Below, piece after piece: positions 1 through 64,000 of a stretch of 64,000 nt of DNA. This stretch comes from Bacillus sp. EB01 (GTDB lineage Bacteria > Bacillota > Bacilli > Bacillales > Cytobacillaceae), in contig NZ_HG964497.1 of NCBI RefSeq assembly GCF_000613125.1, positions 4,810,378 through 4,874,377 of the forward strand. The letters are read 5' to 3'. Positions within the stretch are counted from its first letter, which is position 1. Each line of letters starts with the position of its first letter. The notes under the pieces were generated by a model. It searched no databases. It was given only the letters and a program-made list of their open reading frames with translations, and was not told the DNA's origin. The position numbers and the translations under genes were made by a program.

Positions 1-73
1 AGGTTGATAGGTCAGAGGTGGAAGCGCGGCGACGTGTGGAGCTGACTGATACTAATAGATCGAGGACTTAACC
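1..73 (+). rRNA. 23S ribosomal RNA, 3' end only
   Basis: The first 73 bases match the conserved 3' end of bacterial 23S rRNA, ending in the ACTAATAGATCGAGGACTTA segment followed by ACC. The rest of the gene lies upstream of the window. It is followed by 5S rRNA and tRNAs on the same strand, as in a Bacillus rrn operon. The exact mature end is estimated from the family. Confidence 0.93.
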
Positions 74-187
74 ATATTTGATTGCTTCGTTTCTTCTGAT
101 TCTTCCTTTACGATTACCCAGTTTTGAGGGAATAAATTTCCCCTTGAAAAAAATCAAAAAGACATTATAATAATATATGTCTTCATT

Positions 188-305
<118 letters not shown>

Positions 306-310
306 AAGAT

Positions 311-386
311 GGAGGATTAGCTCAGCTGGGAGAGCATCTGCCTTACAAGCAGAGGGTCGGCGGTTCGATCCCGTCATCCTCCACCA
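311..386 (+). tRNA. tRNA-Val (anticodon TAC)
   Basis: Cloverleaf with acceptor GGAGGAT pairing to ATCCTCC, a TAC anticodon in loop CTTACAA, a GGTTCGATCC T-arm and an encoded CCA. It is the first tRNA after 5S, six bases downstream. Confidence 0.95.
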
Positions 387-391
387 TTTAT

Positions 392-464
<73 letters not shown>

Positions 465-510
465 CCTTTTCGAGCCGTTACTATTGAGTTGTAGAGTAAC
501 ATTTTGTTTA

Positions 511-586
511 GAGCCATTAGCTCAGTTGGTAGAGCATCTGACTTTTAATCAGAGGGTCGAAGGTTCGAGTCCTTCATGGCTCACCA
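511..586 (+). tRNA. tRNA-Lys (anticodon TTT)
   Basis: Acceptor GAGCCAT pairs with ATGGCTC, anticodon TTT in loop CTTTTAA, CCA encoded. Confidence 0.95.
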
Positions 587-595
587 TTTTAATAT

Positions 596-677
596 GCGGG
601 TGTGGCGGAATTGGCAGACGCACCAGACTTAGGATCTGGCGCCGCGAGGCGTGGGGGTTCGACTCCCTTCACCCGCA
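596..677 (+). tRNA. tRNA-Leu (anticodon TAG)
   Basis: Class II tRNA with a long variable arm (GGCGCCGCGAGGCGT region). Acceptor GCGGGTG pairs with CACCCGC; anticodon TAG. No CCA is encoded. Confidence 0.94.
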
Positions 678-687
678 CTTTATTCAC

Positions 688-762
688 GCGGAAGTAGTTC
701 AGTGGTAGAACACCACCTTGCCAAGGTGGGGGTCGCGGGTTCGAATCCCGTCTTCCGCTCCA
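688..762 (+). tRNA. tRNA-Gly (anticodon GCC)
   Basis: Acceptor GCGGAAG pairs with CTTCCGC; anticodon GCC in loop TTGCCAA; CCA encoded. Confidence 0.95.
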
Positions 763-770
763 AGATATAT

Positions 771-856
771 GCCGGGGTGGCGGAACTGGCAGACGCACAG
801 GACTTAAAATCCTGCGGTAGGTGACTACCGTACCGGTTCGATTCCGGTCCTCGGCA
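771..856 (+). tRNA. tRNA-Leu (anticodon TAA)
   Basis: Class II tRNA with variable arm GCGGTAGGTGACTACCGT. Acceptor GCCGGGG pairs with the TCCTCGGC end through a G-T pair; anticodon TAA; no encoded CCA. Confidence 0.94.
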
Positions 857-872
857 TTTCTTTTTAAAATAT

Positions 873-949
<77 letters not shown>

Positions 950-956
950 TTATTAT

Positions 957-1033
957 CGGGAAGTAGCTCAGCTTGGTAGAGCACTTGGTTTGGGACCAAG
1001 GGGTCGCAGGTTCGAATCCTGTCTTCCCGACCA
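957..1033 (+). tRNA. tRNA-Pro (anticodon TGG)
   Basis: Acceptor CGGGAAG pairs with CTTCCCG; anticodon TGG in loop TTTGGGA; CCA encoded. Confidence 0.95.
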
Positions 1034-1049
1034 GCAGGTTTTATTTAAT

Positions 1050-1125
1050 GGGGGATTAGCTCAGCTGGGAGAGCGCCTGCCTTGCACGCAGGAGGTCAGC
1101 GGTTCGATCCCGCTATCCTCCACCA
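1050..1125 (+). tRNA. tRNA-Ala (anticodon TGC)
   Basis: Acceptor GGGGGAT pairs with ATCCTCC (one G-T pair); anticodon TGC in loop CTTGCAC; CCA encoded. Confidence 0.94.
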
Positions 1126-1148
1126 TTAATTATTTGAATTAAACATAT

Positions 1149-1225
1149 GGCGGTGTAGCTCAGCTGGCTAGAGCGTACGGTTCATACCCGTAAGGTCGGG
1201 GGTTCGATCCCCTCCGCCGCTACCA
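1149..1225 (+). tRNA. tRNA-Met, elongator (anticodon CAT)
   Basis: Acceptor GGCGGTG pairs with CGCCGCT; anticodon CAT; CCA encoded. The GGG/CCC anticodon stem of an initiator is absent. Its place after Ala matches elongator Met in the B. subtilis trnB order. Confidence 0.88.
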
Positions 1226-1235
1226 TTCTTTACAA

Positions 1236-1309
1236 GGACCTTTAGCTCAGCTGGTTAGAGCAGACGGCTCATAACCGTCCGGTCGTAGGTTCGAGTCCTA
1301 CAAGGTCCA
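1236..1309 (+). tRNA. tRNA-Ile2 or Met (anticodon CAT)
   Basis: Acceptor GGACCTT pairs with AAGGTCC; anticodon CAT. The slot between Met and Ser(TGA) is the Ile2 (lysidine-modified CAT) gene in the B. subtilis trnB cluster, so Ile2 is the likely identity. CAT alone cannot separate Ile2 from Met by eye. CCA is not encoded. Confidence 0.85.
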
Positions 1310-1326
1310 CCTGATTTATTATAAAT

Positions 1327-1419
1327 GGAGGAATACCCAAGTCTGGCTGAAGGGATCGGTCTTGAAAACCGACAGGCGGGTTAAACCGCGCGGGGGTTCG
1401 AATCCCTCTTCCTCCGCCA
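1327..1419 (+). tRNA. tRNA-Ser (anticodon TGA)
   Basis: Class II tRNA of 93 nt with a long variable arm. Acceptor GGAGGAA pairs with TTCCTCC; anticodon TGA; CCA encoded. A spacer of about 68 nt with no gene follows. Confidence 0.94.
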
Positions 1420-1487
1420 TTTATTTTTCTGAGTGGGACAGTCGATGCTTTCTTAGGGCATAGACAAAACTTTATACTTTTTATCGT

Positions 1488-1561
<74 letters not shown>

Positions 1562-1564
1562 TTC

Positions 1565-1641
1565 GGTCTGGTAGTTCAGTTGGTTAGAATGCCTGCCTGT
1601 CACGCAGGAGGTCGCGGGTTCGAGTCCCGTCCAGACCGCCA
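1565..1641 (+). tRNA. tRNA-Asp (anticodon GTC)
   Basis: Acceptor GGTCTGG pairs with CCAGACC; anticodon GTC in loop CTGTCAC; CCA encoded. It starts only three bases after the initiator tRNA. Confidence 0.95.
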
Positions 1642-1649
1642 TTTTTTAT

Positions 1650-1725
1650 GGCTCAGTAGCTCAGTCGGTAGAGCAATGGACTGAAAATCCATGTGTCGGC
1701 GGTTCGATTCCGTCCTGAGCCACCA
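1650..1725 (+). tRNA. tRNA-Phe (anticodon GAA)
   Basis: Acceptor GGCTCAG pairs with CTGAGCC; anticodon GAA in loop CTGAAAA; CCA encoded. Confidence 0.95.
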
Positions 1726-1740
1726 TTACTTTTTGATAAT

Positions 1741-1817
1741 GGCGATTGTGGCGAAGTGGTTAACGCACCTGATTGTGGTTCAGGCATTCGTGGGTTCGAT
1801 TCCCATCAGTCGCCCCA
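1741..1817 (+). tRNA. tRNA-His (anticodon GTG)
   Basis: Carries the extra 5' G(-1) opposite C73 that marks tRNA-His. Acceptor GCGATTG pairs with CAGTCGC; anticodon GTG; CCA encoded. Confidence 0.95.
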
Positions 1818-1832
1818 TTCATAACTTAATAT

Positions 1833-1906
1833 GCGGGTGTAGTTTAATGGTAAAACTCCAGCCTTCCAAGCTGATGTCGTGGGTTCGATTCCCATCACCC
1901 GCTCCA
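1833..1906 (+). tRNA. tRNA-Gly (anticodon TCC)
   Basis: Acceptor GCGGGTG pairs with CACCCGC; anticodon TCC in loop CTTCCAA; CCA encoded. This is the second glycine tRNA of the cluster. Confidence 0.95.
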
Positions 1907-1911
1907 TATGT

Positions 1912-1988
<77 letters not shown>

Positions 1989-2025
1989 TTTTTGTGTAAA
2001 AATTAAAATGTATGATATTTATTAT

Positions 2026-2100
2026 TCCGCAGTAGCTCAGTGGTAGAGCAATCGGCTGTTAACCGATCGGTCGTAGGTTCGAGTCCTACCTGCGGAGCCA
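2026..2100 (+). tRNA. tRNA-Asn (anticodon GTT)
   Basis: Acceptor TCCGCAG pairs with CTGCGGA; anticodon GTT in loop CTGTTAA; CCA encoded. Confidence 0.95.
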
Positions 2101-2103
2101 TTT

Positions 2104-2191
2104 GGGGAAGTACTCAAGAGGCTGAAGAGGCGCCCCTGCTAAGGGTGTAGGTCGGGTAACCGGCGCGAGGGTTCAAATCCCTCCTTCTCCG
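2104..2191 (+). tRNA. tRNA-Ser (anticodon GCT)
   Basis: Class II tRNA with a long variable arm. Acceptor GGGGAAG pairs with CTTCTCC with one G-T pair; anticodon GCT; no CCA encoded. It starts three bases after tRNA-Asn. Confidence 0.94.
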
Positions 2192-2199
2192 TTCCTTAT

Positions 2200-2271
2200 G
2201 GCCCCTTGGTCAAGCGGTTAAGACACCGCCCTTTCACGGCGGTAACACGGGTTCGAATCCCGTAGGGGTCA
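2200..2271 (+). tRNA. tRNA-Glu (anticodon TTC)
   Basis: Acceptor GGCCCCT pairs with AGGGGTC; anticodon TTC in loop CTTTCAC; no CCA encoded. It is the last tRNA of the cluster, as in B. subtilis trnB. Confidence 0.95.
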
Positions 2272-2280
2272 TCCTGAAAA

Positions 2281-2313
2281 GGCTGCAGACAAAATGTCTG
2301 CAGCTTTTTTTCT
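2281..2313 (+). terminator. Terminator of the rRNA-tRNA operon
   Basis: A 9-bp perfect stem GCTGCAGAC / GTCTGCAGC with loop AAAAT is followed by eight T. It lies ten bases after tRNA-Glu and ends the operon. Confidence 0.9.
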
Positions 2314-2363
2314 ATGTTTATGAAGCTGCGTGACAGTGGCTAAAATTTTTATTGGCATGTATA

Positions 2364-2653
2364 TGTCTAGCTCCAGAAGGAAAGCTTACCAGAAATTACT
2401 CTGCACAAAATTACACGCGTAGCGCAAAGAGGACGCTTTCGTGGCGCAAACTTCAGGCCTCCTACCTACAATAAAGTCATGCACGAATGAACACTCGTCT
2501 TCGTAATTCCTAAATCTAAGACAAGGTCCATACATTTTGAACGGGGATGACCACAAAGGAAAGCTCATAGAAATAATAATCCCAGAGACAGGCGCGTTTT
2601 GCCTGTCGCGATGCGTTCCGTGCCTGTCATGAATCCGATTGCGCTTTAGATCA
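2364..2653 (-). repeat. Dispersed intergenic repeat, long diverged copy
   Basis: Read on the minus strand the element begins with AAAGCGCAATCGG and ends with CTGGAGCTAGACAT. These are the ends shared by the repeats near 12786, 32128, 32557, 32706 and 38926. Its first part contains several GACAGGC / GCCTGTC motifs, as in the copy at 32706. An ORF of 102 codons inside it has no credible ribosome site and is probably not a gene. Confidence 0.55.
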
Positions 2654-3156
2654 TTAATGAACTTGAAAGATTTTTTGAGGCACCTAATACTCATGCTTTT
2701 TACATACTCTTTAAAACAAACATAAAGAATTCATCTATATTTTTTTACTTCTCCTCAATTATTTACCTGATGCGAGAAAAAGACAACGCACTAGGATAAG
2801 CTACGCAACCTTCACTTTAACAAAACTCCTGTTTCTTCTATTAAGTCTCTTATTTTCTAAATAAGTCTCTTGTTTTCAGAAATTTTTTTAAAAAAAATTA
2901 ATAAATAGGATTAGTTTCTATTTAATTTGGGTATTTAATTAAAATCTAATAGTATCGTCCCCCTGGTTTACCTGGATACTTCTTGCTCGTTAAACCCAAT
3001 AATTATGTAAGTAAGTTACATATCTTTTCCCCGTTTGGTAGTCATTAAGTTGCCATATTTCGTTCGACATATCAAAGGGAAATTTGTCTGTTAGTGGTAT
3101 AAAGTTTATCATTTAATCCGCTTTAGGGTAGGAACGGTAGACCTTTTAAAGGTTTT
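2654..3156. other. AT-rich spacer without a recognised gene
   Basis: About 500 bp between the repeat and the glgC leader. I see no ORF with a ribosome site and no RNA family I know. A short 19-bp duplication with AAGTCTCTTRTTTTC occurs near 2840-2880. Confidence 0.4.
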
Positions 3157-3190
3157 TAACCTATTTTGTCTAAATAGGACGTTTTTTTTA
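3157..3190 (+). terminator. Terminator-like hairpin with no gene upstream
   Basis: Stem CCTATTT (3160-3166) and AAATAGG (3172-3178) with a 5-nt loop are followed by a run of T from 3182. Just upstream, ACCTTTTAAAGGT and AACCT could form competing pairs, so this may be the end of a leader RNA rather than of a gene transcript. There is no plus-strand gene for 900 bp upstream except the terminated tRNA operon. Confidence 0.45.
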
Positions 3191-3360
3191 TAAAGGGATA
3201 TTGTTTAAACAAACGAATTATAGAGCGGAATAGGAATATTCTTTTCAAAGGGGAAAAGAGTATCACAACAAAAACGGTGAAACTTGAAAAATAGTGGGCC
3301 CTAGCATTTCGCCTATCGTAAGTTGTGGGGTATGGGGGATTAACGGTTCCAATCTTTAAA

Positions 3361-3439
3361 AATCCGGGCTGCCAGGAAAAAGCCTTTTGAGGTGTAGGGG
3401 ATACCTCAGAATCAGGCTTTATTTATTAATGTCCGGATT
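3361..3439 (+). ncRNA. Candidate structured 5' leader of glgC
   Basis: Three nested complementary pairs lie directly before the glgC ribosome site: AATCCGG (3361-3367) with CCGGATT (3433-3439), AAAGCCT (3379-3385) with AGGCTTT (3414-3420), and TGAGGT (3388-3393) with ACCTCA (3403-3408). The outer helix ends one base before the AGAGAGGAG ribosome site. I do not recognise a known riboswitch class; folding was judged by eye. Confidence 0.4.
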
Positions 3440-3456
3440 AAGAGAGGAGCGGCTGG

Positions 3457-4602
3457 ATGGAGAAGAAAAAATGTGTGGCAATGCTTCTGGCTGGAGGTCA
3501 GGGGACAAGGCTAAGGGAATTGACTGAGACCATAGCAAAGCCTGCAGTCCCTTTTGGAGGCAAATATAGAATTATTGATTTTACCTTAAGTAATTGTACT
3601 AATTCTGGTATTGATACCGTAGGGGTTCTTACCCAATATCAGCCTATGCTTTTAAATTCTTATATTGGAATTGGAAGTGCATGGGACCTCGATAGAACGG
3701 ATGGCGGGGTTACTGTATTGCCTCCATTTAGCGAATCTGCGGATGTTAAATGGTACACAGGAACCGCATGTGCTGTTTATCAAAATCTTAATTATTTGAG
3801 GCAGTATGACCCAGAATATGTACTGATTCTTTCCGGAGACCACATTTATAAGATGAACTACGAAGATATGCTGCAATACCATATTGAAAAAAATGCTGAT
3901 GTAACCATATCGGTGGTTGAAGTTCCAAGAGCAGAGGCAAGCCGGTTTGGAATCATGAATACCGGGTCAGATATGCAGGTTCTTGAATTTGAAGAGAAGC
4001 CCGATAACCCCAAAAGCACTCTCGCATCCATGGGCATTTATATTTTTAACTGGGAAGTCCTTAAAAATTGCCTGGAGTCGGATTATAGTAATTCAAACTC
4101 GAGCCATGACTTTGGCAAGGATATCATACCTAGCCTGGTCAAGGGGCAGGAGCAGGTATATGCTTATCCGTTTAGCGGCTATTGGAAGGATGTAGGCACA
4201 GTCGAAAGCCTTTGGGAAGCGAATATGGATCTTCTTGATGAAAATTGCCCGCTTGATTTATTTGATCATGGCTGGAGAATCTATTCTGTTAATCCAAATC
4301 AGCCTCCCCAATTCATATCTAGTGATGCTACTATTATGGAATCTTTAATAAATGAGGGTTGTACGATAGAAGGAGATATTGTTCGGTCCGTAGTATTTCA
4401 GGGTGTCAGTGTTGGTAGTGGTGCCTATATAAAGGACTCAGTCATCATGCCGGAAGCCATCATAGGCAAGAACACTTCGATAGAGCGTGCAATTGTTCCT
4501 GCCAATATGAAGGTTCCAGATGGCATGGTGATTTGTCCCGAACCCGGGAAAATAGTATTAGTTGATGAAAAATTATGTCAGGAATATAACTTGGCTAAAT
4601 GA
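3457..4602 (+). CDS. glgC: Glucose-1-phosphate adenylyltransferase GlgC
   Basis: Makes ADP-glucose from glucose-1-phosphate and ATP, the committed step of bacterial glycogen synthesis in the cytoplasm. The 381-aa protein has the nucleotidyltransferase signature LAGGQGTRL (residues 11-19), [15 protein letters not shown] (28-42), [10 protein letters not shown] (about 125-134) and [15 protein letters not shown] (about 241). A left-handed beta-helix of hexapeptide repeats fills the last 90 residues. Length is normal for Firmicute GlgC. The ATG has a good ribosome site (GAGAGGAG). glgD follows with 16 bases between stop and start. The usual partners glgB, glgA and glgP are not next to it. Confidence 0.95.
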
Positions 4603-4618
4603 AAAAGGAGGGACAGGA

Positions 4619-5671
4619 ATGTTAAAACAGCTATTAGGTGTAATTGATGCTGCTGCTAACCACAAAGATCTGCAGGAATTGTTGCTGCACAGGCCAGTCG
4701 CTGCCCTGCCTTTTGCCGGAAGATACCGACTTATTGATTTTGCCTTATCAAGTATGGTGAACTCGGGTATACAAAGTGTTGCAGTATTTCCTAGAGGAGG
4801 CTACCGCTCACTTATGGATCATTTGGGGTCCGGAAAAAATTGGGATCTTAATCGAAAAAGAGATGGATTATTCTTTTTTCCTCCTATGGAGGTAAAGGAT
4901 AATGCTTTTAGAGGAACAGGATGCTTTGCACATTTTGCAGAAAATCTCGATTTCTTTTATAGAAGTACACAGGAATATACGTTAGTATCAAATTCCTACA
5001 CAGTAATCAATGAGGACTTTAGAACAATGCTAGATACACATCAGGTATATGGGTGTGATATCACTGAGGTTTATAAAAATGGAAAATCTTTAAATATTTA
5101 CTTGTTGAAAACATCACTCTTAATCGATTTAATCGAGAACAGAGAAAATACAGGATATAGAAGTCTTGATGATGTACTTGACGATTTTTCGAGCCCTTAT
5201 ACTAGCTGCAGGTTTGAATATAAAGGCTACGCAGAACAAGTAGATTCCATAAAAAGCTTTTACAAGGTCAGTATGGATTTGCTTAACCCAACTGTCTGGC
5301 ATACTCTTTTTAAGAAAGAACAGCCGGTATTCACCAAGGTTAAGGATGAGCCACCTTCCCATTATTATAAAGGTTCTAGTGTTAAGCGAGCCCTTTTGGC
5401 TAACGGCTGCAAGGTAAGGGGAGAGGTGGAAAATAGTATAATCTCCAGAGGAGTAAGCATCGGACAGGAAACGATTATTCGAAATAGTATTATTATGCAG
5501 AAGAGCCAAATCGGAGAAAATTGTATCCTTGAGTCGGTGATCCTGGATAAGGATGTTAAAGTTGAACCCGGAACAATACTTATTGGAAGTCCCCAGAATC
5601 CTATTGTTATAGGAAAAGGTTCAGTCGTCCAGCCTACTTCGGCAAAAGTTAGCTCTCTTTTGGCTTTGTAG
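4619..5671 (+). CDS. glgD: GlgD, non-catalytic partner of ADP-glucose pyrophosphorylase
   Basis: 350-aa paralogue of GlgC. It keeps the fold (PFAGRYRLIDFALS near residue 32, hexapeptide repeats at the C-terminus) but lacks the GGQGTRL nucleotide loop, and the SGDH metal motif is replaced by NSYTVINEDF. As known for Bacillus and Geobacillus GlgD, it probably raises activity of a GlgCD complex rather than catalysing. The reading frame is open 19 codons further upstream, overlapping glgC, but the ATG at 4619 is preceded by AAAAAGGAGGG and is the better start. A terminator follows, so the transcript ends after glgD. Confidence 0.92.
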   Translation: MLKQLLGVIDAAANHKDLQELLLHRPVAALPFAGRYRLIDFALSSMVNSGIQSVAVFPRGGYRSLMDHLGSGKNWDLNRKRDGLFFFPPMEVKDNAFRGTGCFAHFAENLDFFYRSTQEYTLVSNSYTVINEDFRTMLDTHQVYGCDITEVYKNGKSLNIYLLKTSLLIDLIENRENTGYRSLDDVLDDFSSPYTSCRFEYKGYAEQVDSIKSFYKVSMDLLNPTVWHTLFKKEQPVFTKVKDEPPSHYYKGSSVKRALLANGCKVRGEVENSIISRGVSIGQETIIRNSIIMQKSQIGENCILESVILDKDVKVEPGTILIGSPQNPIVIGKGSVVQPTSAKVSSLLAL

Positions 5672-5677
5672 AATCGC

Positions 5678-5713
5678 AAAACAGCCTTCCCAATTACAGG
5701 GAGGCTGTTTTTT
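5678..5713 (+). terminator. Terminator after glgD, probably bidirectional
   Basis: Stem AAACAGCCTTCC / GGGAGGCTGTTT followed by T on the plus strand. The A-rich left flank gives a T run on the minus strand, so it can also end yteA, whose stop lies at 5727. Confidence 0.8.
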
Positions 5714-5726
5714 GCTGTTTATATAA

Positions 5727-6476
5727 TCAATCCTCTTCCAAATAGCTATCCTTACGCTTGTAAGGGACATCTCCCATTTGTGATTCTAGTCCTTTTCGAT
5801 CAAGGGTTTCTTCAAGTTTTTCCAGCTTTTGAACCTTACTGAACTGGCGGTTTCCACCTTCAATATCGTTCGAAACTATTTCCTCGATATCCTCCGCTTG
5901 GGCTTCTTCATTAACGCCTTTATTATATAAGTCATTATAGTTGTCGTAATCACCAACCATATCCTGTGGGCCATCTGCTGTTCCATAGCGGGCAACCTCT
6001 TCAAAACTGTCATTTGTATCAATAACGCCGCCCTCGCTTCTGCCCCGGAATGAATTAGGAATGGACGGTGTTAGCAAATCCTCTTCTACTGGCCGGTCGG
6101 TTGCAGGTACCTTTTCAGGAGTGTGTTCAACGCAATAAAGAGTTGAGGGTATTGCTTCGAGTCTTTCAAAAGGAATTTCCTTTTCACATTCACGGCAGAT
6201 TCCATATGTTCCATCTTCCATAGCTGCTAATGCTTCTTTTACCTTTTCCAGCTCATCCCCCGCATGATCTTCAAGGGCATAGTCTTTCTGTCGCTCATAC
6301 AGTTCTGTCCCCAAGTCAGCAGGATGATTGTCAAGTGAAGATAACTCCCCGACCGTTTCGGTTTCTGCATCTTTCCGGTCAGTATAACCGTCTTCCATTT
6401 TCAACTGGGTCTCCAGATTTTTTTCTTCCTCTTTTAATAAATATTTCAATGTATTTAACTGATTTGTCGTTAACAT
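5727..6476 (-). CDS. yteA: YteA family regulatory zinc-finger protein (DksA/TraR type)
   Basis: 249-aa protein of the Bacillus YteA sporulation-associated family. The N-terminal half is an acidic coiled coil, followed by a DksA/TraR-like zinc finger with ligands Cys94, Cys97, Cys115 and His118 (CREC ... YCVEH); the C-terminal half is low complexity and acidic. The frame stays open for another 78 codons upstream, but that extension has no family resemblance. The ATG at 6476 is preceded by GGATGTGGA and gives the normal family length. The molecular role is not established; DksA relatives bind RNA polymerase. Confidence 0.85.
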   Translation of the reverse strand: MLTTNQLNTLKYLLKEEEKNLETQLKMEDGYTDRKDAETETVGELSSLDNHPADLGTELYERQKDYALEDHAGDELEKVKEALAAMEDGTYGICRECEKEIPFERLEAIPSTLYCVEHTPEKVPATDRPVEEDLLTPSIPNSFRGRSEGGVIDTNDSFEEVARYGTADGPQDMVGDYDNYNDLYNKGVNEEAQAEDIEEIVSNDIEGGNRQFSKVQKLEKLEETLDRKGLESQMGDVPYKRKDSYLEED

Positions 6477-6712
6477 AAATTCCACATCCGTTTCGTTGCA
6501 ATTTACTCTTCCTTTAGTATTTTTGATACCCTTCCGGATTGTAATGAAAACATAAACACACTTTGGGGTTTCGATACGGACTGGAGGCTTCGGCCGATAT
6601 AAAGGCATCAAGAGGAGCGTAAGCCCAATCGTATGTAGTATGAAGTACCTATCGGAGGCCGGCGGTACTTTCTCAAAAGAACTTCCCAAAGTGGCGCATT
6701 GCCAAAGCAAAT
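6477..6712. other. Spacer between yteA and menA
   Basis: About 235 bp with no convincing gene. It holds a weak inverted pair, GCTTCGGCCGATA (about 6590) against TATCGGAGGCCGG (about 6652). No promoter could be assigned with confidence. Confidence 0.35.
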
Positions 6713-6742
6713 GAAAAAAGCCCCCGCATAAGCAGGAGCTTT
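6713..6742 (-). terminator. Terminator of menA
   Basis: On the minus strand AGCTCCTGC pairs with GCGGGGGCT through two G-T pairs and is followed by six T. It lies 12 bases beyond the menA stop. Confidence 0.8.
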
Positions 6743-6753
6743 GATAAAACTAA

Positions 6754-7698
6754 TTAAATGAAGTGGCCGATGAATAAACCAATGGCAAACAAGAAACCAA
6801 AAATTGTATTGGTTTGTGCCGTTGCTTTCATTGCTGGCATCATTTCAATTGGGGTTCTGCCGGCTTTGAATCCCTTTACTGCCAAAATAGGCTTTGGCAG
6901 ACTTAGAACGACAATAGCAGCCCAAGGTGAAATAATTTGCAATACAATTAGTAACGCGACAATTATATAAGCAGCTGTAAACATTCCGGCAAGGAAACGA
7001 ATCGCATTGACCCTGCCAAGTAGAATCGCGAGTGTTTTCCTTCCAAATTCTTTATCTCCGTCCAAATCCCGGATATTATTCGAAAGCAGGATTGCACCAA
7101 CAAGAATAGATACTGGAATCGAAACCAAAATACTTACACCCGTAACATAGCCTGTCTGAATAAAGAACGAAATTAAAATGATTAAACAGCCCATAAAGAA
7201 CCCGGCAAATAGTTCTCCGAATGGTGTATAGGCAATAGGCTTTGGACCACCCGTGTAAAGATAGCCGAACAGCATGGAAATACTCCCTATTACTGCAATC
7301 CACCAGCTGCTTTCCATGCAAATGTAGATACCCAGCAAGACAGATACGCCGTATAAAAGCAGAGCCAGTTGCATGACTGTCGCTGGTTTAATACCATCTC
7401 TGACTATGGCCCCGCCAATACCAATTGAATGTTCGTTGTCTAGACCGCGTTTAAAGTCATAGTATTCATTAAACATATTTGTAGCCGCCTGTATCAAAAG
7501 GCAGGCGAGCAGCATTGCACCAAACAGAAGTCCATTTATTTTTCCTTCTTCAAGTGCGAGGACAGTGCCCAAAAAAACTGGGACAAATGCAGCAGTTAAG
7601 GTATGGGGGCGTGTTAGCTGCCACCATGCGTGAAAACCGCGATTGGATTCTGGGATATGGGGTGTGCCTGTCTGTAATTGTGTCTGCATGCATAACAC
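6754..7698 (-). CDS. menA: 1,4-dihydroxy-2-naphthoate polyprenyltransferase MenA
   Basis: Integral membrane prenyltransferase that attaches the polyprenyl tail to 1,4-dihydroxy-2-naphthoate, the penultimate step of menaquinone synthesis. The 314-aa protein has the UbiA-family aspartate motifs: NEYYDFKRGLDNE (residues 77-89) and a second one, NNIRDLDGDKEFGRKTLA (about 205-222), with many hydrophobic segments. Two ATGs (7698 and 7689) are possible starts. It is divergent from menF, so the menaquinone genes share one control region at 7699-7990. Confidence 0.95.
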   Translation of the reverse strand: MLCMQTQLQTGTPHIPESNRGFHAWWQLTRPHTLTAAFVPVFLGTVLALEEGKINGLLFGAMLLACLLIQAATNMFNEYYDFKRGLDNEHSIGIGGAIVRDGIKPATVMQLALLLYGVSVLLGIYICMESSWWIAVIGSISMLFGYLYTGGPKPIAYTPFGELFAGFFMGCLIILISFFIQTGYVTGVSILVSIPVSILVGAILLSNNIRDLDGDKEFGRKTLAILLGRVNAIRFLAGMFTAAYIIVALLIVLQIISPWAAIVVLSLPKPILAVKGFKAGRTPIEMMPAMKATAQTNTIFGFLFAIGLFIGHFI

Positions 7699-7907
7699 TC
7701 CCTGATGTAGTAGTATGGCGATGAATTCTTATATGCCACATTTAAGTGTATGAAATTTAAGGAAAGGTGTCAATTACTTTTTCCTGCCAGCTTCCAGTCA
7801 GTTTACCGAATCGACCCCTGTGGAAATTTAGGAATGTAGCTTAATCGAGGTTTGTTACAGAATAGGATATAATATAGGAAAAAACATGGTGACTGTGACT
7901 ACTGTTA

Positions 7908-7934
7908 TTGACACTCCCGCAATTTGAGTAGTAT
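7908..7934 (+). promoter_or_regulatory. Candidate promoter of the men operon
   Basis: TTGACA at 7908-7913 and TAGTAT at 7929-7934 with 15 bp between them, about 57 bp before the menF ATG. The spacing is short. A TATAAT at 7868-7873 without a good -35 box is an alternative. Confidence 0.35.
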
Positions 7935-7990
7935 TTTTAAATAGGTTTTAAACTGAATGGGGACAGTGGTTTGCGCTGTTTGGAGGGATA

Positions 7991-9403
7991 ATGTTGGTTA
8001 CCATCCACGATACAGAGTTAAAGGAAGGCATCCTTCAAGGAATAATTAGAGCAAAGGAATTGGGCAGGCCTGTGCTGGTAAGTGAAGTTAGCAAGGTTGG
8101 AGCTATGGATCCTTTGTTGTTTTTTGCCAGTGGAAAAGAAGAGTTCCTGGGTGAACGTTTTTTTTGGAAAAGCCCAGGAGAAGAAATTACTATAGCCGGA
8201 CTTGGAATTGCCGCGCAATTAAGTGTTGATTCCGATGATGACCGGTTTACGATTATTAATAAACAATGGGATAGGCTTATAAAGGATAGCATCGTAATGA
8301 ACAGCTATTCTTCTGAGGGTATTGGGCCTCTAATGTTTGGCGGGTTTGCATTTGACCCACAAAAGCCAAGAACAGCGCTATGGTCAAAATACCAGGATGC
8401 TTTGTTTCACATTCCTCGCTTTATGGTTTCTGTTTTGAAGGGGGATGTGTATTTAACTACAAACATCATGTGTACGAAGTATGATGGAATATCACTTTTC
8501 ACTAAGGTTGCCTCTGAGAGGGAGGCCCTATTAAATAAGGTAATCGAGGGTTCAGAGGGTGAAAAATCTTCCCTTGTCCGAGTTGAAGAAATTGGTGCTG
8601 CTGAATGGAAAGTGACCGTAAAAAATGTAGTTGAGGATTTAAATAATGGTGGACCGCTTAAGAAGGTGGTTCTGGCAAGGGAGCTTCGCCTTTATTTTGA
8701 TGGTTTGATTGACTCGGTTAAAATTCTTGGCAAGCTGAAGGAACAGCAAAAAACTAGTTTTGTGTTTTCTTTTGAATCTGCAGGAGATAGCTTTATCGGA
8801 GCTTCACCTGAACGTCTCGTAAAGAAGGCAGGAATGAAAGTTCAATCAGCCTGCCTTGCCGGCTCGATACCAAGAGGTGGGACAGATGTTGAAGATAAAA
8901 AATTGGGTGATCTGTTGCTGTCGGATGAAAAAAACCTCTCGGAACATCAGTATGTAGTTGAAATGATACGGGAAGCATTGGAGGAGACCTGTGAATCGGT
9001 TTTCATTCCAGAAAAGCCCCAACTAATGAAGATTAGGGATATACAGCACTTATATACACCGGCAGAAGGAATTGCTAAGGAAGAGACAAGCCTGCTTCAA
9101 CTGGTTGACAGGCTTCATCCAACTCCTGCTTTAGGCGGGCTTCCAAAAGAATTGGCAGTAGAAAAGATCCGCGAGATGGAGAATCTTGACCGTGGTTTGT
9201 ATGCTGCACCTGTTGGGTGGCTGGATTATTCCGGGAATGGTGAATTTGCTGTGGCAATTAGGTCAGGTCTAATTCAGGGAAACGAAGCCTCCCTGTTTGC
9301 AGGCTGTGGTGTTGTTGCAAATTCAGATGCAGATAGTGAATACCTGGAAACAGGCCTTAAATTCAGGCCGATGCTTTCAGCCCTTGGAGGAGTACAGGAA
9401 TGA
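7991..9403 (+). CDS. menF: Isochorismate synthase MenF
   Basis: Converts chorismate to isochorismate, the first committed step to menaquinone. The 470-aa protein has the chorismate-binding domain in its C-terminal half: KKVVLARE (about 223-230), GASPERLVK (about 270), TPALGGLPK (about 378), DRGLYAAPVGW (about 399) and EFAVAIRSG (about 418). The ATG at 7991 is preceded by TGGAGGG. Its stop overlaps the menD start by four bases (ATGA), so the two are translationally coupled. Confidence 0.94.
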   Translation: MLVTIHDTELKEGILQGIIRAKELGRPVLVSEVSKVGAMDPLLFFASGKEEFLGERFFWKSPGEEITIAGLGIAAQLSVDSDDDRFTIINKQWDRLIKDSIVMNSYSSEGIGPLMFGGFAFDPQKPRTALWSKYQDALFHIPRFMVSVLKGDVYLTTNIMCTKYDGISLFTKVASEREALLNKVIEGSEGEKSSLVRVEEIGAAEWKVTVKNVVEDLNNGGPLKKVVLARELRLYFDGLIDSVKILGKLKEQQKTSFVFSFESAGDSFIGASPERLVKKAGMKVQSACLAGSIPRGGTDVEDKKLGDLLLSDEKNLSEHQYVVEMIREALEETCESVFIPEKPQLMKIRDIQHLYTPAEGIAKEETSLLQLVDRLHPTPALGGLPKELAVEKIREMENLDRGLYAAPVGWLDYSGNGEFAVAIRSGLIQGNEASLFAGCGVVANSDADSEYLETGLKFRPMLSALGGVQE

Positions 9404-11148
9404 ATCATCAAGAAGCATTAACATCCTATTTGGCTGCATTCGTAGCTGAACTTGTTAAAACTGGTATAAAGGAAGTTGTCATTAGCCCTGGTTCGCGCTC
9501 TACACCAATGGCATTGGTTATGGCAGAACATCCGGAGCTAAAAATTCATATTCATGTCGATGAACGTTCTGCCGCATTTTTCGCTCTTGGTTTGGCAAAG
9601 GGAAGTGGCAAGCCTGTTACTATTCTTTGTACATCCGGAACGGCAGCGGCAAATTATTTCCCGGCGATCGTTGAGGCCAAGTATTCCCGTATTCCTTTGC
9701 TTGTATTGACTGCGGATAGGCCGCATGAATTAAGAGACGTAGGTGCACCTCAGGCGATTGACCAAATTGATTTATATGGCAAGCATGTTAAGTGGTTTTC
9801 GGAAATGGCACTTCCTGAGGAAGGCTCTGATATGATCAGATACGCCCGGACCGTTTGTGCCAGGGCTGTTTCAAAGGCAACGGAATTACCAGCTGGGCCA
9901 GTTCATCTTAACTTCCCATTCCGTGAACCGCTTATACCAAAGCTGGATAAAGAGCAGCTATTTGAAATGCTGGAAAGGCCGCAAAAGTATGTTTCAATTA
10001 GCCGCGGCAGACTTGAACTATCGGAGGAAGAATACAAGGAGATTGCTCTTGTTTTAAACAGTAATAAAAAAGGAATCATTGTATGCGGCCAACTCGAAGC
10101 AGGCAGTTTAAAAACAAGGATAGAGAGTCTGTCCAGAAAGACAGGCTACCCAATTCTTGCCGACCCTCTTTCACAGCTTAGGAGCAGCAAAGTAAGCCGG
10201 GAATTGCTTATTGATACATATGATGCATTCCTGCGTTTACCAGAAGCAAAATCTTTACTAAAGCCAGAAGTTGTGATTCGTTTTGGTGCGATGCCAGTCT
10301 CCAAAGCATTGACAACTTTCCTTCGGGAAAACCATAGTGCCCGCCAATTTGTTATAGATGGCGGTGATGGATGGCGTGATCCTCACTCATTATCAACTGA
10401 AATGATTTACTGTGATGAAGAACTTTTTTGTGAAGGCCTTCTTCCGTTTGTAGAATCAAATTATGATAGTGTTTACATGAATGAGTGGTCTGATGTAAAT
10501 CACTTGTCAAAGGAAACGATGATTTCCGAATTAAACCGTGACGCGCTTACAGAAAGCTTTGTTTACAATCAACTGCAGGAGCTTCTTCCCGAAGGAGCCA
10601 GCATCTTTGTCGGAAATAGTATGCCCATTAGGGACTTGGACAGCTTTTTTTGGCTGAACGATAAAAATATTCGAGTCCTGGCCAATCGTGGGGCTAACGG
10701 GATCGATGGGATTATCTCCAGTGCGCTCGGAGCATCTGTCCATGCAATGCCGATGTATCTTGTACTTGGCGATTTAACATTTTATCATGATATGAACGGA
10801 CTCCTCCCTGCAAAGTTGTATGGACTCGATATCACAATTATTATTATAAATAACAATGGCGGAGGAATTTTTTCTTTCCTTCCGCAGTCGAATGATAAGA
10901 AGAATTTTGAGTTACTATTTGGAACACCAACCGGGCTTGATTTTTCCCATGCAGCTGCTTTATATGGCGGAGCATTCACCCGTGTCGAAACCCTTGTCGA
11001 TTTTAAGAATGCAATGATGAAGTCCAGAGAAGTTCGGGGGTTAAAAATTATTGAAGTTATGAGTGATAGAGAAACAAATACAGCTGACCATCGAAGAATT
11101 TGGAATTCGGTTTCCCAGGAAATAAAAAAGCTGGTTGACTTATCATGA
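9400..11148 (+). CDS. menD: SEPHCHC synthase MenD
   Basis: Thiamine-diphosphate enzyme that joins 2-oxoglutarate to isochorismate, giving 2-succinyl-5-enolpyruvyl-6-hydroxy-3-cyclohexene-1-carboxylate. The 582-aa protein shows SPGSRSTP (about 29-36), the VDERSAAFF segment with the conserved glutamate, GNSMPIRDLDSFF (about 404) and the ThDP/Mg site GDLTFYHDMNGL ... NNNGGGIF (about 457-487). Length is normal. It overlaps both menF and menH by four bases. Confidence 0.96.
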   Translation: MNHQEALTSYLAAFVAELVKTGIKEVVISPGSRSTPMALVMAEHPELKIHIHVDERSAAFFALGLAKGSGKPVTILCTSGTAAANYFPAIVEAKYSRIPLLVLTADRPHELRDVGAPQAIDQIDLYGKHVKWFSEMALPEEGSDMIRYARTVCARAVSKATELPAGPVHLNFPFREPLIPKLDKEQLFEMLERPQKYVSISRGRLELSEEEYKEIALVLNSNKKGIIVCGQLEAGSLKTRIESLSRKTGYPILADPLSQLRSSKVSRELLIDTYDAFLRLPEAKSLLKPEVVIRFGAMPVSKALTTFLRENHSARQFVIDGGDGWRDPHSLSTEMIYCDEELFCEGLLPFVESNYDSVYMNEWSDVNHLSKETMISELNRDALTESFVYNQLQELLPEGASIFVGNSMPIRDLDSFFWLNDKNIRVLANRGANGIDGIISSALGASVHAMPMYLVLGDLTFYHDMNGLLPAKLYGLDITIIIINNNGGGIFSFLPQSNDKKNFELLFGTPTGLDFSHAAALYGGAFTRVETLVDFKNAMMKSREVRGLKIIEVMSDRETNTADHRRIWNSVSQEIKKLVDLS

Positions 11149-11954
11149 ATGCAGGAATTAATGGCTTGGATTACCACATTGAAATAAGCGGGGAGGGACA
11201 TCCGCTTTTGCTGCTCCATGGGTTTACCGGGAGCAGCGGAACATGGCAGTCCTTCTTCGAAAGATGGGGAGCCCACTCAACCCTTATTTGTCCGGATTTG
11301 CCTGGGCATGGCAGAACCACGCCAATTCCTAAGCCTGAACGGCTTTCCATGGAAAATACGGTCGAGGACCTTAAGTGCATTTTGGATGATTTCAAGATTG
11401 AAAAGGCAGACGTCCTTGGCTATTCCATGGGTGGTAGAGTGGCGCTTGCTTTTGCTCTTAGATTCCCAGAAAGAATTCGGAATCTTATTTTGGAAAGCTC
11501 GTCTCCAGGGCTGGAGAATTCCGATGATCGAAAGGCAAGGCGCATGAAAGACAACCAACTTGCCAACTTTATAAAGGAGCATGGCATCGAGGAGTTTGTC
11601 GATTATTGGGAAAACATCCCCCTATTTTCCTCGCTTCAGTCTTTATCTAACGAAATTACTTTAAAGGTAAGGAAGGAACGTTTAAGAAACAGCCCTGAAG
11701 GCCTTGCAAGCTCATTGGTTGGAATAGGGACAGGAGTTCAGCCAACATATTGGAATAAGCTTGGAGAACTTAATTGTAGGACTTTGCTCATCGCAGGCAG
11801 CAAAGATGAAAAGTATTGCAAAATTGCTAAAGAGATGGCAGCCAGGATAAAAAATTGCAGAATTGAATTAGTTTATGAGGCTGGACATGCAATTCATGTG
11901 GAACAATCGGAAAAGTTTGGTACAATAGTAAGTGGGTTTTTGACAAATACATAG
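11145..11954 (+). CDS. menH: SHCHC synthase MenH, alpha/beta hydrolase fold
   Basis: Removes pyruvate from the MenD product to give SHCHC. The 269-aa alpha/beta hydrolase has an oxyanion segment [13 protein letters not shown] (about 23-35), the nucleophile elbow GYSMGGR (serine near 94), an acid in AGSKDEK and a C-terminal catalytic histidine in AGHAIHVEQ. It overlaps menD by four bases, consistent with one translationally coupled unit. Confidence 0.93.
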
Positions 11955-11968
11955 AGGAGGTTATCCAT

Positions 11969-12787
11969 TTGGCAGTAGAATGGGTGGCAGAACGCCAATA
12001 CGACGAAATTCTTTACGAAACATATAATGGTATTGCAAAAGTAACCATCAACCGTCCGCATGTACACAATGCGTTTACTCCTAAAACGGTAATGGAAATG
12101 ATTGATGCCTTTGCTTATGCAAGGGATGATTCCAAGATTGGTGTAATTATTCTAACAGGTGCAGGAGATAAGGCTTTCTGTTCCGGCGGTGACCAAAAAG
12201 TACGAGGCCATGGCGGCTATGTTGGTTCTGATGAGATTCCGCGCCTGAACGTACTTGACCTTCAGCGTTTAATACGTGTCATTCCAAAGCCGGTTATCTC
12301 AATGGTAAAAGGCTATGCGATTGGTGGCGGGCATGTTCTCCACGTTGTCAGCGATTTAACCATTGCTGCAGATAACGCAATCTTTGGACAAACTGGCCCG
12401 AAAGTCGGCAGTTTTGATGCGGGCTATGGTTCAGGTTATCTTGCTAGAATAGTTGGCCATAAAAAGGCCCGTGAAATCTGGTATCTTTGCCGCCAGTACA
12501 ATGCCCAGGAAGCTCTTGATATGGGCCTTGTCAACAAAGTTGTACCACTTGATCAAGTTGAAGAGGAAACAATCCAATGGTGTGAGGAAATCCTTGAGAA
12601 GAGCCCAACTGCCATTCGTTTCCTAAAAGCCGCGATGAATGCAGATACAGACGGACTTGCTGGACTACAGCAGTTTGCCGGAGATGCAACACTTCTATAT
12701 TACACAACCGATGAAGCAAAAGAAGGCCGCGATGCATTTAAGGAAAAACGCAAGCCAGACTTCGGCCAGTTCCCAAGATTTCCATAA
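11969..12787 (+). CDS. menB: 1,4-dihydroxy-2-naphthoyl-CoA synthase MenB
   Basis: Crotonase-fold enzyme that closes the second ring of the naphthoate from OSB-CoA. The 272-aa protein has the family marks [13 protein letters not shown] (about 72), [11 protein letters not shown] (about 112) and [12 protein letters not shown] (about 149). The start is TTG at 11969, preceded by AGAGGAGG, and fits the family N-terminus. A hairpin terminator lies between this gene and menE, unlike the tight coupling further upstream. Confidence 0.96.
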
Positions 12788-12827
12788 GAAAAGCGGAAGC
12801 TCCTTTTGTTGGAGCTAGTTATACAGG
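12786..12827 (+). repeat. Minimal copy of the AAGCGGAAGC...GGAGCTAG repeat
   Basis: Right after menB the sequence AAGCGGAAGCTCC faces GGAGCTAG across a few bases. These are the two ends of the dispersed repeat family, joined with almost no interior. The inner AGCTCC/GGAGCT arms form a hairpin. Confidence 0.45.
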
Positions 12828-12845
12828 TACGTTTAAATGTAATTC

Positions 12846-12880
12846 ACAGCTTGATGGAAATCCCATCAAGCTGTTTTCCT
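12846..12880 (+). terminator. Terminator inside the men gene cluster
   Basis: A perfect 12-bp stem ACAGCTTGATGG / CCATCAAGCTGT with a 5-nt loop and a TTTT tail lies between menB and menE. The T run is short, so termination may be partial. Confidence 0.7.
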
Positions 12881-12949
12881 ATTTGTATGAATACGATAAC
12901 TCAGTTCCGAAACAATACTAGAGATAGAGCGTTAAAGAAGGTGTACATC

Positions 12950-14440
12950 ATGACTATGAGAATGCCGCATTTTTTGAAAAAAAGAGCCTTCCTTACTCCG
13001 GATCGCCCGGCATTATTATTTAATAATCAGCTATTAACATTTAAAGAACTATATGCGAAAAGTCTGTCACTTGCTACGAAATTAACGTCAGCAGGTGTTG
13101 ATTCCAGCACATTTACTGGAGTGCTAATAAAAAACAATCTTGAATCAGCCATCCTTCTATATGCGTTGCAGATATGTCGGGCACCTGCTGTGATGCTAAA
13201 CAACAGATTAACTGCTGCTGAAATTGCCTGGCAGCTCCGGGATGCAAATGTCAGCATCCTCATTAGTGAACCCTCACTAACTTCTTTGGCTAAGGAGGCA
13301 GCATCAAGCCATGAATCGGTTACGACCTTAACCTTAACTGAACTTTCCTCCATAAAGCCCGCTAATTGGATTCCATCAGATGAGGTGTCCCTTGAAGACA
13401 TTTGCACTGTCATGTATACATCGGGTACAACCGGACATCCAAAAGGGGTTTTACAAACCTATGGAAACCATTGGTGGAGTGCCTCTGGGTCAGCACTGAA
13501 TCTAGGTATGACCGAACACGATACTTGGCTTTGCACAGTACCGCTCTTTCATATAAGCGGCTACTCGATTCTTATAAGGGGAATTATTTATGGCAATCTT
13601 GTCATTTTACATGAACATTTTGACCCGAAGCACGTGGTCAAAGATATTATAGAGAAAAAAGTCTCGTATATGAGTATTGTCGGAACAGCTTTAAATCGCG
13701 TGTTGGATGAACTGGGTGACAGGAATCTCCCGGATACCTTTGGGTGTATGCTGCTCGGGGGCGGACCAGCACCGCTTCCTCTCCTGGAAGCTTGCCGCCG
13801 TCAGAATGTCCCTGTTTTCCAAACGTATGGCATGACAGAGACAGCATCTCAATCGGCCACGCTTGCTTCAGAGTATAGTTTGTCTAAATTAGGTTCAGCA
13901 GGGAAGCCGCTTTTTCCGGTTTCTATCAAGATTCAGCTTGATGATGGAAACGAGGCACCAGCCGGGGAAGAGGGAGAAATCCTTGTTAAAGGTCCCAATG
14001 TTATGCCTGGATATTTGAACCGGCCGGAGGCAACAGCGGAAAAGATTGTGGATGGCTGGTTCCATACAGGTGATATTGGCAAGTTGGATGAGGAAGGTTT
14101 CTTGTATGTAATTGACAGGAGATCTGATTTAATTATTTCGGGCGGGGAAAACATATATCCTGCAGAAGTGGAAAGTGTACTCGTTTCTCATCCATATGTT
14201 TGGGACGCAGGGGTAGCAGGGATTTCCGACTCCGAATGGGGACAGGTTCCTGTTGCATTCCTGATTTTAATGGATGGCTATTCACTTACTGAAGAGGAAT
14301 TGCGGTCTTATTGTCTTTCTAGGCTAGCGAAATATAAAGTCCCTCGGAGTTTTTATTTTGTAAAAGAGCTTCCAAGAAACGCATCCAACAAGCTTTTACG
14401 TAGAAACCTAACTAGCCTTATCGGGGGAGACCTTACATGA
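12950..14440 (+). CDS. menE: o-succinylbenzoate-CoA ligase MenE
   Basis: Activates o-succinylbenzoate to its CoA thioester with ATP. It is a 496-aa adenylate-forming enzyme with the AMP-binding motif MYTSGTTGHPKGV, the YGMTETAS motif, GWFHTGDIG with the conserved aspartate, and the C-terminal lysine in NASNKLLRRNL. The frame is open 48 codons further up, through the terminator hairpin, but the family N-terminus (MPHFLKKRAFLTPDRPALLF) fits the ATG at 12950, preceded by AAGAAGGTG. It overlaps menC by four bases. In pathway order it acts before MenB although it is encoded after it. Confidence 0.94.
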   Translation: MTMRMPHFLKKRAFLTPDRPALLFNNQLLTFKELYAKSLSLATKLTSAGVDSSTFTGVLIKNNLESAILLYALQICRAPAVMLNNRLTAAEIAWQLRDANVSILISEPSLTSLAKEAASSHESVTTLTLTELSSIKPANWIPSDEVSLEDICTVMYTSGTTGHPKGVLQTYGNHWWSASGSALNLGMTEHDTWLCTVPLFHISGYSILIRGIIYGNLVILHEHFDPKHVVKDIIEKKVSYMSIVGTALNRVLDELGDRNLPDTFGCMLLGGGPAPLPLLEACRRQNVPVFQTYGMTETASQSATLASEYSLSKLGSAGKPLFPVSIKIQLDDGNEAPAGEEGEILVKGPNVMPGYLNRPEATAEKIVDGWFHTGDIGKLDEEGFLYVIDRRSDLIISGGENIYPAEVESVLVSHPYVWDAGVAGISDSEWGQVPVAFLILMDGYSLTEEELRSYCLSRLAKYKVPRSFYFVKELPRNASNKLLRRNLTSLIGGDLT

Positions 14441-15543
14441 ATCTCCATTCAATCAAGTTATCGATTATTTCCATGCCATTAAAACATCCCTTTCATACAC
14501 ATCTGGAAACAGTTAGCGTCAGGGAAGGGATACTGGTTGAGGTGTGTGATAATGAAGGATTAGAAGGATATGGTGAAGGAGTAGCCTTCTCATCGCCCTG
14601 GTACACGGAAGAGACTGTTTCGAGTAGCTGGTCGGTGATTAGATCTTCTTTAATCCCTCTGCTTCAAAGAAATGCAATAAGCCATCCTAATGAAGTGTTT
14701 GAGGTATTTAGTGCAGTCCGACGAAATCATATGGCAAAGTCGGCTGTTGAAATGGCTTTGTGGGACTTATTTTCCAAGAAAAAAGGGAAGCCTCTTTCAC
14801 GATTCATCGGAAGCGAAGACCAACTCATACCTTCAGGGTTTGTCGTTGCTGCGAGGAACGAGGCTGAGGCACTCGAACAAACCTCGCGTTATGTGGAAGA
14901 GGGCTATCAGCGAATCAAGGTCAAAATAGGCCCTTCCAATGATTATTCGTTGCTCTCAGCGATTAGGCGGGACTTTCCAGAATTGCCAATCATGGCGGAT
15001 GCCAATTCTGCTTATACTCTTAAAGATGCAGATAAACTGAAGGCACTGGATGAATTAGGCTTACTGATGATAGAACAGCCACTAGCATACGATGACTTTA
15101 TTGAGCATGCGAAGCTTCAGAAGATGATTTCCACGCCAATATGCCTAGATGAGAGTATTTCTTCGTATTCAGATGTTGTCCTCGCTTTAGAAATGGGCAG
15201 CTGCAAAGTAATAACGATAAAGGCCGGAAAAGTCGGTGGACTCAGTGAGGCGATCCGAATCCATGATTATTGCAAGAATAGGAACATACCTGTTTGGTGT
15301 GGCGGAATGATTGAATTTGGGGTGTCCCGGGCTCATAACGTAGCTCTTGCATCCCTGCCTGGCTTTACAATACCGGGTGATATTTCAGCCTCCTCCCGCT
15401 TTTGGGAAGAGGATATCATTACACCGGAAATAACGGTTAAGGACGGCCGGATATCAATCCCAGAGGGAGACGGGATAGGATTTGGGCTTAATCGGAAACG
15501 GCTGTCTGAAGTTACAGTCAAAACCGAAACTTTTAGGCTATAG
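14437..15543 (+). CDS. menC: o-succinylbenzoate synthase MenC
   Basis: Dehydrates SHCHC to o-succinylbenzoate. The 368-aa protein is an enolase-superfamily member with the catalytic KVKIG lysine (about 163), metal ligands in DANSAY (about 188), EQPL (about 212) and DESI (about 240), and the second lysine in KAGKVGG (about 262). It belongs to the Bacillus-type OSB synthase / N-succinylamino-acid racemase group, but the men context settles the role. Confidence 0.93.
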   Translation: MNLHSIKLSIISMPLKHPFHTHLETVSVREGILVEVCDNEGLEGYGEGVAFSSPWYTEETVSSSWSVIRSSLIPLLQRNAISHPNEVFEVFSAVRRNHMAKSAVEMALWDLFSKKKGKPLSRFIGSEDQLIPSGFVVAARNEAEALEQTSRYVEEGYQRIKVKIGPSNDYSLLSAIRRDFPELPIMADANSAYTLKDADKLKALDELGLLMIEQPLAYDDFIEHAKLQKMISTPICLDESISSYSDVVLALEMGSCKVITIKAGKVGGLSEAIRIHDYCKNRNIPVWCGGMIEFGVSRAHNVALASLPGFTIPGDISASSRFWEEDIITPEITVKDGRISIPEGDGIGFGLNRKRLSEVTVKTETFRL

Positions 15544-15572
15544 TTATATACTTTTCTGATTTAGTAAGAATC

Positions 15573-15613
15573 AGGGGAAGCTGCAAATCACCGATGCGGC
15601 TTCCCTTTTTATT
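15573..15613 (+). terminator. Terminator after menC
   Basis: Stem GGGAAGCTGC / GCGGCTTCCC around an 11-nt loop with a TTTTT tail, 30 bases after the menC stop. Confidence 0.85.
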
Positions 15614-15752
15614 TTATCTGACTACTACTAAAGATGTAGAAAGGTAGACTTTCTTTCGTATTTTTATTATTTTCACAAGGAAATTAGAAAAAACTTATAA
15701 AAGAGGAAGGAATTCATCTAAATATTCAGAATATAAATATTTATGAAAAGAG

Positions 15753-15770
15753 AATGAATGTTCATTCATT
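15753..15770. promoter_or_regulatory. TetR-type operator candidate before yhgE
   Basis: The inverted repeat AATGAATG-TT-CATTCATT has perfect 8-bp arms. TGAATG half-sites of this kind are typical of TetR-family repressors such as Bacillus FadR. It lies 28 bp before the yhgE ATG, where a repressor would block transcription or the leader. No tetR gene is next to it. Confidence 0.55.
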
Positions 15771-15797
15771 TTTTCAAAAACTAAAAGGAGGTCGGTT

Positions 15798-18209
15798 ATG
15801 GAAAATTTCTCAACATCTTTATCAGCACTGAAGGAGAGAAAAGGAGCAGTAATTGCAATTATTGCCGTCATATTAGTTCCACTGATATACGCTGCCCTGA
15901 TCCTCTCTGCTTCATGGGGACCTTATGACAACCTGTCTAATTTACCGGTTGCTGTAGTTAACAATGATGCAGGTGCTATGTCTGGAGATGAAGAAGTCAA
16001 TGTAGGCAATCAGCTTGTCGATTCACTTAAGAAAAGCATGACACTAGGTTTTAAATTTGTCAGTTCTGAAGAGGCAAAGAAGGGGATGGAGGATTTAACC
16101 TATTATATGACAATCGAAATCCCTGAGGACTTTTCACAAAGAGTTACAACAGTCCTTGAAGAAAACCCTCAAATCCCTGAACTGACTTATACACAAAATG
16201 AAGGCTTGCACTTCATGGCGGCACAGGTTACAAATAAAGCTGCAGAACAGATCAGGGAGCAGCTGGGGAACCAAATAACCGAAACTTACGTGAGGAATGT
16301 CTTTACTCAGCTTGAACAGGTGGCAGCGGGGTTCCAGGATGGCGCAGAGGGTTCAACTAAAATTAATGAGGGCTCTGTTAAACTCAAGGGTGGGACTGGC
16401 CAAATTCTTAGTTCTCTTGAAACAAAAGCACCGGATATAAGCAAGCTCGCAGATGGTGCGAAGGAGTTGAAAGCCGGGACCGGGGAACTTGCTACAAAAA
16501 TCCAGGGGGGAACTGCTGGGGTTAATCAGCTTGCAGATGGATCAAAAACATTGGCTGCTGGATTTAAACCATTTAGCGATGGGACAAATCAATTAAATGC
16601 CGGTATTTTGGCTGCAAAAAGTGGCGCGTTTAAACTTGCGAAAGGTTCTAATGACCTCAGTAAAGGACTTAATGATGCCAACAATGGAGCAATAACCCTG
16701 AATAACGGTATGAAAGAACTAAAAGCTGGAACAAATGGAGTGCTAGAGGGGTTGCAAGGAGTTCAGGGAAAGCTACCAGAACTAATTGAAGGAACTAAAA
16801 GCATCGCGGCTGGCTTGGGAGAGGCAAAAACCTCAGTAGAAACCTTGTTGGAACCTGGTGCCCGACAAGTAGCAGATGGAGTCAAACAATTATCTAAACA
16901 TCCAATTCTGGGTCCTGTGCTGCTTGCCGATAAGGATTTTCAGAGACTTCTCGAAGGCAGTGAGGCACTAGCCAACGGTATGACGTTGTATAAAAACAAA
17001 ACAGCCCCTCTCGCCCCGGGTGCACAGCGGATCGCAAATGGTCTTGATGCTGAGGACCCTAAGACGCTGGATATTAAGGGTGCTGTCGATCAATTGGTGG
17101 CTGGAAGTGATAAACTGGACAAGGGTGCTAAAGCATTGTTAGATGGATCGGGTGCTCTAGCTAATGGAACTAGTCGGCTTGCAGCAGGTGCCGGGGAGAT
17201 TGCAAAGGGCAATTCTGATTTAGCAGCCGGCACTGGAGAGCTAGCGACAGGTTCAGGCAAAATTGTCGCTGGGGCAAATGAACTTGCAGCAGGTGCTAAA
17301 AAGGTTGCTGATGGCAATGGAACTCTCCAAAGTTCTTGGACTGCATTGTCTAATGGTGCACAAAAAATTAATAATGGGATGGCACAAGTCAGTGAAGGAA
17401 ACCAAACTGTAAATACAGGCTGGGGAACACTGACAGATGGAGTTAAACAAGTCGATAACGGCATTGGTCAAATTGAAAGCGGTTCCAAGGAACTGGCCGA
17501 TGGTTTGAAGGGCGGCGCTGAAAAAGTGGGGGCTATAAGAGCGGATGATTCCAATATCGCCCAATTTGCATCCCCTGTTGCTCTTAAGCAAAACGTTTTA
17601 AACAGTTTCCCAATGTACCGTTACGCGAATGCTCCGTATGTTCTCGCACTAGCACTGTTTGTTGGTGTTTTGGTGATGACAGTTGTATTTAATATGAGAA
17701 AGCCTGATACACAAGAAGTATCCAGCTTCACCTGGTACAGTTCATTATTTAGTAAAATGGCGGGTGTTGCTGTACTGCAGGCTGTGATTGCAAGTGTTTG
17801 TACGCTGTTCTTCTTGAAGCTTTCAGCTTATCACAGTATTCTTCTGGTTATTTTTGCAATAATAGCAAGTCTTGCCTTTCTGTCAATTGTATTCTTCCTA
17901 GTAGCTGCTGCAGGTAACATTGGTAGATTCATTGCATTTGTCTTCCTGGTCCTTCAACTTTCAACCACAGGCTCAAGCTTGCCGATCGCTATGCTGCCGG
18001 AAGGATTACGAACACTAAGTACATTCCTGCCGATGCGATATGCAATCGACAGCTTCAGATCAATTATTTCACTTGATAATGCAGGTGCTGGATGGGCCAA
18101 TGCGTTTGTCCTATTATTCTTCCTGATTTCTGGTCTTGCGTTGGCAGCTGTTGTAGTATTCTTCCAAAATAAGCGATCAAATACTGCTACACCAGCAAGA
18201 GTCGCATAA
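15798..18209 (+). CDS. yhgE: YhgE/Pip family membrane protein with a long repeat-rich extracellular domain
   Basis: 803-aa protein. One N-terminal membrane segment (about 16-40, VIAIIAVILVPLIYAALILS) is followed by roughly 580 residues outside the membrane, then several membrane segments from about 610 onward resembling an ABC-2-type permease. The outer part is full of short repeats such as LADGAKELKAGTGELA and LAAGTGELATGSGK, which should form long helical rods. Relatives include B. subtilis YhgE, the phage-infection protein Pip of Lactococcus and type VII secretion accessory proteins. The substrate is unknown. The ATG has an AAAAGGAGG ribosome site. It stands alone between two terminators. 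Confidence 0.88.
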   Translation: MENFSTSLSALKERKGAVIAIIAVILVPLIYAALILSASWGPYDNLSNLPVAVVNNDAGAMSGDEEVNVGNQLVDSLKKSMTLGFKFVSSEEAKKGMEDLTYYMTIEIPEDFSQRVTTVLEENPQIPELTYTQNEGLHFMAAQVTNKAAEQIREQLGNQITETYVRNVFTQLEQVAAGFQDGAEGSTKINEGSVKLKGGTGQILSSLETKAPDISKLADGAKELKAGTGELATKIQGGTAGVNQLADGSKTLAAGFKPFSDGTNQLNAGILAAKSGAFKLAKGSNDLSKGLNDANNGAITLNNGMKELKAGTNGVLEGLQGVQGKLPELIEGTKSIAAGLGEAKTSVETLLEPGARQVADGVKQLSKHPILGPVLLADKDFQRLLEGSEALANGMTLYKNKTAPLAPGAQRIANGLDAEDPKTLDIKGAVDQLVAGSDKLDKGAKALLDGSGALANGTSRLAAGAGEIAKGNSDLAAGTGELATGSGKIVAGANELAAGAKKVADGNGTLQSSWTALSNGAQKINNGMAQVSEGNQTVNTGWGTLTDGVKQVDNGIGQIESGSKELADGLKGGAEKVGAIRADDSNIAQFASPVALKQNVLNSFPMYRYANAPYVLALALFVGVLVMTVVFNMRKPDTQEVSSFTWYSSLFSKMAGVAVLQAVIASVCTLFFLKLSAYHSILLVIFAIIASLAFLSIVFFLVAAAGNIGRFIAFVFLVLQLSTTGSSLPIAMLPEGLRTLSTFLPMRYAIDSFRSIISLDNAGAGWANAFVLLFFLISGLALAAVVVFFQNKRSNTATPARVA

Positions 18210-18216
18210 AGTTCGT

Positions 18217-18246
18217 GCCTTTGAAGCATTGCTTCAGAGGCTTTTC
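18217..18246 (+). terminator. Terminator after yhgE
   Basis: Stem GCCTTTGAAGC / GCTTCAGAGGC (one G-T pair) with a 3-nt loop and TTTT, eight bases after the yhgE stop. Confidence 0.85.
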
Positions 18247-18263
18247 AAATTTTCTTTAAAGAG

Positions 18264-18292
18264 TTGCAGAAATTATCTGAACACAATATAAT
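18264..18292 (+). promoter_or_regulatory. Sigma-A promoter of the ABC-F leader
   Basis: TTGCAG (18264-18269) and TATAAT (18287-18292) are separated by exactly 17 bp. This predicts a start near 18299, about 34 bases before the leader ORF and 365 bases before the ABC-F gene. Confidence 0.72.
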
Positions 18293-18332
18293 AAGATGAA
18301 TATATTTTGGTTTTGAAGGAGGTGGAAATGAG

Positions 18333-18464
18333 ATGAACCGTTCTGTTGGATTGCATGGTCAATTTTTGGAATTTATCTATATTTGCCGTGCAATTTTTCA
18401 TGAAATTGCTTTTAACGGGATACGTATGCCCTTTTTTGCAATTGAATTGAACACAGACCGGTAA
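18333..18464 (+). CDS. 43-codon leader ORF before the ABC-F gene
   Basis: A short ORF (ATG at 18333, TAA at 18462-18464) has a near-perfect ribosome site, GAAGGAGGTGG, just before it. The peptide is hydrophobic and aromatic in its middle and ends in a polar AIELNTDR tail. It lies between a consensus promoter and an intrinsic terminator that precedes the ABC-F ATPase gene. By analogy with the leaders of inducible ABC-F antibiotic-resistance genes (for example vmlR and lsa/vga types), it is probably a sensor ORF where a drug-stalled ribosome changes RNA folding. No similarity of the peptide itself was recognised. A two-codon start-stop (ATGAGATGA) overlaps its beginning. Confidence 0.6.
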   Translation: MNRSVGLHGQFLEFIYICRAIFHEIAFNGIRMPFFAIELNTDR

Positions 18465-18510
18465 GAGATCTCTATTTCCTCCTCGATAATATAAAACTGT
18501 GGTTTACGTG

Positions 18511-18535
18511 GGTACACACTTTAGTTTTGTACCCT
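18511..18535 (+). other. Hairpin in the ABC-F leader
   Basis: GGGTACA pairs with TGTACCC across an 11-base loop, between the leader ORF and the attenuator. It may be part of the switch or a polymerase pause signal. Confidence 0.4.
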
Positions 18536-18582
18536 AATACTTCTGGATTCCAGGAGTCCAAGCCACTTGTTACTGTCGAAAG

Positions 18583-18614
18583 GCCATGGAAGGTAACTCT
18601 TCCATGGCTTTTTT
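18583..18614 (+). terminator. Attenuator terminator before the ABC-F gene
   Basis: A perfect 10-bp stem GCCATGGAAG / CTTCCATGGC with loop GTAACT is followed by six T. It lies after the leader ORF and 50 bp before the ABC-F start, so it should stop transcription from the leader promoter unless antiterminated. Confidence 0.85.
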
Positions 18615-18663
18615 GTGATATAGCCTCTTACCATTAAATCTTAATGACGAAAGGAAGAGGAAC

Positions 18664-20544
18664 ATGACCCTTTGCAGCATACAACAAATTTCAAAGATGT
18701 TTGGCGGAAATAAAATCTTTGAAGATTTGTCTTTTGAAATACAGGAGAAAGACAGGATTGGTTTAGTTGGCCGAAATGGAACCGGAAAGACTACCATCTT
18801 TAAGTTGATGGCGGATATTGAAACTCCAGATGAAGGCAGGATTCATATTAAAAGAGGGGCCAAGATAGGGTACCTCGCCCAAATCCCGCGATATCCTCAA
18901 GGAACAATAGGCTTGAAAGTATTGCAAACAGCATTTGGTGAAGTTTTGAAAACAGCAGACCGCCTCAGGGAGCTGGAAGTAGGGATGGCAAGTGAAACGG
19001 ACGATGTAAAATTATCTAAAGACATAGAAGAGTATGGCCGATTGCAGGATGAATTCATGCTTTCAGGTGGATACGAGATGGAAGCGGATATAGGAAAAGT
19101 TGCAAATGGGTTAGGAATAAGCGATTTGCTTCATACAGAATTCGGGCAATTAAGCGGGGGTGAGCAGACAAAGATTTGTCTGGGGTTAGTCCTCCTACAG
19201 AAACCGGATTTGCTTCTGCTAGATGAGCCGACGAACCACCTAGATATTCCCGCAGTAGAATGGCTGGAGGAATACCTGAAGGAGTATGATGGAACAATCA
19301 TCTGCATTTCGCATGATCGTTATTTTCTGGATAATGTAATAACAAGGGTTTTTGACCTTGAGGACGGAGAACTAACGGTTTACCATACGAATTATTCAGG
19401 TTTTTTAAAAGAAAAAGAGGAGAGGCTGCTGCAGGAGTTCCAGGCATACCAGGAGCAGCAGAAGAAGATAAAGAAGATGAAGGAGGCAATTAAGCGGCTC
19501 AGGGAGTGGGCAAACCAAGCTAATCCACCAAACGATGGTCTTCATAAACGGGCACGGAATATGGAACGGGCACTCGAACGGATGGAAAAATTAAAACGTC
19601 CAGTTCTGGATCGGAAGCAAATGGGCCTGGAATTTGAAATAACCGACCGGAGCGGAAAAGAAGTTTTTATCATGAAAAATGTTTCGAAGACATTTGGGGA
19701 GAAGCAATTGTTTAATGAAGCAAACCTTCTTGTTCACTACCTAGATCGGACCGCAATTGTAGGCCCGAACGGCACAGGCAAATCGACTATCATTAAAATG
19801 CTCCTTGATGAAGTGAAGCCGGAAAACGGAGAAGTTAAGCTTGGAAGCAATGTGAAGATAGGCTACCTCTCTCAGCATTTTACAATAGGCGATCCCAATA
19901 TGAGGCTGATTGATGTATTCCGTGACGAGGTTCATGTAAGCGAAGGAGAGGCACGCCACATTCTGGCAAAGTTTCTTTTTTACGGCCCGAATGTATTTCG
20001 CAAGGCAGGCCAATTAAGCGGTGGGGAGAAAATGAGGCTCCGGCTTGCCCAATTGATGCACCAGGACATTAACTTCCTGGTCCTTGACGAGCCGACAAAC
20101 CACCTTGATATTGATTCGCGCGAAGTCCTTGAGGACGCATTGGAAGAGTTCAAAGGGACCATTCTCGCTGTCTCCCATGATAGATATTTTTTAAATAAAC
20201 TTTTTAAAAAGACCTACTGGCTTCATAACCGAAAGCTTCATTATTTCGAAGGAGGCTATTCCTGGGCAAAAGAGAAACTTAATGAGCTCCATTCAAAAGA
20301 GGCTGCATTTAAGCCTGAGCAGCCGCAGCAAAAACCTGTTAAACAACGAGTACAAAAGCACCAGATAATGAGTCTGGATGAAGTAGAATCTATTCTTATC
20401 AAGGTAGAGGAGAAATTATCCTCTTTGGAAACACAATTGCTACTGGAGAAAGACCTTGGTGAGCTGCAAACGTTATTTCATGAAAAAGAAAAACTCGAGA
20501 CAGAACGCGAAACCCTCTATGAGCAACTCGAGGGATTACTATAG
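18664..20544 (+). CDS. ABC-F family ATPase (ribosome-acting, possible antibiotic-resistance factor)
   Basis: 626-aa protein with two ABC ATPase domains and no membrane segments. Domain 1 has Walker A GRNGTGKT (36-43), LSGGEQ and LLLLDEPTNHLD. Domain 2 has Walker A GPNGTGKST (about 365), LSGGEKMRLRLAQL and LVLDEPTNHLD. The linker between them (about 255-320) is charged and rich in Gln/Glu/Lys, as in proteins that reach into the ribosomal P-site region. A C-terminal coiled coil (about 560-626) follows. ABC-F proteins act on stalled or drug-bound ribosomes. The inducible leader upstream favours a resistance or stress function. The exact subfamily cannot be assigned by eye. ATG preceded by AGGAAGAGG. 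Confidence 0.88.
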   Translation: MTLCSIQQISKMFGGNKIFEDLSFEIQEKDRIGLVGRNGTGKTTIFKLMADIETPDEGRIHIKRGAKIGYLAQIPRYPQGTIGLKVLQTAFGEVLKTADRLRELEVGMASETDDVKLSKDIEEYGRLQDEFMLSGGYEMEADIGKVANGLGISDLLHTEFGQLSGGEQTKICLGLVLLQKPDLLLLDEPTNHLDIPAVEWLEEYLKEYDGTIICISHDRYFLDNVITRVFDLEDGELTVYHTNYSGFLKEKEERLLQEFQAYQEQQKKIKKMKEAIKRLREWANQANPPNDGLHKRARNMERALERMEKLKRPVLDRKQMGLEFEITDRSGKEVFIMKNVSKTFGEKQLFNEANLLVHYLDRTAIVGPNGTGKSTIIKMLLDEVKPENGEVKLGSNVKIGYLSQHFTIGDPNMRLIDVFRDEVHVSEGEARHILAKFLFYGPNVFRKAGQLSGGEKMRLRLAQLMHQDINFLVLDEPTNHLDIDSREVLEDALEEFKGTILAVSHDRYFLNKLFKKTYWLHNRKLHYFEGGYSWAKEKLNELHSKEAAFKPEQPQQKPVKQRVQKHQIMSLDEVESILIKVEEKLSSLETQLLLEKDLGELQTLFHEKEKLETERETLYEQLEGLL

Positions 20545-20575
20545 GCATAGCTGCCAAATTAAATAGGACAAAATT

Positions 20576-20612
20576 AACAAAGAGGCTATCCATTGGGCAG
20601 CCTCTTTGTTAT
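20576..20612. terminator. Bidirectional terminator between ABC-F gene and ythB
   Basis: Arms AACAAAGAGGCT and AGCCTCTTTGTT pair perfectly. The convergent genes end on either side (20544 and 20616), so the hairpin can serve both. Confidence 0.75.
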
Positions 20613-20615
20613 GGT

Positions 20616-21674
20616 CTAGGATTTGCTTGGATCTTCCCGCTTTTGGCGTAAATATTTTTTATCATGCATGAACAAACTCCAAAAATATACAAAGCCCGGG
20701 AAGAGAATGGCGAAGCCGACTATATATGTGGCAAAAACAGCCCTGAATGAATTTGGATCGGTAAACGCAGAATGAATCGTCACATCAGGATAGACGAGAT
20801 ATGGCAAATGCGCTTTACCATACACATAGCTTGCCACCAGGTACTGTCCTGTTATCGCGATAACTGCAAGCCGAGGCATTCCAATCACTTTTTTCCCATC
20901 CTTTAAAGAGGGAAGGAAAAGAGCAAGCCCGCCTAGCAGGAAGAATCCAAATGAAAGAAATAGCAAAGGAAGGTAATCGAGCATTCTTTCGTAAAGCCAG
21001 CCTACTTCTCTTTCAAGAGTAATCATGATGGCAAGGGTCATAACCAGGGAAACAGGGCCCATAATGAGTGCATCACGTCTATATACGTTATAGGCCTCCA
21101 TTTCATTTGATACTTTTGAATAATCCGCTAGCAAGAGAGATGATAAAAAGAGAGTAGAGCTGATTGCAAAAGCAAAAAACGCATACTCGTTCGGGCTTGT
21201 AAAAAGACGAACAAGGTTAAGTGTCTGACGGCCTCCTTCAAGGGTATCGATGTATTGGCCATGGGTAATCGGCAAAACACTTATCAGAAGTCCCGGTATC
21301 AAGAAACCGCATATACCAGAAACATATGTCAAAGGCTTCCTGTACTCTTCAGCAATATTTGAGAATACAAGAAACGCGCTCCTTAAAGCAAGTAACGCAA
21401 GTATTATGCTCCCTGGAATAAGCAATACAGTTCCGAGCGTATAGGCTCCCCTTGGAAACAGGCTGTATACTGCAATAACCAGAGCAACAATAAAGGTATT
21501 CGTAACTTCCCATGTCGGGGACAAATATCGGTTGGCAATATTCGTTGCCTTTGTTTTTGGTTTATTGATGTAAATCATTGACCAGAAGCCTGCCCCAAAG
21601 TCCATGGTTGCCATGACGGCATAGATAAAGACAAAACCCCAGAGGATGGTAATTGCTATATAGGCATCAACCAT
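20616..21674 (-). CDS. ythB: Cytochrome bd oxidase subunit II
   Basis: 352-aa integral membrane protein, the second subunit of a menaquinol oxidase of the cytochrome bd type that reduces oxygen to water. It is hydrophobic throughout with about eight or nine helices, including the N-terminal ILWGFVFIYAVMATMDFGAGF helix typical of CydB. It follows ythA by 11 bases on the minus strand and is surely co-transcribed with it. Sequence style matches the B. subtilis YthB branch rather than the main CydB. The neighbouring menaquinone genes supply its electron donor. Confidence 0.9.
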   Translation of the reverse strand: MVDAYIAITILWGFVFIYAVMATMDFGAGFWSMIYINKPKTKATNIANRYLSPTWEVTNTFIVALVIAVYSLFPRGAYTLGTVLLIPGSIILALLALRSAFLVFSNIAEEYRKPLTYVSGICGFLIPGLLISVLPITHGQYIDTLEGGRQTLNLVRLFTSPNEYAFFAFAISSTLFLSSLLLADYSKVSNEMEAYNVYRRDALIMGPVSLVMTLAIMITLEREVGWLYERMLDYLPLLFLSFGFFLLGGLALFLPSLKDGKKVIGMPRLAVIAITGQYLVASYVYGKAHLPYLVYPDVTIHSAFTDPNSFRAVFATYIVGFAILFPGFVYFWSLFMHDKKYLRQKREDPSKS

Positions 21675-21685
21675 CAGTCAACCTC

Positions 21686-23047
21686 CTATGTGTTTGAACT
21701 GAACAGCTGTTCATCCGGATTTTCAGCACGGTCGAGATCCCGTTGAACGGGATTTTTTTTGAAAAAATAGAGCAAAACAAAAATTGCGGCCGCTCCCAAG
21801 ATGACATATACACTTGAAAACAGTATATATAGCGGCCCAAGATTTGTCTGAGTTGTCACTGATTCGGCGGTAGTAAGCATCCTATAAATGTTCCATGGCT
21901 GACGGCCTGTGCAGGCGAAGATCCAGCCCAATTCAATTGCGAGAATAGCGAGAGGTCCAGAAGCCACATATGACCAGAGCAGCCATTTCGGATATTTCGG
22001 CTTTTTTAATATTTTTTTCCAGAAGAGGCCGAATAATGATATTGCGATTAAAAATGTACCTATGAAAACCATTCCATTGAACAGTGTGTGGATAAACAGA
22101 GGCGGCCATTCCTCCTCAGGCCATTCATTCAGCCCTTTCACAACAGTGCCGAAATTATTACCTGCAAGGAAGCTTAGCGCCCATGGGATTTCAACGCCGT
22201 ATTTGACCTCTTTGGTTTCAGGGTCTACAACACCGCCAATCGCAAGTGGAGCATGGGATTGGGTCTCAAATAATCCTTCAGCTGCCGCAAGCTTCTCTGG
22301 CTGGTATTCATGGAGCATTTGGGCAGATTCATGCCCGTTAACTGCAGTAAGGAGTGAAAACACTGCACCTACCACAAGTGACAGGAAAAGGGCTTTTTGG
22401 TGGAACTTATAAATTCTTGAGCCGTATTCCACTCGCATCATTTTAAAGCCAGCGACCATTGCTACCACAAATGCACCAACAACATAAGCTGAAAGGGCGA
22501 CATGCCCTGCAGTTACGAAAAAGCTTGGGTTGAAAAAAGCAGCCCATGGGTCAACATTTACAATCTCACCGTTCACAATGTCGAAGCCTGCAGGAGTTCC
22601 CTGAAAGGCGTGAACATTGGTTATTAGGACAGCAGAGGCAAGTGCACCGAGGGCTACTAAAGTAAGGCTTGCAATCCGCATCCACGGTTTGATTCGTTCA
22701 GCTGCATACACATAGATCGACATAAACAAGGCTTCGACAAAAAAAGCGTAAATTTCAATTTGAAATGGTAGAGCCATCACCCTGCCGATGACTTCCATAA
22801 ATCCAGGCCATAGCAAAGAAAGCTGCACACCGGCAATCGTGCCAGTCGGGATGCCGACTCCGAGCAGGACTGCAAATGCTTTAGTCCAGCGTTTGGCCAT
22901 GACAACATATTCAAGGTCCTTTGTCCGTTGATATTGAAGTTCGGCCAACAGAATCATAAGTGGCAGACCAACCCCAATTGTGGCATGGATTATATGGAAT
23001 CCCATAGTAGTGCCAAATAGGGACCTCGCAATCGTTAAGTCACTCAT
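21686..23047 (-). CDS. ythA: Cytochrome bd oxidase subunit I
   Basis: 453-aa haem-carrying subunit. The N-terminal helix contains His18 and His21 (GFHIIHATIG), a likely haem ligand region. Other marks are the GTFIAGVQL-like stretch GIPTGTIAGVQLSLLWPGF and the GRQPW motif (CTGRQPWNIYRML) near residue 380, diagnostic for bd-type oxidases. The quinol loop is of the short type seen in Firmicutes. It is the first gene of the two-gene minus-strand operon and has a GGGAGAATACA ribosome site before its ATG. Confidence 0.92.
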   Translation of the reverse strand: MSDLTIARSLFGTTMGFHIIHATIGVGLPLMILLAELQYQRTKDLEYVVMAKRWTKAFAVLLGVGIPTGTIAGVQLSLLWPGFMEVIGRVMALPFQIEIYAFFVEALFMSIYVYAAERIKPWMRIASLTLVALGALASAVLITNVHAFQGTPAGFDIVNGEIVNVDPWAAFFNPSFFVTAGHVALSAYVVGAFVVAMVAGFKMMRVEYGSRIYKFHQKALFLSLVVGAVFSLLTAVNGHESAQMLHEYQPEKLAAAEGLFETQSHAPLAIGGVVDPETKEVKYGVEIPWALSFLAGNNFGTVVKGLNEWPEEEWPPLFIHTLFNGMVFIGTFLIAISLFGLFWKKILKKPKYPKWLLWSYVASGPLAILAIELGWIFACTGRQPWNIYRMLTTAESVTTQTNLGPLYILFSSVYVILGAAAIFVLLYFFKKNPVQRDLDRAENPDEQLFSSNT

Positions 23048-23126
23048 TGTATTCTCCCTTTCAAAAATTACATAGCTTCAGTGTTCACCAAAGTGGGAGA
23101 TTTTACACAATTTTTCAGGATATGAA

Positions 23127-23157
23127 AAATCACCCTATCCATTGGGACAGGGTGATC
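23127..23157. terminator. Terminator after the zinc-binding lipoprotein gene
   Basis: ATCACCCTATCC pairs with GGACAGGGTGAT around ATTG, with one wobble. The minus-strand tail is TTTTTC. It lies just past the stop of the gene ending at 23165. Confidence 0.75.
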
Positions 23158-23164
23158 TTGATGT

Positions 23165-24121
23165 TTAATTCATTGCTTTCTCAAGGGTTTTTAGATTTTG
23201 TTCCATGAGGGTAAAATAGGTTTCTTTGTTTTTAATATCCTTATCCGTCAATGTTGAGAGGTTATGGACTTTGAGAAGCTCTGCATCTGTTTCTGCCGCA
23301 ATAGTTTCAGCAAGCTTAGAGGTCACGTTTTGCTCAACAAGGATGTAGTGAATATCATACTTATTAATAGTCGCAATAATTTTTTCCATATCCTTTTGGG
23401 TAGGTTCGCTGGAAGTGGACATCCCGGCAATTGAAATTTGTTCGATCCCGTATCTGGATTCCCAATAACCGAATGCTGCATGGGAAACAATTATTTTATT
23501 CAATTTTGCATTAGAGGCTGTTTCCTTAAAGCTTTGATCGAGTTTGTCGAGTTCCCCAATCAATTCATTATAATTCTGATCAAACTCAGTGCTCAAATCC
23601 GGCTTCTGTTTTGAAAGCGCATCTTTAATTGATTTTGCGAGCTCCTTGGCATAAATGGGATCCAGCCAAACGTGGGGATCAACATCTCCATGGTTATGAG
23701 CATCTTCATTTTCTTCAGTTTCTTCTTGTTCTGCGTGTTCTTCATGCCCGGATTCCTGGCTGCTTTCTGGATGAATATCCTTTGCTGCAGGAATCATCTG
23801 TACATTTTCATTTTCAAGAGTGGATTTTGCTTTGTTAACGAAACCCTCCAATCCAAATCCGATATAAAAGAACAAATCAGATTCAGCCAAGGCAATCATA
23901 TCCTTTTGGGAGGGCTCAAACGAGTGTTCATCTGCCCCTGGTGGGTAAATCGTATGGACTTCAGCATGTTCACCCGCAATTCTTGCTGCGAAGTACTGCA
24001 AAGGAAAAACAGTTGTGTAAATGGTTAGTGCATCTTTATTATTCTTTTGTACCGCGTCACCGCCATTGCCGCAGCCGGCAAGTAGTATAACTGTTATTAA
24101 TACCGCAAGAATTTTTTTCAT
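23165..24121 (-). CDS. Zinc ABC transporter substrate-binding lipoprotein (ZnuA/AdcA type)
   Basis: 318-aa extracellular lipoprotein of the cluster-9 metal-binding family. The signal peptide ends in the lipobox LLAGC (Cys17). A Zn-family His-rich acidic loop (HEEHAEQEE ... DAHNHGDVDPHVW) lies around residues 125-155, and metal-binding histidines occur in GADEHSFEPS and SHAAFGYW. The His-rich loop and two Zur-like boxes upstream argue for zinc rather than manganese. No permease or ATPase gene is adjacent, so it must work with a transporter encoded elsewhere. The ATG has a CTGGAGGC ribosome site. Confidence 0.88.
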   Translation of the reverse strand: MKKILAVLITVILLAGCGNGGDAVQKNNKDALTIYTTVFPLQYFAARIAGEHAEVHTIYPPGADEHSFEPSQKDMIALAESDLFFYIGFGLEGFVNKAKSTLENENVQMIPAAKDIHPESSQESGHEEHAEQEETEENEDAHNHGDVDPHVWLDPIYAKELAKSIKDALSKQKPDLSTEFDQNYNELIGELDKLDQSFKETASNAKLNKIIVSHAAFGYWESRYGIEQISIAGMSTSSEPTQKDMEKIIATINKYDIHYILVEQNVTSKLAETIAAETDAELLKVHNLSTLTDKDIKNKETYFTLMEQNLKTLEKAMN

Positions 24122-24135
24122 AATATGCCTCCAGT

Positions 24136-24156
24136 AAATCGTAGCAATTCCGATTT
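24136..24156. promoter_or_regulatory. Zur box 1 (zinc uptake regulator site)
   Basis: The 21-mer beginning AAATCGTAG and ending TTCCGATTT is an inverted repeat close to the Bacillus Zur consensus AAATCGTAATnATTACGATTT. It lies 15 bp upstream of the znuA-like start codon. Confidence 0.7.
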
Positions 24157-24177
24157 GAAAAATAAAAAAATATAAGT

Positions 24178-24198
24178 AATGCGTAATGATTCCGATTT
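24178..24198. promoter_or_regulatory. Zur box 2
   Basis: On the minus strand this 21-mer reads AAATCGGAATCATTACGCATT, which matches most positions of the Zur consensus. It is centred 42 bp from box 1, so two Zur dimers could flank the promoter. Confidence 0.6.
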
Positions 24199-24333
24199 AT
24201 CGACTTGATTATAATACATAAATTATAGAATGAAAGCAAGTGAAAATTGGTCATCCATAAAAAAATCATGTATTCTTATAAAGGTGCAAAATAATTGCAC
24301 GCTTATCTTATGTTTAGGAAAGGTGAAAAAGAC

Positions 24334-24891
24334 ATGGACAAACTGAATGAAATTCTTGAATACAATAAGCACTTTGTCGAAAACAAAGAATATGAAAAAT
24401 TTCAAACGACGAAATTCCCAAATAAGAAGGCAGTCATTCTAACATGTATGGATACTCGCCTGCTTGAACTATTACCAAAAGCAATGAATTTATCGAATGG
24501 TGATGTAAAATTAATTAAAAACGCTGGTGCATTGATTGCCCATCCATTTGGAAGTATTATGCGAAGCATTTTGGTGGCAGTTTATGAGCTGCAAGCTGAC
24601 GAGGTATTCGTCATCGGCCATTATGACTGTGGCATGAATTCATTGAAGGCGGAAACAATGATGGAGAAAATGAAGGCAAGGGGAGTCAAACAGGAAACCC
24701 TCGACACTCTCGATTATTCCGGGATTGAAATCACTAGTTGGCTTCATGGATTTGACAATGTGACCGAAAGTGTGAAACATAGTGTCGAGACAATAAAAAA
24801 ACATCCACTTATGCCAGCAGATGTTAATGTACACGGTCTCGTCATCGATCCGGAGACAGGCAGACTTGATTTGGTTGTAGAGGGCTATTAA
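24334..24891 (+). CDS. ytiB: Beta-class carbonic anhydrase YtiB
   Basis: Interconverts CO2 and bicarbonate in the cytoplasm. The 185-aa protein has the beta-class zinc site: Cys and Asp-Arg dyad in LTCMDTRL (near residue 38) and His-x2-Cys in GHYDCGM. Its length suits the short cab-type branch. The frame is open 13 codons upstream, but the ATG at 24334 has AGGAAAGGTG before it and fits the family. In B. subtilis, ytiB is also close to Zur-controlled genes. Confidence 0.9.
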   Translation: MDKLNEILEYNKHFVENKEYEKFQTTKFPNKKAVILTCMDTRLLELLPKAMNLSNGDVKLIKNAGALIAHPFGSIMRSILVAVYELQADEVFVIGHYDCGMNSLKAETMMEKMKARGVKQETLDTLDYSGIEITSWLHGFDNVTESVKHSVETIKKHPLMPADVNVHGLVIDPETGRLDLVVEGY

Positions 24892-24892
24892 A

Positions 24893-25153
24893 TTATTGCT
24901 GGTGCTTATGATCGGCATGCTTGCGGAAACCAGGCCATTGCTCAGGGACTGGGTCAACTCCCCCGGGATGGAGAGGATGGCATCTTAGGATTCTTTTTAT
25001 GGTCAGATATCCGCCCTTAAAAGCCCCGAATTGCCTGATCGCCTCCAGACCGTAGCTTGAGCAGGTAGGATAGAATCGGCAGCTCGGTGGTTTGAGGGGA
25101 GAGATGGCTTTTTGATAGAACCGGATAAGCCCAATGAATAATTTTTTAAACAT
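24893..25153 (-). CDS. ytjA: YidD, membrane protein insertion efficiency factor
   Basis: 86-aa protein with the YidD signature: an N-terminal amphipathic helix ([19 protein letters not shown]), then [12 protein letters not shown] and the [17 protein letters not shown] block. YidD assists the YidC insertase. It converges on ytiB with one base between the stops and no terminator visible between them. Confidence 0.93.
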
Positions 25154-25338
25154 ATAAATAATCTCCTTGGCTCTAAACTAACAATGGTTTACTAGAGAAT
25201 AAGCAATTATATATTTTCTTTTCCTACTCTACCACAACAGGGAAAGAATCGTCTAAAAGGTGAATTTCCTTAAAAGTAGATGAAAATAGTCGGATTTTAT
25301 GATATGATACTAGGAAAAGGAAAAAAGGAGTGACATTC

Positions 25339-25812
25339 ATGCCTTCAGTTGAAAGTTTTGAACTTGATCACGATGCAGTTAAAGCCCCTTATGTGCGCCA
25401 CTGTGGTGTTCACAAGGTAGGCAGCGACGGTGTTGTTAATAAATTTGATATTCGTTTTTGCCAGCCAAACAAACAAGCAATGAAGCCAGATTCAATTCAT
25501 ACACTTGAGCACTTGCTTGCTTTTAATATCCGTAAGCATTCCGAGAAATATGACCATTTTGACATTATTGATATTTCTCCAATGGGGTGCCAAACTGGCT
25601 ACTATCTTGTTGTCAGCGGTGAACCGACAGTTGAAGAAATTATTGACTTGCTTGATGCTACAATGAAGGAAGCTGTGGAAATTACGGATATTCCGGCCGC
25701 GAATGAAAAACAATGCGGACAGGCAAAGCTGCATGACCTTGAAGGTGCGAAGAAGTTAATGCGCTTCTGGCTGACACAAAGCAAAGAAGATCTTAAACAA
25801 GTATTTGCTTAA
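25339..25812 (+). CDS. luxS: S-ribosylhomocysteine lyase LuxS
   Basis: Cleaves S-ribosylhomocysteine to homocysteine and the AI-2 precursor, part of the activated methyl cycle that links to MetK in this window. The 157-aa protein has metal ligands His54 and His58 (HTLEH) and Cys126 (QCGQ), the catalytic Cys84 (MGCQTG) and Glu57. The start chosen is the ATG at 25339 with AAAAGGAG before it; a TTG three codons upstream is less likely. Confidence 0.97.
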
Positions 25813-25831
25813 ATTAAATCTTAAATAATAG

Positions 25832-25867
25832 AAAAAGAGGCTTTCCACGATGGAAACGCCTCTTTTT
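25832..25867. terminator. Bidirectional terminator between luxS and ytzI
   Basis: AAAAAGAGGC and GCCTCTTTTT form the outer stem and TTTCCA / TGGAAA an inner one. The symmetric A and T tracts let it end both convergent transcripts. Confidence 0.88.
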
Positions 25868-25882
25868 GTGTATTGAAACCTA

Positions 25883-26041
25883 TTAATTCCGTGGTTCCCT
25901 CTCCTGATGGGCTTCAACAGTGGAAGCTTGGTCGACAGGGTCGACCGTATGCTTAAAGCCATAAGCCTTAGATGTTGTAATGACTGCCAAAGCGATAACT
26001 GCGAAAATAATAATGAAAGAAATTACCATAATTATGACCAT
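25883..26041 (-). CDS. ytzI: YtzI family small membrane protein
   Basis: 52-aa protein: one membrane helix (IIMVISFIIIFAVIALAVI) followed by a polar tail rich in Glu and His. The frame is open up to 26110, but AAGGGGG six bases before the ATG at 26041 marks that start. Position beside luxS matches B. subtilis ytzI. Function unknown. Confidence 0.75.
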   Translation of the reverse strand: MVIIMVISFIIIFAVIALAVITTSKAYGFKHTVDPVDQASTVEAHQEREPRN

Positions 26042-26199
26042 TCCCATCCCCCTTACCGTTACTCTTACTTCCATTTTACCATAAGGCATTCGGCCTTTGG
26101 GAGAAGTCATAAAATCAGTATTTTTGTTCAGTTAAAAGCAATAAACGAAAAAAAGAGCCCCTCTTTAGGCCCTTCTTAACCCAACCCCTATGTAATAAT

Positions 26200-26454
26200 C
26201 TAATGTATATTCCTAGGATGAAAGCCTGTCGGCCGTTGTCCATATTCATCCTTGGCGAACTTGCCCTTAAGGCTCTCAATTAAGTAAATGCCCATTAAAT
26301 TATACAATTCTTGTTTATCCATTTCCTGAATCAGCGCCAACAAATCTTCGTGGCTCATTTCCTCAAGAAAGGCGAAGGCAAGCATATCGATATCCTCTTC
26401 GTCTCCGGTAAGCTTGTTGCGGTATAATTCGTAAAGCTCATCAACCAATTTCAC
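26200..26454 (-). CDS. Small conserved acidic protein (DUF6154-like)
   Basis: 84-aa cytoplasmic protein with KLVDELYELYRNKLTGDEED at the start and two predicted helices. It resembles a small Bacillaceae family (DUF6154) that I recall only by pattern. The GTG at 26454 is chosen because GGAGGTG lies six bases before it; the GTG three codons upstream would overlap that site. Role unknown. A possible weak terminator lies near 26153-26175. Confidence 0.7.
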   Translation of the reverse strand: MKLVDELYELYRNKLTGDEEDIDMLAFAFLEEMSHEDLLALIQEMDKQELYNLMGIYLIESLKGKFAKDEYGQRPTGFHPRNIH

Positions 26455-26710
26455 AACATTCACCTCCAGACAAGAGAAATTTTTTATAAAGTGAAATAGG
26501 CTACTTCTGCCGTTATCTCTATACTAATTAAATACCCTTTGCATCGAAAAGTATTCCTTTAGTTTGAAGCATCATTTCTTATTTTAAACAATCTATGGCT
26601 TTAGTGGTTAAAAAATGATTAAAAGTATAAAAAAATATTGTTGAGGGATACAAAGATAAACGGGTTTGCAATTCCGCTGCATACATTCAGGCAGGGAGGG
26701 TTTGACAATC

Positions 26711-27040
26711 ATGGATGGTCATAAGAAAACGTATTATGTTTCAATAGCAAATGGCGAGATTTCTCAAAGTGCGACTAGTTCACCCTGGAATTTTAAGATT
26801 GAAGCAACCGATGAAGAAATTACAACCTTACGGGAATATTTTGATGAAAATTATACCCATGAGTTAGGCAATTTTGTCAGAGCGCATATCCCATATCTGG
26901 AATACCACCATGATAAGGATAATGACGCTTATGATATCAGTATGCAAAAGATATACAGTATGATTCATGATCTTGGGGACGAGCAGGCAAGGAATCACAT
27001 TGAATCAATGGGTATTCTAAACCAGCCGCCCAACCCCTAA
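26711..27040 (+). CDS. Conserved Bacillaceae protein of unknown function
   Basis: 109-aa cytoplasmic protein. The first part (TYYVSIANGEIS) looks like a beta hairpin; the rest is helical and rich in His, Asp and Glu, with HIPYLEYHHDKDNDAYD near residue 65. The ATG at 26711 is preceded by AGGGAGGG; an upstream TTG/ATG in the same frame has no ribosome site. Some relatives are annotated as hydrolases, but I see no catalytic motif. It converges on the lipoprotein gene with four bases between the stops. Confidence 0.7.
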   Translation: MDGHKKTYYVSIANGEISQSATSSPWNFKIEATDEEITTLREYFDENYTHELGNFVRAHIPYLEYHHDKDNDAYDISMQKIYSMIHDLGDEQARNHIESMGILNQPPNP

Positions 27041-27044
27041 GTTT

Positions 27045-27875
27045 CTAGCGGGTTTGTTCAAGTACAGTATCCGGAACAGAAATCTCAGTAAGTGAATTAA
27101 AGTTTGTATAAACTCCATCAAGTTCCTGGATTAGCTTTACAGGCTTTGAATTTGAGGACCATTCCATTTCTATCTTTACATTTAACCGCGAAGGATAGAA
27201 GGTTTTTTTATTAAGAGCGATTTCATAATCTAAATCTTTAATCGAGAGATTGGCGAGAAGCTCTTTATTGTCCCGCAAATCAGAAGGCAGCGTGCTTTTT
27301 GCAAATTCCTGCATACCTTGGTTGCTGTCAGTTGCTTTCAACATGACAACATATTCTTCTTCGCCTTCCTTTAACTCAAAATTCCCTTCATAATGTGAAG
27401 CCTTGTTGAGTTCGGCTGCGGGATTAAGCTTGCCGGCAGCGGCAGATAGGGCTTTTTCCGCGGAAGAGGCCGGATGCTTTGTCCACAACCTATTTCTGCT
27501 GTCATATACAAACATTCCTTGTTCGGTAAAGTACGCTTCTGTAAGATAGGGGATTTCTCCTCCTTCCATCCTCATTTCCGACTTTTGGTGGAAGGATAAA
27601 GGATTCGTCATTACATCAGTATTTAGGACTGAAGACAGTTTTATGTCTTTTTGTTCATTCTGTTCTGAAATTAGTTGTTCAATTGTCAAATTAACTGACA
27701 GACTATCAAGGAATTCAAAGGCTTTCTCTGCTTCTTGGAGGACCTGAATGGCTGTTAATTCGATATCCATGGTATCTGCCGGCTTTATCTCTGAGACACT
27801 TTCATCTTTGGTAGAGCATGCGGATAGTACAAATAGAAGGAAAATTCCTGTGATAAAGTTTGCTGTTTTCCCCAA
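27045..27875 (-). CDS. Lipoprotein of the DUF6612-like family
   Basis: 276-aa secreted lipoprotein. The signal peptide (TANFITGIFLLFVLSAC) has the lipobox LSAC at Cys20. The mature part has the beta-rich pattern of LolA/outer-sheet-like lipoproteins (EMRMEGGEIPYLTEAYF, MFVYDSRNRLWTKHP, VNVKIEMEW-like strands). The start is TTG at 27875 with GGGGAGGAGG in front. The family name is from memory; the function is unknown. Confidence 0.78.
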   Translation of the reverse strand: MGKTANFITGIFLLFVLSACSTKDESVSEIKPADTMDIELTAIQVLQEAEKAFEFLDSLSVNLTIEQLISEQNEQKDIKLSSVLNTDVMTNPLSFHQKSEMRMEGGEIPYLTEAYFTEQGMFVYDSRNRLWTKHPASSAEKALSAAAGKLNPAAELNKASHYEGNFELKEGEEEYVVMLKATDSNQGMQEFAKSTLPSDLRDNKELLANLSIKDLDYEIALNKKTFYPSRLNVKIEMEWSSNSKPVKLIQELDGVYTNFNSLTEISVPDTVLEQTR

Positions 27876-28034
27876 ATGTGTCCTCCTCCCCGGTAGTTTC
27901 GAACGTTACTCTCTTTTTAGCCTATCCTTAAAATGTAAAACATGATTTTACAAAAATAATTGATGCCAATTCTTTTTAAAGCTACCATTAAAGTAATGAT
28001 ACAGCTACCATTTCTATTTTGCGAGGGTAAATAT

Positions 28035-28517
28035 ATGGTCGAGTTTAAAGACATTAATGGGAACAGAATTGAGCTTTCTTTTTCGAAAAGTACCTTTTCC
28101 GGGCTGGCAGGGCATGTATTAATCATGTGCGAGTTTAATGGCAGATGGCTGTTGACAAAGCACAGCGTAAGGGGATTGGAATTCCCAGGAGGTAAAGTAG
28201 AACAGGAAGAAACCCTTGAAGAAGCTGCACAAAGGGAAGTAAATGAAGAAACAGGCGCAATCCTCAAAAAGCTCTTATGGATTGCGGATTATCGCGTAAC
28301 GGACAAGGACACTGGTGAGTCTTTCGTAAAGGCGGTTTTCTGGGGAATTGCCGACAGGATTGAACAAAAGGAGACATATTACGAAACAGAAGGGCCAACT
28401 TTGCTTAAAGGAAATCTCGATCTGGAACGGCATGGCCAAAAGTTCAGTTTTATTATGAAGGATGAAGTCATAGGAGAGTGCCTCAAACAATTGGAAAAGT
28501 TCAGGGGAGAACAATAA
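28035..28517 (+). CDS. ytkD: Nudix hydrolase YtkD
   Basis: 160-aa Nudix protein. The Nudix box runs from GGKVEQEETLEE to REVNEETG (about residues 56-78) with all metal-binding glutamates present. B. subtilis YtkD removes oxidised nucleotides such as 8-oxo-dGTP and has RNA 5'-triphosphatase-like activity. The frame is open 25 codons upstream, but the family N-terminus (MVEFKDINGNR) starts at the ATG at 28035, preceded by GCGAGGG. Confidence 0.9.
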   Translation: MVEFKDINGNRIELSFSKSTFSGLAGHVLIMCEFNGRWLLTKHSVRGLEFPGGKVEQEETLEEAAQREVNEETGAILKKLLWIADYRVTDKDTGESFVKAVFWGIADRIEQKETYYETEGPTLLKGNLDLERHGQKFSFIMKDEVIGECLKQLEKFRGEQ

Positions 28518-28561
28518 TGGACGGCCGGCATAAAAGTGCTCGGCCGTATTTTTCTACCAGT

Positions 28562-29368
28562 CTATTCTTTTACAAGCTTTCTTTCAACCAGGGCTACAAG
28601 CTGATACATAAGGGTTGCGAATACGGCTATAACAAGCAGTGAGAGCAGGACCAGGGTGAAATTGAACACCTGGAATCCGTAAATAATCATATAGCCAAGG
28701 CCTTTCGAGGAAGCCAGGAATTCCCCAACAATGACACCGACCCATGAAAGGCCGACATTTACCTTCAAGGTCGAGATGATTGTCGGAAATGAAGCAGGGA
28801 GAATTGCTTCCTTAAAGCACTGAAACCTCGTTGCCCCGAAGGTCTGTAAGACTTTCAGGTAATTGGGATCGACTTCCCTGAAAGAGGTGTAAACGACGAT
28901 GGTAGTGATTATGATTGATATAATCGCTCCCATTGAGATGATTGAAGCAAAACCAGGACCCATTGCAACTATTAAAATTGGCCCTAGCGCGACTTTAGGC
29001 ATGGCATTCAGGACAACAAGATAAGGGTCTAAAATTCTTGATAAAAGCGGGGACCACCAAAGGATGGCTGCAATCAATGTTCCCAGGAACGTTCCCAACA
29101 GAAAACCGGCGACCGTTTCCGTCAGGGTTATGCCGAGGTCAGCAAGAAGTGTCCCGTCCTGCAGTTTTGTTAAAAGCAATTGCCATATTTTTGTTGGTGC
29201 GCTGAAAATGAGCGGATCAACCCATTCCTTGCGGCTGCTGATTTCCCAAACAGAGAAAAACGCGGCAAATATTAGAAGCTGATAAAATCGGACTAAAAGC
29301 TGTTCTTTTTTTAGGTTCTTTAAATATTGAGCATGCTGGGAGCTGATAAGGGTCTGAGGGTTATTCAA
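28562..29368 (-). CDS. ytlD: ABC importer permease YtlD
   Basis: 268-aa permease of the nitrate/sulfonate/taurine (SsuC/TauC) type with about six membrane helices and the EAA loop ([21 protein letters not shown], centred near residue 185). It carries the substrate together with YtlA and YtlC. The TTG at 29368 overlaps the ytlC stop by eight bases and has AAGGAGCTGGAG before it; it gives the same N-terminal length as the B. subtilis protein. The longer frame up to 29434 would lie inside ytlC. Confidence 0.88.
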
Positions 29369-30125
29369 GTGACTCCAGCTCCTTCCATATTTCTTTAAAC
29401 AATTTTCCATAGCTTTCGTGGTTTCTAGTATCAAATGGCTGGAGTTTTCTTAATTCCTCAGGAATATCAAAAACTTTATGGATGCGGCCCGGGCTTGCCG
29501 AAAATAAGTAAACACGATCGCTCATGGCAATGGCTTCTCCAATATCATGTGTCACCAGGATAGCTGTCTTTCCCAAACTTTTTAACGTTGTTAATACAAG
29601 GTCCTCAAGCTTTAATTTCGATTGGTAGTCCAGTGCGGAGAATGGCTCGTCAAGCATGAGCACCTTTGGTTCGGCTGTAAGTGTCCGGGCAAGGGCAGCC
29701 CGTTGCCTCATTCCTCCAGATAGCTGTTTAGGTAACTTTTTTTCAACTCCTGGCAACCCAATATCCTCCAGAAGCTTTATTGCCTGGGCCTTCCTTTTCA
29801 CTGTTAAATTTTTCGATAGTTTGAGGCCAATTAGGACATTTTCCTCGATTGTCTTCCATGGGAACAGATAATCCTGCTGAAGCATATATCCAATATCGCT
29901 CCTAGCCTGTTCGATTTCCTTGCCGCCAAGCTGAACTTTGCCCTCTGTTGGATTAATCAGGCCGGCAATGATTGAAAGCAAGGTCGTCTTTCCACAGCCA
30001 CTCGGGCCCAGGAAGGAAATGAACTCTCCCTCCTCAACAGAAAGAGTGATATTGGAGAGGGCCGTAACCGCCATATCTTTTGTAAAATAGGTGTGGCTAA
30101 TTCCTTCAATGGATAGGAAACTCAT
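29361..30125 (-). CDS. ytlC: ABC importer ATPase YtlC
   Basis: 254-aa ATPase with Walker [10 protein letters not shown] (about 40-48), Q-loop [10 protein letters not shown], signature LSGGMRQR and Walker [13 protein letters not shown]. It is the SsuB/TauB type. ATG with GAAGGAGGCCGC in front. It forms an operon with ytlA upstream and ytlD downstream. Confidence 0.93.
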
Positions 30126-30167
30126 GCAGCGGCCTCCTTCGCTTTGTTTTATCTCAATTGGTTATCC

Positions 30168-30199
30168 ATAATGGAGGGCCTGAATCACGCCCTCCATTA
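30168..30199 (-). other. Intercistronic stem-loop between ytlA and ytlC
   Basis: AATGGAGGGC and GCCCTCCATT form a 10-bp perfect stem in the gap after the ytlA stop. No T run follows on the minus strand, so it is more likely an mRNA-stabilising hairpin that lets the binding protein be made in excess than a terminator. Confidence 0.6.
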
Positions 30200-30208
30200 A
30201 AGGAAATG

Positions 30209-31213
30209 TTATTTTACTTTTTCAGCTATCTCTGTGTTCACGAGTGTTTCATGCTCAATCCTCTTAGGGAGCTCTCCTGCTTCATCCATGATATTCTGGA
30301 GGTTATCCCATTCTTCTTGATCAAGGATGGGGTCCGTTGCGAATGAACCCTGGCTCTTGTATCGTTCAATAACCGTTGCCATTATATCGAGGTCTGTGTC
30401 TTCGAAGTAAGGCTGAATCGCTTTTGCAATTTCTTTTGAATCAGTATCCTGAACCCATTGCTGTGCTTTGTAGATCGCTTTAGTGAAGCTTTCAATGGTT
30501 TTAGCGTTTTCTTTCATATAGCTTTCTTTTGCCATAAAAGTGGTATAAGGAATATGTCCGGACTCGGTTCCAAATGAAGCAATAACATGGCCTTTTCCTT
30601 CTTTTTCAAATATGCTGGCAGTTGGTTCAAAGAGCTGAACAAAGTCGCCTGTCCCGGATGCAAAGGCTGTCGCGATGTTCGCGAAGTCGATATTCTGGAT
30701 TAGAGTTAAATCTTTGTGCGGGTCAATTCCGTGTTTTTTTAAAACAAACTCGCCTGCCATCTGAGGCATGCCGCCTTTGCGTTGGCCAAGAAAGGTAGTG
30801 TCTTTCAACATATCCCAGGAAAAGTTATCGATTTTTTCACGGGCTACGAGAAAAGTCCCGTCCGTTTGTGTTAGCTGGGCAAAGTTGATGACTGGGTCAC
30901 TTGAGCCCTGTGCCTGCACATAAATGGATGTTTCAGATCCGACAAGGGCGATATCAGCACCATTGGAGAGAAGGGCAGTCATAGTTTTGTCGCCTCCAGG
31001 TGTTGTCGTTACCTGCACATCCAGCCCCTCGTCTTTAAAAAAGCCTTGTGCAAGGGCAACATATTGAGGAGTGTAGAATAGTGAATGGGTTACTTCTGCA
31101 ACACGCACCTTTTCAAGCTTTTTCTCTGCGGGTTTATCCTGGCAAGCTGCAAGGGGCAATGCAAGAAGCAAAGCAATCAAGAGCAGGTAACTTCTCTTGA
31201 ACCGTTTGAACAT
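30209..31213 (-). CDS. ytlA: ABC importer substrate-binding lipoprotein YtlA
   Basis: 334-aa lipoprotein with lipobox LPLAAC (Cys24). It is an SsuA/THI5-like binding protein: VAEVTHSLFYTPQYVALAQG near 40-59 and the LLSNGADIALVG stretch that lines the ligand cleft. Relatives bind sulfonates, nitrate or thiamine precursors, and the ligand of YtlA is not known. No TPP or S-box element lies upstream, so the sequence gives no hint of ligand. The ATG has GGGAGGT before it. Confidence 0.9.
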   Translation of the reverse strand: MFKRFKRSYLLLIALLLALPLAACQDKPAEKKLEKVRVAEVTHSLFYTPQYVALAQGFFKDEGLDVQVTTTPGGDKTMTALLSNGADIALVGSETSIYVQAQGSSDPVINFAQLTQTDGTFLVAREKIDNFSWDMLKDTTFLGQRKGGMPQMAGEFVLKKHGIDPHKDLTLIQNIDFANIATAFASGTGDFVQLFEPTASIFEKEGKGHVIASFGTESGHIPYTTFMAKESYMKENAKTIESFTKAIYKAQQWVQDTDSKEIAKAIQPYFEDTDLDIMATVIERYKSQGSFATDPILDQEEWDNLQNIMDEAGELPKRIEHETLVNTEIAEKVK

Positions 31214-31321
31214 AGTGGTTTACCTCCCGAATTAAATGAATTGGGCTAAGTGCCTGTGATATCGTATGAAACAGAAATGATTGTGTGAATGCCCATAAGG
31301 GGAAAATAAGGAGGAAATTGA

Positions 31322-32113
31322 ATGGAAAAAGCAGTCGATGGAAAAATCATCACAATGGATACATTCCCATCTCCAAATCCTGATATTGGTTTATGGCTTG
31401 TTACATATATGTCAGGCGGTTTAAAGGTAAAAGGCCTCCTCGCAAAGCCCCTTAAAGGAGATACATTTGATGCATTTTTGTATTTGAGGGGCGGAATAAA
31501 AAATGTAGGAAAAGTACGGCCCGCAAGAATTGCTCAGTTTGCTTCTGAGGGCTTTGTAGTTTTTGCGCCTTTTTATAGGGGCAACCAGGGAGGAGAAGGC
31601 GACGAAGACTTCGCAGGTGAAGACCGGCTTGACGCTTTCTCCGCTTTCCAATTACTAAAGGGAATCCATGGAGTCACTCATATCCATATTTTTGGTTTCT
31701 CAAGAGGAGGAGTTATGGCATTACTAACTGCCCTTGAGTTTCCTGAGTCTGCATCTGTCGTTACATGGGGCGGTGTAAGTGATATGAGCCTCACCTATGT
31801 GGAGCGTGAAGATTTAAGAAGGATGATGAAGAGGGTCATCGGAGGAACCCCGGTGAAATATCCAGAACGGTATGAAAGCAGGACACCGTTATACGAGCTG
31901 GAACGGCTTGTGCCACCGGTATTGATTATTCATGGTGTTCATGATGATAATGTATCAATCGACCATGCCTACAGGTTGGAAAAACGGCTCAAAGAACTTG
32001 GAAAGGAACCGGAAACGTGGTACTTCGATGACTTTACTCACTACTTTCCCCCGGCCGTAAATAGAAAAGTCGTCAAAGACCTCTGTGCATGGATGAAAAG
32101 GCAGGCAAAGTAG
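31322..32113 (+). CDS. ytmA: Alpha/beta hydrolase YtmA (prolyl-oligopeptidase family S9)
   Basis: 263-aa hydrolase. The nucleophile elbow is GFSRGG (serine near 127), the acid lies in GVHDDNVS and the catalytic histidine in FTHYFPP close to the C-terminus. The N-terminal half has YLRGGIKNVGKVRP before the oxyanion loop. It lacks the beta-propeller of true prolyl oligopeptidases. Substrate unknown. The ATG is preceded by AAGGAGG. It is divergent from ytlA. Confidence 0.85.
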   Translation: MEKAVDGKIITMDTFPSPNPDIGLWLVTYMSGGLKVKGLLAKPLKGDTFDAFLYLRGGIKNVGKVRPARIAQFASEGFVVFAPFYRGNQGGEGDEDFAGEDRLDAFSAFQLLKGIHGVTHIHIFGFSRGGVMALLTALEFPESASVVTWGGVSDMSLTYVEREDLRRMMKRVIGGTPVKYPERYESRTPLYELERLVPPVLIIHGVHDDNVSIDHAYRLEKRLKELGKEPETWYFDDFTHYFPPAVNRKVVKDLCAWMKRQAK

Positions 32114-32127
32114 TGGTACTATATAAG

Positions 32128-32243
32128 AAAAGCGCAAGCGCATTGATCAGCCCCGACCAGCCTAAGACGGGACCCGCAGGAGGGCCTGCCCTCCGGAGGG
32201 GCACGGCTTAAGACCTCGAGGGGCTAGGCGCTGAAGCTAGACA
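32128..32243 (+). repeat. Dispersed intergenic repeat, copy with a GC-rich interior
   Basis: It begins AAAAGCGCAAGCGC and ends GGCGCTGAAGCTAGACA, the ends shared with the copies at 32557 and 38926. The interior is unrelated to those copies and contains GGAGGGCC/GGCCTGCCCTCC palindromes. It sits just after the ytmA stop. Confidence 0.7.
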
Positions 32244-32307
32244 ATTCTTCTAAAAAGAAAAGCATTCTGTTACTAGCAACAAAAGGATGGAAAAAGGAGG
32301 AACAGTT

Positions 32308-32550
32308 ATGGGGATGCCTCTTGAACTCAACACCATGATTGTGACAAAAGGCAAGGAACAAAGAATTGAGGAAAACTTGTTTATCCTCGAAAAGGCAGGA
32401 TACCGGCTTTATCCTATTGATATCCCAATCGATATCAGAAGGACAATTGATGCCGATTCAAGTGGGACAGCGAAAATTAAGAAGGTTGAATGGGAAGGCG
32501 CGTTAACGCGGATTACCTATGAACTCACTTCACTTTATTCACCAAATTAA
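32308..32550 (+). CDS. ytmB: YtmB, DUF2584 family protein
   Basis: 80-aa cytoplasmic protein that matches the Bacillus YtmB family: MPLELNTMIVTKGKEQRI at the start and a core of beta strands (YRLYPIDIPIDIRR). Function unknown. The ATG at 32308 has AAAGGAGG before it; an ATG seven codons upstream lacks one. It lies between two copies of the dispersed repeat. Confidence 0.85.
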   Translation: MGMPLELNTMIVTKGKEQRIEENLFILEKAGYRLYPIDIPIDIRRTIDADSSGTAKIKKVEWEGALTRITYELTSLYSPN

Positions 32551-32556
32551 CAGAAA

Positions 32557-32700
32557 AGAGGAAGCGCCTTGGTCAGCGCCGTATGAACTGGAGGGCCTCG
32601 AAGGAGATAAAGGAAACACAATGAGCGCAAGCGAATCGATGTTGACTTATCGTAACGAGGGGACCGAAGTACACTAGGCGCTAGGCGCTGGAGCTAGACA
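32557..32700 (+). repeat. Dispersed intergenic repeat, 140-bp copy
   Basis: It is nearly identical to the repeat at 38926-39074: about six differences over the 134 bp that begin GCCTTGGTCAGCGCCGTATG. It ends GGCGCTGGAGCTAGACA. Another copy with a different interior follows directly at 32706. Confidence 0.8.
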
Positions 32701-32705
32701 AAAAA

Positions 32706-32886
32706 AAGCGGAAGCGCCTTCGTGACAGGCAGAAGGCGCCTCGCAACAGGCAAAAATTGCCTCCGAGACAGGCAATCGCCTCGAGGCAGACAAAAATCGC
32801 CTGTCACTGCGATGATTATTCATGGTAGCATTTCTTTGTGTCACTGCGATGATTATACTGCTGGAGCTATCATTGTGGAGCTAGAC
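32706..32886 (+). repeat. Dispersed intergenic repeat, GACAGGC-rich copy
   Basis: It begins AAGCGGAAGCGCC and ends GTGGAGCTAGAC. The interior carries several GACAGGC / GCCTGTC palindromic words and a direct repeat of CACTGCGATGATTAT. It stands head-to-tail with the copy at 32557. Together with that copy it fills the space between ytmB and pckA. Confidence 0.6.
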
Positions 32887-32907
32887 GTAAGAAACTCAAT
32901 AAAAAGC

Positions 32908-32943
32908 AAAAAAAGAGGCTTCTCACAGGAAAGCCTCTTTTTT
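32908..32943 (-). terminator. Terminator of pckA
   Basis: AAAAAGAGGCTT and AAGCCTCTTTTT pair around a CTCACAGGA-type loop. A and T tracts on both sides suit termination of pckA on the minus strand (stop at 32953). Confidence 0.85.
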
Positions 32944-32952
32944 GTCCAGGAA

Positions 32953-34539
32953 TTATTGCAATGGACCGCCAAGCTGTTCGATGGTAGGGTCGACGCCTTG
33001 AAACTTTTTAAAGTTTTCACGGAACTGGGCTGCCAATTCTGTTGCCTTGCGCTTATACTCTGCAGCATCCTGCCATGTTTTCTCCGGCTGTAGGACCGCA
33101 TCGGGAACTCCCGGTACATGAAGCGGTACATAAAGGCCAAAAATCTCATCGCGGACTGTATCAATATTGTTGAGTTCGCCTCCAAGTGCAGCCTGGATCA
33201 TGGCCCGTGTGTAGCTTAGCTTCATCCTGCTGCCAACTCCGTACTCTCCGCCGGTCCATCCAGTATTAACGAGAAAGACCTTTGAGTTATGCTCAAGGAT
33301 TTTTTCTCCAAGCATTTCTGCGTACCGGTTTGCTGGAAGCGGAAGGAAAGGAGCTCCAAAGCATGTAGAGAAGGTGGCTTGAGGCGATGAAATGCCCCGT
33401 TCTGTTCCGGCCAGCTTTGACGTATATCCGCTTAGAAAATGGTACATAGCCTGTTCCTTTGTTAGTTTTGAAATCGGAGGGAGTACCCCAAATGCATCCG
33501 CTGTAAGGAATACAATTGTATTTGGATGGCCAGCAACGCTTGGTGTAACGATATTACGAATTGCTTCTAGCGGATAAGCAGCCCTCGTGTTTTCTGTTAA
33601 TGTGCCATCATCATAATTAGTTTCGCGGGTGTCCAAGTTGACCGCAACATTTTCAAGTACTGCCCCAAAACAGATGGCGTCAAAAATTTGAGGTTCTTTT
33701 TCTCTTGAAAGGTTGATGGTCTTGGCATAGCAGCCGCCTTCAATATTAAATACCCCATTGGATGACCAGCCGTGCTCATCATCTCCAATCAGACGGCGGT
33801 TGGCGTCGGCTGAAAGCGTTGTCTTTCCAGTTCCCGATAACCCAAAGAATAAGGCGACATCTCCTTCCATGCCCACGTTCGCTGAGCAATGCATCGGCAT
33901 GATCCCGGATTCAGGGAGGAGGTAATTCATAACTGAGAAAATAGATTTTTTCATTTCGCCTGCATATTCAGTTCCACCAATAAGAACGGTTCTTTTTTCA
34001 AAAGAAATGATGATGAATGTTTCTGAGTTTGTTCCATCAAGTACAGGATCGGCTTTAAAGCCGGGAGCTGAAATGACCGTGAATTCCGGTTTATTTGAAG
34101 AAAAATCTGTATGGCCAGGACGGATGAACAATTGGCGGGCGAATAAGTTATGCCAGGCATATTCATTGATAACCTGAATAGGCAGTTGGTATTTCTTATC
34201 AGCACCGGCATAACCGTTAAAAACAAAAAGTTCATTTTTTTGTTTTAAATACTCAATTACTTTATTATATAAGGTAGTAAAGTTTTTTTCGGAAATAGGG
34301 CGGTTAATCTTGCCCCAGTCAATCTTGCCTCTGATAGATGGCTCGTCGACTATAAATTTATCTTCTGGAGAGCGTCCAGTGTATTTACCGGTCGAAACGG
34401 ATACTGCACCTGTTGAAGTAAGGATGCCTTCCCCGCGGCTAAGAACTTTTTCGACGAGTTGGGGTACAGAAAGTTGGGTAAGTATGTTTTCCCCGTTTAA
34501 GAGATTGCTCAGGTTCTCTGGAATTTGTACTCCGTTCAT
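32953..34539 (-). CDS. pckA: Phosphoenolpyruvate carboxykinase (ATP)
   Basis: Gluconeogenic enzyme that turns oxaloacetate and ATP into PEP, CO2 and ADP. The 528-aa protein has the kinase-1 P-loop GLSGTGKTT (about 233-241), the [11 protein letters not shown] metal site just after it, the [10 protein letters not shown] segment near residue 53 and the [15 protein letters not shown] signature. Length is normal. The ATG is preceded by AAAGGGGAAA. It is divergent from the DCC-family gene at 34667, and metK lies next in line, as in B. subtilis. Confidence 0.97.
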
Positions 34540-34666
34540 GTTAATTTAATTTCCCCTTTAAGATATTTTAGTGAATCCTCATCCCGAAAACAGTATAACA
34601 CATTAGCATAAATGGGGTATATTATTAAACGTTTGATTAATTTAAAAAAATGGAGGCGGTTACGGC

Positions 34667-35032
34667 TTGCTTGCGCTCTATGATGGAAACTGTGCTTTAT
34701 GCAAAGCTTCAAAGGAGAAGTCAAATAAACTTGACTGGTTAGGAAGGATTCAGTGGATTTCGTTGCAGGAGTATGAAAAAAAGGGCCTGCAGCCTTCTTT
34801 TCAGGCGGTAGACTTGAGGCGGGAGCTCCATCTTATAGAAGGTGTGAAGCTTTATAAAGGCTTTTTTGCCGCTAGAAAAATGCTCCTCCAATTTCCGTTA
34901 ACCATATTGCCAGCCCTCCTGCTCTATATTCCCTTCGCATCACTCATTGGTATTCGAATCTATAACTGGATTGCCAGGAATCGCTACAAATGGATGGGAA
35001 CAACCTGTGAGGATGGAAGTTGCTCACTTTAA
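34667..35032 (+). CDS. DCC-family thiol-disulfide oxidoreductase-like protein (DUF393)
   Basis: 121-aa protein with the YDGNCALCKAS motif at its start (DxxCxxC, residues 6-12), the mark of the DCC family with a thioredoxin-like redox pair. A hydrophobic stretch (about 72-95) may touch the membrane, and the end has another cysteine pair in TTCEDGSCSL. It starts with TTG at 34667, preceded by TGGAGGCGG. Physiological role unknown. Confidence 0.83.
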   Translation: MLALYDGNCALCKASKEKSNKLDWLGRIQWISLQEYEKKGLQPSFQAVDLRRELHLIEGVKLYKGFFAARKMLLQFPLTILPALLLYIPFASLIGIRIYNWIARNRYKWMGTTCEDGSCSL

Positions 35033-35095
35033 TCAAGTTTTTCCCACCATGTTTGCCATTTTGCCAAAAACTAATTAAAAATTTGGTTAAATCCA

Positions 35096-35123
35096 TTGAC
35101 ATGCCTCTTGAGTATGATAATAT
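35096..35123 (+). promoter_or_regulatory. Promoter of the metK S-box transcript
   Basis: TTGACA (35096-35101), then 16 bp, then TAATAT (35118-35123) with an extended TG before it. The predicted start near 35130 is about 13 bases before the riboswitch. Confidence 0.65.
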
Positions 35124-35139
35124 TTACCCTTGAACGGAT

Positions 35140-35320
35140 ACTCTCTTATCCTGAGCCGGTGGAGGGACAGGCCCTACGAAGCCCGGCAACCTGCTGAAAA
35201 GCGACAGTTTTCAGAAAAGGTGCCAACCTGACGCAAGGCGATTGCCTTGAACGATAAGAGTGAAAGGCGCTAATCATTCAATTGAACCTTTCCTCTAACC
35301 AGGGAAGGTTTTTTATTTTG
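35140..35320 (+). promoter_or_regulatory. SAM-I (S-box) riboswitch with terminator
   Basis: The closing helix is CTCTTATC (35143-35150) with GATAAGAG (35253-35260). The conserved core is visible: GAGGGACAGGCCC..CGAAGCCCGGCAACC, then GGTGCCAACCTG. A terminator follows at 35285-35318 (AACCTTTCCT with AGGGAAGGTT, then T run). SAM binding is known to favour the terminator, so metK expression falls when SAM is plentiful. Confidence 0.95.
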
Positions 35321-35386
35321 TTCCCGCTCAATTTAGGCAGTGGTATACATATTTAGACATAAAAACCCTATGTTTACTTCATACTA

Positions 35387-35500
35387 CTTAGGGAAATGAG
35401 TACCGTGACCGAGGTTTTCGGCTGGCCGGATCGTGTCCTAAGCTGACCTCATTTAATTAAAACTAGCCGCTAAATCTGGAGGCTTAGTTGCTCCAATAGG
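35387..35500 (+). ncRNA. Candidate structured segment between the S-box and metK
   Basis: CTTAGG (35387-35392) can pair with CCTAAG (35437-35442), and AAATGAG (35394-35400) with CTCATTT (35448-35454). These pairs cross, as in a pseudoknot. A small CCGA/TCGG hairpin lies inside and a TGGAG/CTCCA hairpin follows near 35477-35495. About 240 bp separate the S-box terminator from metK. This was judged by eye and is not a recognised family. Confidence 0.35.
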
Positions 35501-35561
35501 AGAGTGAAATTTGTTTTAATTTTTACTGTTCTATCAGTTAAAAAATATAGGAGGAATCCAG

Positions 35562-36761
35562 ATGCCATCAAAACGCCGTTTATTTACTTCTGAATCAGTT
35601 ACAGAAGGTCATCCAGATAAAATCTGCGACCAAATTTCTGATTCGATTTTAGACGCAATCCTGGAAAAAGACGCAAATGCCCGTGTAGCAGCTGAAACGT
35701 CTGTTACAACCGGTCTAGTCCTCGTAGCAGGGGAAATTACTACTTCAACGTATGTTGATATTCCAAAAATTGTCCGTGAAACAATTAGGGAGATTGGTTA
35801 TACACGTGCCAAATATGGCTTTGACGCTGATACCTGCGCAGTATTAACCGCAATTGACGAGCAATCTGCCGATATCGCACTAGGTGTTGACCAGGCATTG
35901 GAAGCCCGTGAAGGCCAAATGAGTGATGAGGAAATTGAAGCGATTGGTGCGGGTGACCAGGGCCTTATGTTCGGCTTTGCCTGCAACGAGACCGAAGAGC
36001 TAATGCCGCTTCCTATTTCACTTGCGCATAAACTGTCACGCAGGCTGGCTGAAGTACGTAAAAACGAAACACTTGCATACTTGCGCCCGGATGGGAAAAC
36101 TCAAGTAACGGTTGAATACGATGAAAACGACAAGCCAGTTCGTATTGATACCATTGTTATCTCCACCCAGCACAGTCAAAAGGCAACACTAGAGCAAATT
36201 CAAAAAGATTTGAAAGAACATGTTATTAACCCTGTTGTTCCTTCTGATTTAATTGATGAAAACACTAAGTATTTCATCAATCCAACTGGCCGTTTTGTTA
36301 TCGGTGGACCTCAAGGGGATGCCGGTCTCACAGGCCGTAAAATCATTGTTGATACGTACGGCGGTTATGCCCGCCACGGCGGGGGAGCATTCTCCGGTAA
36401 AGATCCAACAAAAGTTGACCGTTCCGCTGCCTATGCAGCCCGGTATGTTGCTAAAAATATTGTAGCGGCAGGCCTTGCAGAAAAAGTTGAAGTCCAGCTT
36501 GCCTATGCCATCGGTGTAGCGCGCCCAGTATCAATTTCTATTGATACTTTCGGAACTGGTACAGTAAATGAAGACATCCTGATTGAACTAGTTGAATCTA
36601 ACTTCGACCTGCGTCCTGCTGGTATTATCAATATGCTTGATTTGCGCAAGCCAATTTACAGGCAGACAGCTGCCTACGGGCACTTTGGCCGCAATGATGT
36701 TGACCTCCCTTGGGAGCGTACCGATAAGGCAGCGATTTTAAAGGAACAAGCATCTAAATAG
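35562..36761 (+). CDS. metK: S-adenosylmethionine synthetase
   Basis: Makes SAM from methionine and ATP. The 399-aa protein has [12 protein letters not shown] (residues 16-27), the [12 protein letters not shown] motif (about 127-138), and [16 protein letters not shown] (about 273-288). The ATG has ATAGGAGGAA in front. It is controlled by the S-box riboswitch upstream. SAM made here feeds the methyl cycle that LuxS recycles. Confidence 0.98.
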
Positions 36762-36771
36762 GTTCAAATAT

Positions 36772-36805
36772 CGGGGGTTACATGATGATGTAACTCCCGT
36801 TTTTC
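36772..36805 (+). terminator. Terminator after metK
   Basis: CGGGGGTTACAT pairs with ATGTAACTCCCG (one wobble) around GATG, followed by TTTTTCTTTTT. Confidence 0.88.
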
Positions 36806-37030
36806 TTTTTCGTCAAATTGTCTGATGGTGTTTGAAGCAATTTTTCTGGGTAGTAGTATCCATAGCAGGGAAGAGCTATTAAGAAGCAGCCGTGGCTAAT
36901 TTTTCCTGCAGCTATCTATGCCATTTTTTACAGAAAAATGATAGTATAATATGGCATGCCGAAAATAAAAGGCATAGTAATTCTACCATGCGTAAATAAA
37001 ATGCAATGATCGGAGTAGGTGAACTACATA

Positions 37031-38923
37031 ATGTGCGGTTTTATAGGTTGTGTCCATGAAAAGCCACAAAGTTATTCAGGTGAAGACAAACAGCTATTTA
37101 AAAACATGAATGATATCATCACACACAGGGGTCCTGATGATGATGGTTACTATTTTGATGAACATATCCAGTTTGGGTTTAGACGCCTAAGCATTATTGA
37201 TATTGAATGCGGAGCTCAGCCGCTTACTTATGAAAATGAGCGATATTGGATTATTTTTAATGGAGAAATCTACAACTATGTTGAGCTTCGTGATGAGCTG
37301 TTAAAAGAGGGATTAAATTTTGCTACACATTCTGATACAGAAGTCATCATTGCTTTATACAGCCATCTGAAGGAAAAAGCCGTTGACAGGCTTCGTGGCA
37401 TGTTTGCGTTTGTAATTTGGGATAAGCAAGAAAAAGTATTGTTCGGAGCACGAGACCACTTTGGTATTAAGCCATTCTTTTATCATGAAGAAGGTGGAAA
37501 GACCTACTTTGCTTCTGAAAAGAAAAGTATTTTGCTTGCCTTAGATAAAAAGGAAATGAACTACGATTCACTTCAGCATTATTTGACCTATCAGTTTGTC
37601 CCTGAACCAGAGACGATGACAGAAGGTATTCATAAGCTTGAACCTGGCCACTACTTTATTAAAAAAGCAGGCAAGCCAATGGAAATTAAACGGTACTGGA
37701 AGGCTCGTTTTTCACCGGTCGCAAAGTCCGAGGATGATTTTACGAAAGAAATCCGTGATATCCTCTTCGATTCAGTCAAAATCCATATGCGTTCCGATGT
37801 TCCTGTAGGCTCATTCCTTTCAGGCGGGATTGACTCATCTATCATCGCTGCGATTGCCAAGGAGTTCCACCCTGCAATTAAGACGTTCTCTGTAGGATTT
37901 GAACGAAACGGCTTTAGCGAAATTGATGTCGCGAAGGAAACTGCGGAAAAGCTCGGTGTAGAGAATATCTCATATGTGATTACGCCTGAAGAATATATGA
38001 ATGAGATTCCTAAAATTATGTGGCATATGGATGACCCGCTGGCTGATCCGGCTTGCGTGCCGCTTTATTTTGTTGCCCGTGAAGCAAGGAAGCATGTTAC
38101 CGTTGTCCTGTCGGGGGAAGGTGCGGACGAATTGTTCGGCGGCTACAATATTTACCGCGAACCAGGCGACCTGCAAGTTTTCAATAAAATTCCGCGTGTC
38201 GGCAAAGTCCTTTTAAAAGGGATAGCAGGAATCATGCCTGAAGGAACAAAAGGAAAGAGCTTTATAGAGCGTGGAGTAACTCCAATGGAGGAACGCTACA
38301 TTGGAAATGCGAAAATGTTCTCCGAGGACGAAAAGCGCGAACTTCTTAATGTATACAAAAATGGCCTTGATTTTACTGACATTACAAAACGGCTTTATGC
38401 GGAGAGTACCGGATACAATCCTGTTGACCGTATGCAATATATTGATATTCATACCTGGATGCGGGGAGATATTCTTTTAAAAGCAGACAGAGTGACAATG
38501 GCACATTCTCTGGAGCTTCGTGTACCGTTTCTTGATAAAGAAGTATTCCGGGTAGCATCGCAAATTCCATCAGACTTAAAAACAGCTAATGGAACGACGA
38601 AATACATTTTGCGGAAAGCAGCCGAGAGCTTTGTGCCAGCGCACGTTCTGGACAGGAAGAAGCTTGGTTTCCCTGTACCAATCCGCCACTGGCTCAAGGA
38701 TGAAATGAATACTTGGGCGAAGGACATCATCCGTGAAAGCAATACAGATCATCTATTCAATAAGCAGTATGTATTGAACCTGCTCGATGACCATTGCCAA
38801 GGCAAAGCAGACAACAGCCGGAAAATCTGGACTGTTCTTATGTTTATGGTTTGGCACCAAGTCTTTGTTGAAGAGAAGTATTCGTTTGGTCAAACCAGCG
38901 AGATCCAAGCCGCGAGAAATTAA
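37031..38923 (+). CDS. asnB: Asparagine synthetase, glutamine-hydrolysing
   Basis: 630-aa two-domain enzyme. The N-terminal glutaminase uses Cys2 (MCGFIGCV), so the ATG at 37031 is required and the four extra codons upstream are not part of the gene. The C-terminal synthetase domain has the PP-loop SGGIDSS (about 264-270) and GEGADELFGGY (about 364). It makes asparagine from aspartate, glutamine and ATP. A TATAAT at 36945-36950 is a possible -10 box. Position after metK matches B. subtilis asnB. Confidence 0.96.
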   Translation: MCGFIGCVHEKPQSYSGEDKQLFKNMNDIITHRGPDDDGYYFDEHIQFGFRRLSIIDIECGAQPLTYENERYWIIFNGEIYNYVELRDELLKEGLNFATHSDTEVIIALYSHLKEKAVDRLRGMFAFVIWDKQEKVLFGARDHFGIKPFFYHEEGGKTYFASEKKSILLALDKKEMNYDSLQHYLTYQFVPEPETMTEGIHKLEPGHYFIKKAGKPMEIKRYWKARFSPVAKSEDDFTKEIRDILFDSVKIHMRSDVPVGSFLSGGIDSSIIAAIAKEFHPAIKTFSVGFERNGFSEIDVAKETAEKLGVENISYVITPEEYMNEIPKIMWHMDDPLADPACVPLYFVAREARKHVTVVLSGEGADELFGGYNIYREPGDLQVFNKIPRVGKVLLKGIAGIMPEGTKGKSFIERGVTPMEERYIGNAKMFSEDEKRELLNVYKNGLDFTDITKRLYAESTGYNPVDRMQYIDIHTWMRGDILLKADRVTMAHSLELRVPFLDKEVFRVASQIPSDLKTANGTTKYILRKAAESFVPAHVLDRKKLGFPVPIRHWLKDEMNTWAKDIIRESNTDHLFNKQYVLNLLDDHCQGKADNSRKIWTVLMFMVWHQVFVEEKYSFGQTSEIQAARN

Positions 38924-38925
38924 TC

Positions 38926-39074
38926 GGAAAAGCGCAAGCGCCTTGGTCAGCGCCGTATGGACTGGAGGGCCTCGAAGGAGATAAAGGAAACACGATGAGC
39001 GTTAGCGAATCGATGTTGACTTATCGTAACGAGGGGACCGAAGTGCACTAGGCTCTAGGCGCTGGAGCTAGACA
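38926..39074 (+). repeat. Dispersed intergenic repeat, 149-bp copy
   Basis: Nearly identical to the copy at 32557-32700, with the complete start AAAAGCGCAAGCGCC and end GGCGCTGGAGCTAGACA. The ends are partly complementary (AGCGCC / GGCGCT), so the transcript could fold back. It directly follows asnB. Confidence 0.82.
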
Positions 39075-39084
39075 GTTCTCAATT

Positions 39085-39119
39085 AAAAGGAGGCGACCCA
39101 GCCGGGTCAGCCTCCTTCT
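39085..39119. terminator. Terminator between asnB and ytoA
   Basis: AAGGAGGC-GACCC pairs with GGGTC-A-GCCTCCTT. The minus-strand tail is CTTTTAATT. It ends ytoA and may also end asnB transcripts. Confidence 0.75.
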
Positions 39120-39128
39120 CTATAATAA

Positions 39129-39653
39129 TCATTCCTTGTTTCCTTGAGATACGGCTTTGTAATACTGGGCCTTTTCTGCGTATTCCTTTGTAATTCTTTG
39201 CATCTCCCGGATATCATCCTCATTCAGTTCCCTAATGACCTTTGCCGGCCTGCCGAGGGCCAGTGTGCCAGGCGGGATTTTTTTGCCAGGCGTAACAAGG
39301 CTTCCAGCACCTATAAATGCACCTTCGCCTATTTCAGCTTTATCCATGACAATTGAGCCCATTCCAACAAGGGAATTCTTGCGAAGAATACAGCTGTGTA
39401 AAATGCATTGATGCCCCACAGTTACCTCATCTTCAATGATAAGCGGGTTATTCGGGCTCTGGTGAAGGACAGAGTTGTCCTGTATACTGACTTTTTTACC
39501 AATGATAGTTGGAGCGATGTCACCACGGATTACGGTGTTGTACCATACACTTGATTCCGGGCCGATTTCAACATCACCACTTATGGTCACAAAATCTGCG
39601 ATGAATGCCGTATTATGTATTTGTGGATACTTCCCTTTATATGGGTAAATCAT
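39129..39653 (-). CDS. ytoA: Gamma-carbonic-anhydrase-like protein YtoA
   Basis: 174-aa trimeric left-handed beta-helix protein with hexapeptide repeats (for example ISGDVEIGPESSVWYNTVIRG). Histidines in the right places for metal binding are His66 and His87/His92 (VLHQS, VGHQCILHS). Family members include gamma carbonic anhydrases and acyltransferase-like proteins, so activity is not certain. The ATG is preceded by AAAGGAG. Confidence 0.87.
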   Translation of the reverse strand: MIYPYKGKYPQIHNTAFIADFVTISGDVEIGPESSVWYNTVIRGDIAPTIIGKKVSIQDNSVLHQSPNNPLIIEDEVTVGHQCILHSCILRKNSLVGMGSIVMDKAEIGEGAFIGAGSLVTPGKKIPPGTLALGRPAKVIRELNEDDIREMQRITKEYAEKAQYYKAVSQGNKE

Positions 39654-39681
39654 TTTGACACTCCTTTAATACAAGCTATAT

Positions 39682-39861
39682 AAGATGAACTAATGAATCT
39701 TATCTTAATTGGAGCGGAAGGCGCGAAGACTCCTGTGGGAGCAGCGGGACAGGTGAGACCCCGCAGGCGAAAAGCGCCGAGGAGGCTCACCGCCCGCCCC
39801 GCGGAAAGCGAAGCGCCTGGAGCGGAAATTAAAAAGCAGCTTAAACTAATTAGTTCATCTT
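39682..39861. mobile_element. 180-bp MITE-like element with 13-bp terminal inverted repeats
   Basis: The ends AAGATGAACTAAT (39682-39694) and ATTAGTTCATCTT (39849-39861) are perfect inverted repeats. Between them is a GC-rich segment, GGAGCGGAAGGCGCGAAGAC to AGCGCCTGGAGCGGAAATT, which I recall as a dispersed repeat of many Bacillus genomes. There is no ORF inside, so it cannot move by itself. No target duplication was identified with confidence. Confidence 0.55.
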
Positions 39862-39976
39862 TTATACGATTATTGTAACGAAGCCACAGAAAGATGCAAA
39901 GCATATTGGGTTTTTAAGAGACATAAGTGTGATATAGTACTTTAATGAACAGTTCGGTCTTTAGGAGGAATTTCGT

Positions 39977-40780
39977 ATGTGGAAATGGGAAGCAGACGGT
40001 GAAGCAAAAGCAGTAATTGTCATCGTTCATGGGGCAATGGAGCACCACCGCCGCTATGGCTGGCTGATTGAAATGTGGAGAACATCCGGTTTTCATGTAA
40101 TTATGGGTGATCTTCCCGGACAGGGAATGACAACACGATCAAGCCGCGGCCATATCGATTCCTTCGATGATTATTTGGTTGAAGTAAAGGATTGGATTCA
40201 AGCAGCATATACATATGGCCTGCCTGTGTTTTTGCTGGGGCATAGCATGGGTGGATTAATTTCGATACGGCTTTTGCAAGAAGAACAACTTACTCTGGCA
40301 GGAGTCATTCTGTCTTCGCCTTGCCTGGGTCTCATTCACCAGCCTTCCAAGGTTATTAATGGCCTTTCTTATGGTTTGAATGTAGTTTTCCCATCCCTTC
40401 GCATGAATTCGGGACTCACTGTCCAGATGGCTACCCGGAACAAAGATGTCCAGGAAGCAGATTCAAATGATACTTTGTACGTTACCAAGGTATCTGTCCG
40501 CTGGTACCGTGAACTGCAGGACGCTATGAAAACGGCATTTGAAGAGCTTGATAAAACTCAGGATACGCCAACTCTTGTCATGCAGGCTGGGGATGACCTG
40601 ATCGTAAATAAAAAGGCAGTCAGCACCTGGTTCAATCATGCTCCGCTATCTGAAAAACGTTATAAAGAGTGGCCAGGTTTGTACCATGAAATTTTCAACG
40701 AGCCAGAGCGTGAGCAAGTGTTTCAATACTCAATTGATTTTGTTCATAGCCAATTGCGCGCAATCGGTTATGTTCTTTAG
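39977..40780 (+). CDS. ytpA: YtpA, monoacylglycerol-lipase-like phospholipase
   Basis: 267-aa alpha/beta hydrolase of the YtpA/PldB (serine aminopeptidase S33) group. The oxyanion segment is VHGAMEHHRRYG (about 18-29), the nucleophile elbow GHSMGG (about 88-93), the acid in AGDDLIV and the histidine in LYHEIFNEP. B. subtilis YtpA has lysophospholipase activity linked to bacilysocin. The ATG is preceded by TTAGGAGG. ytpB follows on the same strand, as in B. subtilis, but a terminator and a tandem array lie between them. Confidence 0.88.
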   Translation: MWKWEADGEAKAVIVIVHGAMEHHRRYGWLIEMWRTSGFHVIMGDLPGQGMTTRSSRGHIDSFDDYLVEVKDWIQAAYTYGLPVFLLGHSMGGLISIRLLQEEQLTLAGVILSSPCLGLIHQPSKVINGLSYGLNVVFPSLRMNSGLTVQMATRNKDVQEADSNDTLYVTKVSVRWYRELQDAMKTAFEELDKTQDTPTLVMQAGDDLIVNKKAVSTWFNHAPLSEKRYKEWPGLYHEIFNEPEREQVFQYSIDFVHSQLRAIGYVL

Positions 40781-40785
40781 AAAGT

Positions 40786-40832
40786 AGGAGGGAGCTCCGT
40801 CGTTTTTTTAGGTCTCCCTCCTTTATTATTTT
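40786..40832 (+). terminator. Terminator after ytpA
   Basis: Perfect 9-bp stem AGGAGGGAG / CTCCCTCCT with a long loop, then TTATTATTTT. Confidence 0.7.
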
Positions 40833-40835
40833 CGG

Positions 40836-40941
40836 TGAAGGACGGTTGGACACGATTTTAAGGACTGTTCCCGTCTTCATAGGCTTGATGAAGGACGGCT
40901 AGGACTTATTTTAAAGTCTGTTCCCGTCTTCATTAGTAAAT
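40836..40941 (+). repeat. Tandem array 1: two 53-bp units
   Basis: Units start TGAAGGACGG at 40836 and 40889 and both contain CTGTTCCCGTCTTCAT. The GAAGGACGG start can pair with the CCGTCTTC part, so each unit may fold into a hairpin. It lies between the ytpA terminator and ytpB. Confidence 0.85.
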
Positions 40942-41011
40942 TAAAGGAAACACTAGAATCCAGCATACTTTTTTAAAAAAAGTGCAAATACAAGTAGGTG
41001 ATTTAGAATTG

Positions 41012-42079
41012 ATGATTCCAGCAAAACCAGTCAGCCTGATGGCTCTAAGTTATAGAAAGATATTCCCTGCTGTAAAGGAAGAATTGGCTTATTGGAAACA
41101 GCGGGCAGAAGCAATTCCGAATCATGAGCTCCGTAATCAGGCAATTGCAAGTATCAACACCAAAACGTTTCATTGCGAGGGCGGCTCCATCATTGCTTTA
41201 ATTGCAAAAAACGAGTATAGAAAGGCAATTAAGTTTATTGTCGCCTATCAAACCATCAGTGATTACCTAGATAACCTTTGTGATCGCAGTACCTCACTTG
41301 ATCCCGATGATTTTGCCGCGCTTCACGATGCTATGTTTGATGCCCTCTTGCCTGGGCCAACCCTTGGGGATTATTACAGCAAAAGGGAAGATAAGAATGA
41401 TGGTGGTTATTTAGCCGATCTCGTTGGCACTTGTAAACAAGTTCTTCAATCCGTAAGCAGTTATCCTGTGATCGTGGATCATCTTCTCGATCTTTGTGGC
41501 TATTACTGTGAACTGCAGGTCCACAAACACGTTCACCCCGATGAAAGGGAAGGACGGTTAAAGGAATGGTTTAGCCGCCATAAAAAAAGTATGCCTGAGA
41601 TGGATTGGTATGAGTTTTCTGCTTGTTCCGGCTCGACACTGGGTATTTTTTGCCTGGTTTCCTATGCGATAGGAAGTCCGATGGGGGAGGAGAATGCCAA
41701 AAAAGTAGTCAATGGTTATTTCCCCTATATTCAGGGGCTCCATATTTTATTGGATTATTTTATTGATCAAGATGAGGACAGGCTTGGCGGAGATCTCAAT
41801 TTTTGTTTTTATTATCAAGATCAGGAAGTCCTGTTCAATCGGCTGCTCCATTTTATGGAGGAAGCTGATCGCCACACAGAAGGGCTTCCACATCAGCAGT
41901 TTCATATGATGATTAATCGAGGACTTTTGGGATTGTATTTGTCAGACAGTAAGGTGCAAAGCCAGGAGGGTGTCAGGAAGCTTGCTAAAAAAATTATAAA
42001 AGCGGGCGGCCCTGTAAGTAAATTCTTTTATATGAACGGGCTGGCATACAGGTTTTTTCAAAAAGTCCGTTTGAACTAG
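41012..42079 (+). CDS. ytpB: Tetraprenyl-beta-curcumene synthase YtpB
   Basis: 355-aa soluble terpene synthase of the YtpB family (DUF2600), which makes C35 terpenes from heptaprenyl diphosphate in Bacillus. Conserved Asp-rich parts are visible: SDYLDNLCDRSTSLDPDDF (about 83-101) and LDYFIDQDEDRLGGDLNF (about 248). The SACSGSTLGIF segment is also family-typical. Start is uncertain among GTG 40982, TTG 41009 and ATG 41012; alignment by eye with B. subtilis YtpB favours the last, and AGGTG lies 11 bases before it. Heptaprenyl diphosphate is also the likely MenA substrate. Confidence 0.9.
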   Translation: MIPAKPVSLMALSYRKIFPAVKEELAYWKQRAEAIPNHELRNQAIASINTKTFHCEGGSIIALIAKNEYRKAIKFIVAYQTISDYLDNLCDRSTSLDPDDFAALHDAMFDALLPGPTLGDYYSKREDKNDGGYLADLVGTCKQVLQSVSSYPVIVDHLLDLCGYYCELQVHKHVHPDEREGRLKEWFSRHKKSMPEMDWYEFSACSGSTLGIFCLVSYAIGSPMGEENAKKVVNGYFPYIQGLHILLDYFIDQDEDRLGGDLNFCFYYQDQEVLFNRLLHFMEEADRHTEGLPHQQFHMMINRGLLGLYLSDSKVQSQEGVRKLAKKIIKAGGPVSKFFYMNGLAYRFFQKVRLN

Positions 42080-42150
42080 CTTAGGTAGAGACTGATTAAA
42101 ATTAAGCATCATGGAGAGTATGACCCGTAAAACGTCCGTTCAAGAAGTAA

Positions 42151-42325
42151 ATGTACCCTAACAAGCTGCATTGAATGGTTTTGAGCTCTAAGGCTAGTCA
42201 AAATGTACCCAACAAGCTGTATTGGAATTGTTTTGAGCTCTAAGGCAGGCCAAAATGTACCCAACAAGTTGTATTGGAATCGTTTTGAACTATGAAGCCA
42301 GGCAAAATGTACCCAATAAACCAGG
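42151..42325 (+). repeat. Tandem array 2: three 52-bp units and a partial fourth
   Basis: Units start ATGTACCC at 42151, 42203, 42255 and 42307, exactly 52 bp apart. Each contains AACAAG(C/T)TG(C/T)ATTG and TTTTGA(G/A)CT. The array fills the gap between the convergent genes ytpB and ytqB. Confidence 0.92.
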
Positions 42326-42384
42326 GCATAATACCGCTGCCACGCAATTTTAAATTTAGGTGGCAAACCAAGTTAAATTAAATC

Positions 42385-42415
42385 GAAAAAGGCATTCGCA
42401 TAAGCGAATGCCTTA
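42385..42415 (-). terminator. Terminator of ytqB
   Basis: Perfect 11-bp stem AAGGCATTCGC / GCGAATGCCTT with a 4-nt loop and a T run on the minus strand. It overlaps the ytqB stop codon. Confidence 0.88.
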
Positions 42416-42985
42416 TCTCTTTTCAATGGCTACAATAAAGGGAGGATTGTTTTTCTGATTGATGAAACCGTATTGCAGGACATGCGCCTGTTTTTGGTCG
42501 AGCCCACCAGCAAATTTAAGCAAACCGTCACGTTCTTCCTCGCCTCCATCATGTCCATGATAGACGACAAGAACGATAATACCTCCGGGTTTTAGCATTG
42601 CAAATAGCTGTTCAACAGCCGAAATGGTTGTCCCCGGTCTGGTTATTATGCTTTTGTCGCTGCCCGGAAGGTAACCAAGATTAAAAATGGCAGCGTGTAT
42701 CTTGCCATGAAAGCTCGCAGGAATACACGAAGATACAAGCTCATGGCCTGTTTGGAACAGCTTTACCCTGTCAGCTATCCCGCTTTGTTCAAGCCGGGCA
42801 GAGGTAGAGCTAATTGCTTCAGGCTGAATATCGAGAGAGAAAACAGTACCGGTTTCTCCAACAAGATTGCCCAGGTACAGAGTATCATGTCCGTTTCCCA
42901 TCGTTGCATCGACCGCGCTGCCGCCTTCCTCAACGGCTTTTTGTAATAGCCCTCTTGCGAAAGGGAGGATTCCGTCAAGCTTCAT
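42413..42985 (-). CDS. ytqB: SAM-dependent methyltransferase YtqB
   Basis: 190-aa class I methyltransferase (rRNA-MTase family) with the SAM motif VDATMGNGHDTLYL (about 25-38) and FNLGYLPGSDKS (about 100). The YtqB family has been linked to tRNA wobble-uridine modification (mnm5s2U methylation, MnmM), consistent with a neighbouring radical SAM gene. The frame extends upstream into ytqA, but the family start is the ATG at 42985, with AAAGGATG before it, 16 bases after the ytqA stop. Confidence 0.88.
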   Translation of the reverse strand: MKLDGILPFARGLLQKAVEEGGSAVDATMGNGHDTLYLGNLVGETGTVFSLDIQPEAISSTSARLEQSGIADRVKLFQTGHELVSSCIPASFHGKIHAAIFNLGYLPGSDKSIITRPGTTISAVEQLFAMLKPGGIIVLVVYHGHDGGEEERDGLLKFAGGLDQKQAHVLQYGFINQKNNPPFIVAIEKR

Positions 42986-43001
42986 AGTAAACATCCTTTT
43001 T

Positions 43002-43964
43002 TCATATCGAAACTTCCACCTTTTTGTAAAACTTTCCTTGCCAGCTGTTACGGCGCAGCAGTTCAGCGTCAATTGCGTTTAAGACCTCCCATTTATTCAC
43101 ACTCCACATGGGACCGATCATGAGATTGATTGGCCCGTCACCGGTTATCCGATGGATAATCATTTCTGGCGGCAGTGCCTCAAGCTGATCACAGACAAGG
43201 TTGATGTACTCGTCAAAGGACAAAAACTCAAGCATGCCTTTTTCATATTGTTTCACCATTGGTGTTCCTTTAAGAAGGTGAAGAAGATGGATTTTTATTC
43301 CTTGTACATCTAGTTTTGCAACCTCTAGAGCCGTTTCCATCATCATATCAGTTGTTTCAAGAGGCAGGCCGTTAATAATATGGGTACAGATTCGGATTCC
43401 ATGTTTTCTAAGTTTTTCAACGCCTTTTACATAACAGTCAAAGTCGTGAGCCCTGTTCACAATTTGAGCTGTCTTCTCATGTATAGTCTGCAGGCCAAGT
43501 TCAACCCAAAGGTAGGTCCTTCCATTCAACTCGGCAAGATACTCTACAACGTCATCAGGCAGGCAATCTGGCCGGGTTGCAATTGAAAGCCCAACTACGC
43601 CCTCTTTGTTAAGTACAGTTTCAAACTTTTCCCGCAGCTCGGAAACTGGAGCATGCGTATTTGTAAATGCCTGAAAATAGGCCATGTATTTGCCATCTTT
43701 CCATTTTGAATGCATCTTTGCCTTTATTTCATTGAATTGAACCTCAAGCTCATCGGTGCGCCTTCCTGCAAAATCCCCGGAACCTGCTGCACTGCAAAAT
43801 GTGCAGCCGCCATGGGCTACCGTGCCGTCACGGTTCGGACAATCAAAGCCGCCATCCAGGGCAATCTTGAATACTTTATGGCCAAACTGGCTTCGCAAGT
43901 GATAATTCCAGGAATGATACCGTTTATGGTCCAGTGCATAAGGGAAAGGGTTAGGATCTTTCAT
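43002..43964 (-). CDS. ytqA: Radical SAM protein YtqA
   Basis: 320-aa radical SAM enzyme of the YhcC/YtqA group. The cluster cysteines are Cys42, Cys54 and Cys57 (CPNRDGT ... GGCTFC). It also has LRKHGIRICTHIINGLPLE and the HLLHLLKGTPM segment of this family. It is co-directional with ytqB, 16 bases apart, so the pair is probably one operon. Reaction uncertain; a part in tRNA modification is plausible from the neighbour. No strong ribosome site precedes the ATG. Confidence 0.88.
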   Translation of the reverse strand: MKDPNPFPYALDHKRYHSWNYHLRSQFGHKVFKIALDGGFDCPNRDGTVAHGGCTFCSAAGSGDFAGRRTDELEVQFNEIKAKMHSKWKDGKYMAYFQAFTNTHAPVSELREKFETVLNKEGVVGLSIATRPDCLPDDVVEYLAELNGRTYLWVELGLQTIHEKTAQIVNRAHDFDCYVKGVEKLRKHGIRICTHIINGLPLETTDMMMETALEVAKLDVQGIKIHLLHLLKGTPMVKQYEKGMLEFLSFDEYINLVCDQLEALPPEMIIHRITGDGPINLMIGPMWSVNKWEVLNAIDAELLRRNSWQGKFYKKVEVSI

Positions 43965-44162
43965 TTGGGGTCACCCCATTGTTCATTAGTTTTGCCAAGC
44001 AATGGCATAAAATGAATTTTACCATGAAAGTGTAGGATGAGCCATTTCATTTCTTCCCAATAATATCGAGTGATAGTAAAAGCTATAGGAGACAAAATAA
44101 GAATGAAACTGCTTTACGCAGGTTCCGGTCCAAGGACTGATAAACCAGTAGGGGGGAATCCA

Positions 44163-44426
44163 ATGGCAACCCGCCAATCAATTGAAGACTACATCCATAG
44201 ATGCCAGGAAGCGATTGAGTTTGCACAGGATCAGTATAACCATACTGCAAGGCAGGAACATTATAACGCAGAGGGTTATACGCAAGCGTTGCAGACACTC
44301 GAGGATGCTTATAATGAGATGGCTGTTCTTGCCCTGAGTGCGAACTCGCAACAGCGCGAAAGGCTGAACAGGATGAGGCTTCAGCTTCAGCAAGTCCAGA
44401 ACGATCTTATTCTGCAGCGCTACTAG
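44163..44426 (+). CDS. ytzC: YtzC, DUF2524 family protein
   Basis: 87-aa cytoplasmic helical protein matching B. subtilis YtzC: MATRQSIEDYIHRCQEAIEF at the start, QEHYNAEGYTQALQTLEDA in the middle and LNRMRLQLQQVQNDLILQ at the end. Function unknown. The ATG at 44163 has TAGGGGGGAA before it; the longer frame from 44070 lacks family support. Confidence 0.87.
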   Translation: MATRQSIEDYIHRCQEAIEFAQDQYNHTARQEHYNAEGYTQALQTLEDAYNEMAVLALSANSQQRERLNRMRLQLQQVQNDLILQRY

Positions 44427-44439
44427 GGAGGCTAACTCA

Positions 44440-44607
44440 ATGAAAAAACGTTCGAAACAAAATAACCCGGAGCAAAAAACTCGCAATGGCTACAATAGCC
44501 AGGACGTAGAGGTAGGCACTGATCTTAACCTGATTGACAGGGCAAAGAAAGCGTATGAAAAGAAAGGCGGACAGCCGGTTAAATCAAAAATGCACGTTGA
44601 AAATTGA
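44440..44607 (+). CDS. Small basic hydrophilic protein of unknown function
   Basis: 55-codon ORF with ATG at 44440 and TGA at 44605-44607. The ribosome site AGGGAGG lies seven bases before the start, and it begins 13 bases after ytzC, so the two are likely co-transcribed. The peptide is charged: a KKRSKQNNPEQK start, then VEVGTDLNLIDRAKKAYEKK. Size and composition resemble minor spore proteins of Bacillus, but I do not recognise the family. A strong terminator follows. Confidence 0.7.
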   Translation: MKKRSKQNNPEQKTRNGYNSQDVEVGTDLNLIDRAKKAYEKKGGQPVKSKMHVEN

Positions 44608-44622
44608 TTGGGTGTTTTAGTT

Positions 44623-44655
44623 AAGGCAGGAACCACATCGGTTCCTGCCTTTTTA
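44623..44655 (+). terminator. Terminator after ytzC and the small gene
   Basis: Perfect 12-bp stem AAGGCAGGAACC / GGTTCCTGCCTT with a 5-nt loop and TTTTT. Confidence 0.92.
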
Positions 44656-44690
44656 TGTACCAACAATCTTTCCCACTGTATAAAAGAGAC

Positions 44691-44750
44691 TTTGTGAAGG
44701 TTTGTGTAAGTTCATAAATTCTTCATAATTTCTTCACAGCTTTCACAAAA
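44691..44750. promoter_or_regulatory. Cluster of ResD-like half-sites before the nrf operon
   Basis: TTTGTGAAGG (44691), TTTGTGTAAG (44701), TTCACAG (44733) and TTTCACAAA (44741) resemble the TTTGTGAAT half-site of the Bacillus response regulator ResD. They lie about 200 bp before the likely nrf start site, so direct action is uncertain. Confidence 0.4.
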
Positions 44751-44841
44751 ATGAAATCATCCTATTTTGCGGAAATCACGGATTTATCGGTTGTACCCAT
44801 CAGAGAGGCGTTCACAATTCGGAAAGAACTCGGAAAAATTT

Positions 44842-44857
44842 TGTGATTTAGGTCACA
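44842..44857. promoter_or_regulatory. Fnr box of the nrf operon
   Basis: TGTGA-TTTAGG-TCACA is a perfect match to the Fnr/Crp consensus TGTGAnnnnnnTCACA. An A/T-rich -10-like TTTAAATA follows at 44879-44886, which would place the box near -41, the class II activation position. Anaerobic activation of the operon is the expected outcome. Confidence 0.75.
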
Positions 44858-44967
44858 GAATGGCATTCTTATCCATGGTTTAAATAAGATATCAACTTGA
44901 ATGTTTCTTACTTGCGTAGGCAAAAAAATATTCGCGTAAAGCAAGCCCATGGAAAGGAAGTGGCAAG

Positions 44968-45927
44968 ATGGGCAAGAAATTAGCAAGCATACTCATCTGT
45001 TTTATTTTAATGTTGCCGGGATCGGCTTTTGCAGAAGAAAAGAATGAGAATGTTCTAAAGCTTGAAGAACTGACAGTCCAAGTTCTCCCGGAGTTTGCAA
45101 AACATCCTGAGGATCAGGATAAGGATAAGGCTCAGCCCTCTTTGTTAATTGGTTACCAGGGCAGCCTGATTAATTCTTCGGATAAAGCTCAAAAGGGGAA
45201 AATTGAGATTCCGCTGCCTGTAGAAGAAAAGAATTTCCGGATTGGCTTTGTAGCGGATTATGCCAGTGACCTGTCTCAAATGTTCGAGATTGAATATGAG
45301 CTGGATAAAGAAAAAGGGACGATAGCCTGGGAAACGAGCATGGAGATTGGACCAAACGAACAATATAAATTCATTATTGAATTTTATACAGATGCTATAA
45401 AAAATGACAAAGAATCAAAATCTCTGAACTATACATTCACAAGCTTTACAGATATTACAATGTTCAATCTCGCTGTCGTGGAACCAATGGAATCTTCAAA
45501 GGTAAAGCTTGACCCTGTTCCAACCGAAACGCCGCATGGTGACACATACGGGTTGACTAAGCATATCTACCAAGGTAAATCAATGAAGCCGGGCCAGGAG
45601 TTCAATGTCAAACTTTCCTACGACCGTAAAGAAACGAAAACAACAAATGAACTGATGGAATCAAAAGTCGGTAAACAATCCCCGACAAAAGCCATCAAGA
45701 CGGATAAAGTTCCTCTTGGCCTTACAATCGCAGGTATTTCCGCAGCTAGTATCCTTACTGCAGGATTGTTGCTTTTATTCCTTAAAAGGCGCCAGAAAGC
45801 TCTGCCTGAAGCTGTGATTGAAGCCGATGTATCCGGGTTTAAGAAAGCTCAGCTTCGCAAAATGCTGATTGATGGCTCGATTACTGAAGATGAATACAAC
45901 GAATTGCAAAAGAAATTAAAGAGTTAG
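44968..45927 (+). CDS. Membrane-anchored extracytoplasmic protein at the head of the nrf operon
   Basis: 319-aa protein I do not recognise. It has a signal peptide (LASILICFILMLPGSAFA, cut near residue 22), then about 230 residues outside the membrane with beta-sandwich-like hydrophobic spacing, a membrane helix (about 250-271, LGLTIAGISAASILTAGLLL) and a cytoplasmic tail whose end LRKMLIDGSITEDEYNELQ resembles a SHOCT-like motif. No CxxC or CxxCH is present. It is the first gene after the Fnr box, 22 bases before ccmF, and probably assists assembly of the multihaem proteins. ATG preceded by GAAAGGAAG. Confidence 0.65.
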   Translation: MGKKLASILICFILMLPGSAFAEEKNENVLKLEELTVQVLPEFAKHPEDQDKDKAQPSLLIGYQGSLINSSDKAQKGKIEIPLPVEEKNFRIGFVADYASDLSQMFEIEYELDKEKGTIAWETSMEIGPNEQYKFIIEFYTDAIKNDKESKSLNYTFTSFTDITMFNLAVVEPMESSKVKLDPVPTETPHGDTYGLTKHIYQGKSMKPGQEFNVKLSYDRKETKTTNELMESKVGKQSPTKAIKTDKVPLGLTIAGISAASILTAGLLLLFLKRRQKALPEAVIEADVSGFKKAQLRKMLIDGSITEDEYNELQKKLKS

Positions 45928-45949
45928 AGGCAGCGGGGAGGGCGGCAGC

Positions 45950-47932
45950 ATGTATGTAGTCGGAAATTTATCGTTAGTGCTTGGTATCATGCTTTCCGCC
46001 TATACCCTTACCGCGATAGTTTTTGGAATCAGGAAGCGGAGCACCCAATGGCTGGATAGTGCAAAGGGCGGTGTGCTCGGTATTCTTGTTTCGGCCCTGG
46101 CAGCATCTGCTTTCCTGATTTACTTCCTGGCTACAGGCCATTATGAATTCACGTATGTGGCTTCCTATACAAATGATTCGTTGCCGCTTATTTATAAAAT
46201 GACTGCCTTTTGGGCTGGCAACGCCGGATCGCTTCTTCTTTGGACGGCGCTGCTGGCTATCTATACAGCTGTCGTCGCATTATCAACAGGCAGAAACAAT
46301 CCATACAAACCTTACGCACTCGCGGTTCTCGCAATGAACTTGTTGTTTTTCTTCATTGTTATGCTGGTTCTGGCAAATCCGTTTGAGATGTCGGTAACAG
46401 TGCCTGAGGATGGCAACGGATTAAATCCAATGCTTCAAAATCCGGGAATGGTTCTTCATCCGGTCACACTTTATCTTGGTTATGTTGGGCTCGCAGTTCC
46501 CTTTGCCTATGCAATGGCATCCCTCATGTTGAAGAACATGGACTCGTCCTGGCTCAGGCTGACGAGAAGATGGACACTGACAGCGTGGCTGTTCCTGACA
46601 GCGGGCAACCTGATTGGTGCCTGGTGGGCATATGTTGAGCTCGGCTGGGGTGGTTACTGGGCATGGGACCCGGTCGAAAACGCTTCCTTCATGCCGTGGT
46701 TGACAGTATCAGCATTGCTTCATTCAGTGATGATTCAGGAACGTAAAAATATGCTGAGAAAATGGAACCTGATCCTGGTCATCCTCTCCTATGGGCTGAC
46801 TCTATTTGGAACGTTCCTAGTACGGAGCGGCATCCTGACAAGTGTACATGCGTTTGCGGATAGCGTTCTGGGAACTTACTTCTTTATATTCCTCGCCTTT
46901 ATGGTCTTGTTTGCAGCTTACCTGGTCGTTTCAAGATATGGGCTTATTAATGCAAAGAGTGTTCCCGTTACATCAATTTTTTCGAAGGAAAGCAGTTTCC
47001 TGCTTAATAATTATATCCTGCTGGCTGCCGCCTTCGCAGTTTTCTGGGGAACCGTATTCCCGCTTCTTTCAGAAACCTTTATTGGTACAAAAATAAATAC
47101 AGGGGCACCGTATTTCAACAAGGTGATGGCGCCGATCCTGCTCGGGCTCATCCTGTTGATGGCGGCCTGCCCGGTCATTCCTTGGCAAAAAGCAAGCCCC
47201 GCACGCTTTCTTAGGCAGATTCGCTGGCCGCTGGCTGCGGCAACAGTATTTGCAGTACTGCTGATTATTAACGGTGTTGAAGGTGCTTTTGCCATTATCG
47301 GTATATCAGCCTGTATGTTCATGCTTTCAACACATGTGGCGGAAATAGCCAATGGCATAAAAGCTCGACGAAAGGCAACTTCTGAGAATTATATCCTTGC
47401 TGCATTGAAGCTTTTTAAGAAAAACAGCCGCAGGTACGGAGGCTATATCGTCCATATTGGCATTGGTGTGCTGGCGGTCGGGGTGATTAGCTCACAGGCC
47501 TATCCTCTGGAAGTCATTAAAACAGTGAATCGAGGAGAAAGCATCGAAATTGGCGGATACGAACTCACCTTCAAAAGGTTCCAGGAGATCGAAAAAAGCG
47601 ACCGTGACATTTTGTACGCTGAAATGGCAGTTATCCGCGATGGAAAAGAGCTTGATTCGGTTTATCCGGAAAAAATCTACTACGATAACTGGGCTGAGCC
47701 TTCCACTGAAGTAGCTGTACAGTCACATTGGAATGAGGACTTGTATGTTGTTCTCAGTTCATGGGAAACCAAGAATAAAATCACAATACTGGCCCGGGTG
47801 AATCCGTTCATTAGCTGGATTTGGGCAGGCGGTTACATCATGCTTGTTGGGATTCTAATAGCATTGTTTGGTGGCAGGCGGATGGCAGGTCAATCAATTG
47901 TTCAGTATATCACAGAAAGGCGGGCGTCCTGA
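45950..47932 (+). CDS. ccmF: CcmF/NrfE-type cytochrome c haem lyase
   Basis: 660-aa integral membrane protein of the haem-handling family. The tryptophan-rich WWD domain reads GGYWAWDPVENASFMPW (near residue 240). Other family segments are NAGSLLLWTALLAIY (near 89) and GTFLVRSGILTSVHAFA (near 285), where histidines should hold haem. E. coli NrfE and CcmF attach haem to apocytochromes. In this operon it stands beside nrfHA, and NrfA has a CxxCK haem site that in E. coli needs such a dedicated lyase. ATG preceded by GGGGAGGG. Confidence 0.92.
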   Translation: MYVVGNLSLVLGIMLSAYTLTAIVFGIRKRSTQWLDSAKGGVLGILVSALAASAFLIYFLATGHYEFTYVASYTNDSLPLIYKMTAFWAGNAGSLLLWTALLAIYTAVVALSTGRNNPYKPYALAVLAMNLLFFFIVMLVLANPFEMSVTVPEDGNGLNPMLQNPGMVLHPVTLYLGYVGLAVPFAYAMASLMLKNMDSSWLRLTRRWTLTAWLFLTAGNLIGAWWAYVELGWGGYWAWDPVENASFMPWLTVSALLHSVMIQERKNMLRKWNLILVILSYGLTLFGTFLVRSGILTSVHAFADSVLGTYFFIFLAFMVLFAAYLVVSRYGLINAKSVPVTSIFSKESSFLLNNYILLAAAFAVFWGTVFPLLSETFIGTKINTGAPYFNKVMAPILLGLILLMAACPVIPWQKASPARFLRQIRWPLAAATVFAVLLIINGVEGAFAIIGISACMFMLSTHVAEIANGIKARRKATSENYILAALKLFKKNSRRYGGYIVHIGIGVLAVGVISSQAYPLEVIKTVNRGESIEIGGYELTFKRFQEIEKSDRDILYAEMAVIRDGKELDSVYPEKIYYDNWAEPSTEVAVQSHWNEDLYVVLSSWETKNKITILARVNPFISWIWAGGYIMLVGILIALFGGRRMAGQSIVQYITERRAS

Positions 47933-48423
47933 TGGGCAGGTATGGACTAGTAAAAAATGCATCGGTTCTGGCTGCACTGTTGCTGGTTCTTTTACCCTCG
48001 GCAGCTTTGGCCGCCTATACTGCCAATTCCCCTGAATTCAGGGAAGTGGTGGGCCTGCTACATATGGATGGCCATTCAGAGCACGAACTTACTACCTGCA
48101 AGGTAAGGAAAGTGTACAACAGTGAAGTGCTTGACATGCTTAACGAAGGCATGAAACCGGATGAAATTATCAAGCATTACACAGATGAGCTTGGCCCTCA
48201 GGCGCTTAAGATTCCTGAAAGGCAAGGAACCGGGCTGCTTTCCTGGCTAATCCCAGGTGCCGGAGTACTTGCGGGAGGTGCGGCCGTATCGATTGCCATC
48301 AGAAGGGTGACCACAGCTAAATCTGTAAAGCCATCCACAGGTGAGGAAATGTCGCCTCACACCAGCAATGAATTTTCGAGCTTTGAAAAAACGCTGGACA
48401 ATGAGCGGAAAAGGCACTTTTAA
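47932..48423 (+). CDS. ccmH: CcmH/NrfF-like protein with a single cysteine
   Basis: 163-aa membrane-bound protein. A signal helix (about 9-28) is followed by a CcmH-like domain: HELTTCKVRKVYNSEVLDML (about 51-70), then GMKPDEIIKHYTDELGPQAL and the LLSWLIPGAGVLAGGA membrane helix (about 102-121). Typical CcmH/NrfF proteins have LRCxxCQ; here only Cys56 remains and the second cysteine is absent. The start overlaps the ccmF stop (TGATG). It probably presents apocytochrome to CcmF. The chosen start gives a proper signal peptide; a longer frame within ccmF does not. Confidence 0.82.
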   Translation: MGRYGLVKNASVLAALLLVLLPSAALAAYTANSPEFREVVGLLHMDGHSEHELTTCKVRKVYNSEVLDMLNEGMKPDEIIKHYTDELGPQALKIPERQGTGLLSWLIPGAGVLAGGAAVSIAIRRVTTAKSVKPSTGEEMSPHTSNEFSSFEKTLDNERKRHF

Positions 48424-48448
48424 CAACAGAGAGGGAGGATTGGTGTAG

Positions 48449-48766
48449 ATGCTGTTCATTATACTTTCAAGTACATTAATGATTGCCGTCTGCCTCTACC
48501 TGATTCTTAGTCCCTTTTTTACAGAAAAAAATGCCGCTCCTCTTTTCAGCAAAGAGAGTTTCGACCTTGAATCCGTATATGAAGCTGTAAACGAATTGGA
48601 AATGGATGCGTTAATGAACAAGATTTCCGCAGAAGACTTTGGAAGCCTTAAAGATTCTTATTATCGAATTGCGGCTGAAGCGATCGAACAGAAAAACAAA
48701 GCGGATGAAGACATCCTCGAAGCGCTGAAAGAGATACGCCGCGAAGCACGCCAGCCGGAAAAATGA
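48449..48766 (+). CDS. Short CcmI/NrfG-like membrane protein
   Basis: 105-aa protein: one membrane helix at the start (about 2-24) and a helical domain, LESVYEAVNELEMDALMNKI ... EDFGSLKDSYYRIAAEAI, resembling the N-terminal part of CcmI. The TPR repeats of full CcmI/NrfG are missing. With ccmF and ccmH it makes a CcmF-H-I set. ATG preceded by GAGGGAGGATTGG. Confidence 0.75.
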   Translation: MLFIILSSTLMIAVCLYLILSPFFTEKNAAPLFSKESFDLESVYEAVNELEMDALMNKISAEDFGSLKDSYYRIAAEAIEQKNKADEDILEALKEIRREARQPEK

Positions 48767-48870
48767 AGGCGGCATCACTAAAACAAGCTCAGCCTGAGAA
48801 AGCAACTCAAACTTGGTTAGAACACATAGGTGTTTTAATAGATTAAACATTTACCTGGGGAGGTGAAAGA

Positions 48871-49386
48871 ATGTTTAAGAAATTATTGGCGATAGACAAA
48901 AAGATACTTATATTCGTCGCGCTGTTCGCGGGGATTGTCCTGTCTGCTGTTTCTGTAAAAGGAATGGAGTACTTGGACTCGCCAGATTTCTGCCAGAGCT
49001 GCCATATCATGGACTCTGCGTATGGATCGTTTGTTGATTCAACCCATTCTGAATTAGCCTGTAATGATTGCCACTTGCCGCACGACAGTGAGGTAGGAAA
49101 ATTATTTAATAAAGGCAAGGCTGGTATGGGGCATATTTATTACAACACACTTGGCACTGAGAAGATTCCGCAGGTTCTCCATGCCACGGACAAGACAGAG
49201 GAGTGGGTTGAAGGGAACTGTGTGAAATGCCATGAAAGCACACTTACCAATGTCGAGCATGATGCAAAGGAAAGCTGTACAACATGCCACAGGCTAGTAC
49301 CGCATGGGAAGAACTTTAAATCAGAAGATAAATTCAACGAGCCGCCAGTATCAGGTGAGCTGCTTGAAAATAAGGGAGGATTTTAA
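48871..49386 (+). CDS. nrfH: NrfH, tetrahaem menaquinol dehydrogenase
   Basis: 171-aa membrane-anchored cytochrome c of the NapC/NrfH family. One N-terminal membrane helix (about 12-30) is followed by four CxxCH haem motifs at residues 41-45, 64-68, 117-121 and 136-140. It oxidises menaquinol and passes electrons to NrfA. ATG with GGGGAGGTG in front. nrfA follows two bases after the stop. Confidence 0.96.
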   Translation: MFKKLLAIDKKILIFVALFAGIVLSAVSVKGMEYLDSPDFCQSCHIMDSAYGSFVDSTHSELACNDCHLPHDSEVGKLFNKGKAGMGHIYYNTLGTEKIPQVLHATDKTEEWVEGNCVKCHESTLTNVEHDAKESCTTCHRLVPHGKNFKSEDKFNEPPVSGELLENKGGF

Positions 49387-49388
49387 GA

Positions 49389-50831
49389 ATGAGTAAGTTC
49401 CGCTTAGGAGCGTACCTGATGCTTCTGGCTGTCATTCTAATCGTGTCCGGCTGCAGTTCCCAGGAACAAACGGCTGGCGCCAAGGCCAAGACGACAGGTC
49501 TCTCGAAGGATGAAATATCAAATGAAGCATTTAAGGATATGTTTCCGCTTCAATATAATAGCTATATGAAGAATGAAAAAATGGAAGATACAAAATACAG
49601 CGGATCAGTAAAGCGTTCCAAGTACGACGCTGATAAAGAACCATATCTTCCAATCTTATTCAATGGTTACGGCTTTGCGACTGAATATAATGAAGACCGC
49701 GGCCACGTGTATGCTCTTGAAGATATTGAGAATGTAGCCCGTATTACTGATAAATCAGTTGGCTCCTGTTATACATGTAAATCAACTGCTGTTCCACAAA
49801 TGATCGAGGAAATGGGCGACGATTACTGGGGCGGCAATTTTAAAAATGAAATTTTCCCTAAAGGGGAAGCAATGGGCCATTCGCCAATCGGCTGCTCAGA
49901 CTGCCATGACCCGCAAACAATGGATCTTCGCATTACCCGTCCAAGCTTTACAAAAGCGATGGAGAGCAAAGGCGTAGATATTTCAAAAGCAACCAAGAAC
50001 GATATGCGCAGCTATGTTTGTGGACAGTGCCATGTTGAATATTACTTTGATGCGAACAACAGCGAAGTAACGTTCCCTTGGAAAAATGGATTTAAGCCTG
50101 AAGATATGTACGAATACTATAATACTACTGCAAAAGAAAACGGTTTTGAAAAAGACTGGGTTCATAATATTTCCGGGACACCAATGCTGAAAGCTCAGCA
50201 CCCGGACTATGAAACATTTGTTGAAGGTACACACGGCAAGGCTAACGTAGCCTGTGCAGACTGCCATATGCCATACGAGCGTGTAGACGGAAAACGCAAA
50301 ATTTCATCCCACTGGTGGACTTCACCGCTTAAAACTATGGACACATCCTGCGGCCAGTGCCACGGTGACCGTGACCTTGATAAGCTAAAAGGCCGTGTAA
50401 CAGAGATTCAGGATACACATATGGATCAGCTTCATACTGCTGAAGATGTTTCTCTATCCGCTCACTATTATGTGAACAAGATGATTACATCCAAGGTAAG
50501 CTCTGATAAGGTTAAAGCTGCACAGGAACATGTGAGGAAGGGTCAATGGTTCTGGGATATCGTTGCTGCTGAAAGCTCTGCAGGTTTCCACAATCCACAG
50601 GGCTCGATGGATTCACTTGCTATTTCACTTGAAGAATCCAATAAGGCTATCATGATCGCAACTGAAGAGCTTGTTAAGAAAGGCGTCAATATCGATAAGC
50701 TGAAAGAAGATATTGAAAAAGCCAAGAAAGCAGTAACAAGCGAAAAAGACAACAAGAAGAAGAAGGACCACGCAATTAACGAAGAGTTCCCTCCACAGCA
50801 GCCTGTGGTTCCGGCAGCTCCTAAGAAGTAA
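49389..50831 (+). CDS. nrfA: Ammonia-forming cytochrome c nitrite reductase NrfA
   Basis: 480-aa pentahaem lipoprotein that reduces nitrite to ammonium with six electrons. The lipobox is at Cys22 (LIVSGC). The active-site haem motif is CYTCK (residues 127-131), with lysine as haem ligand. The other four are CxxCH at 169-173, 211-215, 289-293 and 321-325. The C-terminal 40 residues are a Lys-rich then Pro-rich tail, longer than in E. coli. As a lipoprotein on the outer membrane face it stays near NrfH. ATG is at 49389, preceded by AGGGAGG. Confidence 0.97.
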   Translation: MSKFRLGAYLMLLAVILIVSGCSSQEQTAGAKAKTTGLSKDEISNEAFKDMFPLQYNSYMKNEKMEDTKYSGSVKRSKYDADKEPYLPILFNGYGFATEYNEDRGHVYALEDIENVARITDKSVGSCYTCKSTAVPQMIEEMGDDYWGGNFKNEIFPKGEAMGHSPIGCSDCHDPQTMDLRITRPSFTKAMESKGVDISKATKNDMRSYVCGQCHVEYYFDANNSEVTFPWKNGFKPEDMYEYYNTTAKENGFEKDWVHNISGTPMLKAQHPDYETFVEGTHGKANVACADCHMPYERVDGKRKISSHWWTSPLKTMDTSCGQCHGDRDLDKLKGRVTEIQDTHMDQLHTAEDVSLSAHYYVNKMITSKVSSDKVKAAQEHVRKGQWFWDIVAAESSAGFHNPQGSMDSLAISLEESNKAIMIATEELVKKGVNIDKLKEDIEKAKKAVTSEKDNKKKKDHAINEEFPPQQPVVPAAPKK

Positions 50832-50846
50832 TAACAGACTACGGAA

Positions 50847-50880
50847 AGCACTGTTCCAATTTTGGAGCAGTGCTTTTTGA
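50847..50880 (+). terminator. Terminator of the nrf operon
   Basis: AGCACTGTTCC pairs with GGAGCAGTGCT (one wobble) around AATTTT, followed by TTTTT, 15 bases after the nrfA stop. Confidence 0.9.
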
Positions 50881-50952
50881 TTTGGGAAGCCTCTTATCTC
50901 ATTACTGTTAGTTTACGATTTTATCTCAGTTTAGAACTGATACAAATGAACC

Positions 50953-51108
50953 CTCTTGGAATCGTTTCGCTACTTCCCAAGTGCTGAAATAATGCCAATA
51001 GGGGTTCTTTGGAACGTTTGGCCCCTTCTCGAATGCTAAAATGATGCCAATAGAAATTCTTGAGAACATTTCGCCGGTTACAAAATGCTGAAACGACGTC
51101 AATAGAAG
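50953..51108 (+). repeat. Tandem array 3: three 52-bp units
   Basis: Units begin at 50953, 51005 and 51057, exactly 52 bp apart. Each contains TTGGAA/TGAGAA near its start and ATGCTRAAAYGATG..CAATAG near its end. The units have diverged by roughly a third. The array follows the nrf terminator. Confidence 0.88.
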
Positions 51109-51340
51109 TCCTTATTATGGCTATAAAATACTTGATTAGAATGGCAATCTAAATAGCCTTAATATTATATAAAATGCAATAGTTTTAAATACTGATAACC
51201 TTTGTGTCCTTGTCAAGAATAATGCAGAAAAATTCATTGCATGGCGGCCTTAAAAGGAATAGAATAACTCTTGGTGCTTTTTTATCGGGGCAATCTATTT
51301 ACGTAGCAATTTCACTGTTTTTTGCCATCACCAGGACTAC
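51109..51340. other. Spacer between two tandem arrays
   Basis: About 230 bp, AT-rich, without a recognisable gene, RNA or promoter. Confidence 0.4.
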
Positions 51341-51490
51341 ACGTAACTGGTCCTGTATAGATCTTCGAGAAAAAAAGTATGTACTCGACGTAACTGGTCT
51401 CGTCAGGTATCGAAGTGTCGAGAAAAATAAGATAGCTCGACGTAACTGGCCTCTGAGGCATCTAAGCGTCTGAAAAAAGTATTACTAGTA
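51341..51490 (+). repeat. Tandem array 4: units of 47 and 52 bp before yttB
   Basis: The motif ACGTAACTGG recurs at 51341, 51388 and 51440 (47 and 52 bp steps), each time followed by a GWATCKWAG..TCGAGAAAA-like stretch. In the middle unit CTCGAC can pair with GTCGAG. The last unit runs almost to the yttB ribosome site, so it lies in the yttB 5' region. Confidence 0.85.
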
Positions 51491-51503
51491 AAGGAGTTTC
51501 AGT

Positions 51504-52691
51504 ATGCCACGTTCGTTATGGCTCTTAATTATCGGGATGGTTGTCAATGTCATTGGCTCCTCGTTTTTATGGCCATTAAATTCTATATATATTCATGATT
51601 ACCTCGGGAAGTCGCTGTCGACCGCCGGGTTCGTACTGATGCTAAATTCAGCGGCAAGTGTTGCTGGCAACCTGGTTGGAGGCAGCCTATTCGACCGCAT
51701 CGGGGGCTATAAATCTATTTTACTGGGAATCGGCATATCTTTGATGGCAGTGGCCGGGCTGACGCTCTGGCATGACTGGCCACAATATGTCATTTTCCTG
51801 ACGATCGCCGGATTTGGTTCAGGAATTATTTTTCCTGCAATGTATGCCATGTCCGGGTCGGTTTGGCCAGACGGAGGCAGAAGGGCTTTTAATGCGATAT
51901 ACGTTGCCCAAAATCTTGGTGTTGCTGTTGGGTCCGCTCTTGGGGGAATCGTCGCAGGCATTTCCTTTGAGCTAATATTCCTGGCAAACCTAATCATGTA
52001 TGTTGTGTTTTTCGTCATTGCCGTTTTTGGCTACAAGGGAATCAAAGTGGCAAGCGGAGCCCAGTCTTCCGTCTTACAGGAAAATTCTCCGAGATTCAAA
52101 GGGAACAAAATCCTTCATGCTTTATTGATTGTTTGCATTGGATACCTGCTTTGCTGGGTCGCTTATGTTCAGTGGCAAACAACGATTGCTTCCTATACCC
52201 AGGAAATTAATGTGTCTCTCACCCAGTACAGCCTTTTATGGACTGTGAATGGTGCGCTAATTGTTCTTGGACAGCCGTTCTTAAACCGTTTCCTAAAATG
52301 GTTCAATCGTTCACTTAAAGCTCAAATAGTGCTCGGAATGGTGATTTTTGCTGTATCTTTCATTGTAGCGGCATACTCTAACAGCTTTTCCGGCTTTATG
52401 GCTGGGATGATCATCCTGACTGCCGGGGAAATGCTTATTTGGCCGGCAGTGCCAGCAATTGCCAGTGAGCTCGCACCTAAAGGACGAGAGGGCTTCTACC
52501 AGGGAATTGTTAACAGCACAGCGACTGGCGGCAGAATGATTGGCCCATTGCTCGGCGGAATTCTTGTTGACTTGTATGGAATGTCAATGCTATTCATCAT
52601 CATGATTGGGCTTTTCGCTGCTTCAATTGTCACAACACTTATATACGACAGAGGAATTAAAGAATCAAAACAAACAGTTAAAATGTCTTAA
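51504..52691 (+). CDS. yttB: MFS transporter YttB
   Basis: 395-aa membrane protein with about 12 helices and the MFS loop 2-3 motif GGSLFDRIGGYKS (near residue 59). The mate motif after helix 8 is partly kept. Family members are drug or small-molecule exporters; the substrate is unknown. The ATG has AAGGAG before it. In B. subtilis, yttB also lies next to leuS. Confidence 0.85.
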   Translation: MPRSLWLLIIGMVVNVIGSSFLWPLNSIYIHDYLGKSLSTAGFVLMLNSAASVAGNLVGGSLFDRIGGYKSILLGIGISLMAVAGLTLWHDWPQYVIFLTIAGFGSGIIFPAMYAMSGSVWPDGGRRAFNAIYVAQNLGVAVGSALGGIVAGISFELIFLANLIMYVVFFVIAVFGYKGIKVASGAQSSVLQENSPRFKGNKILHALLIVCIGYLLCWVAYVQWQTTIASYTQEINVSLTQYSLLWTVNGALIVLGQPFLNRFLKWFNRSLKAQIVLGMVIFAVSFIVAAYSNSFSGFMAGMIILTAGEMLIWPAVPAIASELAPKGREGFYQGIVNSTATGGRMIGPLLGGILVDLYGMSMLFIIMIGLFAASIVTTLIYDRGIKESKQTVKMS

Positions 52692-52700
52692 TACTTTACA

Positions 52701-52731
52701 GCCCTGCCAGTTTAGGTGGGGCATCTTTTTG
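52701..52731 (+). terminator. Terminator after yttB
   Basis: GCCCTGCC pairs with GGTGGGGC around AGTTTA, followed by ATCTTTTT. Confidence 0.72.
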
Positions 52732-52878
52732 AAATTCTCTATATTGGCTTTGAATGAATTGAAACAAAATCGGTAATAACTGTAAAAGAATCAGATAAAG
52801 TAACGAAACAGACGGGATTCTCGTTTTCAATTCCCGAAATATGCAAACATCTTCGCATAGAGCCCATTTTTCGACAGT

Positions 52879-52907
52879 TTGCTTGCATCCAGCAGAGATT
52901 TTATATA
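52879..52907 (+). promoter_or_regulatory. Candidate promoter of the leuS T-box transcript
   Basis: TTGCTT (52879-52884), 17 bp, TATATA (52902-52907). The predicted start near 52915 is just before the T-box. Confidence 0.5.
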
Positions 52908-52942
52908 AAATAACACTATCTCAATCCCATATAAATAACATG

Positions 52943-53180
52943 GCAGTGAGAAGGAGCAGTAGTGAAAGCGTCCCGCCTAGTAGAGAGCTGGCGGTTGGTG
53001 AAAGCCGGCCGGGACATTCATGAACTCGCCTTTGAGCCGCAGGCGTGAAGTAACAGTAATGTCTGCCGTTTTCCGCGTTAAGGATGAATGAAGCGAGTGT
53101 TTGCACACTAATGTGGGTGGTACCGCGGGAAGATACATATATCCTCTCGTCCCTTTTGTAGGGATGTGGGGATTTTTTGT
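52943..53180 (+). promoter_or_regulatory. T-box leader of leuS, leucine specific
   Basis: The AGAGAGCTGGCGG..GGTGAAAG stem I element lies at about 52983-53010. The T-box sequence TGGGTGGTACCGCGG is at 53113-53127. The specifier codon is CTC (53025-53027) in TGAACTCGCC. A terminator follows (ATCCTCTCGTCCCT with AGGGATGTGGGGAT, then T run to 53178). Uncharged tRNA-Leu is known to bind such leaders and allow readthrough, raising leuS when leucine is short. Confidence 0.94.
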
Positions 53181-53313
53181 TTTTAAAAAGAAAATGCCGC
53201 CGAAGCACCCAGTTGGCACTCCAGCTTGATGTGCTGAGTGAAGCAGATTCTTTTTAACAAAAAGGAAATCGGCAAGAGGCCGAAGAAAATTAAGTAATTA
53301 GGGAGGAATCCAA

Positions 53314-55725
53314 ATGAACTTCAACCACAGGGAAATAGAAAAAAAGTGGCAAAAGATTTGGGAATCAGAAAAAACATTTAAAACCACGGAGGAGAAAGGC
53401 AAGCCGAAGTTCTATGCGCTTGATATGTTCCCGTACCCATCCGGAGCCGGGCTGCACGTGGGCCATCCGGAAGGCTATACCGCTACTGATATCCTTTCGC
53501 GAATGAAACGAATGCAGGGCTACAACGTGCTTCATCCAATGGGCTGGGATGCTTTCGGACTTCCTGCAGAGCAATACGCATTGGATACAGGAAATGATCC
53601 TGCGGAATTTACAAAGAAAAATATTGATACGTTCCGCCGCCAAATCAAATCGCTTGGGTTCTCCTACGATTGGGACCGTGAATTCAGCACGACCGATCCT
53701 GACTATTATAAGTGGACTCAATGGATATTCTTGAAGCTTTATGAAAAGGGCCTTGCCTATGTTGATGAAGTTCCGGTTAACTGGTGTCCGGCACTTGGAA
53801 CTGTACTTGCGAATGAGGAAGTAATTGATGGCAAGAGTGAACGCGGAGGGCATCCTGTTGAGCGCCGCCCGATGAGGCAGTGGGTGCTTCGTATTACTGA
53901 ATATGCAGATCGTTTGCTTGAAGACCTTGAAGAGCTGGATTGGCCTGAAAGCCTGAAGGATATGCAGCGCAATTGGATCGGCCGTTCCGAGGGTGCGGAA
54001 GTTACTTTCAATATTAAAGGCCATGATGGAACATTTAAGGTTTTCACGACCCGTCCGGATACACTTTTCGGTGCAACTTATGCAGTACTTGCTCCTGAAC
54101 ATGCGCTAGTTGAAGAAATTACAACTCCGGATCAAAAAGAGGCTGTTCAGGCGTACATCGATAAGGTAAAGGCAAAGAGCGACCTTGAGCGGACTGATCT
54201 TGCGAAAGAAAAGACCGGTGTCTTCACAGGTGCATACGCCATCAACCCTGTTAATGATGAAGAAATGCCTATCTGGATTGCGGATTATGTCCTTGCAAGC
54301 TACGGCACTGGTGCCATTATGGCGGTGCCAGCGCACGATGAGCGTGACTATGAGTTTGCAAAACAGTTCGGCCTTCCGATTGTGGAGGTTGTTGCCGGAG
54401 GAGATGTTGATAAAGAAGCCTACACAGGCGATGGCGAGCATGTGAATTCCGGCTTCCTTAATGGCTTGAACAAACCTGACGCCATCCGCGATATGATTGC
54501 ATGGCTTGAGGAAAAAGGTATAGGCACGAAGAAGATAACGTACCGCCTTCGTGATTGGCTGTTCAGCCGCCAGCGTTATTGGGGTGAACCGATTCCAATC
54601 ATCCATTGGGAAGATGGCACAAGCACTGCTGTTCCTGAAGACCAGCTGCCGCTTGTTTTACCGAAAACGACTGATATTAAGCCTTCAGGCACAGGTGAAT
54701 CACCACTTGCCAATATTGCAGACTGGGTGAATGTCGTCGACCCTGAAACTGGCAAGAAGGGCCGCCGTGAAACGAATACGATGCCGCAATGGGGCGGAAG
54801 CTGCTGGTACTTCCTGCGTTACATTGATCCGAAGAATGATAAGCAGCTTGCCGATCCTGAAAAGTTAAAAGAATGGCTTCCGGTTGACATCTATATTGGC
54901 GGTGCAGAGCATGCGGTGCTTCACCTGCTATATGCCCGCTTCTGGCATAAGTTCCTTTACGATATCGGCGTTGTTCCGACTAAAGAGCCATTCCAAAAGC
55001 TATTTAACCAGGGCATGATTCTTGGTGAAAACAATGAGAAGATGAGTAAATCAAAAGGGAATGTCGTAAACCCTGACCATATTGTTGAGACTCATGGAGC
55101 AGACACATTGCGCCTTTATGAAATGTTCATGGGACCGCTTGATGCATCTGTTGCTTGGTCAACAAATGGCCTCGATGGTGCCCGCAGGTTCCTGGACCGT
55201 ATATGGCGTCTGTTTATTGAGACTGATGGCTCTGTAAGCAAGAAAATCCAGAAAGGTGCTTCGGCTGACAATCTTGAGCGGGTTTACCACCAGACAGTCA
55301 AAAAGGTTACCGAAGACTACGAAGGGCTGCGCTTTAATACGGGTATCTCGCAGTTGATGGTCTTCATCAATGAGGCCTATAAGACTGAAGTACTTCCAAA
55401 GGAGTTTGTGGAAGGCTTCGTAAAACTTCTTTCTCCTGTTGCTCCACACGTCGCAGAAGAGCTATGGGAAAAACTTGGCCATACAAATACAATTTCATAC
55501 GAGCCATGGCCAACTTTCGATGAATCCAAGCTTGTTGAGAATGAAGTTGAAATCGTCGTCCAACTCAACGGCAAGGTTAAAAAGAAGGTTATGATTGCTG
55601 CCGATGCAACCAGGGAAGCGATGGAAGAGCTGGCGAAGAAAGAAATCAGCTCCGAACTTGAAGGCAAGACTATCCGCAAGGTAATCGCAGTTCCTGGCAA
55701 GCTCGTTAATATTGTAGCGAATTAA
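53314..55725 (+). CDS. leuS: Leucyl-tRNA synthetase
   Basis: 803-aa class I synthetase. [12 protein letters not shown] gives the HIGH motif (near 48), KMSKSKGN is the KMSKS motif (near 576), and the CP1 editing domain lies between ([12 protein letters not shown] near 230). The C-terminal tRNA-binding domain is complete. ATG with GGGAGGA in front. Expression is set by the T-box leader upstream. Confidence 0.98.
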
Positions 55726-55800
55726 TTTTCACGGTTCAGAAGCATAATAATGGCTGTGAAGGCTGGATTATGGGAAACTGTATGGGAAAAATAGTTTGAG

Positions 55801-55830
55801 CATCCTCCGGAAAACCGGGGGATGTTTTTC
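55801..55830 (+). terminator. Terminator after leuS
   Basis: Perfect 10-bp stem CATCCTCCGG / CCGGGGGATG (with wobble) around AAAA, then TTTTT. Confidence 0.88.
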
Positions 55831-55851
55831 CGAAAAAGGGGTGTAAGTTGA

Positions 55852-56166
55852 ATGGAGGAAATTAAAACAATCTCTCCAGAAGAATTGGAAAAAAAGCTTG
55901 AAGCTGGGGAAAAGCTTGAAGTTATTGATGTGAGAGAAGACGAGGAAGTTGCCTACGGGATGATTCCTGGCGCAAAGCATATTAAGATGGGCGAAATTCC
56001 TGAAAGCATGGACCAACTCGATAAAGATAAGGAATACATCTTCGTTTGCCGTTCCGGTCGCAGAAGCCTAAACGTTTGCCATTACTTGCAGGACCAAGGG
56101 TATAAGGTGGTCAATATGGAAGGCGGCATGCTTAGCTGGGAAGGCGAAGTTGAGGCCAATTTTTAA
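55852..56166 (+). CDS. ytwF: Rhodanese-domain protein YtwF
   Basis: 104-aa single-domain rhodanese. The persulfide-forming cysteine is Cys66 in CRSGRRS. The DVREDEEVAYGMIPGAKHI segment near residue 26 is typical. Such proteins carry sulfane sulfur for thiolation or detoxification. ATG preceded by AAGTTGA rather than a strong ribosome site. In B. subtilis, ytwF is also near leuS. Confidence 0.9.
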   Translation: MEEIKTISPEELEKKLEAGEKLEVIDVREDEEVAYGMIPGAKHIKMGEIPESMDQLDKDKEYIFVCRSGRRSLNVCHYLQDQGYKVVNMEGGMLSWEGEVEANF

Positions 56167-56211
56167 AGGTTCCGCAAGAGGTTTGACCGATAAATTGTAG
56201 ATTGAAATTTT

Positions 56212-56231
56212 TTGTTCTTTTAAAAGAACAA
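56212..56231. repeat. 20-bp perfect palindrome
   Basis: TTGTTCTTTT followed directly by AAAAGAACAA, with no loop bases. It lies after ytwF. It could be a protein-binding site or part of a hairpin, but no T run follows. Confidence 0.5.
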
Positions 56232-56241
56232 ATCTCGAATA

Positions 56242-56285
56242 AAGAGTGCTCTTTCTTACTACTTTAGGAGCACTCTTCTTTTTTC
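56242..56285. terminator. Terminator between ytwF and the SASP gene
   Basis: AAGAGTGCTC pairs with GAGCACTCTT around a 16-nt loop and is followed by CTTTTTT. It ends ytwF and possibly the convergent SASP gene. Confidence 0.78.
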
Positions 56286-56308
56286 CATATAGCACGTGGA
56301 GTCCGTAT

Positions 56309-56563
56309 TTAGTGCTTCTTCATATTTTCCATTGCCATCCGTACCATTTCTTTCACCATGCTGCCGCCTAGCCTTCCGCCAACTTTACCCGCATCCTGAG
56401 CAGCAATACGGCCATTGTAGCCATGTTCCAAATGAACACCGACTTCTTTTGCCGCTTCATACTTTGCATCCTCCGGCCTGTCAGCACCCACCACTTTTGC
56501 CTTTAATTGATCGAGCTCCTGTCTTGCTTCAGGAACCAAAATTTTATTTCGACGCCTGCTCAT
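56309..56563 (-). CDS. Small acid-soluble spore protein, alpha/beta type
   Basis: 84-aa spore DNA-binding protein. Family parts are EDAKYEAAKEVGVHL (about 30-45, around the usual GPR protease site), VGGRLGGSMVKEMVRMAMENM at the end and a basic N-terminal RRRNK. It coats DNA in the dormant spore and is broken down on germination. The segment between those blocks is longer than in main SASPs. The chosen ATG is at 56563 with CAAGGAGGC before it; the longer frame lacks a ribosome site. It should be made in the forespore by sigma-G; no promoter was assigned. Confidence 0.88.
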   Translation of the reverse strand: MSRRRNKILVPEARQELDQLKAKVVGADRPEDAKYEAAKEVGVHLEHGYNGRIAAQDAGKVGGRLGGSMVKEMVRMAMENMKKH

Positions 56564-56673
56564 GTTTTCAGCCTCCTTGGGCTTATTTTGCTGCAAACGA
56601 ATCAAGCTTATCCAGATGACTTATAAAATGGTTGAATTTTGGGAAAAATGAAAATAGTAAAGGAGGGAAGAGG

Positions 56674-56856
56674 ATGATTCAGGTAAAGCTTTTCGATAAG
56701 GAGCATGAAGCAGATTTGGAAAAGGAGATGAACCTTTTCCTGAGGAATCTTGATGAAAAAAAGCTATATGATATTAAATACAATGTGGCTGCTATGCATG
56801 AGGATGACGATGACCAAATTTATTGCTTTTCAGCTATGGTTATCTATAGAGCCTAG
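56674..56856 (+). CDS. cse60: Sporulation protein Cse60 family
   Basis: 60-aa acidic protein resembling B. subtilis Cse60 (CseC60): MIQVKLFDKEHEADLEKEMN at the start and DQIYCFSAMVIYR at the end. In B. subtilis it is sigma-E controlled and of unknown function. ATG at 56674 with AAAGGAGGG before it; the frame upstream has no family match. Name from memory, so moderate certainty. Confidence 0.75.
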   Translation: MIQVKLFDKEHEADLEKEMNLFLRNLDEKKLYDIKYNVAAMHEDDDDQIYCFSAMVIYRA

Positions 56857-56988
56857 GATTAAGTAAGAAATTAATCAGAGATGTATCAAAATAATAGGAC
56901 ACAATTGAAACGGTAGAAGATTAGCGGACAAAATGCTAAAAAATCAGACGGTTTCTACACTAAAAATAGGGAATCTTTTGAAATTTTT

Positions 56989-57150
56989 TCGAGTACATTT
57001 TGAAACTGTCGGGCAGGTAAAATGTCCCTGAAATTGGTTTTCAAGTACATTTTAAAGCTGTCGGACAGGTGAAATGTCCTTGAAAAGTAGTTTTCGAGTA
57101 CAATTTGAAGCTGTCAGTTAGATAAAATGTCCATGAAAAGTTTCGAGGTA
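56989..57150 (+). repeat. Tandem array 5: three units of 52-53 bp
   Basis: Units start TCRAGTAC at 56989, 57041 and 57094. Each has ACATTTT (or ACAATTT), a GAAACTGTC/AAGCTGTC core and AAAATGTCC. In the first unit ACATTTT and AAAATGT form a stem. The array lies between cse60 and the ytfP terminator. Confidence 0.9.
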
Positions 57151-57199
57151 TAATGGAAACAAGACCAGTACGAAATCAAGACCACAATTCTTAAAATAG

Positions 57200-57248
57200 A
57201 ATGCTGCCCCGGGTCCATTTTCTTTGACCGTTTGGAGCAGCATTTTTA
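57200..57248. terminator. Hairpin terminator between array 5 and ytfP
   Basis: AATGCTGC and GCAGCATT pair, with GGGTC / GACC extending inside. TTTTT follows on the plus strand. It is oriented best for plus-strand transcripts, which would include array 5; it may also serve ytfP on the minus strand. Confidence 0.6.
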
Positions 57249-57268
57249 CTTAGTATATTTATAACAAC

Positions 57269-58540
57269 TTACTTCACTTCACGGGCATACCCCGCCGCGC
57301 TTCCACCTGCAAGCCTGCCGGTAACAAACGCAGCTGTTATATTGTAGCCGCCGGTATAGCCATGGATATCTAGAATTTCACCGCAAAAATACAATCCATC
57401 CATTTTCTTTGAGGCCATTGTCTGCGGTTCTATTTCTTTTACAGAAACGCCGCCGCCGGTAACAAAAGCTTTTTCCAAAGGGAGAGTGCCGTTAACATTA
57501 AAAATGAATTGCTTGCACATTTTACAAAAGCTCCTGATTTTGTCGTGAGGTACTTCACCGGCAGAGGCTGAAGGGTCAATATCGCAGCGTTCAAGCAAGA
57601 ATAAAAGATACCTCTCAGGGAGGAGCCCCTTCAACAGGTTCTTAATGCTTTTTTTAGGCTCTCCTTTTATTACTGAAATTGTTTCCTGAAACAGCTCTTC
57701 TGCATTTTTGTCAGGGATTGCATCGATTTGCATTTGAACTTCCTTAAGGTCCCACTTCCTTAATGCTTTGACAACAAACTGGCTGCAACGGAGGACGGCC
57801 GGACCGCTGACTCCGAAATGGGTGAACAGCATGTCCATCCTGTGAGTGACGAGCGGTTTGCCTTTCTGATTTAGGACGCTTACGGCTGCACCTCTAAGCG
57901 CCAAACCTTGTAATTCTTTCTTTTTTATAAATGGTTCAGAGGATGTGACGGGAACTTCGGTTGGGAAAAGTTCGGTAATTGTATGGCCGGCCTTTTTTGC
58001 CCATGCATATCCATCTCCGGTTGAACCTGTATGCGGTACTGACTTTCCTCCGACTGCAACGACGACAGCATCTGCTTCTATTTTTGTTCCATTTGCAAGC
58101 AAAACGCCTGTTGTACGCCCTTCTTCAAACAGTAAATCCCGGACAGGTGAGTTAGTAAAAATCTTAACCTTCAACTCCTCCAGCTTACCCAAAAGCGCAT
58201 CAACAACGGATTGTGCCTTGTCTGTTACAGGGAACATCCTACCGTGGTCTTCTTCCTTCAACTGAATTCCGAGCCCTTCGAAAAAAGCAATAATGTCCTC
58301 ATTGCTGAAGAGAGAGAAACCGCTGTATAAAAATCGGCCGTTTCCGGGAATATGCTTGATGATTTCATCAACAGGAAGCCTATTCGTGACATTGCAGCGC
58401 CCTCCGCCGGAAATGGCCAGCTTTCTTCCAAGTTTGTCTCCTTTATCAATAAGCAGAACCTTAGCGCCTTTTGCCCCAGCCGCAGCCGCAGCCATCAGAC
58501 CAGATGGGCCTCCGCCAATGACAATAACATCGTATTTCAT
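57269..58540 (-). CDS. ytfP: HI0933-family flavoprotein YtfP
   Basis: 423-aa FAD-dependent protein. The N-terminal dinucleotide motif is [12 protein letters not shown] (about 6-17), then GGRCNVTNR (near 50) and the C-terminal [16 protein letters not shown] that closes around FAD. This family is wide-spread but its substrate is not known. ATG at 58540. It is divergent from ytgP. Confidence 0.9.
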
Positions 58541-58595
58541 TTTACAACACCAACTTTATTAATTATCCAGTTACATTATTTACTGGTTTCTTATT

Positions 58596-58625
58596 ATTAT
58601 AAGCATACTCTGTAATTGTGACCAA
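58596..58625 (-). promoter_or_regulatory. Candidate promoter of ytfP
   Basis: On the minus strand TTGGTC and TATAAT are separated by 18 bp, about 56 bp before the ytfP start codon. Confidence 0.45.
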
Positions 58626-58768
58626 ATCCGAAATTAATCGAAATGTAAGGAGTGGCAGTGGCGAATTGGGGAAAAGAAAGGTACACTACTAATTAGCGTG
58701 TTTTTATAACTACCTGTATCCAGTGTGATTGCGGGTATTTGCTCATTTCTAAAGTAAGAAGGGATTTT

Positions 58769-60370
58769 ATGTCATCAAAGCTTATTAGAGGAACGTTTAT
58801 CCTGACTCTTGGAACCATGATTTCCAAGATGCTCGGGTTATTTTATGTTATTCCGTTTACCAGGCTTGTTGGGTTGGACGGGACAGCTTTATACCAATAT
58901 TCGTATATTCCTTATACAATTTTCATCAGCATTGCGACCGCAGGCATACCTCTTGCTGTCTCAAAATTCATAGCAAAATATAATGCACTTGAAGAATATG
59001 CGGTTGGAAGAAGGCTTTTTAAATCCGGGTTGGTCGTCATGCTATGTACTGGAATTCTTTCATTTCTCATTCTGTATTTTTCGGCTCCGCTTTTGGCGCA
59101 GGGAAAAACACAGCCAGCAGAAGACATTATTTCAGTCATCCGGGCTGTCTCGTTTGCTTTGATTGTTGTTCCTTTTATGAGTATGATCCGTGGCTTTTTT
59201 CAGGGACATCAGTCAATGGGACCGTCTGCAGTCTCACAGGTTGTAGAACAGGTAGTAAGGATTACCTTTGTTTTGGCCGGAGCTTTCATCATTTTGAAGT
59301 TCATGGACGGTGATACAGTAGATGCTGTAAGAGCAGCTACCTTTGCTGCCTTTATAGGGGCCATTGGCAGTCTGTTCGTGTTGATCTGGTATTGGATTAA
59401 ACGAAAACCCGGCCTTGATAAATTACTTGAACAAGATAAGGGTACAGTGAATATCTCTTTAAAAGAGATGTACAAGGAGATTCTGATATATGCAGCTCCG
59501 TTTGTACTTGTTGGGATTGCAAATCCGCTATTTCAATTTATTGATCAGCTTACGTTCGAGAATGCATTGGTTCAAGCCGGGGTGAAGGCTAAAGATGCCG
59601 GCGACGCATTTTCTATTCTGAATTTCCAATCCCACAAACTAGTCATCATACCAGTTTCGCTTGCGACTGCATTTTCGTTGACACTTGTACCGAGTGTTAC
59701 AAAAGCATTTGTTGAGGGGGACAGAAAGGGTCTTAATTTTCAGCTGAACCAGACGTTCCAGGTGCTATTATTCCTGACGCTGCCTGCAGCCGCGGGACTT
59801 GCACTGCTTGCCGAGCCTTTTTATACCGTATTCTACGGTCCTATGGAACTTGGAACTGAGGTGCTGAAAATGTATGCGCCGGTTGCGATTTTATTTGCCT
59901 TGTTCTCTGTAACGGCAGCGATTCTTCAAGGAATCAATGAGCAGAAATGGACCATTTTAAGCTTGCTGACAGGGTTGTTGATAAAGCTGACCTTCAATAT
60001 CCCGCTTATTAAGGCGTTCGAAACTGATGGTGCCATTGCGGCTACCGCTTTAGGCTACGGGGCGGCTATCCTGATTAATTTAATTATTATTAAAAAATAT
60101 TCAGGGTACCGGTTTAGGCTGGTGTTTCGCCGGAGTTTATTAATTGTTATCTTTGGTGGCCTCATGCTCGCAGCCTCAGCTGTCACATACCGGCTCCTAT
60201 CGAACTACCTTTCACCAGAGGTCGAATGGGAGTCCTTAATTCTTATTGCTGTAACAGCACTTGTGGGAGGGGCTGTGTATTTTTACCTTTCCATTAAAAC
60301 CCGCTTAATTTACTTCCTATTTGGGGACAAGGTTGACAGGCTGCTGGGTAAACTGAGGATACGGGTCTAG
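58769..60370 (+). CDS. ytgP: YtgP, MurJ-type lipid II flippase of the MOP superfamily
   Basis: 533-aa membrane protein with about 14 helices. The N-terminal TLGTMISKMLGLFYVIPFTR segment and the SIATAGIPLAVSKFIAKYNA stretch are typical of the YtgP/SpoVB group. B. subtilis YtgP (MurJ) flips lipid II for peptidoglycan synthesis, redundant with Amj. The frame begins ten codons earlier, but the ATG at 58769 with AGAAGGGA before it is preferred. Confidence 0.9.
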   Translation: MSSKLIRGTFILTLGTMISKMLGLFYVIPFTRLVGLDGTALYQYSYIPYTIFISIATAGIPLAVSKFIAKYNALEEYAVGRRLFKSGLVVMLCTGILSFLILYFSAPLLAQGKTQPAEDIISVIRAVSFALIVVPFMSMIRGFFQGHQSMGPSAVSQVVEQVVRITFVLAGAFIILKFMDGDTVDAVRAATFAAFIGAIGSLFVLIWYWIKRKPGLDKLLEQDKGTVNISLKEMYKEILIYAAPFVLVGIANPLFQFIDQLTFENALVQAGVKAKDAGDAFSILNFQSHKLVIIPVSLATAFSLTLVPSVTKAFVEGDRKGLNFQLNQTFQVLLFLTLPAAAGLALLAEPFYTVFYGPMELGTEVLKMYAPVAILFALFSVTAAILQGINEQKWTILSLLTGLLIKLTFNIPLIKAFETDGAIAATALGYGAAILINLIIIKKYSGYRFRLVFRRSLLIVIFGGLMLAASAVTYRLLSNYLSPEVEWESLILIAVTALVGGAVYFYLSIKTRLIYFLFGDKVDRLLGKLRIRV

Positions 60371-60411
60371 ATTTCAAGATAGCGACGATAAAAGATGAGG
60401 AGTGAGTTCCT

Positions 60412-61131
60412 TTGCGAATAGATAAAATGCTCGCCAATCTTGGCTATGGAAGCAGGAAGGAAGTTAAGCAGCTCCTGAAAAGCGGCACCGTTAAAGTAAA
60501 TGGAACTTCTATTAAGGATGCAAAGCAGCATATTGACCCGGAACAAGACACAGTCACGGTCAATGGAACTGAAATAGAGTACAGGGAGTTTGTTTATCTG
60601 ATGATGAATAAACCACCGGGCGTTATATCAGCGACGGAAGACAACCGGGACGAAACAGTCATAGATTTGCTCGAGTTGGAAGATCAGGTATTTGAACCTT
60701 TCCCGGTTGGAAGGCTGGACAAGGATACCGAGGGACTTTTATTGATTACAAATGACGGACAGTTATCACATCGCCTGCTTTCACCAAAAAAACATGTTCC
60801 TAAAACATATTTTGCTGTTATAGAAGGGGAAGTAACCGAAGAAGATGTGGAGGCGTTCTCTAAGGGAGTTACCCTTGAAGATGGTTATCATACGAAACCA
60901 GGTGAATTAAAAATCTTAAAATCAGGTATGATGTCCGATATTGAATTGACAATAACAGAGGGTAAATTCCATCAAGTTAAGAGAATGTTCCAGTCTGTAG
61001 GGAAGCGTGTTGTCTACCTGAAACGAATTTCAATGGGCCCGCTTCTACTTGATGAAACTCTCGAACTCGGTGAATATCGGGAATTGACTGACGAGGAATT
61101 AGAAAACCTGATGAGTTACCAGCCTGAATAA
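60412..61131 (+). CDS. ytzG: RsuA-family pseudouridine synthase YtzG
   Basis: 239-aa protein. An S4 RNA-binding domain (residues 1-60) is followed by the synthase domain with the catalytic aspartate in GRLDKDTEGLLLITNDG (about 101-117). It modifies a uridine in rRNA, by family. The start is TTG at 60412, preceded by GATGAGGAGTG. ytgP lies just upstream, 41 bases away, and may be in the same transcript. Confidence 0.91.
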   Translation: MRIDKMLANLGYGSRKEVKQLLKSGTVKVNGTSIKDAKQHIDPEQDTVTVNGTEIEYREFVYLMMNKPPGVISATEDNRDETVIDLLELEDQVFEPFPVGRLDKDTEGLLLITNDGQLSHRLLSPKKHVPKTYFAVIEGEVTEEDVEAFSKGVTLEDGYHTKPGELKILKSGMMSDIELTITEGKFHQVKRMFQSVGKRVVYLKRISMGPLLLDETLELGEYRELTDEELENLMSYQPE

Positions 61132-61142
61132 AATTAACAAGA

Positions 61143-61178
61143 TGGACCGGGGGTGGACCCGGCCAGTTGTTTATTTTT
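61143..61178 (+). terminator. Terminator after ytzG
   Basis: TGGACCGGG pairs with CCCGGCCA (one bulge) and is followed by GTTGTTTATTTTT. Confidence 0.7.
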
Positions 61179-61208
61179 CAATGGAGACTTACAGCCATAT
61201 AAACAAGA

Positions 61209-61236
61209 GAAAACCGCCAAAATTGGCGGTTTTCTG
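61209..61236. terminator. Second hairpin between ytzG and ytzE
   Basis: GAAAACCGCC pairs with GGCGGTTTTC around AAAATT. Symmetric tracts allow use in both directions, probably for ytzE. Confidence 0.72.
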
Positions 61237-61289
61237 CAGGAGGAGCGTTTTAATTAACGCTTAAGTTATTGAAGTGTTTTGTATACCTG

Positions 61290-61511
61290 TTAAGAGGACA
61301 TTTTTACTTTTTTCTGGGTGGTTGTCCATTTGCCCCGGCTCGTGCTTTTGACGAGGTCGTTGTAGGCTAGGACGTTTAAGTCACGCTGAATGGTACGAGG
61401 AGTGATGCCGAATTCCTCTACAAGGTCCTGGGTTGATACAGTCCCATTCTTTGAGATGAACATGTAGATGCACTTGATGCGGTTCAACATACGGTTAGTC
61501 GAAGGTTTCAA
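61290..61511 (-). CDS. ytzE: DeoR-type HTH protein YtzE
   Basis: 73-aa protein consisting of only a winged helix-turn-helix: IYMFISKNGTVSTQDLVEEF followed by GITPRTIQRDLNVLAYNDLV. DeoR family effector domain is absent, as in B. subtilis YtzE. The target is unknown. Start is TTG at 61511 with GGGAGTGG before it. Confidence 0.87.
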   Translation of the reverse strand: MKPSTNRMLNRIKCIYMFISKNGTVSTQDLVEEFGITPRTIQRDLNVLAYNDLVKSTSRGKWTTTQKKVKMSS

Positions 61512-61871
61512 AAAACCACTCCCTATCCATTTTTCAAACCCTGGGCATTTTCCTGCTGACGGCCGGCTGGTTAAGGTTCAATAAGAAATCCTTTCCAAGC
61601 AGCCACTCCCTTCCAAAACATAGTGTCAATCCTTTGTCCCATTATTAGGAACAATAGGTTCACAATTGCAGATAGTCTTTTGCAAAGGATATCTACGTTG
61701 TGCTTTTGTCATTATTGTATCCCTAATTTCTTAAGATTTCCACCATATTTACGAAATTTACAATATATTTATATTCTTTTTGCAGGTAATATTCGGGTTT
61801 ACCTTTCTATTACCCTTTTTACTAAGGATATGCACATTAGGTGGAGGTTTATGTGAAGTTATGTGAAAATT
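61512..61871. other. Spacer between ytzE and pepV
   Basis: About 360 bp, AT-rich. I see no gene with a ribosome site. The right end carries the pepV promoter. Confidence 0.4.
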
Positions 61872-61901
61872 TTGCAAGTAAGACAATATATCTGTTATTA
61901 T
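61872..61901 (+). promoter_or_regulatory. Candidate promoter of pepV
   Basis: TTGCAA (61872-61877), 18 bp, TATTAT (61896-61901) with an extended TG before it. It lies about 100 bp before the pepV start. Confidence 0.55.
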
Positions 61902-62003
61902 CACTTCGTTTTTTTAAAAAAGATTGGTAAGATTATTTTCATATGGTAAGCCGTAGAATATGGGGAGGCAGTGCCCATATATTGTTTAGTGGGAGGATTT
62001 CTA

Positions 62004-63428
62004 GTGGAATATGTAAACTGGCTTGAAGAAGTTGGTAAGAGGAAGGATACTTTTATTAAAGATACACAGAAGCTCCTGCAGATAAAAAGTGTATTGGATG
62101 AATCCAATCCTACTGCGGAAGCACCTCTTGGGAAGGGAATCAAAGAGGCCCTTGATTTTATGCTTAACCTAGGAGAAGCTGATGGTTTTGTGACTAAAAA
62201 CACAGATAATCTTGCGGGGCATATTGAGTTAGGGGAGGGCAGGGAGCTTGTTGGCATTCTGTGCCATCTCGATGTTGTTCCAGAAGGAGATGGATGGACA
62301 AGCGGGCCGTACGATGCGGAAATTCGTGATGGGAAACTATATGCCCGCGGCGTACTTGATGATAAGGGGCCGACAATGGCTGCCTATTATGCAATGAAAA
62401 TAATCAAGGAACTTGGCTTGCCTTTGAAAAAACGGGTAAGGATGATCCTTGGAACTGATGAAGAAAGCGATTGGCGCTGTGTTTCCCGTTATTTTGAAAC
62501 CGAGGAAATGCCGGGAATGGGCTTTGCGCCAGATGCTGATTTTCCAATTATCTACGCTGAAAAAGGCATTTCCGACTTTGACCTTGTTCAAACCCTCTCC
62601 GGGGATGAAGCAGAAGACGCTCCCCAAGTTGAAGTGCTGGAATTCCAGGCTGGGCTTCGCTATAACATGGTGCCTGACTTTGCTAGAGCTTCCCTTCATG
62701 TACATAATGGAGACACGGAAATTATGCAAAGGTTTATCGAGTTCATGGACCAGAATGGCCTTGAAAGGGAACTTCATGTAGATGCAGGAACCGTTGTGTT
62801 GGAAGTCAAGGGTGTGTCTGCGCATGGCATGGAACCGGAAAAGGGAAAAAATGCTGGTTTGTTTTTAGCTGAGTTCCTTTCGAGTCTAACTATCGATTCG
62901 AAAGCTAAAAAGTATTTTACCTTTGTTTCGGATTATTTTTATAAAGACTCACGAGGGAAAAATCTTGGAATTGCCTATAGTGATGACATTACCGGCGACA
63001 TGACAATTAATGTTGGAAAACTGTCGTATACAAAAGAAAAAGCAGGTATGCTTGGTTTGAATCTCCGCTATCCTGTAACCGCAACTATGGATGAGATTAA
63101 AACAAAGCTGGAGTTTGTGGTGTTGGAACGCGGGTTTGAGATTTCCAATTTCACTGACTCCAAGCCGCATCATGTCGATGAAAATGACTTCTTGATTCAA
63201 ACCTTGAAAAAGGTGTATGAGGAGCAGACAGGAGAACCGGCAGGGTTGATTGCAATCGGCGGGGGTACCTATGCAAGATCGCTTAAATCGGGCGTGGCGT
63301 TTGGCCCGCTATTTCCTGGAAGGCCTGATGTTGCACATCAAAAAGATGAATATATGTTTATTGAGGATCTACTGAAAGCCGCAGCCCTTTATGCCCAGGC
63401 GATATGGGAGCTTGCAAAGGAAGAGTAA
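62004..63428 (+). CDS. pepV: Dipeptidase PepV
   Basis: 474-aa metallo-dipeptidase of the M20 family. Zinc ligands are in CHLDVVPEGDGW (histidine near 82) and DDKGP (near 112), the catalytic pair in GTDEESDWR (near 147). A dimer lid domain lies in the middle. The GTG at 62004 with GGGAGGA before it fits the family start; an ATG eleven codons upstream lacks a ribosome site. dat follows 25 bases later, as in B. subtilis ytjP-dat. Confidence 0.92.
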   Translation: MEYVNWLEEVGKRKDTFIKDTQKLLQIKSVLDESNPTAEAPLGKGIKEALDFMLNLGEADGFVTKNTDNLAGHIELGEGRELVGILCHLDVVPEGDGWTSGPYDAEIRDGKLYARGVLDDKGPTMAAYYAMKIIKELGLPLKKRVRMILGTDEESDWRCVSRYFETEEMPGMGFAPDADFPIIYAEKGISDFDLVQTLSGDEAEDAPQVEVLEFQAGLRYNMVPDFARASLHVHNGDTEIMQRFIEFMDQNGLERELHVDAGTVVLEVKGVSAHGMEPEKGKNAGLFLAEFLSSLTIDSKAKKYFTFVSDYFYKDSRGKNLGIAYSDDITGDMTINVGKLSYTKEKAGMLGLNLRYPVTATMDEIKTKLEFVVLERGFEISNFTDSKPHHVDENDFLIQTLKKVYEEQTGEPAGLIAIGGGTYARSLKSGVAFGPLFPGRPDVAHQKDEYMFIEDLLKAAALYAQAIWELAKEE

Positions 63429-63453
63429 ATAGAGAAGAGCAGGAGGAAACCAG

Positions 63454-64000
63454 ATGGAATTCGTAGTGTTGAATGGGGACATCATCTCGCGGGATAAGGC
63501 GTCTATTGATGTGGAGGACCGAGGATATCAATTTGGTGATGGTGTGTATGAGGTTATTCGGGTGTATAACGGAACTATGTTCACGGCAATGGAGCATCTT
63601 GAAAGGCTTGAAGCTAGTGCGAAGAAAATCGGCATTAGCCTAGGCTGGACCATTCAGGAACTTGAATTGAAGTTCAAAGAATTGATTGATAAAAATCAAT
63701 TAACTACTGGGATTGTCTACCTTCAGGTGACTAGGGGCATATCGCCGCGAAACCACGTGTTTCCGCCTGCAGGAACGGCTCAGACACTAGTAGCCTACAC
63801 AAGAAAGACAGATCGTCCGCTCCAAACGATTACGAATGGAGCAGCAGCAATTGTGGAAGAGGATCTCCGATGGCTGCGCTGCGATATAAAGAGCCTAAAT
63901 CTTCTAGGTAACATCCTCGCCAAACAAAAAGCCGCGGATGCTGGCTGCTATGAAGCCATCCTCCATCGGAATGGAACGGTTACTGAAGGAAGTTCCTCAA
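63454..64000 (+). CDS. dat: D-amino-acid aminotransferase, 5' part only
   Basis: The first 182 codons of a PLP-dependent class IV aminotransferase; the window ends inside it. Visible family parts are GYQFGDGVYEVIRVYNG (about 25-40), GIVYLQVTRG (about 86) and the PLP lysine Lys146 in RCDIKSLNLLGNI. It makes D-glutamate and D-alanine for the cell wall. ATG with GCAGGAGG in front. Likely co-transcribed with pepV. Confidence 0.95.
   Translation, partial: MEFVVLNGDIISRDKASIDVEDRGYQFGDGVYEVIRVYNGTMFTAMEHLERLEASAKKIGISLGWTIQELELKFKELIDKNQLTTGIVYLQVTRGISPRNHVFPPAGTAQTLVAYTRKTDRPLQTITNGAAAIVEEDLRWLRCDIKSLNLLGNILAKQKAADAGCYEAILHRNGTVTEGSSS

Follow-up and report, generated by a model that had tools for sequence, protein, structure and literature searches.

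A conserved leader RNA containing an RAxF-45 reading frame probably acts as a translation-coupled attenuator of an ABC-F gene in Bacilli

An uncharacterised ABC-F gene of Bacillus sp. EB01 is preceded by a structured leader that we interpret as a translation-coupled attenuator, a reading to which, taken as a whole, we give a probability of about 0.7. The leader lies in the window, meaning the entire 64,000-nt stretch of DNA that was analysed. In the free RNA, the Shine-Dalgarno (SD) sequence and start region of an upstream open reading frame (uORF) would pair with the end of the uORF and the sequence beyond it, forming helices P1 and P2 that enclose P3 and P4, and transcription would stop at T2, the terminator ahead of the ABC-F gene. 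Ribosomes held near the uORF start, for example by a translation inhibitor, would mask the 5' strands of P1/P2, and the freed 3' strand could then re-pair downstream, allowing polymerase to pass; in the window's lineage, re-pairing may also release the SD of the ABC-F gene. P1/P2 would serve as an anti-antiterminator. The motif at the tip of P4 would be a conserved RNA signal, and a polymerase pause site is our first guess for it. What we infer from this arrangement is that the uORF is translated, that stalling is the signal, that antitermination follows and that a drug is the inducer, and the leader probably switches resistance genes on when ribosomes stall. Ribosome-coupled attenuation of ABC-F genes is a known idea, and the logic proposed here resembles that of vmlR; the form of the RNA is apparently undescribed, spans the class, and has a core in common with the leaders of other resistance genes. 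The features of the locus are as follows.

18264–18292, + strand: putative sigma-A-like promoter, TTGCAG-17-TATAAT, read from the sequence; weak -35
18264–18269, + strand: -35 element TTGCAG, 17-nt spacer to the -10
18287–18292, + strand: -10 element, exact TATAAT
18315–18325, + strand: SD of the uORF, GAAGGAGGTGG, overlapping the 5' strand of helix P1
18319–18492, + strand: predicted structured leader RNA, closing helices P1–P2 around a junction with P3 and P4 (covariance model, 142.3 bits, E 5.3e-36)
18333–18464, + strand: uORF of 43 codons, NCBIfam RAxF-45 (68.5 bits, cut-off 27)
18417–18437, + strand: RNA motif GGGAUACGUAUGCCCUUUUUU at the tip of P4, from comparison of 106 loci
18460–18468, + strand: GGUAAGAGA, 3' side of P1/P2, complementary to 18624–18632
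18511–18535: hairpin between uORF and terminator, predicted at -9.5 kcal/mol, without a U tract
18583–18614, + strand: intrinsic terminator T2, GCCATGG-type stem of 10 bp (18583–18592/18599–18608) and T6 (18609–18614)
18624–18632, + strand: CCUCUUACC, after T2, able to pair with 18460–18468 or with the ABC-F SD
18653–18662, + strand: SD of the ABC-F gene, GGAAGAGGAA, read from the sequence
18664–20544, + strand: ABC-F ATPase of 626 aa, of an uncharacterised type and not VmlR2 (NF000355, 472.5 bits, cut-off 380)

Rereading of the sequence bore out the layout proposed in the first-pass annotation, in which a promoter-like site, a 43-codon ORF and a perfect 10-bp terminator precede the ABC-F gene, with a strong SD before the ORF; the hairpin that had been placed at 18511–18535 was also recovered by prediction. 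The gene upstream ends at 18209, with a hairpin of its own (stem 18217–18241) after it. The leader region folds about six standard deviations better than its dinucleotide shuffles (z -6.05). The -35 element matches the usual consensus at only 3/6 positions, and a simple consensus scan of the window listed neither the leader promoter nor the leader terminator. An exact TATAAT occurs 25–75 nt 5' of the uORF in 56/106 RAxF-45 loci (251/2120 shuffles), and a looser 5-of-6 match gives a weaker signal (96/106 loci, 332/530 shuffles). Transcription of the ABC-F gene from a promoter after 18614 had been named as evidence that would speak against attenuation; there is little room for one, because only 49 nt separate the terminator from the ABC-F start and the consensus scan listed no promoter-like site among them. 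Elsewhere in the window, positions 189–2271 hold a 5S rRNA and, after it, a series of tRNA genes, and a T-box leader (52937–53157) and a SAM riboswitch (35143–35260) both score over their Rfam gathering thresholds.

The leader peptide, left unrecognised at first, belongs to a named family: the NCBIfam RAxF-45 profile (NF041642) matches it at 68.5 bits against a cut-off of 27. RAxF-45 is a protein family for which no described function was found, and its name was not found in the searchable literature. The window's genome has one copy, and matches over the cut-off occur in 5/8 genomes of the genus and in 176/397 sampled genomes of the order. We inspected 107 loci (L009–L115) and retained 106 after excluding L014, which scored below the cut-off and lay inside another gene; loci redundant at 80–90% identity were excluded from the coding-signature, column-covariation, helix-swap and window-pair analyses. 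Frame 0 is free of stops in 106/106 loci and the other two frames are stopped in 65 and 98, in a sample retrieved by a protein profile that favours frame 0. An SD-preceded start could be assigned in 106/106 loci by a start choice that preferred an SD. The uORFs of relatives span 34–65 codons, with a frame-0 coding signature over codons R-12 to R+4 (66 non-redundant loci) and the second F of FF lies a constant 51 nt from R in 106/106 loci. Lack of ORF conservation had been put forward as a ground for rejecting the attenuator; instead, the ORF and a terminator-like hairpin recur across many genera.

The end of the peptide, GIRMPFF, coincides with an RNA motif of consensus GG-N4-GU-N-UG-YCC-N-UUU, present in its strict form in 93/106 loci. 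Across the 106 loci the underlying codons are GGG (103), NNN, NGT (105, with one GAT), NTG (106) and YCC (103), so that third codon positions are nearly invariant while first positions are free and alter the residue (CGT/AGT/GGT, ATG/CTG/GTG, CCC/TCC). Among 33 distant loci inspected, the uORF of all seven of the L164 type ends immediately short of the motif (7/7), and the third G of the motif is C in four of them; in L117-type loci the uORF stops before the motif in 5/6, where the motif is read through by an ORF that starts with TTG in another frame. Comparison of these loci suggests that the conserved C-terminal part of the peptide mainly reflects conservation of RNA, and that the leader probably contains both a real uORF, the first part of which is conserved for its coding, and, capping P4, an RNA motif. 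RAxF-45 is thus named as a protein family, yet part of its conservation appears to lie in the RNA. The U run of the motif reads TTNTTT in 65/106 loci, and TTNTTT is given as a NusG pause motif in the accessible text of PMC9226507. A +1-frame peptide, GxVCPF, also looked coding over the motif; it was dropped because 6/106 loci have a stop in that frame immediately behind the first Gly and because the L164-type uORF ends before the motif.

Evidence for the helices came mainly from exchanging their strands among leaders. An alignment of 68 mixed loci had yielded only a GGG-YCC stem in RNAalifold, with its 3' part misregistered, and therefore the helices were tested by partner swapping, after which 27 loci of one type were folded. 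When the 5' part of each leader was joined to the 3' part of another, the mean energy rose from -33.3 kcal/mol for the leaders' own pairs to -23.4 for permuted pairs (sd 0.38, minimum -24.7 in 2000; n = 106). For single helices, tested on 72 loci under 80% identity, own partners outperformed swapped ones with z -13.6 for P1 (SD flank with sequence after the uORF), -15.9 for P2 (codons 2–9 with the uORF end), -9.5 for P3 (inside the uORF) and -16.3 for P4 (around the motif), each with 0/2000 permutations as good. Kinship could inflate these z-scores, but five non-partner window pairs, which have the same relatedness, gave only -2.3 to +0.8. Gap-free column covariation inside P3 and P4 was weak. 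RNAalifold on a sequence-only alignment of the 27 loci, hand-picked RAIF-type leaders of one type from outside the window's genus, recovered the same P1–P4 junction. In this alignment 26/50 pairs vary on both sides, giving 84 cells against 30.6 (sd 5.0) in shuffled and 29–39 in slid controls, counted on a structure predicted from the same 27 sequences. The SD and start of the uORF are therefore enclosed, as in vmlR-type leaders, in helices with post-uORF sequence whose strands coevolve (P1/P2).

We built a covariance model, R1, from the 27-locus alignment, leaving out the window's genus. Its single match in the 64-kb window at E up to 1 is 18319–18492, at 142.3 bits (E 5.3e-36). Outside training, R1 matches 79/86 loci with E no greater than 0.01; two of these, L176 and L177, are matched by P4 alone, as is L312. 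The misses are L178, the spurious locus L140 and the five other, paralogous ABC-F loci of the window's genome, where R1 has no match; with the paralogues and L140 set aside, 79/80 leaders are matched.

Linkage of the leader to its gene is nearly constant. The window's protein scores 472.5 bits against the ribosomal protection-like ABC-F model NF000355 (cut-off 380), a model that is not specific, as the genome's five other ABC-Fs include three that pass it too. Many uncharacterised ABC-F subfamilies exist, according to the portion of PMC6723617 available. An assignment of the protein as a VmlR2 orthologue was rejected, since it scores 284 bits to 8BUU against 613 for its paralogue L006, the separate VmlR2 gene of this genome at 616 kb. 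A gene of the window's type, judged by the best match among the genome's six ABC-Fs, follows the uORF in 103/106 loci; L023 and L095 are contig ends and L107 could not be assigned. The same type follows in 70/71 further class-wide loci, of which L128, L172 and L182 have partial genes only and some come from genomes already sampled. It also follows in 79/80 named loci, kept from 91 found and mainly from Rossellomorea, Neobacillus, Peribacillus, Cytobacillus, Metabacillus, Priestia and Heyndrickxia, with a contig end at L250. A survey of 199 genomes from the order gave R1 in 102, the ABC-F in 113 and the two together in 99, where 58 would be expected; the counts were made by hand from tables, and a few pairs are on different contigs. 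The ABC-F occurs without R1 in 14 genomes, four of which hold partial genes or relatives of about 43% identity. Genomes of the order such as G073, G098, G136 and G198 hold a second type of ABC-F, with about 43% identity to the window's protein.

An intrinsic terminator lies between uORF and gene, again as in vmlR-type leaders. In this interval, terminator-like hairpins above a preset score are found in 79/103 relatives and in 0/515 shuffled regions, and the T2 stem coevolves with z 19. The T2 coevolution test, the window-pair search and the duplex tests for T1, T2 and the SD covered loci with a terminator within 140 nt of the gene. The first-pass annotation had seen no obvious antiterminator by eye, and systematic searches agreed in finding none conserved for T2: its 5' arm has no conserved upstream partner (best duplexes -11.9 against -12.0 for shuffled arms, n = 72), and a coevolution search over 2061 window pairs revealed no conserved antiterminator. 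Masking the start codon or RAxF with a ribosome left the T2 stem intact in every fold inspected, that of the window among them; all three folds were inspected for 8 of 13 loci, and equilibrium folds of this kind take no account of the order in which the RNA is transcribed. A hairpin with a U tract that lies earlier in the leader, T1, occurs in 33/72 loci and was not seen in the window, and its 5' arm pairs with the 3' strand of P1 at -10.5 against a shuffled average of -7.8, over 19 testable loci of which few stand out singly. A second coevolving hairpin (z about 5) lies 16–48 nt 5' of T2 in leader loci.

Sequestration of the ABC-F SD can be drawn for one lineage. There, a strand GGUAAGAG(A/G) spans the uORF stop and is complementary to CCUCUUACC, and an exact or G-U-compatible complement is kept in 15/16 loci that hold the strand. 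A general test for SD sequestration was null (-8.1 against -7.3, n = 49). The choice of CCUCUUACC between this strand and the ABC-F SD has the geometry of the SL-4 switch that the consulted sections of PMC9226507 describe for vmlR, here in a single lineage.

Together, these comparisons show a conserved uORF, coevolving helices P1–P4, a terminator, a motif and a gene association, and they also bear on other ways of reading the leader. The RAxF peptide itself could arrest the ribosome in the manner of SecM or TnaC, alone or with a ligand, with the ABC-F protein rescuing the arrest and closing a feedback loop. SecM carries GIRAGP, which the GIRMP wording resembles, and the fixed 51-nt spacing between R and FF in 106/106 loci, together with the coding signature over codons R-12 to R+4, would suit such a sensor. 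We nevertheless consider it unlikely, given that third codon positions of GIRMPFF are nearly invariant while first positions alter the residue, and that the uORF stops before the motif in the L164-type loci and in 5/6 of the L117 type, the latter with the TTG-started ORF that reads through in another frame; the evidence that removed GxVCPF took weight from this reading too. The attenuation-type leader of the first-pass annotation is supported by the recurring ORF and terminator-like hairpin, and its suggestion of a new peptide sensor is weakened, the C-terminal conservation being mainly at the RNA level.

That the motif persists outside the uORF frame, and that it caps a junction as a nearly invariant terminal element, would fit a riboswitch in which the P1–P4 junction and motif directly bind a small molecule (perhaps a drug) and the uORF has a secondary role. 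An open frame with an SD-preceded start in 106/106 loci (the start choice favouring an SD) argues against this, as do VmlR2 leaders that have the motif only and not the whole junction, and we rate a riboswitch as slightly less probable still than a peptide sensor. Least credible of all is an independent trans-acting small RNA that lies before the ABC-F gene by chance; RliI of Listeria was once proposed to be one and was first described in this way, according to the part of PMC8079631 consulted, but throughout the class the leader is almost always linked to one gene type, which points to cis action.

For the attenuator, the closest recorded RNA is rliI (Rfam RF01487), the Listeria sRNA before lmo2760, which the accessible text of the same review reports as a putative conditional terminator of that gene, by term-seq. 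Model positions 1–239 match the leader in 8 of 20 loci (best E 0.0012), and matches occur in 25/398 genomes of the class (best E 1.5e-8), where the next ABC-F is of the window's type at 24/25 loci, one of these genes being truncated by the end of its contig. All matches fall short of the 45-bit gathering score; relatives attain up to 39, and the window itself is not matched. We regard rliI as a sub-threshold but consistent relative of the leader: the match is end-to-end in some relatives yet below threshold, and the comparison was with the Rfam model rather than the Listeria sequence. Neither uORF nor motif is mentioned in the descriptions of RliI contained in the available part of PMC8079631.

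As far as the excerpted text of PMC9226507 goes, the Bacillus subtilis vmlR leader shares with the window's a uORF start within a helix, a terminator, a downstream option for SD sequestration and a possible polymerase pause, and it controls its gene by both transcription and translation attenuation. Its uORF is the tripeptide MIN (same source), in contrast to 34–65 codons in leaders of the window's type, which also differ in their conserved junction, their GG-N4-GU-N-UG-YCC motif and their ABC-F. Listeria Rli53-lmo0919 and Rli80-hflXr and Clostridioides difficile cplR likewise place ribosome-mediated attenuation before genes for resistance to translation inhibitors, but with uORFs of 3 to 14 codons (PMC8079631, PMC6310831 and PMC10201436, each in its accessible portion).

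The motif extends to leaders of VmlR2. In this genome the VmlR2 gene (G000:C1:615995, L269/L275) has an MKL uORF, in agreement with the tripeptide MK[L/Q] printed in the accessible text of PMC10201436, and the motif GGATTCGTATGCCCTTTTTT, after which comes a near repeat. R1 gives no match at this leader. Among 29 VmlR2-type loci the motif is present in 21, about 160–215 nt before the start of the protein match, and the reversed control in 0/29. Two VmlR2 leaders are matched by Rfam ncr1575 (RF02452) at 40.8 and 59.2 bits, against a threshold of 60. In the genome as a whole the motif pattern occurs six times and its reversed control not at all; two occurrences are in ABC-F leaders (the window's and that of VmlR2) and four lie in or across unrelated coding regions. 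It was absent from the 400 nt or so inspected at each of the other four ABC-Fs.

R1 has 11 second places in the 199 genomes as well. We inspected 13 loci, comprising these 11 and the R1 matches of two of the three genomes with R1 and no ABC-F match at that threshold; gene families were checked by family search at eight and by eye at the rest. Seven precede one type of MFS transporter (L305, L307–L310, L314 and L316), with differing uORF peptides and the strict motif in six, L307 being the exception, and another MFS transporter follows at one. Single loci precede an Lsa-family ABC-F (806 bits, cut-off 750), an RsgA GTPase (where only the P4 part matches), an ABC-F of the window's type that is cut by a contig end and an ABC-F 51% identical to the 517-aa ABC-F of this genome, which we take to be YfmM-like. 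At L304, the only nearby gene is a chemoreceptor 443 nt away.

It is about an even question whether the motif, usually at a stem tip beside a uORF, marks a new class of cis-acting regulatory RNA in Bacilli, one that would sense a block in translation and regulate genes for resistance or ribosome maintenance. These would comprise several ABC-F types (the window's, VmlR2, Lsa and YfmM-like), MFS transporters and possibly the RsgA GTPase, and the RAxF-45 'protein' records would then be largely a shadow of the RNA. A literature search on the motif strings, in an index without most subscription journals, returned no publication on the subject as judged by title. The attenuator reading brings together RAxF-45, rliI, which is itself a poorly understood sRNA, and an ABC-F of uncharacterised type as a single regulatory unit that can be tested, and the motif flags candidate genes responsive to translation inhibitors before any is studied. 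Should it be a shared sensor or pause signal, it would have a bearing on the way Gram-positive bacteria activate silent intrinsic resistance.

Two further RNA elements were seen at these loci and elsewhere in the genome. The Bacillaceae-1 RNA (RF01690) scores over threshold at L312 (890–955), near the motif before the RsgA-like gene, and at the leader locus L307 (1132–1198). A P4-like hairpin, GTCACCAAGGGGGAAGTATGCCCTTTGGTGAC, lies at G000:C1:772331-772387 (L268; 22.7 bits, E 0.04), 5' of a membrane-protein ORF.
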